A stretch of DNA of 33,969 nt from a virus. The stretch lies in IMG/VR virus record IMGVR_UViG_3300047181_000090, positions 1 to 33,969 of that record, one strand, 5' to 3'. The position numbers and the translations under genes were made by a program. The notes under the pieces were generated by a model. It saw nothing but the letters and a program-made list of their open reading frames with translations. It was not told the origin of the DNA and did no database searches. This document shows, piece by piece, positions 1 through 33,969 of this stretch; the stretch's first letter is position 1; each line of letters opens with the position of its first letter.

Positions 1-2
1 GT

Positions 3-3000
3 TCAAGCGAACTTGGTTATGTCGGGTGCTCTATTTCCGTTCTGTAAATTTCTTATGATTGTTTCCACCGGATTTTGTGAGGCTGGATCTTGGACCGGCT
101 TTGTCTGTGTCATTCTAGCCTTAAACACACCAGAATTCCAAACCCCTGAAATGAGGGGTTCAAAGATCGGATTTCCATTACTCTTCTTTATCTGTCCAAA
201 TTGATCCAATTCATTGGTATTTATGAAGAGTTTATGCAGGCACCCACGCAGGCGCCCAATAGGAACTATGTCCTGAGATTGTATTGTACCAAACTCATTT
301 TCAAGAAATTCGTTAGCGTTCTGGCCATTCCGCCAAGAATCAAACAAAAATTTTGTAGAAAGTCCTGTAAATAGCGCCTTAGTATTTTCTATTTCGGTCT
401 GAAATTTCTGACGAATCAGATAATGTAATAGGTAAGCCTCGCTGTCGCGATCTGTTATGCCCTCACCATCCACATATCCGGCTATTACAGGCTCTGTAGA
501 CCTAACAACCGGAAGAGGAGTACCTTCGACAACCATCACGTCATTACGGTCATATACGGAGTCTCTGGGGATAAATACCCCATTCTTTATTATACCGTAT
601 TGAATCGATTCAGAGGAAACTTGCTTTCCACCAAATAGATTACCATTACCACCGGGAAAACTAGACCTGCCTTCCATTATGGGGAAATAAATATGCCCGT
701 CAAATAAGGATATGAATGACCCGTCCGAACTTTCTTTTATTTTAACCAGGTTTGGTGAATAGTATTCAGAACCTAAAAACTGGCGAACAAAATCAACATC
801 GTCCGTAGCGGAAGCGGATAGTTGTGCATATCTGGAATAATAATCCAAAGCGAGCAACGCTCTACATACCGTATAATTTCCTATCAACCCATTATAAATG
901 AATAACTGCACGAACGATATTGGATTATGCATTCTCCAAGTCAGGACATCCATTCCTTCAGGTAATGTGGTTCCATTAGCTGCAAATTTTCTATCAATTA
1001 AGTAAATGAAATCCCCAATATTTCTCAATAATAAATTGGACTTGAATTGATAGTTCGTTATATATTCGGGTTTTATATATTTCAAACCATTAATTGAAAG
1101 TGCTGATTTATAATTATCGTCTGATTCAAGGATATATGGAATTCCCGGAATTGCATTATATATCGCGTTCAGGTAATTTCTCTTCATGATTATAGAATCT
1201 GAATCAGTGCGACCGCGGAGGAAAGCAACGGCTGTCGCCACCTCGGAAATTTCGGTCATATCATTGGAACTAGCGTAAAGTTTAGATAATGCAGTGGTAA
1301 GTTCTTGATCCAATAGTTCAGGATCGGTTCCTATAACAGGTTTTTTTGGTGCTTCTTTTCTTAGATATTTTGTAGAATCGATTGGAACTACTACCTGGAA
1401 TGGATCCATTTGATTTAGGATTGAATCTCTAAATATAACAGAATCTTTATGACCAATACCTATAGGCAAAAACTCCCAGACGAACATATCAGGTCCGGTG
1501 GCAAGTTGTGATCCCCAGACTACATTAAATGGAGTGCCGTAGTCTCCTTGAGATGCCCCGGAAATGAAAGCTTCGGCTATATCCAATAACCTGAAATAAT
1601 CATCAGTACCTTCTTTTATCAGGTCTGTCTTATTGGATGCGTAAATATTTATACGTATTGATAGTCCGAAATTATGCCAGCTCAGGAATGTGCTGGGTTC
1701 GCCACCGGTTTGTTTAATATCTTGATCAGAAACAGACCTTGACGTTTCAATAATTTTAATTCTAGAATCGCCAAATTCAGATTTTAATATTGAAAGTAGG
1801 AACTGTGTTTTTTCATATATATCAATTCCCGGGTGCATATCTTTTATCTGACTTGATGTTACTGGAAATGGATTCCATCCTGGTATATAGTTTGGATCTG
1901 AAGGATTTACGTTATTGAACGCCCCATATTCTTTAAAAGTGGCCTCCGCTATTGCAGCATCTGAAGGTAGATATGGGATATTTGCTGCTGTTAATAGGGT
2001 AACAGGAGCATCTGGAGCACTTTGTTTTGGATATGGGATAATTAAATTGAGAACAATTCCACCTTCACCATATTTAGACGCGGTAGCATGTCTAAGACTT
2101 GTCGTTGTCCATGTTATCGTACGAGCGTCAATAATATGAGCATTCTCCCAAGTACCATCTATATATGGATTAGCACATCCATTAATCTGAACTCCTACAA
2201 TCGCACCGGGATCAAATTTTGGGTTGTTAAATTTGGTTGTTAGAACAACAGTAGCGGCGGATCCTGTCATGGTTATTACCACTGATTCTATAGGGGAATT
2301 TATCCCAACTATTTGACCAGTAACTGTTTGATTCGGGGGAAATTGTGATAATGGGTTAGTATTTACAAACTTAATTTCTACCCAGCGAATCCCAAGATTT
2401 TTTGGAATCTTTTTCTTCCGCATTTCCTTTCTATACTTTTTAGAATAGCTGAAGTTAACCGGAATCATTAACCAGGCCATATGTCGATAAAGACCATAAG
2501 TATCTACTGGAATTGTAAATTCGCCGGATTTATCAAATATTGAATTTCCACCGTCAAGCACAGATTCACCAGCATATGCTTCGAACAGCTTTATGTTAGC
2601 AATAACTCCACGAATTTTGCTCATCGCACTACTAAGATCATCATACAAATCATCAGTAGCATCTATCAAAGAAGAATAAGTCGCGGCAGCGCTATAATCA
2701 ATGCTTGACATTATCGCGATCTGCATACGGAAATTTGATATAATACCGAAGGTTTTCCGTATTGCGGATGAAATGTCGTATAATGTATTGTTGATGGTTA
2801 GGGTTGTATTAATTCTAACAATGTCTGAAAGTGAAGTAGTCGCTGTCATAGCAGATTGAGAAGTTGATACAGCACTGTGTAAATATCCATTCTGCTGACT
2901 ATTTGTTGACACGAAACTATCTATCAAGGTATTTGAATCTTCTAGCTGTTCCAATATTTCAGAAATTTCATTTCTAAAGAATTCACGATCTCCAATTAAC

Positions 3001-3995
3001 GCAATCATGGCTTCTTTAATGGATACATCAGCTATTGATATTTGATCAGCGGTCTTTGTATTGAACAAATCATTTCCATGCAATCTCTGATTATTTATGA
3101 ATTGATAAAGCGCATTTTCAGAATCCTGGGAGTGGGTGGTATGGTCGTCAGTTTTCTTTTTAATAAATGAATAATTAGTATCTCTATAATACTTATAAGT
3201 TAATGGATCAGTTGCCGTTTCTTTAGGCACATCAATTACAATATCAGGATCATATACGTTTACGACCGTGGGATCTACCGGTACTAGATTTTCCCAATAT
3301 TTGGTAATAATTACATCAATTCCTCTACGACGCATCGTGTCAGATAAATTCTGCAGCTTCTTATCCAAGCCATGTTGATTAATATATCCGCGGTCTCGAG
3401 TAGAACGGGAATTAAACGCGGCAATAATATTAGAAGCCCAGGAAGAGGATACTTTCCATGGGATCAAACCGGCCTTTGTAGGCGTTGCTAATTTACCATA
3501 TATTCCAAAGAAAGAAGCCATTGATAGAGGCATCTGCGGAAACTGTGCGCCGTAAAAAGGATTTAAGAACGTTGGGCGGCGAAGGGACCCTTGATCTTGC
3601 ATAAATGCATGTGCTGGGCGCAGAGCAATTTTTGAATAATCCGGAGCTGATCCAATAAATTCCGAATTTTTATCAAATATAGCGCTGGCGCCCATAGGAT
3701 CGATTAGATCATAATCTATGTCCTCGGGACCATTTTCAACACTTTGCCCCGGATTGGCAAATTTTCCTGTGTGTGTAGGATTATTTGATACACGATTCCA
3801 CTCGACCGTTTCATTATATAACAAATTTACGCGTTCATTTTGATATTCAGAGCTAGGGACTTCAGAAACTGAACCATCATCACTTTCAACAGTTACTGAC
3901 GGCTCCGCTTTAGAGACAACCGATGACTGTATTAAACGGATTTCCGTTTCTACATCAATTTTCTTTCTGTTTTCTGAATATCCTGGAATATGCAT
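3..3995 (-). CDS. Large virion-like protein with a degenerate M15 peptidase-like domain
   Basis: A protein of about 1330 residues, most likely a virion or baseplate component; I cannot place it in a named family over its full length. The start at 3995 was chosen because its ATG overlaps the stop of the sigma gene as TAATG; an ATG 33 bases upstream (4028) is also open. Around residues 720-870 there is an M15 (L-alanyl-D-glutamate peptidase/VanY) pattern: SWHNFGLSIR matches SxHxxGxAxD but has Arg where the zinc-binding Asp belongs, and MFVWEF replaces the usual final His motif. The domain therefore looks catalytically dead and may bind peptidoglycan or be purely structural. The rest is rich in Ser, Thr, Asn and Asp, without membrane segments. 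Co-location with a late sigma factor fits late expression. The structural role is inference. Confidence 0.6.
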   Translation of the reverse strand: MHIPGYSENRKKIDVETEIRLIQSSVVSKAEPSVTVESDDGSVSEVPSSEYQNERVNLLYNETVEWNRVSNNPTHTGKFANPGQSVENGPEDIDYDLIDPMGASAIFDKNSEFIGSAPDYSKIALRPAHAFMQDQGSLRRPTFLNPFYGAQFPQMPLSMASFFGIYGKLATPTKAGLIPWKVSSSWASNIIAAFNSRSTRDRGYINQHGLDKKLQNLSDTMRRRGIDVIITKYWENLVPVDPTVVNVYDPDIVIDVPKETATDPLTYKYYRDTNYSFIKKKTDDHTTHSQDSENALYQFINNQRLHGNDLFNTKTADQISIADVSIKEAMIALIGDREFFRNEISEILEQLEDSNTLIDSFVSTNSQQNGYLHSAVSTSQSAMTATTSLSDIVRINTTLTINNTLYDISSAIRKTFGIISNFRMQIAIMSSIDYSAAATYSSLIDATDDLYDDLSSAMSKIRGVIANIKLFEAYAGESVLDGGNSIFDKSGEFTIPVDTYGLYRHMAWLMIPVNFSYSKKYRKEMRKKKIPKNLGIRWVEIKFVNTNPLSQFPPNQTVTGQIVGINSPIESVVITMTGSAATVVLTTKFNNPKFDPGAIVGVQINGCANPYIDGTWENAHIIDARTITWTTTSLRHATASKYGEGGIVLNLIIPYPKQSAPDAPVTLLTAANIPYLPSDAAIAEATFKEYGAFNNVNPSDPNYIPGWNPFPVTSSQIKDMHPGIDIYEKTQFLLSILKSEFGDSRIKIIETSRSVSDQDIKQTGGEPSTFLSWHNFGLSIRINIYASNKTDLIKEGTDDYFRLLDIAEAFISGASQGDYGTPFNVVWGSQLATGPDMFVWEFLPIGIGHKDSVIFRDSILNQMDPFQVVVPIDSTKYLRKEAPKKPVIGTDPELLDQELTTALSKLYASSNDMTEISEVATAVAFLRGRTDSDSIIMKRNYLNAIYNAIPGIPYILESDDNYKSALSINGLKYIKPEYITNYQFKSNLLLRNIGDFIYLIDRKFAANGTTLPEGMDVLTWRMHNPISFVQLFIYNGLIGNYTVCRALLALDYYSRYAQLSASATDDVDFVRQFLGSEYYSPNLVKIKESSDGSFISLFDGHIYFPIMEGRSSFPGGNGNLFGGKQVSSESIQYGIIKNGVFIPRDSVYDRNDVMVVEGTPLPVVRSTEPVIAGYVDGEGITDRDSEAYLLHYLIRQKFQTEIENTKALFTGLSTKFLFDSWRNGQNANEFLENEFGTIQSQDIVPIGRLRGCLHKLFINTNELDQFGQIKKSNGNPIFEPLISGVWNSGVFKARMTQTKPVQDPASQNPVETIIRNLQNGNRAPDITKFA

Positions 3996-4531
3996 TAATA
4001 ACCATTCGCCATGCCGGAATCGGTCCAATCCATGCTTGTTATGTCTGGGGTCATCATTTCATTATCGGGAGTTACTAACTGATCTTCATCCCAATGGTTA
4101 CTCATGTATACAAGATTAGGATTCATTGGTGCATTGCGCTCTGCATGCTGCTTGCATTTTCTCCATGATTGTACGAAGGCTCGATATACGATTTGTGCGA
4201 TGTAATTATATGGGTCAGCACCCTTACCGGCGCTGCATTTGGCCTGGTCAAAGTTATGGGCATATTTTAGAATGTGTTCATATGCCTTTCCGCGGAAATC
4301 TTCTTTCCAATCCTGTGAATAATTTCGCCAATTAGACGAACCTATCATTTTTTCAACAATGATAAGAATAACCTGAGCCAGCAATCTAGGCATTGGTGTG
4401 TTCTTATCTACCGCCTTCTCGAATCGATAATCAAGCAATAGCTTGGTCAGATATTCCTTTGGAATACGACCAACTTTCATCTGACTGATCAGATCTTGTT
4501 CTTCTTTAACTTCCTGTCGTTTCTTAGCCAT
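3995..4531 (-). CDS. Late-transcription sigma factor, T4 gp55-like
   Basis: A 178-residue protein. Residues about 80-130 (FRGKAYEHILKYAHNFD, then PYNYIAQIVYRAFVQ) resemble the core-binding region of T4 gp55, where a helix ending in YAHNFDPAKS is followed by a P-x-AYF-TQI-Y-AFL segment. gp55 is the small divergent sigma factor that directs host RNA polymerase to late promoters. A strong Shine-Dalgarno (AGGAG) lies before the ATG, and an ATAAACTA motif just upstream. The C-terminus is acidic, as expected for a contact with a sliding-clamp co-activator system, but no clear clamp motif is visible. It is translationally coupled (TAATG) to the 1330-residue protein. Family assignment rests on motif similarity by eye. 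Confidence 0.75.
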   Translation of the reverse strand: MAKKRQEVKEEQDLISQMKVGRIPKEYLTKLLLDYRFEKAVDKNTPMPRLLAQVILIIVEKMIGSSNWRNYSQDWKEDFRGKAYEHILKYAHNFDQAKCSAGKGADPYNYIAQIVYRAFVQSWRKCKQHAERNAPMNPNLVYMSNHWDEDQLVTPDNEMMTPDITSMDWTDSGMANGY

Positions 4532-4539
4532 AAGTCTCC

Positions 4540-4547
4540 TAGTTTAT
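4540..4547 (-). promoter_or_regulatory. ATAAACTA motif before the late sigma gene
   Basis: Minus-strand ATAAACTA directly precedes the AGGAG ribosome-binding site of the gp55-like gene. The same octamer recurs before other genes in the window, and it resembles the T4 late promoter TATAAATA. Its closeness to the ribosome-binding site also allows a translational role. Confidence 0.35.
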
Positions 4548-4553
4548 AATAAA

Positions 4554-5198
4554 TCAATTTCCAACATGAAGGCGCCGAACAAGTTCCTCGCCATAGCTGG
4601 TTATAAAATCTTCAAGTCGCTTCCCGCTATTGTCACTTAAATGTGTTATTGAGGTAGAGTTCCCATTTACAAACCTACCAAGATCACTGTAGCATGATAG
4701 GATATGCCGGACTTTTCCTGTAATTATGGAGCTTACAAGTATCTTAGCAGGTCCTATAATCTTTGCATATTCATGTAGCAGATACATACGCGCAGCCAGG
4801 TGGAACATTGTAGATCCATCGCTATAATACCTATACACGGGATAGTCAATTGATACCCTATCGGTTGTATTTATTATCTTCTGAATAATATCAGAATATT
4901 CAGCATTAAACGTCCCTATATTCTGCTCAACAAAAATCATACGCTCTATTATGTTAACCCAATCCAAATGGATCCGATGCCATATCATTTGCACCGGATT
5001 TGGAATAGAGTTGTCATTATCCGAGCCCATGGATAAATATTCATCATCGATTAAATCTCGCAAAACCGATCTGTTATTTACGGTAGGATCCGAGTCAATT
5101 TCATCGAATGTACACTGAATTAATATGTTATCGGTTTCTCGTGGATTATTTGCCATTACCTTTCTATTCATTGCAATGTATAGAAAGGAAGGTTCCAT
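4554..5198 (-). CDS. Hypothetical phage protein
   Basis: A 214-residue protein that I do not recognise. The start at 5198 is preferred over 5213 because its ATG overlaps the stop of the pentapeptide-repeat gene (TAATG) and follows a good ribosome-binding site (GGAAAGGA). The N-terminus begins MEPSFLYIAMNRKV and the middle is predicted helical, with aromatic and Ile-rich stretches (WHRIHLDWVNIIERMIFVE). There is no signal peptide or clear membrane helix. Its position directly upstream of the late sigma and the large virion-like protein suggests a morphogenesis or baseplate role, which is inference from context only. Confidence 0.7.
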   Translation of the reverse strand: MEPSFLYIAMNRKVMANNPRETDNILIQCTFDEIDSDPTVNNRSVLRDLIDDEYLSMGSDNDNSIPNPVQMIWHRIHLDWVNIIERMIFVEQNIGTFNAEYSDIIQKIINTTDRVSIDYPVYRYYSDGSTMFHLAARMYLLHEYAKIIGPAKILVSSIITGKVRHILSCYSDLGRFVNGNSTSITHLSDNSGKRLEDFITSYGEELVRRLHVGN

Positions 5199-6133
5199 TA
5201 TTTTCCTTTCCATTCAAACAACCCCAGGTTATATGTGTCCATTTTCAAATCAAATAGGGCTTCCCATTTTTTATCAACCGACAAACCAGAAGTTGTTATA
5301 CAAGAAGCAGTAACATTAGTCATATCAGAATTTTTAATAGAAGTTCTCATTAGAATACAATCCAGAAAACGAGAATCATTAAAAACCACACCAGAAAACG
5401 TGCTATTTATACTTGACATAATTATAAATCGGGTATCGCGTAGATTACATTCATCAAAGCTGCATTCACCAAATGAAGTAGATATTATCTTCCCTACCTT
5501 CATATCAAAAAAGGTGAATTGGCAATCCATAAACGCACACCAACCCATCTGAGACAGATCAGCATTTGTTTTTATAAAAGTGGTATCGTAAAAACGACAT
5601 CGATTAAAATCACTCGACATAAGATTAGCCGAATCGAAGGTGCATGCGTTGAATATGCAATTATGAAAAACCGAAGATTCTAGATCACATGATGTGAAAT
5701 CACAGCGACTAAAAACAACTTCACAAAAATATGAATCGGTTAATTGGGATTTCTTAAAATTTATTCCAAAAAGAATCTTACCCAATAGCGCGATTCCCTC
5801 AGCACGAACTCCAGAATCGCCTATACTTACAACATATCTATCGAGCATTCTCGGGAATTCGATAACATGTGCAGGAGGAACTCCGTCAGCCAGGTCGTCA
5901 TTTACCTGGGAATCCATATGACTCTGCACAAAGGCAAGGGAATCGATATCATCGCGACCGATATCGGAGATATCAAGTCCTTCTTTAGATGAACCTATAC
6001 GGGACTTTCCCTCAGATACCATACGCAAGGTATCATATGGAATTCCAACCATACTGGCCATAGTGGAATTCCATTCGTCTGCAGTAGATGCTACGAGACT
6101 ATTGAACAATTCAGAACTAGATGATATTCCCAT
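5198..6133 (-). CDS. Pentapeptide-repeat protein
   Basis: A 311-residue protein. From about residue 130 to 275 it shows the five-residue periodicity of pentapeptide-repeat proteins (central Leu or Phe, with Asp, Asn, Ser, Cys or Thr around it), for example CDFTSCDLESSVFHNCIF and NACTFDSANLMSSDFNRC. Such repeats fold into a right-handed square beta-helix. The first 110 residues are different and may form a separate head. Pentapeptide proteins in phages include DNA mimics and structural proteins; the sequence does not say which applies here. The gene overlaps the next by TAATG, so it belongs to the same transcription unit. Confidence 0.75.
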   Translation of the reverse strand: MGISSSSELFNSLVASTADEWNSTMASMVGIPYDTLRMVSEGKSRIGSSKEGLDISDIGRDDIDSLAFVQSHMDSQVNDDLADGVPPAHVIEFPRMLDRYVVSIGDSGVRAEGIALLGKILFGINFKKSQLTDSYFCEVVFSRCDFTSCDLESSVFHNCIFNACTFDSANLMSSDFNRCRFYDTTFIKTNADLSQMGWCAFMDCQFTFFDMKVGKIISTSFGECSFDECNLRDTRFIIMSSINSTFSGVVFNDSRFLDCILMRTSIKNSDMTNVTASCITTSGLSVDKKWEALFDLKMDTYNLGLFEWKGK

Positions 6134-6162
6134 TCAAATAACATATATCATCCGATTGGGAA

Positions 6163-6783
6163 CTAAAGAGGCACTTTCCAAATTCCTATAGGATCCTCAA
6201 TTGGTTCGATAACTAATTCATCCACAGGATTGCCATTTCCCCATCTAGATAAGTCGCAATTAAACTTAGAAATAAAATTAGCACTAGGTAACGTATTAGA
6301 ACCTTTATAAAAATAACCGGACATAAAATCAATTTTAACATCACTGGGCATATATACAGGAGAAGATACCATAAAACTTATATTTTTATGAGTTTTTATT
6401 AAAAATGATGAATCACATATGGAATTGATGGGAAATGTATTTATTACATATTTATATATTTCGGTATTGGATATATAATTTATTCTAGTATCGAAACCTA
6501 TCCATTTACCCCGAGTCACATCGAGATCACATTGCTTAATGTCAGGATCAAACCAACCAGGAAGAATATCTATAAGTTGACTATCACTAAATGCATTTGG
6601 GGTATTTGGTATACGACCGGCATTTATAGATAATAAATATTCTTCTATATGATAATCTCTAATATAGTTACTGTAATATATTAATTTATCAATATTTTCT
6701 AAAATATCACCAATAACATAAATCCCATTAGATATATCAACTAGAGAATATGAATTTGGTAAAGGTAATATATTAATTTTCAT
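6163..6783 (-). CDS. Hypothetical phage protein
   Basis: A 206-residue protein, rich in Ile, Asn, Tyr and Ser, that I do not recognise. It starts MKINILPLPNSYSLVD and has no transmembrane segment or known motif. No strong Shine-Dalgarno is visible before the ATG. It lies between the recombination ATPase gene and the pentapeptide-repeat gene, in the same orientation and with short gaps. Confidence 0.65.
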   Translation of the reverse strand: MKINILPLPNSYSLVDISNGIYVIGDILENIDKLIYYSNYIRDYHIEEYLLSINAGRIPNTPNAFSDSQLIDILPGWFDPDIKQCDLDVTRGKWIGFDTRINYISNTEIYKYVINTFPINSICDSSFLIKTHKNISFMVSSPVYMPSDVKIDFMSGYFYKGSNTLPSANFISKFNCDLSRWGNGNPVDELVIEPIEDPIGIWKVPL

Positions 6784-6802
6784 TGTTTTATATTTTAATA
6801 TA

Positions 6803-9076
6803 TCAAAGCATTTTTACCGAAGAATATAACCCATCATTAGTAACTGATGCGGTATGATCAAATAATTCAGAAAATTCCTTACTGCGATGGGTAGCAACAT
6901 ATATTGATCCGATTTCCAGGGTTTTCCCCTTCATCAGGTCAAACATATCACCAATACCATCATCATCCTGGGAACCATCAACAACTTCATCCAGGAATAA
7001 TAAATTTATCTTGAAATCTATTACTTCGGTTACGAAGTCTCTAAAGGCCATGGCGACAGCCACGTTTAATTTCCTACGCTGACCCTGCGAAAGTCCCTTA
7101 TAGGAATAAGCACCGCCCAGGAATCCCTCGAATTCACATTCCATAGATTCATCAAACTTGATCTTATATGGAAGGTCAAAGAACATTAGGTTTTTATCTA
7201 TTTTGTCATTGAAATCTGGAACATATATGGACAAAAGCATTTTCTTAATGCCATTCTCACCATACATATCATCCAGGAATTTACATATTTCAATCTCGTC
7301 CGAGAATGTGTCCTTTTCAGATTCGAGTTTTCTCTTTTCTAATACTAAGGAATCGAGTTGTTTTTTAGCAGCGTTTAATGTGTTTTCAGCATCGGAACGT
7401 TGCATCTTTTCGATCTGCTGAGTTCTGAACACAATTCCATTTTCAATTTGCTTTTTAGTGGCTGAATTTGCAGATATTTGCGTATTAATATCGTTTAACC
7501 TAGCAGTTAATTCATTTATCTTTTTCTGAATTTCGGATGCGGCTACGCGTATTACTTCGATCTGTTGTAATCGAGAATTGAAATATACGTCCGGGGTATT
7601 TGCATTACCACCATTGGAAACCGCATAATCACTGATATCTTTCATTTGTGCGGTATAAGATGTCAGATAATTTTGCCAGGTTGCATTTGCTGCCAATACT
7701 TCACGATTCTTCGAAGTAATGGTTTGATCCAACCTGTCGGAAATGTCTTTTTGGGCTTTAATCTTTTCATATTCAGCAGTAACTTCTTGAATAGAAGCGC
7801 TTAACGCCTGTATAGTGGTTAACTTGGCATCATATATTGCTTGTGTGGTCTCGTTTTGAGACAACATCTTTTTATATTCTTCTCTAAGATGCACCTTGAC
7901 TTTTTCGGCGTCTTGTTCAGTTATCAATCGATCACATGCAGGACATACAATATTAGATTTAACTGACTTTCCTTGGTTTCCTATTTCAGCTAACTTATTT
8001 TTTATATACTGCAGATTACCGGAAACTGTATTTAGTTCGGACTGTAATGATTTTGCTGTTTTAGTATCTTCTGATATCTTATTGTAAAGAATAGATACTT
8101 GATCCGGAGAAATTACCGGGGTATCGGTACGCGTCTTTTGTAATTCGGATAGAGATGCGACCTGTTGATTATATACCGATTCCAAGCGAGCTATCTCAGT
8201 TCGGCTGCTCTGCATGTTATTCAGAAACATCAGCGCGGTCGATAATTTATTACTTTCACTTGATAGGCTAGTTAGATCTGGAAGTTGTGCTTGTAATGTG
8301 GACCCTTCAGTTTTTATTGAAGAAACTTGTACATTCAAAGCATCGGTTGCGTTGGTCAATGACTCTAACTGTACCCGTGATTGTACATTTTGATCCAATA
8401 GCTCCTGTATATTATTCTTAAGTTCGTTCTCGGCTACTGTTATTATGCGCTTCTGATCATCTATAGATCTATCAACACCGGATAATCCAAGAGTAACATT
8501 TGTAAATGACGCGTGTGCCTTAGTCATCTCAGATGCGTTTTTAGATCTGAATTTTTCTGATTTGGTAGATGTTATAGAATCCACGAGCTTTCGCTTCTTC
8601 TCAGCACCCAAGTCCATAAAGGATGTGGTTAATATGCTGTTCTGAGCCACTGCTAATCTAAAGACATCATCACTGAAGCCCAGTACATTATCTTCAAACC
8701 ACTGCTGACTAAACCCAGCCTTCTTATCCAGGGGATCAGGTGACTCATTCTTATAAATATTAAAGCTTTGAGAACCGGAAGATGTTAGTTCGCGAACCAC
8801 TCGATAGTTGTTCTTACCATCAGAATCTTCACGATATAGATTCACCGCACCCACAGCTTTCTTCTTATTAGCTGAATTATGCAATTCCTCTAAAGGAACC
8901 CCTCGATAGGATTTACCAAACAATACAAATTCAAGCACATCCATTATAGTGGATTTACCTGAACCGACAGGTCCTACCACACGCACTAAACCATCTGGAA
9001 ATGTAATCCGATTGCGGTTAGCACCATATTGGCCAAAATTGGACCATTCCATATCTATAAGATGTAAATCATGCAT
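6803..9076 (-). CDS. SbcC/Rad50-type recombination ATPase, T4 gp46-like
   Basis: A 757-residue SMC-type ATPase of the Rad50/SbcC/gp46 group. The Walker A is GPVGSGKS at residues 35-42. Long coiled coils flank a zinc-hook CPAC near residue 378. The ABC signature is LSQGQRRKLNVAVAMA near residue 660, and the Walker B is LLFLDEV near 695. In T4, gp46 pairs with the gp47 (Mre11-type) nuclease to resect double-strand ends for recombination-dependent replication; no gp47 homologue is in this window. The ATG overlaps the stop of the flap nuclease gene (TAATG), so the two are co-translated. The length is typical for phage members, which are shorter than bacterial SbcC. Confidence 0.9.
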   Translation of the reverse strand: MHDLHLIDMEWSNFGQYGANRNRITFPDGLVRVVGPVGSGKSTIMDVLEFVLFGKSYRGVPLEELHNSANKKKAVGAVNLYREDSDGKNNYRVVRELTSSGSQSFNIYKNESPDPLDKKAGFSQQWFEDNVLGFSDDVFRLAVAQNSILTTSFMDLGAEKKRKLVDSITSTKSEKFRSKNASEMTKAHASFTNVTLGLSGVDRSIDDQKRIITVAENELKNNIQELLDQNVQSRVQLESLTNATDALNVQVSSIKTEGSTLQAQLPDLTSLSSESNKLSTALMFLNNMQSSRTEIARLESVYNQQVASLSELQKTRTDTPVISPDQVSILYNKISEDTKTAKSLQSELNTVSGNLQYIKNKLAEIGNQGKSVKSNIVCPACDRLITEQDAEKVKVHLREEYKKMLSQNETTQAIYDAKLTTIQALSASIQEVTAEYEKIKAQKDISDRLDQTITSKNREVLAANATWQNYLTSYTAQMKDISDYAVSNGGNANTPDVYFNSRLQQIEVIRVAASEIQKKINELTARLNDINTQISANSATKKQIENGIVFRTQQIEKMQRSDAENTLNAAKKQLDSLVLEKRKLESEKDTFSDEIEICKFLDDMYGENGIKKMLLSIYVPDFNDKIDKNLMFFDLPYKIKFDESMECEFEGFLGGAYSYKGLSQGQRRKLNVAVAMAFRDFVTEVIDFKINLLFLDEVVDGSQDDDGIGDMFDLMKGKTLEIGSIYVATHRSKEFSELFDHTASVTNDGLYSSVKML

Positions 9077-10398
9077 TAGATAGAATCCCAGTCGATGATT
9101 ATTTCAGGCTCAGAAATAGTGCCGAATGACCGGCTCATTTCAGCAACTTGCACATTAATATCACTTACCACTAAGTGTGATTTAAAGTTGGGTGGATCCG
9201 ATATTGCAACAGATCGGTCGGCTGTAGTATAATATCCCAATCTCCGCACAGCCTGGTAAGCCATTAACTTTTCCGAATCAATAGGAAATGCCATTGATTG
9301 ATCTATAGGAATTAGAGTGGGAGTTGCCGTATCGAATGCATCGCAAATCGCTTTCTGCACTTCAGTCGGAACCATTGATATATCGATCAATGTGCGATTT
9401 CTTAAATATTGGTCATACCACTTCTCGTCCTGTGCTTTTTTTACAAGATTTGCGCCGGCACTTTCAAACAATGTCTGTGCCGTCTTTTCTCCTAACTGCT
9501 GCTTCTTACCAGGCAATGCGATGCCATTAATATTATCACCCTTATCACCATGTAAAACCTTTAACGTAAGGGCGACAGCCGGGTCGGCGCATTCCTTCAT
9601 AACACAATTATGTGGATCAAAAATAGCCACATTCTTCTGTGTCATGGTCTGCACCATATCACCATCTCGAGTAGCCAATATCACGGAATCATACTTATTA
9701 GCTCCATGACGAGCTACAAAATACATGATATCATCACCTTCAGCAGCGTCTATTCGAATGCATATTGCTCTGAACATAGGAGCCATTTCGATTGCAAATT
9801 GCTCAGCTTGTTTCTTCCATTCTTTCTTGGTAATGCAGAATGGCCAGTCTTGCTTCGATCTAGTTCCCTTATATTTTGGAATAAGTTCATCAATAGCAGC
9901 CTTTGCATCGGGTGAAAGCTTGTCCAATGGAACTGATTTATCAGAAACTTTATCAGTTGGATCCAATTTTTGTGGTAGTATTATTCCATTTACCTTTGAC
10001 ATACGATAAAGGAAATTATCGAATCTAACATAGAATCCGTCTTTATCATATGTAATGGCGGTGTTTTTTTTATAATAATCATTATAATATTCACTACGCC
10101 AAAGCTTTCTTCCTTCCAAGGCGATCACAATATCCATTGGATTGAATAGGCGAACCAAATCCAATACGCGCATAAACATGCGCTTTTTCCATACTCGCAT
10201 CAGATCTTCAGGGGTATCTATGGAATCTTTGGTTTCGTGGTAGATTAAACCGCCAGTAAAGGGCTCGGGACTTTCTCGCTTTAGAGCAGCCGCCATGGCA
10301 AATATGGTTTGATATGAATAACCAGCCCAGTCTATGGTTAGTAGACGATTTGTGGATGCTGGATATGACGTTATAGGTTGATATATTTGCTTTGCCAT
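9076..10398 (-). CDS. 5'-3' exonuclease/flap endonuclease, T4 RNase H (FEN-1) type
   Basis: A 440-residue protein with PIN-like nuclease features: an N-terminal acidic segment (LLTIDWAGYSY), an acidic cluster AAEGDDIMYF near residue 219, a further VILATRDGDMVQ strand, and a helix-three-turn-helix DNA-binding motif LKVLHGDKGDNINGI near 288. These match 5'-3' exonucleases that remove RNA primers or flaps, as T4 RNase H does. It is longer than T4 RNase H (about 305 residues), with an insertion around residues 130-200 and a C-terminal extension. It precedes and overlaps the gp46-like gene. A tandem TTTGTTATC motif sits just before its ATG. Confidence 0.82.
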   Translation of the reverse strand: MAKQIYQPITSYPASTNRLLTIDWAGYSYQTIFAMAAALKRESPEPFTGGLIYHETKDSIDTPEDLMRVWKKRMFMRVLDLVRLFNPMDIVIALEGRKLWRSEYYNDYYKKNTAITYDKDGFYVRFDNFLYRMSKVNGIILPQKLDPTDKVSDKSVPLDKLSPDAKAAIDELIPKYKGTRSKQDWPFCITKKEWKKQAEQFAIEMAPMFRAICIRIDAAEGDDIMYFVARHGANKYDSVILATRDGDMVQTMTQKNVAIFDPHNCVMKECADPAVALTLKVLHGDKGDNINGIALPGKKQQLGEKTAQTLFESAGANLVKKAQDEKWYDQYLRNRTLIDISMVPTEVQKAICDAFDTATPTLIPIDQSMAFPIDSEKLMAYQAVRRLGYYTTADRSVAISDPPNFKSHLVVSDINVQVAEMSRSFGTISEPEIIIDWDSI

Positions 10399-10420
10399 GA
10401 TAACAAAGATAACAAATATA
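10399..10420 (-). promoter_or_regulatory. Tandem TTTGTTATC motif before the flap nuclease gene
   Basis: On the minus strand two consecutive TTTGTTATC units end directly at the ATG of the nuclease gene. Similar motifs occur before the genes starting at 21372, 24796 and 26268. The embedded TAnnTTTG resembles the Bacteroidota -7 box, but the many Shine-Dalgarno sites in the window argue against relying on that. Confidence 0.35.
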
Positions 10421-10422
10421 TT

Positions 10423-11247
10423 TCAACTTGGCGTGAAGAACAGTAAAGATTTTGCTTCTAGCTTCTTCTTTTTCTTTACCTTCTTAGCTTTTCTCTGCTC
10501 TTTCTTTGCAATTTCAGCTTCCGTCAGCTTAGGTTTCTTCCAGTTTGGATCAAACTCAGATAAGGATATTAATTTGTTCTCTATCAATGGATCCGAGGCC
10601 GGAGTATGCCATTCCAGGCCATATATTCTATCCGCGGGTAACCGATCCTTCCCTAATATTTCATATATAAGATGATTCCTAAGCGCTTCGCATAACCAAA
10701 AAGCATCTACCAAGTCAGAACAAGGATTTTCCCAATCTATTATATTTTCCAAATATGGATGATAAAACGTTGGATATAGTTCCTTGAAGTATTTCCACAT
10801 TTTAATTTTATCCGCATTTCCATCATTTGTAGCAAACTTTTTTAATGATGTTGGTGGGTATATCATAACTCCAATACCAGCCTCATAACAGCTACGTTTT
10901 ATACTCCCTACCATCTCAGCAAGCTGGAATATACCGCGGCTATTCTGGGATTTATTTGGTCCAGTTTTAGCCTTTGAATATGCATAACCTTCAAATGCTA
11001 CATATTTAACATCAGTCATTCCTTCCATTACATAGTTATTCACTATATGCTGGCGCTCGAGATGTGGGCGCTTTGAATATGAAGTACCAACACAAATTAC
11101 CTTCAATCGGGCATCACCAAATACCTGATTCAATTGGTCATGATACCCAGAAAACATAACCGATTTGATCGATAGGTCTGAATCATTCAATTCCATAATA
11201 CAGCGACCAGATGATGCTATACTTGGGTCAATTCCACATATTTTCAT
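10423..11247 (-). CDS. RuvC-like Holliday-junction resolvase (RNase H fold)
   Basis: A 274-residue protein. The N-terminus MKICGIDPSIASSG carries the first catalytic Asp (residue 7). YVAFEGYAYS supplies the Glu near residue 85, and SDLVDAFWL near 181 supplies the terminal acidic pair. This order is that of RuvC-type resolvases. Such phage enzymes resolve branched DNA before packaging, replacing T4 endonuclease VII. The C-terminus from about residue 240 is a Lys-rich tail (EQRKAKKVKKKKKLEAK) likely to bind nucleic acid. It is the first gene left of the cassette island and is transcribed away from it. Confidence 0.75.
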   Translation of the reverse strand: MKICGIDPSIASSGRCIMELNDSDLSIKSVMFSGYHDQLNQVFGDARLKVICVGTSYSKRPHLERQHIVNNYVMEGMTDVKYVAFEGYAYSKAKTGPNKSQNSRGIFQLAEMVGSIKRSCYEAGIGVMIYPPTSLKKFATNDGNADKIKMWKYFKELYPTFYHPYLENIIDWENPCSDLVDAFWLCEALRNHLIYEILGKDRLPADRIYGLEWHTPASDPLIENKLISLSEFDPNWKKPKLTEAEIAKKEQRKAKKVKKKKKLEAKSLLFFTPS

Positions 11248-11273
11248 AATAATAACTTATATCATATAGATTT

Positions 11274-11299
11274 CGCGTTATCCGGATCTGGATAAAGCG
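11274..11299. repeat. Hairpin with TTATCC/GGATAA stem
   Basis: CGCGTTATCC and GGATAAAGCG flank a six-base loop, giving about ten pairs with one mismatch. It is one of several TTATCC-containing structures in the 200-base gap between the RuvC-like gene and the first cassette. Confidence 0.5.
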
Positions 11300-11312
11300 G
11301 TAATCTTTAGCC

Positions 11313-11367
11313 TTATACGGAAAAAACTCGCGTTTTATCCGGATATTTTGTTATATTTTCCGTATAA
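11313..11367. repeat. 12-bp inverted repeat left of the cassette array
   Basis: TTATACGGAAAA at 11313-11324 is a perfect inverted match to TTTTCCGTATAA at 11356-11367. The 31-base centre contains another TTATCCGGAT copy, and TTTTATCCTGGAT follows at about 11376. This may be a bidirectional terminator, a protein-binding site, or the remains of an att-type site. No integrase gene is near. Confidence 0.5.
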
Positions 11368-11400
11368 AGCGTGAGTTTTATCCTGGATACGCGGATGTGA

Positions 11401-11427
11401 AAACCAGGGGTAACTTGGATGTTAGGT
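11401..11427 (+). other. Half attC or attG/attI-like site at the left edge of the array
   Basis: TAACTTGGATGTTAGGT ends in a GTTRRRY core (GTTAGGT, 11421-11427). It closely matches the right half of the fourth attC (TTAACTTGGCGTTAGGC). No matching RYYYAAC left half is found upstream. It is therefore either a truncated attC or the site at which the first cassette entered. Confidence 0.6.
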
Positions 11428-11458
11428 CAACAGAAGCAGCATTAAACGGAGAATGGAA

Positions 11459-11686
11459 ATGACACAACAAGAAGCAATCGAAGCCGCTGAAAAGTATAAC
11501 AAAGATGAGCGAGAAAAATTTGAGCCTCGACTTGAATTTGTAGCAATGGACGAAAATGGCATCTGGAACGGATATGACTCCGAACCTGAACTAGATGAAT
11601 ATTTTGACGAGTGGAAATTTTCGGGGTGGAAAGTACCACTCGACAGACCAACTACAGACTGGAAGACAACAAAGATTGAAATTTAA
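11459..11686 (+). CDS. Cassette 1: small acidic hypothetical protein
   Basis: A 75-residue acidic protein of unknown function, rich in Glu, Asp and Trp (for example EPELDEYFDEWKFSGWKVPL). The start at 11459 is preferred to the ATG at 11453 because GGAG at 11448-11451 is only one base from the first ATG but about seven bases from the second. It fills almost the whole cassette and stops nine bases before the attC. High acidity in a short soluble protein could suit a DNA mimic or inhibitor, but nothing shows that directly. Confidence 0.7.
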   Translation: MTQQEAIEAAEKYNKDEREKFEPRLEFVAMDENGIWNGYDSEPELDEYFDEWKFSGWKVPLDRPTTDWKTTKIEI

Positions 11687-11694
11687 AACCTGTG

Positions 11695-11787
11695 ACCTAA
11701 CAGACGGTGTAGCTGACACCACCTAGATACACGCATCTCATACATGTGGGTTCTTAGGAGGTGGCGCAGCTAACCTAAGCGTTAGGT
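11695..11787 (+). other. attC site 1 (93 bp)
   Basis: R'' ACCTAAC (11695-11701) and R' GTTAGGT (11781-11787) enclose an L'' box (GGTGTAGCTGAC) and an L' box (GCGCAGCTAACC). These pair imperfectly, leaving an unpaired base as in the extrahelical bases that orient attC recombination. The centre forms a longer imperfect stem. Confidence 0.88.
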
Positions 11788-11808
11788 GGATTTAATACAG
11801 AGGAAAAA

Positions 11809-12276
11809 ATGTCAAAAGATATTTACACAAGTAGAAATGATTTGGTTTGCGGAAAAATTGACAGAGCAGAAGAATTAGCTCTTAAACTTGAATCTGTTGA
11901 GTTGATAGACCTTCTTAAAGCTATTCGATATGACTGCGAAAGAATGGAATCTGGTCTAGCTAGGCACAAAACAGCGTTTACTAAAAAGATTAGAGAATTA
12001 GGAGTTGAGCAGGATGACGTCTATTCTCTGATGGTTTTTTGTGTTAAAAATCATGATTATATTCCAGATGATCTCAAATTATCGGAAGATCGTAGAAAAC
12101 GGTTAATTGAGTTTAGGGACGACTACTATCATGGAAACGACTATACAGATTATCGCTTGCGACAGTCCATAACGTCAGGGAATGATAGACGAACAGAGAT
12201 GTTTTTGAATAGTAAAAACAAAGAAAACGTATGCGACTGTAAAGAGTGTGGAAGAAAATACTATAAAACCACCTAA
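11809..12276 (+). CDS. Cassette 2: hypothetical protein with C-terminal Cys motif
   Basis: A 155-residue protein of unknown function, preceded by a good ribosome-binding site (GAGGAA). The first 90 residues look helical (AEELALKLESVELIDLLKAI). The C-terminus has CDCKECGRKYY, a possible metal-binding knuckle. Its TAA stop lies inside the R'' box of the following attC, so recombination at this site keeps the stop codon. It is the longest cassette product in the array. Confidence 0.75.
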   Translation: MSKDIYTSRNDLVCGKIDRAEELALKLESVELIDLLKAIRYDCERMESGLARHKTAFTKKIRELGVEQDDVYSLMVFCVKNHDYIPDDLKLSEDRRKRLIEFRDDYYHGNDYTDYRLRQSITSGNDRRTEMFLNSKNKENVCDCKECGRKYYKTT

Positions 12277-12355
12277 CAAACGGTGTAGCTGACGCTTGCA
12301 GTCGTCTCATAAATCGAGGTTCTAGAAGCAAGCGCAGCTAACCTGGACGTTAGGC
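12271..12355 (+). other. attC site 2 (85 bp)
   Basis: R'' ACCTAAC (12271-12277) and R' GTTAGGC (12349-12355). L'' GGTGTAGCTGACGCTTGC pairs with L' GCAAGCGCAGCTAACC apart from unpaired extra bases. The L boxes are nearly identical to those of attC 1, suggesting the two came from the same type of array. Confidence 0.9.
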
Positions 12356-12372
12356 TAATGTGAGGAGCTGTT

Positions 12373-12558
12373 ATGGTACATAAACCAAAAACATTGATTA
12401 AAAAAGCCTATGAAAATGTAGACACTCTTGTGAATTATTGTGGATATGACCATAGTAGAGCTATTGACGAAACAGTAGAAAACTACGATTTAAATGAGTA
12501 TCAGGAAAACGAATTATTTAGGACATGGCTAGAAAATAATAGCAACGGAATTTTATAA
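12373..12558 (+). CDS. Cassette 3, first gene: small hypothetical protein
   Basis: A 61-residue protein (MVHKPKTLIKKAYENVDTLV...) of unknown function. AGGAG sits at a proper distance before the ATG. The predicted fold is helical with no obvious motif. It is followed after 16 bases by a second gene in the same cassette. Confidence 0.65.
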   Translation: MVHKPKTLIKKAYENVDTLVNYCGYDHSRAIDETVENYDLNEYQENELFRTWLENNSNGIL

Positions 12559-12574
12559 TAGGCGAGGGTGGTTT

Positions 12575-12781
12575 ATGGGGTGGTTTATCGCTGAAAAATG
12601 CGGGATACATGGAATAGAAATGAGTATTGGCAAAGATTATATGTGCCAAGAATACTACTACTGCCCACGATGCAGAGCGAATAAGCGCAAGGAAAAAGAA
12701 AGGCAAAACGAAGACAATAATCGAATTGCTGAACTTGAAATACGAATTAGAGAACTTGAAACTAAAAGTGGCATAGCCTAA
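12575..12781 (+). CDS. Cassette 3, second gene: zinc-ribbon/coiled-coil small protein
   Basis: A 68-residue protein. CGIHG (from C9), C24 and CPRC (C30, C33) could make a zinc ribbon. Residues 37-65 form a charged coiled coil (RIAELEIRIRELETK). It starts after GAGGGTGG. The stop TAA is contributed by the attC R'' box (GCCTAAC). Function unknown; a small DNA- or protein-binding adaptor is plausible. Confidence 0.65.
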   Translation: MGWFIAEKCGIHGIEMSIGKDYMCQEYYYCPRCRANKRKEKERQNEDNNRIAELEIRIRELETKSGIA

Positions 12782-12830
12782 CAAACGGTGCTACTGACAC
12801 CTAGCGGTGCAGTAGACCTCAGCGTTAGGC
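12776..12830 (+). other. attC site 3 (55 bp)
   Basis: R'' GCCTAAC (12776-12782) and R' GTTAGGC (12824-12830). L'' GGTGCTACTGACACC pairs with L' GGTGCAGTAGACC with unpaired G and A bases. It is near the minimum attC length, with a very short central loop. Confidence 0.88.
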
Positions 12831-12849
12831 TGATCTTATGGAGATAGAT

Positions 12850-13203
12850 ATGTACTATAAAGGTTTACTTATAAAAGAATCCATTCGCAACAGTGGATAT
12901 AAGTATACACCAAAACCTAACATTGGTAAAGAATGTGATTGTGGTCTTGGTGTTACTGCCCACGACCACACATGCTATCGGTGTGGGGGTCATTCATTCC
13001 TATCCAGACCTACATTCAAGTATCCAAAGTACACCCAAGCTAAGTTCCGTATTGGACAATTTGTTAATTGGAAAGGAACTCAATGTGAAATAGATTGGGT
13101 TGATGAAACGAACCCTATAACAACCTATGTTTTGGTTGATTGTAAAACACTTGACTTCTATAGAAATGTATTTGAAACTGATTTAAACATGACAACAACC
13201 TAA
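12850..13203 (+). CDS. Cassette 4: zinc-finger hypothetical protein
   Basis: A 117-residue protein. The start at 12850 is preferred to 12838 because GGAG at 12840-12843 is well spaced only for the second ATG. C29, C31, C42 and C45 (ECDCGLG, then CYRCGG), with two His between them, form a likely zinc-binding site. The second half is beta-rich (RIGQFVNWKGTQCEIDWVD), like a small SH3- or Tudor-type barrel. Its stop TAA overlaps the R'' box of the following attC. Function unknown. Confidence 0.7.
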   Translation: MYYKGLLIKESIRNSGYKYTPKPNIGKECDCGLGVTAHDHTCYRCGGHSFLSRPTFKYPKYTQAKFRIGQFVNWKGTQCEIDWVDETNPITTYVLVDCKTLDFYRNVFETDLNMTTT

Positions 13204-13254
13204 CAAGCGTTGAAGGCGACAAGTAGGAGATTGCTCCTTAACTTGGCGTTAGGC
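13198..13254 (+). other. attC site 4 (57 bp)
   Basis: R'' ACCTAAC (13198-13204) and R' GTTAGGC (13248-13254). The L boxes differ from those of sites 1-3 (GTTGAAGG pairing with CCTTAACTT) but the architecture is the same. Confidence 0.85.
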
Positions 13255-13278
13255 GAACAAATACAAAAGGAAAATATT

Positions 13279-13467
13279 ATGCCTGGATGTCAACTATTCT
13301 CACCTAACCGATTTAATATCATTTCAGATATTTTTGCAAAAGCATGTGATGCTGATGCAAAAGGACTTGGCGATGGAATCGATTCAGATAAAAGTAAATT
13401 TTATGATTTCGTAACCGAAACCGTTCAAATGAAATTGGAAGAAATTACCCTACTATCATTTGAGTGA
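13279..13467 (+). pseudogene. Cassette 5: gene cut by the IS607-like element
   Basis: The visible product is 62 residues (MPGCQLFSPNRFNIISDIFA...), unknown, starting after AAGGAA. The open frame could be started earlier only inside attC 4, which is unlikely. Its last residues run into the terminal hairpin of the IS607-like element, and no attC follows. The native C-terminus and the cassette's own attC have therefore probably been separated or lost. The exact junction is uncertain; a GG dinucleotide at 13437-13438 fits the IS607 target preference. Confidence 0.55.
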
Positions 13468-13476
13468 TAGTATGGG
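13448..13476. repeat. Strong hairpin at the tnpB-side end of the IS607-like element
   Basis: CCCTACTATCA pairs with TGATAGTATGGG (one bulged base) around a six-base loop. At this position, on the minus strand, it could be the 3' scaffold of the TnpB guide RNA or the terminal structure of the element. Confidence 0.6.
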
Positions 13477-13795
13477 TGTTTCATCAAGAACATTTGTTTG
13501 TACTCGGAACCGTAAGTACCGAGAGTGAATCGAGCCAGTGAATTTGTCGCACCGACAGTATCGGCATTGCGTGAGGAACCACACTTCACACAAACAAATT
13601 CTTCCTGAGTTGCCCGATTCGCCTTCTCACTGTGATTGCAGTCTGGACATGTGATAGAATTACCATAAGCAGGTACTCTACGAAGGGACACACCGTGTTC
13701 CTCCGTAAGCATTTGAATCCTGCTGTTTATCCTACCAATAGCCCAGCCAGTGAGAACAGACCGCATATTTTTACTCAGGCGACCTCTGAGTTTAC

Positions 13796-14009
13796 AGTTT
13801 TTCAAGAGAAAGATGCGATATCTTTAGTATCGCGTATGAATCGCATTCATTATAAACATATGTTAGTAGTAGCTAATAAGCTGTACCTCCGGGACGGAGG
13901 AATCTTAAGCGAGTGGACTTCTGAACCGCTAACAGAACCTTGTGGCTCTGGGAATGTTCTCAAGGTTGATGCTCGAAGCTGAGCGCTCTTTAGGCGATCG
14001 GTAGTTCAC
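13796..14009 (+). mobile_element. 214-bp non-autonomous IS200/IS605-type element inside tnpB
   Basis: The element lies just 3' of TTTAC (13791-13795) and ends in TTCAC (14005-14009), the arrangement expected for Y1-transposase elements, which insert 3' of a short target and leave no duplication. The left end has hairpin GCGATA/TATCGC (13815-13833). The right end has GAGCGC/GCGATC with one mismatch (13981-13999). Both have the same loop, TCTTTAG. Removal restores the host tnpB frame exactly. It encodes no transposase. The right end matches the TnpB element at 28777-30110. Confidence 0.88.
13880..14009 (+). ncRNA. Omega-RNA-like 3' region of the 214-bp element
   Basis: The region has hairpins CCTCCG/CGGAGG (13886-13900) and an AACCTTG/CAAGGTT stem (about 13936-13967). 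It then has GCTCGAAGC followed by the terminal hairpin and GGTAGTTCAC. The same order (GAACC..., AGCTTGAAGC, hairpin with CTTTAG, GGTAGTTCAC) is found at the 3' end of the IS1341-type tnpB at 28.8 kb, where an omega RNA is expected. Transcription is not shown. Confidence 0.5.
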
Positions 14010-14807
14010 TCTTGTTCTTTATCCTTCTGTTATCTTCGAGTACCAACAACTGAAGTGTTTCCATAGGAATTTGCTTGATCGAATGATCTATGTATTCAAG
14101 GATTTCCTCTCTGCATGCATTCCATGCATTTGAATTCCGTTTCTTCCGTTTCAACTTGTTCAACAGATCCATCATTCCTGATCCGTAGTGATTGCCTTCA
14201 TCATCGTTGATGACATGGACTGCACCCGGATCAATGCCTATGATGTTTCCTTCGGTTGATTTTCCTTGTTCCATCTCGAATGAAAACTGGATATACTTGT
14301 CAGTCAATATGACAGAACTACATAACTTTCCTTTCGATTTCCACTTGTTGAACATCTTGTTCTTCTTCAACGGAATCGCCACTTCTACTGCCCTTTTACG
14401 GGAATCAAAACAACGGATCTCAACCAATAGATCGTATAATTCAAGGTCTGGATGTTGTTGAATTTCCGCATTAGTACAACTCAACATTATCCTAGACGCA
14501 TCATGTTTCGGAGTAGAATATGGTTTGTTCAGCGCATCAGCACTACGCTTGGTGCCAAGCACCAATGCATATGATTCAGCGAATGCGTTCTTTTTGGCAC
14601 GAGCCGTCAACCACGATTCACATTTATCCAATTTGTCAGCGAGAAGCAACTGCGGTTTCTTCATTCCGTTCAATATGTCGGATTCGTGATGGGCTATCGC
14701 CCATTCCACAACCCGATGCATTTCAGCAATGAACTCACGGAGAACTATCACCTTATTCTCGGTTATCCATTTGCTAAAATAGCACTTGCTTGAACGGGTA
14801 TATTTCA

Positions 14808-15341
14808 TTAGTAAAACGCTCTCATTCTGGAAATTTCTTTTCTGACATCATATTCATGTCCTGTTAGATGGTATTTATCTACTATCATTATTACTAATAC
14901 TTCATCTTCAATAGCAGGATCAAATTCCATTTCTACCATATTAGGAATCACATGTTGGGTGAGTGGTTTCACACCAACTATCTGCATTGATGCCATGTCA
15001 GATAATGTTTTGATTGGGTTCTGCTTAACAAGCGGAGTTGATGGAACATATGGTTCGGGTTCGTACACTATTTCACGAATGATTTTAGATATCTTCATAA
15101 TAGTGAAAATAAATGGTTGTTGTTTACCTTGATCTTGTATTCTAACGGGTTCTTCTATCCGAAAATAACCAGATCCAAAATTGAATTCGATTGTATATTG
15201 ATAGGCACCACGACACCGTTCCTTTACCAGAACTTCGTAACAATCGGAACCATCGGTGAATTCGCCTATACCATCTACCAATACTATTGGTGATGTTTTG
15301 GTTATTAATTTTATATTATTGTTATCATGTTCATTTGACAT
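14808..15341 (-). CDS. Passenger gene of unknown function between tnpA and tnpB
   Basis: A 177-residue protein that I do not recognise. The ATG at 15341 is favoured over 15344 by its spacing from a strong AAAGGAG lying within the end of tnpA. The protein overlaps tnpA at its start and tnpB at its end (TAATG), so all three are co-translated. The sequence is mixed alpha/beta and contains VYEPEPYVPSTPLVKQNP, a Pro-rich linker, and an acidic VEMEFDPAIEDEVLVIM strand. No catalytic motif is evident. Typical IS607 elements carry only tnpA and tnpB, so this is either an accessory factor of the element or captured cargo. Confidence 0.7.
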   Translation of the reverse strand: MSNEHDNNNIKLITKTSPIVLVDGIGEFTDGSDCYEVLVKERCRGAYQYTIEFNFGSGYFRIEEPVRIQDQGKQQPFIFTIMKISKIIREIVYEPEPYVPSTPLVKQNPIKTLSDMASMQIVGVKPLTQHVIPNMVEMEFDPAIEDEVLVIMIVDKYHLTGHEYDVRKEISRMRAFY

Positions 15342-15975
15342 CATTAACTCCTTTCAATTTATCATTGGATTTTTTGTTCTGGTGACTTCTCTTTCCATAT
15401 ATCTTGTCACTGAACGAAGCCATCAAGGTCAACATGTCTTCAACTAATTCGTTCTCGAATGACTTACTCAGTACAATATCAACATATTCTATCACAACAT
15501 TATGTGATGCGAAGAATTTCTCAAGGATATTGTAGTTGAATCGAATCAATCTATCCTTATGCTCGATTACCACCTTGGAAATCTTCTTATCAGAAGCCAA
15601 GTCCATCAATTTCATTAACTTGGTTCGTTTATCATTCATACCAGAACCGACCTCATCAAACACGTATTCAGTCTGGTATTTCTTGGATATACAGTATTCC
15701 AGCAATCGTGATTTCTGCCTGTCCAGATCACCTTTCTGCTTCTGGTCATGTGAAGACACACGACAATATACAGCTATAGGAAGTTCGATCACTTCTGATT
15801 CTTCCAACTTGACATTCATTAGTTTGGCAACATCAGATTCCTTGTATTTACGGTGTCCACGGGAATCCACACGGAATGCTTCTATGATTCCACGTTCAGT
15901 CCATGAACGTAATGTCTTTGCTGATACATTCAATCGCTTGGATGCTTCCTTTATACCTATGAATTTCTCAGTCAT
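15331..15975 (-). CDS. tnpA: IS607-family serine recombinase (transposase)
   Basis: A 214-residue protein in the reverse order typical of IS607: an N-terminal MerR-like helix-turn-helix (FIGIKEASKRLNVSAKTLRS, then GHRKYKESDVAKLM), followed by a small serine-recombinase catalytic domain. The nucleophile motif is AVYCRVSS (near residues 68-75) and a conserved Arg lies in IEHKDRLIRF. It catalyses transposition through a circular intermediate into loosely defined GG-type targets. The start at 15975 was chosen because ATG ACT GAG overlaps the stop of the upstream small ORF; the upstream ATG at 16008 lies inside that ORF. Confidence 0.9.
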   Translation of the reverse strand: MTEKFIGIKEASKRLNVSAKTLRSWTERGIIEAFRVDSRGHRKYKESDVAKLMNVKLEESEVIELPIAVYCRVSSHDQKQKGDLDRQKSRLLEYCISKKYQTEYVFDEVGSGMNDKRTKLMKLMDLASDKKISKVVIEHKDRLIRFNYNILEKFFASHNVVIEYVDIVLSKSFENELVEDMLTLMASFSDKIYGKRSHQNKKSNDKLKGVNDVK

Positions 15976-16132
15976 CTGTTTCCACGCCAAGTTTCGTGTA
16001 CCAATCATCTAGGTACTTCTGAAATTCCTCTATGGACGGAACTACATCCAATTCAACCACTTGTGGAATGATGCGACCATCTTCCAATTCAAACTCCGTA
16101 CTTGTTACTCTAATCACTTTCATACGTTTCAT
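15968..16132 (-). CDS. Small ORF leading the IS607-like operon
   Basis: A 54-residue acidic protein (MKRMKVIRVTSTEFELEDGR... ending GVETDD), overlapping the tnpA start. AGGAG and a second AGGAA precede its ATG. The middle (ELEDGRIIPQVVELDVVPSI) looks like a short beta hairpin followed by an amphipathic helix. No family is recognised. As the first gene of a tightly overlapping four-gene operon it may regulate transposase synthesis. Confidence 0.65.
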   Translation of the reverse strand: MKRMKVIRVTSTEFELEDGRIIPQVVELDVVPSIEEFQKYLDDWYTKLGVETDD

Positions 16133-16148
16133 TTCCTGTTTCTCCTAT

Positions 16149-16156
16149 TAGTTTAT
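16149..16156 (-). promoter_or_regulatory. ATAAACTA motif before the IS607-like operon
   Basis: Minus-strand ATAAACTA followed by AGGAG, very like the arrangement before the phage late sigma gene. The element may be expressed from a phage-type signal. Confidence 0.35.
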
Positions 16157-16159
16157 AAT

Positions 16160-16180
16160 AGTTGGTAATTTTTTCCAACT
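16160..16180. repeat. Short hairpin near the tnpA-side end of the IS607-like element
   Basis: AGTTGG and CCAACT pair around a T-rich nine-base loop. It may be part of the left end of the element. From here to 16233 I see nothing else. Confidence 0.4.
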
Positions 16181-16289
16181 TCTTCTAATAATTTACATTT
16201 TTATCGGAACTGTTCTGAACCCCATACACTACGATGATTGTTCGTTTGGGTGACGCGTTAAAAGATCTTGGACTTGAAATTGTAGAAAC

Positions 16290-16334
16290 AAAAAGAATGT
16301 AAGTGCACTATCGCCTTAAGTCACATTCTTTTTT
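16290..16334. terminator. Possible terminator: 11-bp inverted repeat with T-run
   Basis: AAAAAGAATGT (16290-16300) is inverted as ACATTCTTTTT (16323-16333). The right arm is also the end of the glycosyltransferase gene. A 22-codon rightward open frame (16234-16302) ends in the left arm and looks like a gene remnant rather than a gene. Confidence 0.35.
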
Positions 16335-17087
16335 AAATCTTTCAGCTGATTTGTTAGCACGTTCAAACCACCGATCCTTCTCGATTAGGTATGCACATGC
16401 TTCAGCAATCTTTGTATATTCAACCTCGATTATTGAATCGCCCATATAATTCTTACGATTTTCTTCCGAAAGAACGCAGCAGTTATTAATAACCGGGAAA
16501 AACATTCGAACCTGTTCCTGGATCGATACCCTTGGGTCAAAATAATGAACATTCAAAATAATCTTTGAACGTCTAATCAGGGTATTTAGTTCATTACCCC
16601 ACACACCGAACACATTGAAAACCTTTCTTAGATTCCGATTCATATGCAGAGATCGCATAGTAGCATTTCTACGATCCGAAAGAGCCCCGACGAATAAAAC
16701 ATCAATATCACATTGATCCGGGCTTTTTAAAGGCTCCAAAACATTAAGTTGTGGAACATATACAATTGGTTTAAATTTAGATTTCAATCCACGGTTAGCG
16801 ATATGCCAGTTAATATTAGATTCATCATAATCCCAAACTTCATCCGCGCTCATTAACAATTCGTGGTTTTTCTTTGTAACGTATGGGCTTCCTGTATGTA
16901 ATTGTTCCAATTGATATACAATCTTACGCTTACCAGGACAGGTCTTATCAACGATTGAAAAATCTTTCATCATGTTGTATCCTAGAATGAATACAGCATC
17001 ATCATATTTAGGATCCTTATCATATATGCTATGAAGCATAGTTTCAACATGATCAAATACATGATTATATTTATATACGCAAGTCAT
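16308..17087 (-). CDS. GT-B-type glycosyltransferase
   Basis: A 259-residue protein. KFKPIVYVPQL near residue 105, CDIDVLFVGALSDRRNATM near 130 and SKIILNVHYFDPRVSIQEQVR near 185 follow the pattern of a GT-B C-terminal Rossmann domain. In that fold a strand-loop after the interdomain linker is followed by a sugar-nucleotide-binding E/R region. The N-terminal half includes VYQLEQLHTGSPYV and DEVWDYDESN, as in CgeB-like and phage group-1 transferases. It probably transfers a sugar to phage DNA, a virion protein or a host glycan; the acceptor is unknown. The ATG overlaps the end of the upstream gene (ATGA). It borders the inserted island. Confidence 0.7.
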   Translation of the reverse strand: MTCVYKYNHVFDHVETMLHSIYDKDPKYDDAVFILGYNMMKDFSIVDKTCPGKRKIVYQLEQLHTGSPYVTKKNHELLMSADEVWDYDESNINWHIANRGLKSKFKPIVYVPQLNVLEPLKSPDQCDIDVLFVGALSDRRNATMRSLHMNRNLRKVFNVFGVWGNELNTLIRRSKIILNVHYFDPRVSIQEQVRMFFPVINNCCVLSEENRKNYMGDSIIEVEYTKIAEACAYLIEKDRWFERANKSAERFKKECDLRR

Positions 17088-17956
17088 TTTGTAGTACTCA
17101 TTTCAATAATACCATCATTATTGTAGTATAGATTTTCTGCTGGATTTCCAGTCATTTCAATAAAATCATCACCATCGGCTATCGCCTTAGATATTTTTTC
17201 CTTCATCTTTTCCTGTAGCATATCAACATATTCCATAGCTATCATTGAAATATCTTCAAGATTGATAGTTACTGCATTTATATCTATAAAATCAGTTTCT
17301 GCCATATAGTACACACGATCAACAAATTCCTTTATAGGCATTGTCAAAAGAGAATACATTTCACCATAATCGGAAATGGTCAACATAACGGGAACAACTT
17401 CACCATTTCCAATAAGAACAGAAACGAGATCCCTCGTTGGTTTGTTCAGAGCGCCTTCCATAAAAGTGCCCATTTCCTCTTCAACTGCATCGGAAACTCG
17501 CATTTTAGTCTTCGCGTCCATTATATATCTATAACGTATAGCAGACCAGAAAAAATATGATACCCCATCTAAACGCATTAAAGTGAATGGTTCTATTGCT
17601 ATTGAATTTGATTCCGGTGAATATGTACATGGTACAAATGTCCAGGTGCCATTTCCATTAAGTAGTACCCACTCATCAATGTATTTTTTGAATTCCTCCA
17701 CTACATCATTTCCACCGGTATCAAACAACGCTACATAGATTCTAGACAATGGAACGATGGCGGTCTGTGTATGGATATTTACCAAAAGCCTGGCGGCAAT
17801 TGCATAGATATATGGTAAAATTAAAGAAGATATTATTTGAAGAATAAAACCTTCTATTTTTTCACCAAAACTGAACAAAAATCCGCCAATTGACTCGACG
17901 GATTTATTGAATAGTATTCCTAAATTAATAAGAAGTCTTTTTATAATCTGATACAA
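17084..17956 (-). CDS. Hypothetical phage protein with hydrophobic N-terminus
   Basis: A 290-residue protein that I do not recognise. It starts with TTG at 17956, after AGAAGG and directly following the stop of the upstream gene. Residues 1-65 are strongly hydrophobic and amphipathic (GFILQIISSLILPYIYAIAA) and could associate with a membrane. The remainder is soluble and acidic, ending in ENLYYNNDGIIEMSTTK. It sits between a small unknown gene and a glycosyltransferase in one overlapping operon. Confidence 0.6.
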   Translation of the reverse strand: MYQIIKRLLINLGILFNKSVESIGGFLFSFGEKIEGFILQIISSLILPYIYAIAARLLVNIHTQTAIVPLSRIYVALFDTGGNDVVEEFKKYIDEWVLLNGNGTWTFVPCTYSPESNSIAIEPFTLMRLDGVSYFFWSAIRYRYIMDAKTKMRVSDAVEEEMGTFMEGALNKPTRDLVSVLIGNGEVVPVMLTISDYGEMYSLLTMPIKEFVDRVYYMAETDFIDINAVTINLEDISMIAMEYVDMLQEKMKEKISKAIADGDDFIEMTGNPAENLYYNNDGIIEMSTTK

Positions 17957-18289
17957 TCAAACAACCTTCTCAAATACGTCTACCATGCGTTTGGCCATCT
18001 GATTGTCGTTTCCTTCCTTGGAAATTTCAGCCTTTAGCATCTTCTTCATGGATGTTATGGAGGAAATGATCGCTGCAGGAAACTTTTCATATTCAACCAC
18101 ATAACTATCGTCAGAACAGGTAAAATTCTCACCCGTAGGGTCAATAACAACATTATATGTTGATACTTCAGAATCACTAATTCTAATCTGAGCGAGGAAA
18201 GAATCAATGCATGAACGCAGTGCCAATGTACATGGCAGGTTCAACGAATACATGGCTAGTAGATATCTATCTTTAAGATTAAGCTTCAT
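17957..18289 (-). CDS. Small hypothetical protein
   Basis: A 110-residue protein of unknown function. The start at 18289 (MKLNLKDRYLLAMYS) follows AAAAGGAA at good spacing. The longer frame from 18325 overlaps dnaJ and adds a poor N-terminus. It has a helical C-terminal half (SSITSMKKMLKAEISKEG). It is placed immediately after dnaJ and likely co-transcribed with it. Confidence 0.6.
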   Translation of the reverse strand: MKLNLKDRYLLAMYSLNLPCTLALRSCIDSFLAQIRISDSEVSTYNVVIDPTGENFTCSDDSYVVEYEKFPAAIISSITSMKKMLKAEISKEGNDNQMAKRMVDVFEKVV

Positions 18290-18321
18290 AAAAGGTTCCT
18301 TTTCGTTATTATAAAAATATA

Positions 18322-19347
18322 TCAAAATTCTTGCGAATCACATGCCTTTTGTAAATATTCAGATTCAACATTACTTGGAATATGGAATATTGGATTTGGT
18401 GTAGTGTTGATTTTTATCTCACCTTCCTTCCCAAATACCGAAATCGGTAGTTCCTGAGAAATTAATGAACTATTAAACGATACTTGCGTCGTGCCGCCAG
18501 GTGTATTTATGGTAATAGGCCTAGATAACAGAATATCATATATTGAACAGTTAATGGTCATTGATAAATTAGGATTAGGTAACTTATTATATTTTATGGG
18601 TATATCATTATAATCAAAATTTTCTACAAGTTTTACTAACAAATCACCGGCAGGTCCGGAAAATCGGCCTGAATTACCTCTACCTTTAATTTTAACCACA
18701 CTGCCAGGAGCTGTCGCTACTGGTATATTAACCTTGACCCGCTGATCTTCTAAATTTATTCCACTACCATCACAATGGGAACATTTTACTTTAGTCACTA
18801 CTCTAGAACCATGGCAGGTGCGGCAGCGGATAATATCATAATCCCCAGTATTTGGATTAGGAACTTTCAAGAATCCTAGACGGTTACATTCTGGACATGG
18901 CATTAGTGATTTTGCTCCGGTACCTGCACATAATCTGCAATGAACCATACGGGAAACTTTAATGGATTTTTCAACACCTTTCCAGAATTCTTCTAATTTA
19001 TAATCAACCTCGAGAGTTATATCATCGCCGCGAGGCGCTTCTGGTTTCATTTGATCGCGATCAAAGCTCTGGGCACCACCAAATTTCGGTTTGTATCCTT
19101 CACCATTAAAACATTCACCATAAAACTGAAAGTTATTGGCAAATGTGTCCCTATTATCATATTCCTTGCGCTTTACCGGATCCAGTAATGTCTGGTAGGC
19201 ATCGGTATATTTCTTAAATTCTTCCTCCAACGCAGCATTTCCGGAAGTTTTGTCAGGATGATACTTGATCGCTATTTTTTTATATGCTCTCCGGATATCA
19301 TCTTCAGTAGCATTGACTTCTATTCCTAACAATGAATACAGGTTCAC
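18322..19347 (-). CDS. dnaJ: DnaJ-type (Hsp40) co-chaperone
   Basis: A 341-residue class A J-protein. The J domain (residues 1-65) has the HPD triad at 30-32. There is almost no Gly/Phe-rich linker. Four zinc-binding repeats (CRLCAGTG, CPECNRLG, CRTCHGSR, CSHCDGSG) lie around residues 137-195, followed by two beta-barrel substrate-binding domains. J-proteins stimulate the ATPase of Hsp70; no DnaK is in this window, so it probably recruits the host DnaK to replication or virion assembly. The start is GTG, overlapping the upstream stop (GTGA), with GAGG in front. It is shorter than E. coli DnaJ (376 residues), mainly through the linker. Confidence 0.93.
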   Translation of the reverse strand: MNLYSLLGIEVNATEDDIRRAYKKIAIKYHPDKTSGNAALEEEFKKYTDAYQTLLDPVKRKEYDNRDTFANNFQFYGECFNGEGYKPKFGGAQSFDRDQMKPEAPRGDDITLEVDYKLEEFWKGVEKSIKVSRMVHCRLCAGTGAKSLMPCPECNRLGFLKVPNPNTGDYDIIRCRTCHGSRVVTKVKCSHCDGSGINLEDQRVKVNIPVATAPGSVVKIKGRGNSGRFSGPAGDLLVKLVENFDYNDIPIKYNKLPNPNLSMTINCSIYDILLSRPITINTPGGTTQVSFNSSLISQELPISVFGKEGEIKINTTPNPIFHIPSNVESEYLQKACDSQEF

Positions 19348-19547
19348 ATGATCCTCATTTTGCTTATATATTCCATGAAAGGAAAATATTCAGTTTCTTC
19401 GGCCATTAGAGGATCTTCCATAATCCTTTTAACTCCACACCTATAGTTGACTGGACCGGACCTTACCATGGCGCCAGCGATCTCGTAAACGCCTTCCTTG
19501 CCTATGATAGTTACCTTGCGACCTATGCTAAATTCATTTACTTTCAT
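19344..19547 (-). CDS. Small beta-rich hypothetical protein
   Basis: A 67-residue protein starting MKVNEFSIGRKVTIIGKEG. Its first half resembles a small KOW- or SH3-like barrel (GRKVTIIGKEGVYEIAGAM). The upstream extension of the open frame to 19631 is a hydrophobic shadow that overlaps the divergent gene. It overlaps dnaJ by four bases and is likely co-transcribed. Function unknown. Confidence 0.55.
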   Translation of the reverse strand: MKVNEFSIGRKVTIIGKEGVYEIAGAMVRSGPVNYRCGVKRIMEDPLMAEETEYFPFMEYISKMRIM

Positions 19548-19563
19548 ATAAATAACATAAATT

Positions 19564-19911
19564 ATGATTATGCAGCCACAATCAAATTTAAGCATATACG
19601 GCAGTAAGGTCCCTATAAAAAATATGGACATTGGTCAACAAAAAGCTTTTGGTGATGAACCATATCCACACCTGGGAAGTATTGTTAGTTGGTATAACAA
19701 ACAGAATAGAACCTCAATTAAGGTTTTCTTCCAATACTTTGAAAGTTCCGGAACATCGATTCAATTCGTTGGTAGAGCATGGGAAGATATGGAACCACTT
19801 GAGACTAGGGAAGAGTTCGAAGAAAGTGTAAAGAAATTCCTAGTAAAATTCCTAGAACTGGACCCAAGTGATATAGGTCCAATCAGAAATCTGGAATCCG
19901 ACGGTTTCTAA
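19564..19911 (+). CDS. Hypothetical protein, divergent from the dnaJ operon
   Basis: A 115-residue soluble protein of unknown function. The start could be ATG 19564 or ATG 19570; neither has a clear ribosome-binding site. The C-terminal half is acidic and helical (RAWEDMEPLETREEFEESVK). It is one of the few rightward phage genes in this half of the window and converges with the next leftward gene (4-base overlap of the ends). Confidence 0.6.
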   Translation: MIMQPQSNLSIYGSKVPIKNMDIGQQKAFGDEPYPHLGSIVSWYNKQNRTSIKVFFQYFESSGTSIQFVGRAWEDMEPLETREEFEESVKKFLVKFLELDPSDIGPIRNLESDGF

Positions 19912-20231
19912 GCCGCGGTTTCAAAATCGCAGTGTAATTTCTTTGTCGATGTGTGTTTCATGAACGTCATCTTGTTGATGAGCCCCTTACAACGCACCGC
20001 GAAATATTCATTATTAGTTTCTTTAAAAAATGAATACATTTCTTCGAGAAGGTTATTTGATCGTTGAGCTGCGGTCTGATAATTTTCAATTTCTTTCTGC
20101 ATCTTTCTGAACATCGGCTCCACTTCGGAACGCCGGCAGTATTTACCACCCCTATCAGATTTTTCAGAAACTATGGTATCTCCACCATGAATACTAACAT
20201 CCAGATGGAATGGATCAAGTTTTAACTTCAT
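19908..20231 (-). CDS. Small hypothetical protein
   Basis: A 107-residue basic protein with a helical centre (VEPMFRKMQKEIENYQTAAQ), likely coiled-coil. GAGAGG precedes its ATG at good spacing. Function unknown. It lies 13 bases after the glycosyltransferase gene and is probably co-transcribed with it. Confidence 0.6.
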   Translation of the reverse strand: MKLKLDPFHLDVSIHGGDTIVSEKSDRGGKYCRRSEVEPMFRKMQKEIENYQTAAQRSNNLLEEMYSFFKETNNEYFAVRCKGLINKMTFMKHTSTKKLHCDFETAA

Positions 20232-20244
20232 ACGAACCTCTCGG

Positions 20245-21372
20245 TTATGTGAAGTTTATCAGTCGGTCTGGTATCATTTCCATCCATTCATGTCTACTTC
20301 TGGTATGTAGATCAAACGCAGACTCGAATCGCTGTGTAGGATGTACATTTTCAATTCCAACATCTTTTGATAGGGAATAATAAACCATTGAGTAATAGTA
20401 ATGCCAAAGCATCGTTAATTGATATAAAGAATAACTACCATTTACATTAACTTCGCGCAGCCTGGTGTAATAATCGTTATCCCACATAGGTCGCTGAGCG
20501 CCAACATTCATTATACCATCTCGACCAATTACAATATCACATGGTTTTCGGTTGGTCTGAAAATGAACCAAACCAGTTATCGATTGCATGTTACGGGTAT
20601 CCTCAACATCCAACTCAAAAGTACCTGCAGGAAAGTTCAACTTAGTCGATTCATCATTTTTATATAAAGATGAATTGGTCATACTTAAATGCATATAGAA
20701 TCGTTCTTCATCACCAGATAAGAAATCTTGCATTACATCAGTTTTTAACACTTCCAGGTGGGTTTTAATATTATTCCTAAAATCTGAATGAAAATAAATC
20801 AATCCACCATTTATCCACAACTTATCAACATTTCCCCACCCAAGCTCTTGTTGCAACCTTTTTTCCAATTCCTGTCTGGATAAAACTGTTTTTGTGCGCT
20901 TTGTAAATTCATTAGCACCCATCGATATCATATCATAACAAGAAAAATGGAAGCGATTGTTCCAAACCGGATTCATAAAACTCTGCAGACCGACATGGTC
21001 ATTATTTGAAAAATTCACTTTCGAAGTAAACATCATGTCATAATCCATCATTAAAATGGATTCACCTGGATATAAAACCGAAATCACATAAATTTTAGAT
21101 AAGAATACGTCTTTCCGTAAACTCTGCATACCTTCGGTTATGGCTGTCGCCTCTTGCATAAAATTATCAGGGACCTTATAAATATCACAATCCCATTGGT
21201 TCAAACCACAAAACCTAGTCAATGCGTCATGTATTCGGTAAGAATTGGTTGGAATTGATATGGATCCCACGTTTCCGTGATAATAGAAAGATTTCAATAA
21301 AACAGCTACCTGCTTTATCTGGTTAGGTATTTTCGATTCATCAAAATTAAAACAAGGGATTGCTATTCTCAT
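20245..21372 (-). CDS. GT-A-type glycosyltransferase
   Basis: A 375-residue protein. ESILMMDYDMMF near residue 105 gives the DxD metal/sugar-nucleotide motif at the end of a GT-A strand. DKLWINGGLIYFHSD near 190 is the conserved Asn-Gly-Gly loop seen in GT8-like enzymes. ITGLVHFQTNRKPC near 270 supplies the His that binds the metal. These support a retaining-type nucleotide-sugar transferase. The acceptor is unknown. It and the GT-B enzyme at 16308 bracket the dnaJ operon. A TTTGTTA-type motif directly precedes its ATG and is shared with the divergent M15 gene. Confidence 0.65.
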   Translation of the reverse strand: MRIAIPCFNFDESKIPNQIKQVAVLLKSFYYHGNVGSISIPTNSYRIHDALTRFCGLNQWDCDIYKVPDNFMQEATAITEGMQSLRKDVFLSKIYVISVLYPGESILMMDYDMMFTSKVNFSNNDHVGLQSFMNPVWNNRFHFSCYDMISMGANEFTKRTKTVLSRQELEKRLQQELGWGNVDKLWINGGLIYFHSDFRNNIKTHLEVLKTDVMQDFLSGDEERFYMHLSMTNSSLYKNDESTKLNFPAGTFELDVEDTRNMQSITGLVHFQTNRKPCDIVIGRDGIMNVGAQRPMWDNDYYTRLREVNVNGSYSLYQLTMLWHYYYSMVYYSLSKDVGIENVHPTQRFESAFDLHTRSRHEWMEMIPDRLINFT

Positions 21373-21390
21373 CTAACAAAGATAAACAAA
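21373..21390 (-). promoter_or_regulatory. TTTGTTTATCTTTGTTAG motif in a divergent gap
   Basis: This minus-strand motif fills the 23-base gap between the leftward glycosyltransferase gene and the rightward peptidase gene. It is a variant of the tandem TTTGTTATC motif at 10399. Confidence 0.3.
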
Positions 21391-21395
21391 TTTTC

Positions 21396-22100
21396 ATGAG
21401 CTTATTTAACATAATCAAATCATACATTTCACCGTCAATTTCTCCAAAGATTCAGGAAATCGCTACATATCTTACCAAAACCGTATTTTCTCCTGAAAAA
21501 AATCCTACAATGAAACTCCCAATTCAGGAACCTACTCCTATAATAAAACCTACAATTATTACTAATACATGGCCGACAGGCCTGGTTCCTGATGGTTATA
21601 AGCCAGGTGACCGACAGATTCAATTGTTAAAAGGGATTGTTGATCTTAAGAATGAAATTGAAACCTTATTAGGATTGAAAATAACCATTGGTTGTGGTAT
21701 TCGTACTGATGTCGATGTAGAAAGACTAATCAGACAGGGTTATCACCCAGCCAAAAAATCAGACCATTTTTATGGAATTCCTATGAAACAAGATGATGAA
21801 TCTATTTATGTAGATTCTGCAGGTGCTGCCGATCTTTATATCAAGGACCTATCAAAACACTTTAAAACCCTGGTTAATCACTTTCTTAATGAACCGGATC
21901 CTACCAAGCGCCCTAGACAGATGATCTATGAAACGGGTAAGGTTTCTGATTGGCTCCATATAGCAAACAAACCGGCGACAGCCTGGCCAGAGGCGCCAGC
22001 CAAGCACCTCCATGCCAAACCATTACTATATTCATTTGATTGTGGTAAAACCTATCAAATATTCGATCCGTCAAATCCACCGGAACGTTTAAGAAGCTGA
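21396..22100 (+). CDS. M15-type peptidase (endolysin-like)
   Basis: A 234-residue protein. KSDHFYGIPM (H124), AGAADLYI (D146) and SDWLHIA (H188) reproduce the zinc-binding His-Asp-His of M15 D,D-carboxypeptidases or L-alanyl-D-glutamate endopeptidases. ITIGCGIRTDVD (near 97-107) is the GxR substrate strand. Such phage enzymes cut peptidoglycan stem peptides during entry or lysis. The first 60 residues form an extended Pro/Thr-rich leader without a signal peptide. The start is ATG 21396; the open frame reaches a TTG further upstream that overlaps the divergent gene. Unlike the M15-like domain in the protein at 3-3995, this one keeps its ligands. Confidence 0.7.
   Translation: MSLFNIIKSYISPSISPKIQEIATYLTKTVFSPEKNPTMKLPIQEPTPIIKPTIITNTWPTGLVPDGYKPGDRQIQLLKGIVDLKNEIETLLGLKITIGCGIRTDVDVERLIRQGYHPAKKSDHFYGIPMKQDDESIYVDSAGAADLYIKDLSKHFKTLVNHFLNEPDPTKRPRQMIYETGKVSDWLHIANKPATAWPEAPAKHLHAKPLLYSFDCGKTYQIFDPSNPPERLRS
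21974..22001. repeat. Two copies of an over-represented 10-base word
   Basis: GGCGACAGCC (21974-21983) and GGCGCCAGCC (21992-22001) lie in one gene. Other copies of the first word, on either strand, start at 1230, 7052, 9571, 21142, 26948 and 30645. Other copies of the second start at 26209, 30811 and 32348. Near matches start at 19470 and 27137. Confidence 0.7.
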
Positions 22101-22160
22101 TCAAGTCCGTTCTTTCTGATCGTGGGCAACAAAATCAGTTATAAAAACATTGATATTCGA

Positions 22161-23180
22161 TTAAAGTGTCTGTTGCTTGAAGTATTCGTCGATTATTGGA
22201 CAGTTGATTCCACTAAAATCGGAAATCTCACAATCTATCAATCTCTTACCTAAATATACAGTACAAAATACATCCAACCCATATATATCTATCAGTTCAG
22301 AATAATTCTGATTTTCGTATATAGATCGCATATCATCGAATGTAACTTCAAATGGTTCAAATATTGATTCCCTTCTATGGGCCTTTTGTAACAAATCATC
22401 GAATTTATGTAGTGTATGCAATCCTAAATCTTCAATTCCAAATCTTGAATGAATTTCTGATCTTGGGGTTGGGTTAATACAACTTCCAATTATTATTTTA
22501 CTGGTTTTGGTAGAAATAATAATAGGTAAGACACAATCCACAAATTGTTTAGCAAATGTGTTCGGACAGAAACTGAAATCACAAAGATATGCGTAAGTAA
22601 AAGAAGATCCACGTAAATTATTGATAGACTGTGTATATGCAAATGGATATACAACCGAACCATTTTCAAATTCTAGTTTACTTTTTGTAAATGATTTAAT
22701 TTTAACGCCTGTAGATGTTAATAGATTTTTATATATAACACCAATGATCTTTAATTTATCTTCACTGGTTGTTTTCTTTGTAGAAAATATAGCGAGTCTA
22801 CTGCCTGGATTTGTTATTGCGTGGTGAATCATATCTAACATGACACACAAATCCATTCCGGATTGTCTGATATTTTTAATAATCACAGCGCGATTATTTG
22901 TGATTTTATCAAATAATCGATTCTGCCATTCATATGGAATAAATGGGGTTAACCCGGTTCTAGTAAAAATATTAGGTTTACAAGTTTTTATAAAATCAAT
23001 TACAGAATCAAATTTTGTAATTCCAACAGCACTTTGATTAAAATTGTGAAATGGTAGAGTTTGTTCCGCGTAATCGGAAATCAACTTTCTAATTAATTCA
23101 GAACGATTTAAATTACTTTTTTCAGATACCAGATCCAGTAATTTATCAGTCGCTTCATCTATTGAAATATTAATGCGCGT
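22161..23180 (-). CDS. RHH domain fused to a degenerate terminase-like ATPase
   Basis: The frame extends upstream of any ATG/GTG/TTG consensus start. Residues 1-40 (RINISIDEATDKLLDL..., NRSELIRKLISDYAE) form a classic ribbon-helix-helix DNA-binding domain. An ACG at 23180 lies seven bases after AGGAG and is the only sensible start in frame; the first ordinary start is a TTG at 23084 inside the domain. From residue 80 on, the protein follows T4 gp17: PYEWQNRLFDK, a Walker A equivalent NIRQSGMD (gp17 has SRQLGKT), FENGSVVYPFAYT, NNLRGSSF and a Walker B equivalent YLCDF (gp17 has YIED). The Walker A Lys and Walker B Glu are missing, and there is no C-terminal nuclease domain. It is about 339 residues long and probably a DNA-binding regulator or structural paralogue. 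Confidence 0.65.
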   Translation of the reverse strand, partial: TRINISIDEATDKLLDLVSEKSNLNRSELIRKLISDYAEQTLPFHNFNQSAVGITKFDSVIDFIKTCKPNIFTRTGLTPFIPYEWQNRLFDKITNNRAVIIKNIRQSGMDLCVMLDMIHHAITNPGSRLAIFSTKKTTSEDKLKIIGVIYKNLLTSTGVKIKSFTKSKLEFENGSVVYPFAYTQSINNLRGSSFTYAYLCDFSFCPNTFAKQFVDCVLPIIISTKTSKIIIGSCINPTPRSEIHSRFGIEDLGLHTLHKFDDLLQKAHRRESIFEPFEVTFDDMRSIYENQNYSELIDIYGLDVFCTVYLGKRLIDCEISDFSGINCPIIDEYFKQQTL

Positions 23181-23231
23181 ATAGTTGCTCCTTTAAAAGC
23201 AACATATATCATTCGCATTGTGTATACATAA

Positions 23232-23711
23232 CTATCCTGGGTATGGAAAATATGAATTTTCAAAAACTTGTCGATCAACTATCCACATATTATCAGGAGC
23301 TTCTACACAGAAATAATCACCCTTATTTCCTACCAGGTATCCTGACTTGGCACGCTTGCTTTCTACATGGAAAGTGCGATCGCAGCGAAATGTTTTAACA
23401 GGAAATTCTTTCTTTATCGCTTTCTTATATATCAACGATGGATGATGTGGTAACATTTTTTCATATTCTACATCGCCTGTCGGCACATACACTCGCTCAA
23501 ATATAGAAGGTTCAAGTGCCCATACTTCAAGAAATTTTGAACCAATCATTACATAATCACCAGGAAGAACATCGATAGATCCTTCTAACGATTCTACTGA
23601 AATATGATCAATCGATTTAGAAAAATATACGAACGTGCCGGCAGGCTTGTACATTATTTGATAAGGAAGTTCGGGAACTTCGCCCAATTTTACTTTTAAG
23701 ATATCGCTCAT
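23232..23711 (-). CDS. Tandem GDY/FE-motif phage protein
   Basis: A 159-residue protein with two copies of a short module: PGDYVMIGSKFLEVWALEPS with IFERVYVP, and KGDYFCVEAP with MWIVDRQVFENSYFP. The pattern resembles the widespread phage module PGDWIVTG...YPxKPDIFExTYEP. Its biochemical role is not established to my knowledge. The ATG overlaps the upstream stop (ATGA). It belongs to a leftward cluster of small genes (23232-24796). Confidence 0.6.
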   Translation of the reverse strand: MSDILKVKLGEVPELPYQIMYKPAGTFVYFSKSIDHISVESLEGSIDVLPGDYVMIGSKFLEVWALEPSIFERVYVPTGDVEYEKMLPHHPSLIYKKAIKKEFPVKTFRCDRTFHVESKRAKSGYLVGNKGDYFCVEAPDNMWIVDRQVFENSYFPYPG

Positions 23712-24133
23712 GATGCGTGTTTATTGCTTTGTAGAAACTTTTTGAATGATTCGTAGATGGAATCTACATCTTTGTGTTTATTTCCATTATAGAAAAAGCC
23801 ATCGGAAGATATTCTGATGTGATGTCCGGGAACGTGGATATGAAAATCTAGATTCGATAATATTTGAGATGTTATAAATTTATCTTCAAGTGTACTCGAA
23901 ACTTCTTCATTACAAACATCAAACATAGTATTTCCTAAATCAGCGCCACAAATAGAGCAGCATGTAAAAACATTTTCGTTTTCAATATGTTCGCAGTCTT
24001 TCTGGATTTTCTTCAATTCGGTTAGATAGAAAGACTCATGTACTTCTTTCATAAGAAGTTCAATATGATTACGGTGTTCATTGCGGAGATCAAACAACCT
24101 GGACATAATGTTCTTTTTATTCTGGTTTTGCAT
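23708..24133 (-). CDS. Hypothetical protein with a Cys-rich knuckle
   Basis: A 141-residue protein. The ATG at 24133 lies inside the end of the upstream gene; ATG 24106 (MSRLFDLRNEH) is an alternative. The N-terminal half is helical and charged. CCSICGADLG at about residues 58-67 and a further Cys in FDVCNEE may bind zinc. The C-terminus is an ordinary mixed fold (HIHVPGHHIRISSDGFFYNG). Unknown function. Confidence 0.6.
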   Translation of the reverse strand: MQNQNKKNIMSRLFDLRNEHRNHIELLMKEVHESFYLTELKKIQKDCEHIENENVFTCCSICGADLGNTMFDVCNEEVSSTLEDKFITSQILSNLDFHIHVPGHHIRISSDGFFYNGNKHKDVDSIYESFKKFLQSNKHAS

Positions 24134-24527
24134 AATCGATACCTGAGCCGCTTATTATTATTTTCATACCATTATTTAAATCGAGTCCGTATAGTATATC
24201 ACAAACATCAGCTTTTAAATGTGGTCCCTTTGTGATAATCTTACCATGGGATGAAGTTAGATTCAGAGGGCGTGAATAACCTAATTTTGTATTCTCAAAT
24301 CTATGAAGGGTTGCCCATGTATCATATCCTGCATATACGTAACCATCATCTATAATTTCAACCAACTCACCAACCTGTAAACGGTTTAATTCCTGGATCT
24401 GTTTTTTGGTTATAAATTTAATATTATCTTCATCAAGATTCAGATCATTCAATAAATTAGCGATTTGATCCAAATCACATTCTTGGGATTCGTAATGTAG
24501 TTTACCGTCTATTACTGTAAATTTCAT
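24117..24527 (-). CDS. Hypothetical phage protein
   Basis: A 136-residue acidic protein that I do not recognise. It has an N-terminal helical part (ECDLDQIANLLNDLNLDED) and a beta-rich middle (VGELVEIIDDGYVYAGYD), perhaps a small SH3-like barrel. It overlaps the following gene by 17 bases and the preceding one by 4 (ATGA). Part of the 23232-24796 operon. Confidence 0.6.
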   Translation of the reverse strand: MKFTVIDGKLHYESQECDLDQIANLLNDLNLDEDNIKFITKKQIQELNRLQVGELVEIIDDGYVYAGYDTWATLHRFENTKLGYSRPLNLTSSHGKIITKGPHLKADVCDILYGLDLNNGMKIIISGSGIDYAKPE

Positions 24528-24796
24528 ATAGCACCTTTTTCCATTACGAAAATTCCATGGTCCGAAATGATATTGATCATATCTTTATGTTCTCTTAGCA
24601 CGCCTAGGAGCTTACCAGGTTCACCAAAACTTGAAGTGATATAAATGGTTATATCAGTTTCGGTAACATCGATTACACGAGCACATGCACTTCCATTGGC
24701 GGGTTTCCGGCGATAATACTGGCCGAGAAATACATAATCGCCTCGGGATACCTTGGATCCATCCCGGTTTTCAAATGGAAATGTATATGTGCTCAT
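24524..24796 (-). CDS. Small hypothetical protein
   Basis: A 90-residue protein. The ATG at 24796 follows AGGTGG, whereas the GTG at 24808 lies within that site. SRGDYVFLGQYYRRKP near the N-terminus is a GDY-type barrel strand like that in the protein at 23232. It is first in its operon, with a TTTGTTATC motif upstream. Function unknown. Confidence 0.55.
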   Translation of the reverse strand: MSTYTFPFENRDGSKVSRGDYVFLGQYYRRKPANGSACARVIDVTETDITIYITSSFGEPGKLLGVLREHKDMINIISDHGIFVMEKGAI

Positions 24797-24822
24797 GCTA
24801 TCACCCACCTACTTTTAGATTT

Positions 24823-24839
24823 GATAACAAATATAACAA
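24823..24839 (-). promoter_or_regulatory. TTGTTATATTTGTTATC motif upstream of a small-gene operon
   Basis: It lies about 27 bases before the ATG at 24796, leaving room for a leader with a ribosome-binding site. It contains TATATTTG. This is the best-placed example of the TTTGTTATC motif as a promoter. Confidence 0.4.
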
Positions 24840-24849
24840 TTTTAATTGA

Positions 24850-26268
24850 TTATTTCACACGAGTCGGAATATTTTCTGAAATTAACACTTCAGAAAAGTC
24901 TTGCTTTACTATTTCAATCATATCTTCGGTAACAATGACTGAATCATGAACTGTGGCAAAAAATATACCCTTATCTCGGACCCTGGTACATACTTTGGTA
25001 TACATCAAAGTAGATTCGATCTTCTGCATCTGATGTGCTAGTGATCTAAAATTCTTAATCTTGAACTTTGTAAGTAACTTGTCAATTATTGGAAATTCAC
25101 TTTCCCAAACCGTTTTCATCTTCTTCGATAACCTGGAGGGGCTCCCAAATACATAAGTAACCCATTTCCTCTTCATTTCATCTCGACTAACCGTATCTCG
25201 GTTCAGATATCGCCACATTTCAACAAAATGCTCATATATCCCTTCCCTAATCCATTTTTCATATTTAACAATCTCAAGTTCTAACTTATTTATAGTAGCC
25301 GACAGGCTGCTTTCTCCTAATCTTGAAATTCTAAACTCAAATTTAGATCCATCAACATGTGGTTCAGTAATATAATTTGGTTTTGATGCGGCTACGTACT
25401 TATATCGAGCATCTATAATATCCCCAACTATATCACCCATATGCATCGCCTGGTATTCAGTATCCCCCCATTTCGCCTGTTCCAATTTTAATAGTTCAAG
25501 ATAATCCCTGAACACACAACTGAGCATTGCCGGCTGTGATGAAACAATATCTACTCCTACCAGCTTCTTACCTTCATAATAAAGATGATTCTCTCGAACT
25601 TCCTTACACACACTGGTGAAATTTGTATGAATTCTCCCATATTGATCTTTCTTTACATATATCACAGCTTTTTCTATTTCATCAATCTTTCTCTTCTCAC
25701 CCTGAATCTTTTCTTTGGTAAACTTCTTCGGATTAACCTTCTGCATCCGCTCCAGGGTTTCATAGGCTGCCGCCTTGTCCACAGTAACCTTTGGTAAGGT
25801 TTCGATAAATAGACTTACCATTTCATCCGATCTTTCTTCTCCAAAATCCCTATCAAGTCGAGCCATTTTCTTCAATAATGAAGCCTTCTTTACCCAATAA
25901 ACCTCGGTATTGTACATATCAATGTTATTACCAATACCATAATATTTACACTTTCCCACATCAATTGGATTACTGACTACGTAATGGTTATCAGTTATCA
26001 AAATGCCGTTTTCTATTAAAAAATCAAGATATTCTCTGTAATGCCTTCCAACTTCATAAGCAAGAATCACTGAATATACCGGAACCAATCTCAATCCTTC
26101 GTATCTATTCTTATTCATCTTCAATATTTTAGAGACTATGAAGTATAACACATCCTTATCATACTTGAAAGTCCACTTGTGATTTCCAAATATAAAAGCT
26201 GCCTGGAGGGCGCCAGCCAGGTTTTTCGGGATAGATATGCACCTAGGTGCTTGTGAACGTTTTGTCAC
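24850..26268 (-). CDS. Family A DNA polymerase-like palm protein
   Basis: A 472-residue protein. GRIHTNFTSVCKEVREN, then KLVGVDIVSSQPAMLSCVF (Asp near residue 239) resemble the region leading into motif A of family A polymerases (R...G..LVxxDxSxxQ). KWVTYVFGSPSRL near 372 could be the end of a fingers helix. FATVHDSVIVTED near 439 resembles motif C (VHDE). No 3'-5' exonuclease domain is visible, and the first 170 residues are unlike known polymerases. It may be a specialised replication or repair polymerase, or an inactive relative; the motif C Glu is replaced by Ser. The start is GTG, after GGAAGTGA. Confidence 0.5.
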   Translation of the reverse strand: MTKRSQAPRCISIPKNLAGALQAAFIFGNHKWTFKYDKDVLYFIVSKILKMNKNRYEGLRLVPVYSVILAYEVGRHYREYLDFLIENGILITDNHYVVSNPIDVGKCKYYGIGNNIDMYNTEVYWVKKASLLKKMARLDRDFGEERSDEMVSLFIETLPKVTVDKAAAYETLERMQKVNPKKFTKEKIQGEKRKIDEIEKAVIYVKKDQYGRIHTNFTSVCKEVRENHLYYEGKKLVGVDIVSSQPAMLSCVFRDYLELLKLEQAKWGDTEYQAMHMGDIVGDIIDARYKYVAASKPNYITEPHVDGSKFEFRISRLGESSLSATINKLELEIVKYEKWIREGIYEHFVEMWRYLNRDTVSRDEMKRKWVTYVFGSPSRLSKKMKTVWESEFPIIDKLLTKFKIKNFRSLAHQMQKIESTLMYTKVCTRVRDKGIFFATVHDSVIVTEDMIEIVKQDFSEVLISENIPTRVK

Positions 26269-26292
26269 TCACTTCCAAATGTAGTTCATTTC

Positions 26293-26310
26293 GATAACAA
26301 AGCTAACGAA
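26293..26310 (-). promoter_or_regulatory. TTCGTTAGCTTTGTTATC motif before the polymerase-like gene
   Basis: It lies about 25 bases upstream of the GTG start at 26268 and contains TAGCTTTG. It is another member of the TTTGTTATC motif set. Confidence 0.35.
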
Positions 26311-26326
26311 AATGAAATATAATAAT

Positions 26327-26418
26327 TCTGCTTATTAATTAGTTAATATAATAATTATAATATAGAACTAAATATATAAGATAAGCAGATCCATAGTTAT
26401 GTTTTGCGTTTAGGATTC
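26327..26418 (+). repeat. Stem-loop repeat, copy A
   Basis: TCTGCTTAT (26327-26335) and ATAAGCAGA (26381-26389) form a 9-bp stem around an AT-rich centre. They are followed by CAGATCCATAGTTATGTTTT (from 26386) and GCGTTTAGGATT, which recur as copy B at 26693. The rest of the 154-base gap 26269-26422 is AT-rich with nothing else visible. Confidence 0.5.
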
Positions 26419-26422
26419 TGAC

Positions 26423-26584
26423 TCATCGGTCAAAAAGGTCCTGGATCATATTTTCGATCTCGGTTCCATACATTTCTTCAAGCTGCTTGATTTGTGAAAA
26501 TGTAAGTTCGACTACTTTTCCATCCACCCGGCGAAACACTATAGAGTTTTCACCAACCTCTTTCCTGTAATTGATTAGTCCCAT
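26423..26584 (-). CDS. Small hypothetical protein
   Basis: A 53-residue protein (MGLINYRKEVGENSIVFRRV... ending IQDLFDR) with GGGAGGTC as a strong ribosome-binding site. It has a short beta hairpin followed by a helix (FSQIKQLEEMYGTEIENMIQ). It lies alone between two copies of a stem-loop repeat. Function unknown. Confidence 0.65.
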   Translation of the reverse strand: MGLINYRKEVGENSIVFRRVDGKVVELTFSQIKQLEEMYGTEIENMIQDLFDR

Positions 26585-26692
26585 AAAAAAGACCTCCCAA
26601 TTGTATAGCTTATCATTTGAGATAACTAAAAATTCTAAAACCTTATTATATTAATAATATAATAAATATTGAGAAATATATTATTAAGAACA

Positions 26693-26725
26693 CAGATCCA
26701 TTATTATGTTTTGTGTTCGGGGATT
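26693..26725 (+). repeat. Stem-loop repeat, copy B
   Basis: CAGATCCATTATTATGTTTT followed by GTGTTCGGGGATT matches copy A with about five differences and one gap. GAACACA and TGTGTTC close the loop over GATCCATTATTATGTTT. An AT-rich palindrome (about 26643-26665) precedes it. It ends 25 bases before the start codon at 26751. Confidence 0.5.
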
Positions 26726-26737
26726 TCAAAGCTAAAG

Positions 26738-26745
26738 ATAAACTA
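26738..26745 (+). promoter_or_regulatory. ATAAACTA motif before the gene at 26751
   Basis: ATAAACTAGGAAA leads directly into the ATG. The AGG of the motif's extension would serve as a ribosome-binding site, so the motif may act in translation, transcription or both. Confidence 0.35.
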
Positions 26746-26750
26746 GGAAA

Positions 26751-27680
26751 ATGGAACAGAAATATTTAAATCTATTAGAACAGATGTGCACTATTCCAAA
26801 TATGGAAAAACCTCTTCTCGAGGCGTTTGTTACGATCTATGGAAATGATAAATCCTTGATGGAAGGGTTAAAGGAATGGATACAATCCAAAGGTTCCGAT
26901 TTTGCAAAAAATATTACTGGAAAGGAACTGACAGATCTTGCTACCAAGGCGACAGCCGATTATCAAAAAGATAACATACCTACCGGTTCTGATGATTACT
27001 TTTCAAGACTTAACCAGAACCAAGCAGTTGTTTCCCAGGGTCGAAAGGCATTATCAGTTCTCAATTCCGCAGGAAAGGGTATAGACAAGAAAACTGGGAT
27101 TGTAACCTCACATGTTGGTTTCGACATGGGTGGTAGGGCGATAGCCATGTCTGGTGCGAACAAGGAACTCGGATTCAAATCTGCAGTTATCGGTAATGTG
27201 TCGGATCCAAAACAAATGAAAAAGTTCGTTGAAACTAAGGGAAATAATGATCAGAGACTTGCAATGGCAGCTGTAGTTTCTCCAGATCCTACTAAGTGGC
27301 CTGTCCATGATCTTACTTATCGACTTTACTTTGACACTAAGTGGGTACCTGTGATGACCGACAGGTCTCAGGGTCAGGCCAATCTTATTCCAGTTTCAAA
27401 AACTATTGAAGGACTTCGGCAGCTTAAGGAAGGTGGACATTCTGGAATGGTTCCTGGAACATGCGATCTTTATAGAATTTATCTGAATGCGCTATATAAT
27501 TTTGGAATAAATGAAGACGCCGGTTATGCATTTGCCGAACTAAAAAATGCTCAGCGCGTTACGGTACTTGATGCAAAATCATCAAATGTTTTGATGTATG
27601 TTCCATTTGTGCGTGAATCAATGGAAAAGAACATTATCTCTATTGTACCTAGAAAGATTGCTGAGGTTATTGTAAAGTGA
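26751..27680 (+). CDS. Hypothetical phage protein
   Basis: A 309-residue protein that I do not recognise. The N-terminus is helical (LNLLEQMCTIPNMEKPLLEA). The middle is Gly- and Ser-rich (GFDMGGRAIAMSGANKELGF) and the C-terminal part is mixed alpha/beta. No signal peptide or catalytic motif is seen. It is followed by, and overlaps (GTGA), the SWIM-finger protein, which suggests a two-gene unit. Confidence 0.65.
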   Translation: MEQKYLNLLEQMCTIPNMEKPLLEAFVTIYGNDKSLMEGLKEWIQSKGSDFAKNITGKELTDLATKATADYQKDNIPTGSDDYFSRLNQNQAVVSQGRKALSVLNSAGKGIDKKTGIVTSHVGFDMGGRAIAMSGANKELGFKSAVIGNVSDPKQMKKFVETKGNNDQRLAMAAVVSPDPTKWPVHDLTYRLYFDTKWVPVMTDRSQGQANLIPVSKTIEGLRQLKEGGHSGMVPGTCDLYRIYLNALYNFGINEDAGYAFAELKNAQRVTVLDAKSSNVLMYVPFVRESMEKNIISIVPRKIAEVIVK

Positions 27681-28780
27681 TCAGGTTTGGAAACATGCCC
27701 ATGTTTGAGGAAACCCAGTCAGGGCTCATTTCAATCGCAGCCAGGGCTGGTGCCACTCAGAATGTTCGTATTCAGAAATCTAAAACTAAAATGACAGGTG
27801 CCTATGTAGGAATTGTCAATTCATCTACTGGAGATTCTGATCATCCTAAGAACGATCCTATTACGGTTTTCAAAGTTGATTCACAATCCAGACCAGGTGT
27901 CGAATATAAGTGTATGGTTCTTGTGTATGTAAAAGATTATCCTAATGGATTATATGCAGTTTCCCAGGAAAAATGGAACATGTCCAGGTTTTCTGATGTG
28001 ATGAAGAACAAGGCAGAAATAAAATGTCATTGTAATTGTAAAGACTTTTTCTATGGCGGTGCCGAAGCCAATCTTATGAAGAAGGGAGGCACTTTACCAG
28101 TTCCTTCAAATCATCCAGGATGGAAGCAGCATAAATACGAAGATCCTAAAAGAGAACAGAATAAGAACAACTTTTTCTGCAAACATATGTATTTCACATT
28201 AAGTTTCCTATTTCCTCTTGGAATAAATAGGATCATGTCGGATTGTAAGAAATATAATTTTGATAAAAAATACGGAACTATTCATTCCCGGTTGGATAAG
28301 AATGCTTCAGAAGCACTTAAGAAAAGTGAATTTTATAATAATCAATTATTTATGAAAGATGCTACCAGGTCTGTGTCAAAGGGAATCCAAATGGGATCGA
28401 TTCCAAAAGCGGAAACCGAACGTGTAATGGGAACCGCGGTGAAGAAACTGGTCGAAGGTGGCCTGGCGGCTGAAAAGAACACGGAGAACATGTCCAGTAT
28501 GTTTGTAGATACTCCAGAACAGATGGAAGAAATTTCAAGAACTCTACCAGACACTACAGAAGGTACTCCAGTTGATGTTGAAAAAGAATTCCCTGTAGAA
28601 TCGCCAGAGGTGGGTGTAGAACCGAAAGAAACATCAGTTGAGCCTGTGATACCACCTAAACCAGAAATCCCCCAACAAGAGCGCCTAATCCCCGAAACAG
28701 AGGAATCTGACGAGGATCGTGAATTACCAGGAACCGAAAAACTGATTGAATCCAACCTTTTCAAGTTCTGGAGCAAGTGA
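27677..28780 (+). CDS. SWIM-type zinc-finger protein
   Basis: A 367-residue protein. IKCHCNCKDFFYGG at about residues 115-128, with FFCKHMYFTLSF some 45 residues later, gives the CxC...CxH arrangement of SWIM zinc fingers, which bind DNA or proteins. The C-terminal 120 residues are low-complexity and rich in Pro, Glu, Val and Thr (EVGVEPKETSVEPVIPPKPE). A GTG at 27677 overlaps the previous stop; ATG 27695 is an alternative. The TGA stop is supplied by the end of the inserted tnpB element. Without the element the frame would read AGC AAA TAA, so the insertion keeps the same C-terminus. Confidence 0.7.
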   Translation: MIRFGNMPMFEETQSGLISIAARAGATQNVRIQKSKTKMTGAYVGIVNSSTGDSDHPKNDPITVFKVDSQSRPGVEYKCMVLVYVKDYPNGLYAVSQEKWNMSRFSDVMKNKAEIKCHCNCKDFFYGGAEANLMKKGGTLPVPSNHPGWKQHKYEDPKREQNKNNFFCKHMYFTLSFLFPLGINRIMSDCKKYNFDKKYGTIHSRLDKNASEALKKSEFYNNQLFMKDATRSVSKGIQMGSIPKAETERVMGTAVKKLVEGGLAAEKNTENMSSMFVDTPEQMEEISRTLPDTTEGTPVDVEKEFPVESPEVGVEPKETSVEPVIPPKPEIPQQERLIPETEESDEDRELPGTEKLIESNLFKFWSK

Positions 28781-28930
28781 ACTACCGCTGATCTAAAGTC
28801 TCATCGGCTTCAAGCTCCTCGCGGGCACTCTTCCTGCACTGGACCCATGGGCGGTTCCCATAACTTGCAGGCTTAACTTCGTGGGTGTTCCTAACTTGAC
28901 CCACTAGCTGGCGTAACGCCAGGAAAGCAA
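28777..28930 (-). ncRNA. Predicted omega RNA at the 3' end of tnpB
   Basis: The end of tnpB and the element's right end contain GGAACCGCC...GGAGCTTGAAGC, a terminal imperfect hairpin (CCGATGA/TCAGCGG) and TAGTTCAC. In this family the guide RNA overlaps the tnpB 3' end and its guide is the flanking DNA. The guide here would be the end of the SWIM-finger gene. The 5' limit is approximate. Confidence 0.55.
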
Positions 28931-30035
28931 ATTGCTTAATATTGACCGCGGCGTTTACGTCGCGGTCGTGTTCTGTATCACATTCCTGACAAGTCCAGGA
29001 TCTATGCTTCAACGTTAAACCGGAAAATATCCAACCACATTTGGAGCAGGTTTTGGAAGAGGGAACAAACCGACCAATGGTCAGTATGTTCTTCCCGTAC
29101 CAGTCTGCTTTATATGTGAGCATATTAAAGAACTTGCCAAGGGCAAGATCTTTAATATGTTTGGCTAAGTTATGGTTTTGAATCATTCCCTTAACATTAA
29201 GATCTTCGATGCATATAGTTTGGTTATCACGTATTAGCTGTGAAGATGTTTGATGTAGGAAATCATTCCGTTGGTTCGCCACTCGTTCGTGCAGTAGCTG
29301 AAGTTCGAGTTTCGCCTTTTCCGCATTTTTGGATAAAGGATCACCTTTCTTATGTTTCTTTAACTTTCGGGAGAAAGCACGGCTGAGCTTCCTCAACCGC
29401 TTGATGTTCGTTATCAAGATACGAGGATTCGGAATCGGTTTTCCATCCGAAGCGACCAGATATGTTTTAATTCCGACATCGATGCCGACAGCATTGTTTT
29501 CGTCCGGTTCTGGTTTGACGGGAAGTTCCTTCCCGTCATCCACCAGGATCGAGATGAAGTATTTACCCGAAGGTTTCTTCTTTATCGTGGATAAACAAAT
29601 CTTACCTACGAATTCTCGATGGAAAACAACGTTGATTCCTTCCTTGAACTTGGGAATAAAAACTTTATGGTTTTCAAAATCTACAGTTGTGTTTTGTGGA
29701 ATCTCGAAACTTGACGTATCCTTTTTGCTCTTGTATCTGGGAAAATCGCACTTTCCGGTGAAGAAGCGCTTAAACGCGATATCCAAATTCCGAGCTGTAG
29801 ATTGCAAACTCTGAGAGTTTACTTCCTTTAACCAAATGAAATCCGCATCTTCTTTCAAATATGGAATCTCTTCGGACATCTCGAATCGGGACAGATTGTA
29901 TTTGGATGCGGTGTAAAGATCGGTTTTTCTGGACAACATATGGTTATACAACCAACGAACACAGCCAAAGTGCTTCGCTAGAAGCACTTTTTGTTCATCG
30001 GTCGGATATATCCGATATTCGTACGACTTATACAT
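28782..30035 (-). CDS. tnpB: TnpB RNA-guided nuclease, apparently intact
   Basis: A 417-residue protein. It has an N-terminal YEYRIYPTDEQKVLL module, RuvC-I Asp186 (AVGIDVGIKTYLV), RuvC-II Glu277 (TICIEDLNVKGM), zinc-finger Cys 330, 333, 349 and 352 (CSKC, CQEC) and RuvC-III Asp359 (DRDVNAAVNI). All three catalytic residues are present, so it should be active. TnpB cuts DNA next to a short target-adjacent motif under omega-RNA guidance and helps keep the element at its donor site. The Arg/Glu-rich tail (REELEADETLDQR) overlaps the omega-RNA scaffold. It is transcribed against the flanking rightward phage genes. Confidence 0.93.
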   Translation of the reverse strand: MYKSYEYRIYPTDEQKVLLAKHFGCVRWLYNHMLSRKTDLYTASKYNLSRFEMSEEIPYLKEDADFIWLKEVNSQSLQSTARNLDIAFKRFFTGKCDFPRYKSKKDTSSFEIPQNTTVDFENHKVFIPKFKEGINVVFHREFVGKICLSTIKKKPSGKYFISILVDDGKELPVKPEPDENNAVGIDVGIKTYLVASDGKPIPNPRILITNIKRLRKLSRAFSRKLKKHKKGDPLSKNAEKAKLELQLLHERVANQRNDFLHQTSSQLIRDNQTICIEDLNVKGMIQNHNLAKHIKDLALGKFFNMLTYKADWYGKNILTIGRFVPSSKTCSKCGWIFSGLTLKHRSWTCQECDTEHDRDVNAAVNIKQFAFLALRQLVGQVRNTHEVKPASYGNRPWVQCRKSAREELEADETLDQR

Positions 30036-30110
30036 CTTTAACTAATATAGTTAATTTTTACCAATTCATCCTCTAAGCTTAAGACCTAACGGTTTTCTTG
30101 TGGGTTACTT

Positions 30111-30118
30111 ATAAACTA
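30111..30118 (+). promoter_or_regulatory. ATAAACTA motif at the IS junction, before the gene at 30127
   Basis: The motif begins at the first base after the inserted tnpB element and is followed by GGCTTATC and the ATG. The insertion therefore left it complete. Its first five bases are the reverse complement of the TTTAT target. Confidence 0.4.
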
Positions 30119-30126
30119 GGCTTATC

Positions 30127-31230
30127 ATGAAAAGTTCAAAAAAGACCGGAGAACGTCTTGTAAGTTATATTCAGGATGGGATCGTATGGAAAGAGCACAA
30201 GGATATAGTGCTCGATTTCTGGATTCGGTTTAAATCCCCGTCTTATAAATATGATCCCAAGCAATTCCAAGGACTTCATTATACTGATGAATTGCCAGAA
30301 AACGCACAGAAAGCATATGAGCACTGGTTCGGCAATTATGATTTTCAGAATAACGTAGATAAAGACTGGATCCAATTTGTTGATGGTACCCTAAATCTAT
30401 TTTACCACACCGCTAATCCAACTATAATTGAAGATAACACCTGGTTCTGTGTATTGTTGCCAACCGAAGATGCGGCGAAAGAAATATGTGAAACTCAGAT
30501 ATTCCATGGTTCGCCTAATCTAAACTCGTTCTTCAAGGTTTCTTCAGATACCAAAAGCGATGAAATTGGTGGCCGCAGAAATGGATATGTATATGCTACG
30601 GAACTGGCGAAGGTGACCGCGGGTGATATGGTAGGGTTTCCATGGGCTGTCGCCTTCCAGTCAGATGATTCGGTAAAATTGTTTTTCCAGAATGGTTCAA
30701 AGGTTGATTCCAAGTGTATTTGTTGGGCATCCGAATGCCGGCATGCCACGCTATTGAAAAATAACGGAAAGGGGCAGTTTTTCGTAGTTCCGGTTACTGT
30801 CCCGGAAAGGGGCTGGCGCCGCGCCAGGGATATTCCAATGAACATGTCACCGGCTAAACCACTTACACCATTAGCACTGAATCAATATTTTATTCAGAAT
30901 TTTCATGAAATGTATGGAGTAATGGATGAAATAGATGAGAAGGTTAAATATCTTCGCGGATCAATCAATGAACGCAAGTCAGCGATCACCGCAATGAATG
31001 ATGAAAACGTGCAAATAGACGATGTACTGCCAGATGTCAGGTCATTTATTCTAAATGGTAACGTATCTATCCGCGAAAAGGAATTTAACAAACTCCGTAG
31101 AAAGATGTCTAAACAGCATAACCGAGAACGCGAAACCGAGATCAAGGCCCGTATACGTGAGATCCAGAAGGAAGATAGAAAGAAGACGAGACGCGAACGT
31201 CAACGCCTTAATCCTTTTGCCCAAACCTAG
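30127..31230 (+). CDS. Hypothetical phage protein with basic C-terminus
   Basis: A 367-residue protein that I do not recognise. Residues 1-230 are a mixed globular part (TQIFHGSPNLNSFFKVSS, VTAGDMVGFPWAVAFQS). Residues about 255-365 are helical and very basic (REKEFNKLRRKMSKQHNRER, KKTRRERQRLNPF), probably nucleic-acid-binding. It would directly follow the SWIM-finger gene if the IS element were absent. Its end overlaps the convergent gene by four bases. Confidence 0.65.
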   Translation: MKSSKKTGERLVSYIQDGIVWKEHKDIVLDFWIRFKSPSYKYDPKQFQGLHYTDELPENAQKAYEHWFGNYDFQNNVDKDWIQFVDGTLNLFYHTANPTIIEDNTWFCVLLPTEDAAKEICETQIFHGSPNLNSFFKVSSDTKSDEIGGRRNGYVYATELAKVTAGDMVGFPWAVAFQSDDSVKLFFQNGSKVDSKCICWASECRHATLLKNNGKGQFFVVPVTVPERGWRRARDIPMNMSPAKPLTPLALNQYFIQNFHEMYGVMDEIDEKVKYLRGSINERKSAITAMNDENVQIDDVLPDVRSFILNGNVSIREKEFNKLRRKMSKQHNRERETEIKARIREIQKEDRKKTRRERQRLNPFAQT

Positions 31231-31802
31231 AGCTCGATATTTTCCAGGAAATTGGTAACATCACCAAGTCCAGAAATCTCTTCGTCAGGAATTTTAGGAA
31301 CCGCATTTTTCAATGCAGTGTCTGTGCCCTTTTTATTTTTGGCAATAGCCGCCAGGCCCATTTTCTTAAGGTTTGATTTTGCGAGTGGTTCATCGTCCGC
31401 GGGTTTTTCTTTGGATGGGGTCGCATACGCCTCAGCATCGCCGGTAAGCTCAATTCCCATGTTATCGAGGTCCAAGCCTTCAATTTCAGAAGAACGTCCT
31501 CTAGCGGTGTTATAAAGGCTAGGAACTGAATTGTGAAGTTTCGCCAAAGCAGCATCAGCTACTTCATCAATGTCCGGGCGGGATTCATTGATATTTGGTA
31601 GTGATAGGTCTATATCATCCAAAGTGGGTTCAACCTGTTCAATTTTTTCCTGGACCGCCTGTCTAGTTTTTTCCACCGCGGCAGTGGTCTTGTTGGCGGA
31701 TTCGAACAGTTCCTTATATTTGCGTTCCATGTTTCCTATCAGATCAGGATGCACATGTTTGACATCGTTCATCAATTTTTCATATTTTGGTAGGCGTTGC
31801 AT
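31227..31802 (-). CDS. Hypothetical protein with helical N-terminus
   Basis: A 191-residue acidic protein. Residues 20-60 are likely coiled-coil (MERKYKELFESANKTTAAVE). Residues 60-120 are acidic and disordered (LDDIDLSLPNINESRPDIDE). AAAGG precedes the ATG. Function unknown; a scaffold or assembly factor is possible but unsupported. Confidence 0.6.
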   Translation of the reverse strand: MQRLPKYEKLMNDVKHVHPDLIGNMERKYKELFESANKTTAAVEKTRQAVQEKIEQVEPTLDDIDLSLPNINESRPDIDEVADAALAKLHNSVPSLYNTARGRSSEIEGLDLDNMGIELTGDAEAYATPSKEKPADDEPLAKSNLKKMGLAAIAKNKKGTDTALKNAVPKIPDEEISGLGDVTNFLENIEL

Positions 31803-31817
31803 AAGGACCTTTTCTGT

Positions 31818-31842
31818 TAGTTTATGATAACAATATAAACTG
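31818..31842. promoter_or_regulatory. Divergent ATAAACTA/ATAAACTG motifs
   Basis: Minus-strand ATAAACTA (31818-31825) faces the leftward gene at 31802, and plus-strand ATAAACTG (31835-31842) faces the rightward gene at 31869. Having one for each direction in a 66-base divergent gap supports a promoter role. Confidence 0.42.
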
Positions 31843-31868
31843 ATTTATCAACGTAGGAACTGACCAAC

Positions 31869-32678
31869 ATGGCAAAGCACAATCTAGGTCCATTATACAC
31901 CACGCTCACTAATGAGCAGGCGGATGCTCTCATTAATAATATGGAACTTATCCCCAATGTAGAATGGGAAGATTCCAAGATAGGAAATGAAACCATATCC
32001 TATCCAATGTGGAAAGCCACTGTAGCATCCCACACGGCAACTTACCAAGATTATCTTGATTTCAAGAAGAATGGCAAGATGTTCGATGCTAAGAAGATCA
32101 ACGAGAAGTCCGGAGAGACCAAGGTTAAATGGAGCTTAAAGAATCCTATGGAACAGCTTGCTAAAATGAAGGCAGCCATCGGCGATACAAAATTTATAAA
32201 TCCAAAAACCGAACAAAAAGTTCCCGAAATGCCAAAGCCAGGTTTTTCCGGAAAACTTCCAGGGTTCTCCAAATCCGCTGACAAGGTAGGTGTAATATCT
32301 CCTTCTGCAGATCTCGGAAAACAGAACATACCAAAGCCTGAAGGAAAGGCGCCAGCCAAAGCTGTTACCAATTACGATTCCACCGAAGATCAGAAAGTTG
32401 TTATCAATAAGAACCATAACTGGTTCGTAACCACTCCATTCCAGGCATCAAAGATTCCTGACAAGGTCGGTGAAGTCGAACCACAGATTGATATGGGCAC
32501 CGTAAACATGCCCCATCTATTCGGCACCAAACAGGGTTGGAAACCAAAGAAGGCTCGAGTCGATTGGACCGGAACTGCAGACCTCACAGTAGAATATGCA
32601 GGTAAGGAACCAAAGGTCGAGGCAAAGAAACTACAACCAATCAACTTTGACAAATTCGAAACTGACCATATAAATTAA
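31869..32678 (+). CDS. Hypothetical repetitive Pro/Lys-rich protein
   Basis: A 269-residue protein. The first 100 residues are globular (LGPLYTTLTNEQADALINNM). From about 120 on there are loose repeats containing a K(V/I)GxV-P motif (ADKVGVISPSADLGKQNIPK; PDKVGEVEPQIDMGTVNMPH), separated by Pro/Lys-rich linkers. This suggests an extended structural or scaffold protein. Not recognised. It is followed four bases later by a strong terminator. Confidence 0.65.
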   Translation: MAKHNLGPLYTTLTNEQADALINNMELIPNVEWEDSKIGNETISYPMWKATVASHTATYQDYLDFKKNGKMFDAKKINEKSGETKVKWSLKNPMEQLAKMKAAIGDTKFINPKTEQKVPEMPKPGFSGKLPGFSKSADKVGVISPSADLGKQNIPKPEGKAPAKAVTNYDSTEDQKVVINKNHNWFVTTPFQASKIPDKVGEVEPQIDMGTVNMPHLFGTKQGWKPKKARVDWTGTADLTVEYAGKEPKVEAKKLQPINFDKFETDHIN

Positions 32679-32681
32679 AAC

Positions 32682-32708
32682 AAAAGGCCCGGTTAACCGG
32701 GCCTTTTT
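32682..32708. terminator. Rho-independent bidirectional terminator
   Basis: AGGCCCGG/CCGGGCCT stem with a TTAA loop, flanked by A-run and T-run. It serves the rightward gene at 31869 and the leftward small gene ending at 32708. Confidence 0.9.
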
Positions 32709-32851
32709 CATGTACAATCACCGTCGCCTTCCATCACTCCACCGAGCCTGGCAATATTAGGATCATATTTACCAACCTCGATCTGAATGATTTGTTCAAT
32801 GCTATGTTCTGACGGATTTCCCGCAATCTGATTTTCTAACGATTCTTCCAT
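32708..32851 (-). CDS. Small acidic hypothetical protein
   Basis: A 47-residue protein (MEESLENQIAGNPSEHSIEQ... ending GDGDCT) preceded by AAAAGGAA. It stops at the foot of the shared terminator. Unknown function; codon-like composition and a good ribosome-binding site support it as a gene. Confidence 0.6.
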   Translation of the reverse strand: MEESLENQIAGNPSEHSIEQIIQIEVGKYDPNIARLGGVMEGDGDCT

Positions 32852-32936
32852 ATTGTTCCTTTTTCCTTAACATATATAAGTTTATGTGAAGGAATTTGGA
32901 ACTAAACTAAAAATTCACAATATGGAATAATATCGA

Positions 32937-33689
32937 TTACAATAGGTCGAGAATGCTTCGCAGAAGTGCCTTAACACCTTCAGGGCCTTGCTTGCTAATA
33001 AAGGCTGTCTTTCCCGTCATCGCATGAGCCATCAATGGAATTGTTTTTTGCGCAGCTCGCTTCTTAGAAACCGTTGAGAGCGATTTCAGAGCTTCCGTAA
33101 CTTCATCGGGATCCATATCCGCGGAAATAAAGGTGCCCCTTCCCGGGACTGTAGGATAATTCACCGTATATTTCTTACTTTCATTTTTTGACACAGGTTG
33201 TTTCTTAGAAATAACAGATCCTGATGCCAGAACTTCCTTAATCTTAGGAAGTGTTTCGCGAGACATCACCACCGCGTTTCCGTTCTTACCAACAATCCAA
33301 GATGAATTTTGCTTAATCACTTGCTCCAAGGCATATCGAGTAACCTTGAACATATCAGCAGCCTTCTGAATAGTGATATGTTTACGTGGGGCAGTTACCT
33401 GCTCGAGTTTCTTATTTGGCGCAACCACTTCAACAATTGAAGTAGGTTTGAACATCTCGACCTGGGAAAACAACTTTTGTGGCACCGACTTTACCGGAGT
33501 GTTCTTACGCTTCAGAGCAAGCGCATCCACCGCATCAGATTCCCACTGATGTTGGGCAATACCAGGAACTTGTTCCGACTTCAGCCCCATGTGACGCAAC
33601 TTGCGCAAGGTATTCTGGTCATATCGGAGACCAAGCTTCTTCGCCGCAATTGCCGTATCATAGTAGCCTTTATTATTCTGGTCGCTCAT
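32937..33689 (-). CDS. Predicted DNA-binding protein with two helix-turn-helix segments
   Basis: A 250-residue protein. The start at 33689 (MSDQNNKGYYDTAIAAKKLG) follows AAAGGAAT; the open frame upstream is a hydrophobic shadow. Residues about 10-55 (TAIAAKKLGLRYDQNTLRKL) and about 105-155 (ITIQKAADMFKVTRYALEQV) look like two excisionase/MerR-type helix-turn-helix units. The C-terminal 90 residues include SADMDPDEVTEALKSLSTVS and may mediate oligomerisation. A regulatory role is inferred. The 85-base gap 32852-32936 holds only its downstream neighbour's leader. Confidence 0.55.
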   Translation of the reverse strand: MSDQNNKGYYDTAIAAKKLGLRYDQNTLRKLRHMGLKSEQVPGIAQHQWESDAVDALALKRKNTPVKSVPQKLFSQVEMFKPTSIVEVVAPNKKLEQVTAPRKHITIQKAADMFKVTRYALEQVIKQNSSWIVGKNGNAVVMSRETLPKIKEVLASGSVISKKQPVSKNESKKYTVNYPTVPGRGTFISADMDPDEVTEALKSLSTVSKKRAAQKTIPLMAHAMTGKTAFISKQGPEGVKALLRSILDLL

Positions 33690-33752
33690 AACGATTCCTT
33701 TTGTTGTTTTAGGTTTTACTAAATATAAGAAAATTTTTGAAATAAAAATAAA

Positions 33753-33760
33753 ATAAACTA
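33753..33760 (+). promoter_or_regulatory. ATAAACTA motif before the gene at 33766
   Basis: AAATAAACTAGTATT precedes the ATG, with no other Shine-Dalgarno. This favours a role of the motif itself in expression. Confidence 0.35.
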
Positions 33761-33765
33761 GTATT

Positions 33766-33969
33766 ATGGAAAACTTTATTGAACCCCTAGTCGAAGGCCC
33801 GGTCCGTAAACGCAGAAATAACTGGAAAGCTAAGAATGCCGCCAGGCTGAAATCCGGAGGCATTCTAGACCTTAACAAAGGCAACCGAGGCGCCTACTGG
33901 TTTGGACAAGGTGACGATAATTCTAAAGGCGATGGCAGTGCTGTATCAGGCGGTAATACAGTCCTAGGA
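33766..33969 (+). CDS. N-terminal part of a hypothetical protein, cut by the window end
   Basis: Sixty-eight codons are visible (MENFIEPLVEGPVRKRRNNW...) and the frame is still open at the window edge. The first 40 residues are basic, followed by a Gly/Asn/Ser-rich stretch (YWFGQGDDNSKGDGSAVSGG). Not recognised. Confidence 0.55.
   Translation, partial: MENFIEPLVEGPVRKRRNNWKAKNAARLKSGGILDLNKGNRGAYWFGQGDDNSKGDGSAVSGGNTVLG

Follow-up and report, generated by a model that had tools for sequence, protein, structure and literature searches.

The window analysed here, a 33,969-bp IMG/VR record, contains a gene in which a ribbon-helix-helix (RHH) domain stands in front of the ATPase domain of a large terminase (TerL). 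Sequence comparison confirms the TerL ATPase domain, which is of the kind known from T4 gp17 and cyanophages; its catalytic motifs are degenerate and the nuclease domain is absent. The best explanation, to which we assign a probability of about 0.5, is an accessory, RHH-headed and non-hydrolysing 'pseudo-terminase' that would act by binding. The main weakness of the finding is the missing standard start codon. The features of the gene, and of related proteins in other phages, are listed in table 1.

Table 1. Features of the window protein and its gene, and nuclease-less TerL paralogues of other huge phages.
Record	Feature	Positions	Strand	Basis or remarks
Window	RHH + degenerate TerL ATPase fold, whole frame read from ACG	22161..23180	(-)	339 aa + stop
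Window	RHH domain, residues 2-40, RINISIDEATDKLLDLVSEKSNLNRSELIRKLISDYAEQ	23061..23177	(-)	Pfam RHH_1 4e-7; AF2 helices
Window	TerL/gp17-like ATPase fold, residues 54-290 (~290)	22311..23021	(-)	sequence tests + Foldseek
Window	degenerate Walker A KNIRQSGMDL, residues 102-111; canonical K..RQ.GK[ST]T	22848..22877	(-)	alignment
Window	kept LRG motif + degenerate Walker B, INNLRGSSFTYAYLCDFSFCP, residues 186-206; canonical VRG.SF...FLDEFAF.P	22563..22625	(-)	alignment
Window	changed coupling motif III region, KIIIGSCINPTPR, residues 228-240; canonical IIISTPNGM	22461..22499	(-)	alignment
Window	C-terminal tail, residues 290-339, low predicted confidence	22164..22313	(-)	AF2
Window	ACG codon where a start codon is expected	23178..23180	(-)	sequence
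Window	first standard in-frame start, TTG	23082..23084	(-)	307-aa product without most of RHH
Window	hairpin GTTGCT-TTTAAAGG-AGCAAC around Shine-Dalgarno AAAGGAG (23188-23194)	23184..23203	(-)	z-score -2.3 to -2.4
LR756501 (W03)	paralogue	699857-701026		390 aa, KSRQMGIT
L153	paralogue	7539-8720		short fragment holding only the paralogue
G063	paralogue	235121-235912		460 aa, RQSGFT
G041	paralogue	2187-2759		445 aa, RQSGYT
G066	paralogue	73934-74677		258 aa, RQSGST
G069	paralogue	346182-346880		265 aa, RQSGST, Walker B LDDF
LR756504	paralogue	635700-636317		P-loop gone, Walker B MDMG, runs off record end

The frame is free of stops over 343 codons (22164-23192, minus strand). Its base composition would predict about 28 stops, against 0 seen; the other five frames hold 9-43. 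At the N-terminus there is a strand-helix-helix pattern that matches Pfam RHH_1 with 30.2 bits, against a curated cut-off of 20.5 (E=4e-7). AF2 predicts the two helices (residues 7-22 and 26-41) both with and without an alignment; they are present in the monomer model, in which the beta ribbon is not formed.

Residues 54 to about 290 resemble TerL in four sequence comparisons: gp17 (3.4e-7, phmmer against PDB sequences), PHROG TerL (6.7e-11), cyanophage TerL (5e-20, tblastn) and a canonical-TerL profile built here (8.6e-31). The four top Foldseek matches of the predicted model are all gp17, the best at 2.8e-14 (3cpe). The good AF2 model took TerL sequences as its alignment, so this structural agreement adds little to the sequence evidence; AF2 without an alignment recovers the RHH helices alone and not the rest of the fold. 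The frame ends where the TerL ATPase domain ends, and the RNase H nuclease domain is absent from the protein and from the rest of the window when searched with a nuclease profile (best E 0.041, in an antisense frame). A split terminase with its nuclease elsewhere in the window was considered and rejected on the basis of this search.

The catalytic motifs were compared by aligning the window protein with 37 canonical relatives. The structural residues Q86, K102, R105, Q106, G108, R190 and G191 are kept. In Walker A, K109 is replaced by Met and S/T110 by Asp (RQSGMD versus RQ.GK[ST]); in Walker B, D200 is replaced by Cys and E201 by Asp (LCDF versus LDEF); the coupling motif STPNG has become SCINP. 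No catalytic Walker A Lys is left, the classical site being occupied by Met and the deviant site, five residues before the second Gly, by Asn. There is a Lys one residue upstream of the deviant site, and the canonical relatives have the same Lys. Judging from these residues, the window protein has probably lost its ATPase activity. Four altered catalytic positions, an altered coupling motif and a missing nuclease cannot be the product of one sequencing error.

The first-pass annotation of this DNA had described an RHH domain in front of a gp17-type ATPase in one frame, a change of Walker A from GKT to GMD and the loss of the nuclease domain, and all three are borne out, respectively by the Pfam (4e-7), profile (8.6e-31) and Foldseek (2.8e-14) matches, by the alignment (RQSGMD) and by the profile search of protein and window. 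It had also reported a Walker B change from ED to CD. The CD is correct, but ED is the order in the crystallised mutant gp17 chains 2o0h and 3cpe; since chain 3ezk shows DE, the real change is from DE to CD. Structure prediction against gp17, which it had proposed, does give a matching fold, but from a model whose alignment consisted of TerL sequences. Homologues with intact motifs, which it would have taken as a sign of sequence error, are present, but they are not copies of the fusion gene: the closest homologues listed are all ordinary terminases of other phages, of about 550 aa and with intact motifs.

Among the other genes of the window are those of a T4-type late sigma factor, SbcC-like, exonuclease, RuvC-like and dnaJ-like proteins, and a small family-A-polymerase-like protein (24850-26268; motifs DIxSSQP, FG and VHDS), whose INPHARED matches are all to uncultured phages of about 0.6-0.7 Mb. 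The window is most likely a piece of a jumbo or huge phage. Through the polymerase-like neighbour a sister contig of 54 kb, G036, was found; single-protein searches with dnaJ or SbcC and an SbcC alignment gave no close sister phages. The blocks shared by G036 and the window comprise the structural protein, sigma factor, SbcC, exonuclease, RuvC, polymerase-like and dnaJ genes. The stretch that separates the polymerase-like from the dnaJ gene in G036, flanked on both sides by core genes, carries a different gene set, in which no TerL-like protein was found. The fusion gene, missing from this syntenic interval, thus lies in a variable, accessory region, and this location favours an accessory role over that of a core packaging part. 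There is no canonical TerL within the 34-kb window, so that co-occurrence of the two proteins is demonstrable only in relatives.

Several other features of these contigs were recorded. The polymerase-like protein (24850-26268) has many relatives in IMG/VR jumbo phages and is a useful lineage marker. An IS607-type element at 13425-16008 of the window consists of a serine recombinase followed by a TnpB-like gene in two pieces, which are in different frames and about 180 bp apart. A second TnpB-like gene (28782-30035) is apparently intact and has no neighbouring transposase. G036 carries two adjacent copies of a gp55-like late sigma factor (18620-19575), with 49% and 29% identity to that of the window.

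Whole-record searches revealed an ATPase-only TerL-like protein beside the canonical TerL in six other huge-phage genomes. These proteins share with the window protein the three features by which paralogues were counted, namely the TerL ATPase fold, the absence of the nuclease and the loss of the classical Walker A Lys. In one TerL group, with frames mostly of 550-650 aa, four of 12 jumbo phages carry such a paralogue. The L153 protein, on a separate contig, is an orthologue of the LR756501 paralogue and is 83% identical to it. Joining the record ends of LR756504 did not lengthen the paralogue frame. Walker B retains its Asp in most paralogues and DE in some. Because in the LR756501 paralogue the deviant Walker A site is occupied by a Lys and Walker B is intact, that protein may still use ATP. 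Some paralogues may accordingly be able to bind or hydrolyse ATP, whereas the proteins of the window and of LR756504 look catalytically dead, as far as can be read from their motifs.

The paralogues that match Pfam do so with TerL ATPase models and not with the nuclease model, which is matched by the control TerL of S-H38. Two longer canonical TerLs that were scanned also missed the Pfam nuclease model, and the stronger evidence of absence is therefore the nuclease profile built here. Among the paralogues this profile gives a weak match (~1e-10) only for LR756501/L153, attributable to linker sequence common to both profiles; its controls score 1e-76 or better, having themselves been in the profile set. 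PHROG 5989, an ATPase-length family named 'terminase large subunit', matches both the window protein and the paralogues; proteins with the ATPase domain only may therefore be present there already under the plain name of terminase.

With dN/dS values of ~0.14 (LR756501/L153) and ~0.24 (G066/G069), these paralogues are maintained under purifying selection. In the phylogenetic tree, two sets of paralogues, LR756501/L153 and G063/G041, each fall among the TerLs of their own phage group. Long, unplaced branches are formed by G066/G069 and by the window protein, whose branch measures 3.43 changes per column (median 0.18). These placements suggest several separate origins of the paralogues. No RHH domain was found in the paralogues whose N-terminus is known (all except LR756504), and no RHH gene adjoins the other paralogues. 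Lacking the RHH domain and having apparently arisen separately, they need not share the function of the window protein. The canonical TerL of LR756501, a 735-kb phage, is itself split by an insertion, directly after RQVGK, into two parts about 13 kb apart (610555-611046 and 624012-624254; L138 and L142); both halves carry intein-like sequence, possibly a split intein.

The RHH fusion has been found in one copy so far, on one metagenomic contig. Searches of phage and plasmid collections (tblastn), a direct search of IMG/VR and a search of IMG/VR and GTDB with a TerL alignment revealed, among the loci listed for the latter two, only canonical TerLs and no second fusion. A DNA pattern search for the degenerate Walker B gave no relative of the fusion among the loci listed, and the intact TerL frames listed from searches centred on the window protein (P0001) all have Walker A GK[ST]. 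One candidate for a second member, a 343-aa frame without Walker A (L100), was rejected as a normal TerL with intein-like insertions. There are two of these (L100:5186-7858), one of them in Walker A, and the contig is filed under a Chloroherpeton MAG.

The ACG codon is exactly where the RHH protein should begin. There is no in-frame ATG, GTG or TTG before the RHH domain, and gene calls elsewhere, where examined, begin at ATG, GTG or TTG. A strong Shine-Dalgarno sequence, AAAGGAG, lies 7 nt upstream of the ACG, but inside a hairpin whose stability is reached by 2-6 of 200 shuffled sequences. Inspection by eye of the upstream short frame revealed no convincing slippery site for frameshift entry into the RHH domain. 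Expression of the fusion is thus uncertain, a start at the TTG skipping most of the RHH domain. Either the ACG is weakly translated, or a single base separates the gene from a functional ATG, whether by an error, by variation between strains or by recent silencing. Unlike the catalytic losses, the ACG could be a single sequencing error; a base error or a recent pseudogene is possible. The hairpin at 23184-23203, which sequesters the Shine-Dalgarno sequence, could be a translational switch.

In the light of these results, the start at 23180 given by the first-pass annotation fits the domain boundary, but its codon is an ACG, which had passed without mention. The proposal of a terminase paralogue turned into something else agrees with the TerL fold, the losses and the comparable paralogues beside canonical TerLs. 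The DNA-binding role put forward with it gains from the RHH match and is weakened by the uncertain translation of that domain. Its further idea, that the protein modulates packaging or recognises the packaging site, is a possibility. Looking for the same fusion elsewhere, as had been advised, gave no second example in the collections and listed loci covered but did lead to degenerate paralogues accompanying a canonical TerL in six genomes. The remark that no such system had been described holds for the literature searched, mostly outside subscription journals, in which neither an RHH-terminase fusion nor degenerate paralogues of TerL came to light. A recurring degenerate second TerL would be a class of phage pseudo-enzyme that is apparently undescribed there.

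In the pseudo-terminase reading, the ATPase domain of a T4/cyanophage-type TerL would have been duplicated, the duplicate would have ceased to hydrolyse ATP and lost the RNase H nuclease, and an RHH domain would have been joined to its N-terminus. The TerL fold would dock on a usual binder of TerL, that is, the packaging ring or portal of the phage itself or of a rival, or a host TerL sensor, and an RHH dimer would bind DNA, either a pac-like site or an operator for autoregulation. Dimerisation, DNA binding, the binding partner and translation from the ACG are all presumed in this scheme. Its support includes the fold and homology to TerL and a frame that has remained open, with its structural residues kept, despite a very long branch; the recurrence of nuclease-less paralogues beside canonical TerLs, the purifying selection on two pairs of them and the accessory location also count in its favour. 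Against it stand the single copy of the fusion, from one metagenomic contig, and the other paralogues, which have no RHH and in part may still use ATP. RHH proteins are typically DNA-binding autorepressors, and dosage control and DNA targeting therefore both fit. TerL works as a ring of several subunits whose active sites are completed in trans. Pentamers of the isolated D6E ATPase domain have been observed, and inactive mutants recover part of the activity when mixed (PMC5727402), which makes joining a TerL ring plausible. One known trigger of Avs defence is the large terminase (PMC12931631), so that a decoy is plausible too. Sequence alone does not allow a choice between these partners.

A silenced or decaying gene, which we hold to be rather unlikely, would be an RHH-headed TerL paralogue becoming a pseudogene after a change from ATG to ACG, or a dead remnant captured once. 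The ACG start and the sequestered Shine-Dalgarno sequence, which count against the pseudo-terminase, fit a silenced or nearly silent gene, as do the very long branch, the absence from G036, the broken TnpB gene in the same window and the lack of a close relative; none is near enough for dN/dS to be calculated on the fusion gene. Decay is made less likely by the 0 stops where about 28 are expected, by the intact fold, RHH pattern and structural motifs, and by the purifying selection on comparable paralogues elsewhere. It is improbable that the protein is specifically a decoy against NLR-like sensors, a dead TerL occupying Avs1-3, which recognise the TerL fold, without activating them while the RHH domain controls dosage. 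The triggering of Avs by the large terminase (PMC12931631), the presence of a solved Avs3-terminase complex (8dgc) among the Foldseek matches and the accessory interval agree with such a decoy, and mimicry could presumably do without catalysis, but a TerL-like fold might activate Avs instead of blocking it, and the role of the RHH domain is left unexplained. Quite improbable is a weapon against competing phages or satellites, in which a dead subunit would enter foreign TerL rings and poison packaging: ring motors with trans-completed sites (PMC5727402) and the accessory location are compatible with it, but the phage's own TerL would also be threatened unless the effect were specific. Some small terminase subunits (TerS) bind DNA via their own N-terminal domain. 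A TerS-like packaging-initiation adaptor, suggested by the first-pass annotation, whose RHH would bind the packaging site and whose TerL fold would recruit the active motor, has both elements in a single chain. An adaptor of this kind would be expected to accompany the core genes, yet G036 has no such gene at the matching place, and the other paralogues are without RHH; we regard it as very improbable.

A wider interpretation of the pseudo-terminase can be offered tentatively, and we consider it somewhat doubtful: huge phages might repeatedly convert a duplicated packaging ATPase into a nuclease-less, binding pseudo-terminase, some non-hydrolysing and one lineage fused to an RHH domain, with roles in deceiving host immunity, countering competitors or regulating packaging. 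Tailed phages are taken to share TerL as a universal hallmark, and clades of jumbo phages have been defined with it (PMC7824862). A recurring degenerate second TerL would mislead phylogenies and phage counts that rely on TerL, and would be a candidate, open to direct testing, for evading immunity that senses TerL or for packaging control. The RHH fusion would give such a pseudo-terminase a DNA-targeting head.

The TerLs of T4 (gp17) and cyanophages (Terminase_6N + Terminase_6C, PHROG 2 and 5989) have the ASCE ATPase fold in common with the window protein, as well as the Q motif, the K..RQ.G strand-loop and the RG motif, with 27-35% identity over the ATPase domain. The window protein differs from them in the Walker A Lys and Ser/Thr, the Walker B Asp and Glu, and motif III; it is without the RNase H nuclease and has an RHH domain in front. 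The nuclease-less paralogues of huge phages likewise have the ATPase fold only and have lost the classical Walker A Lys, but no RHH is seen in them and most keep the Walker B Asp; those of G041 and G063 have a different C-terminal extension. The N-terminus is like that of CopG/Arc-type RHH regulators, here fused to a terminase fold and not alone or beside a toxin. TerS, to which the window protein has no sequence match, would likewise join DNA recognition with TerL contact if the adaptor model were right; the window protein has an RHH and a TerL-type domain itself.
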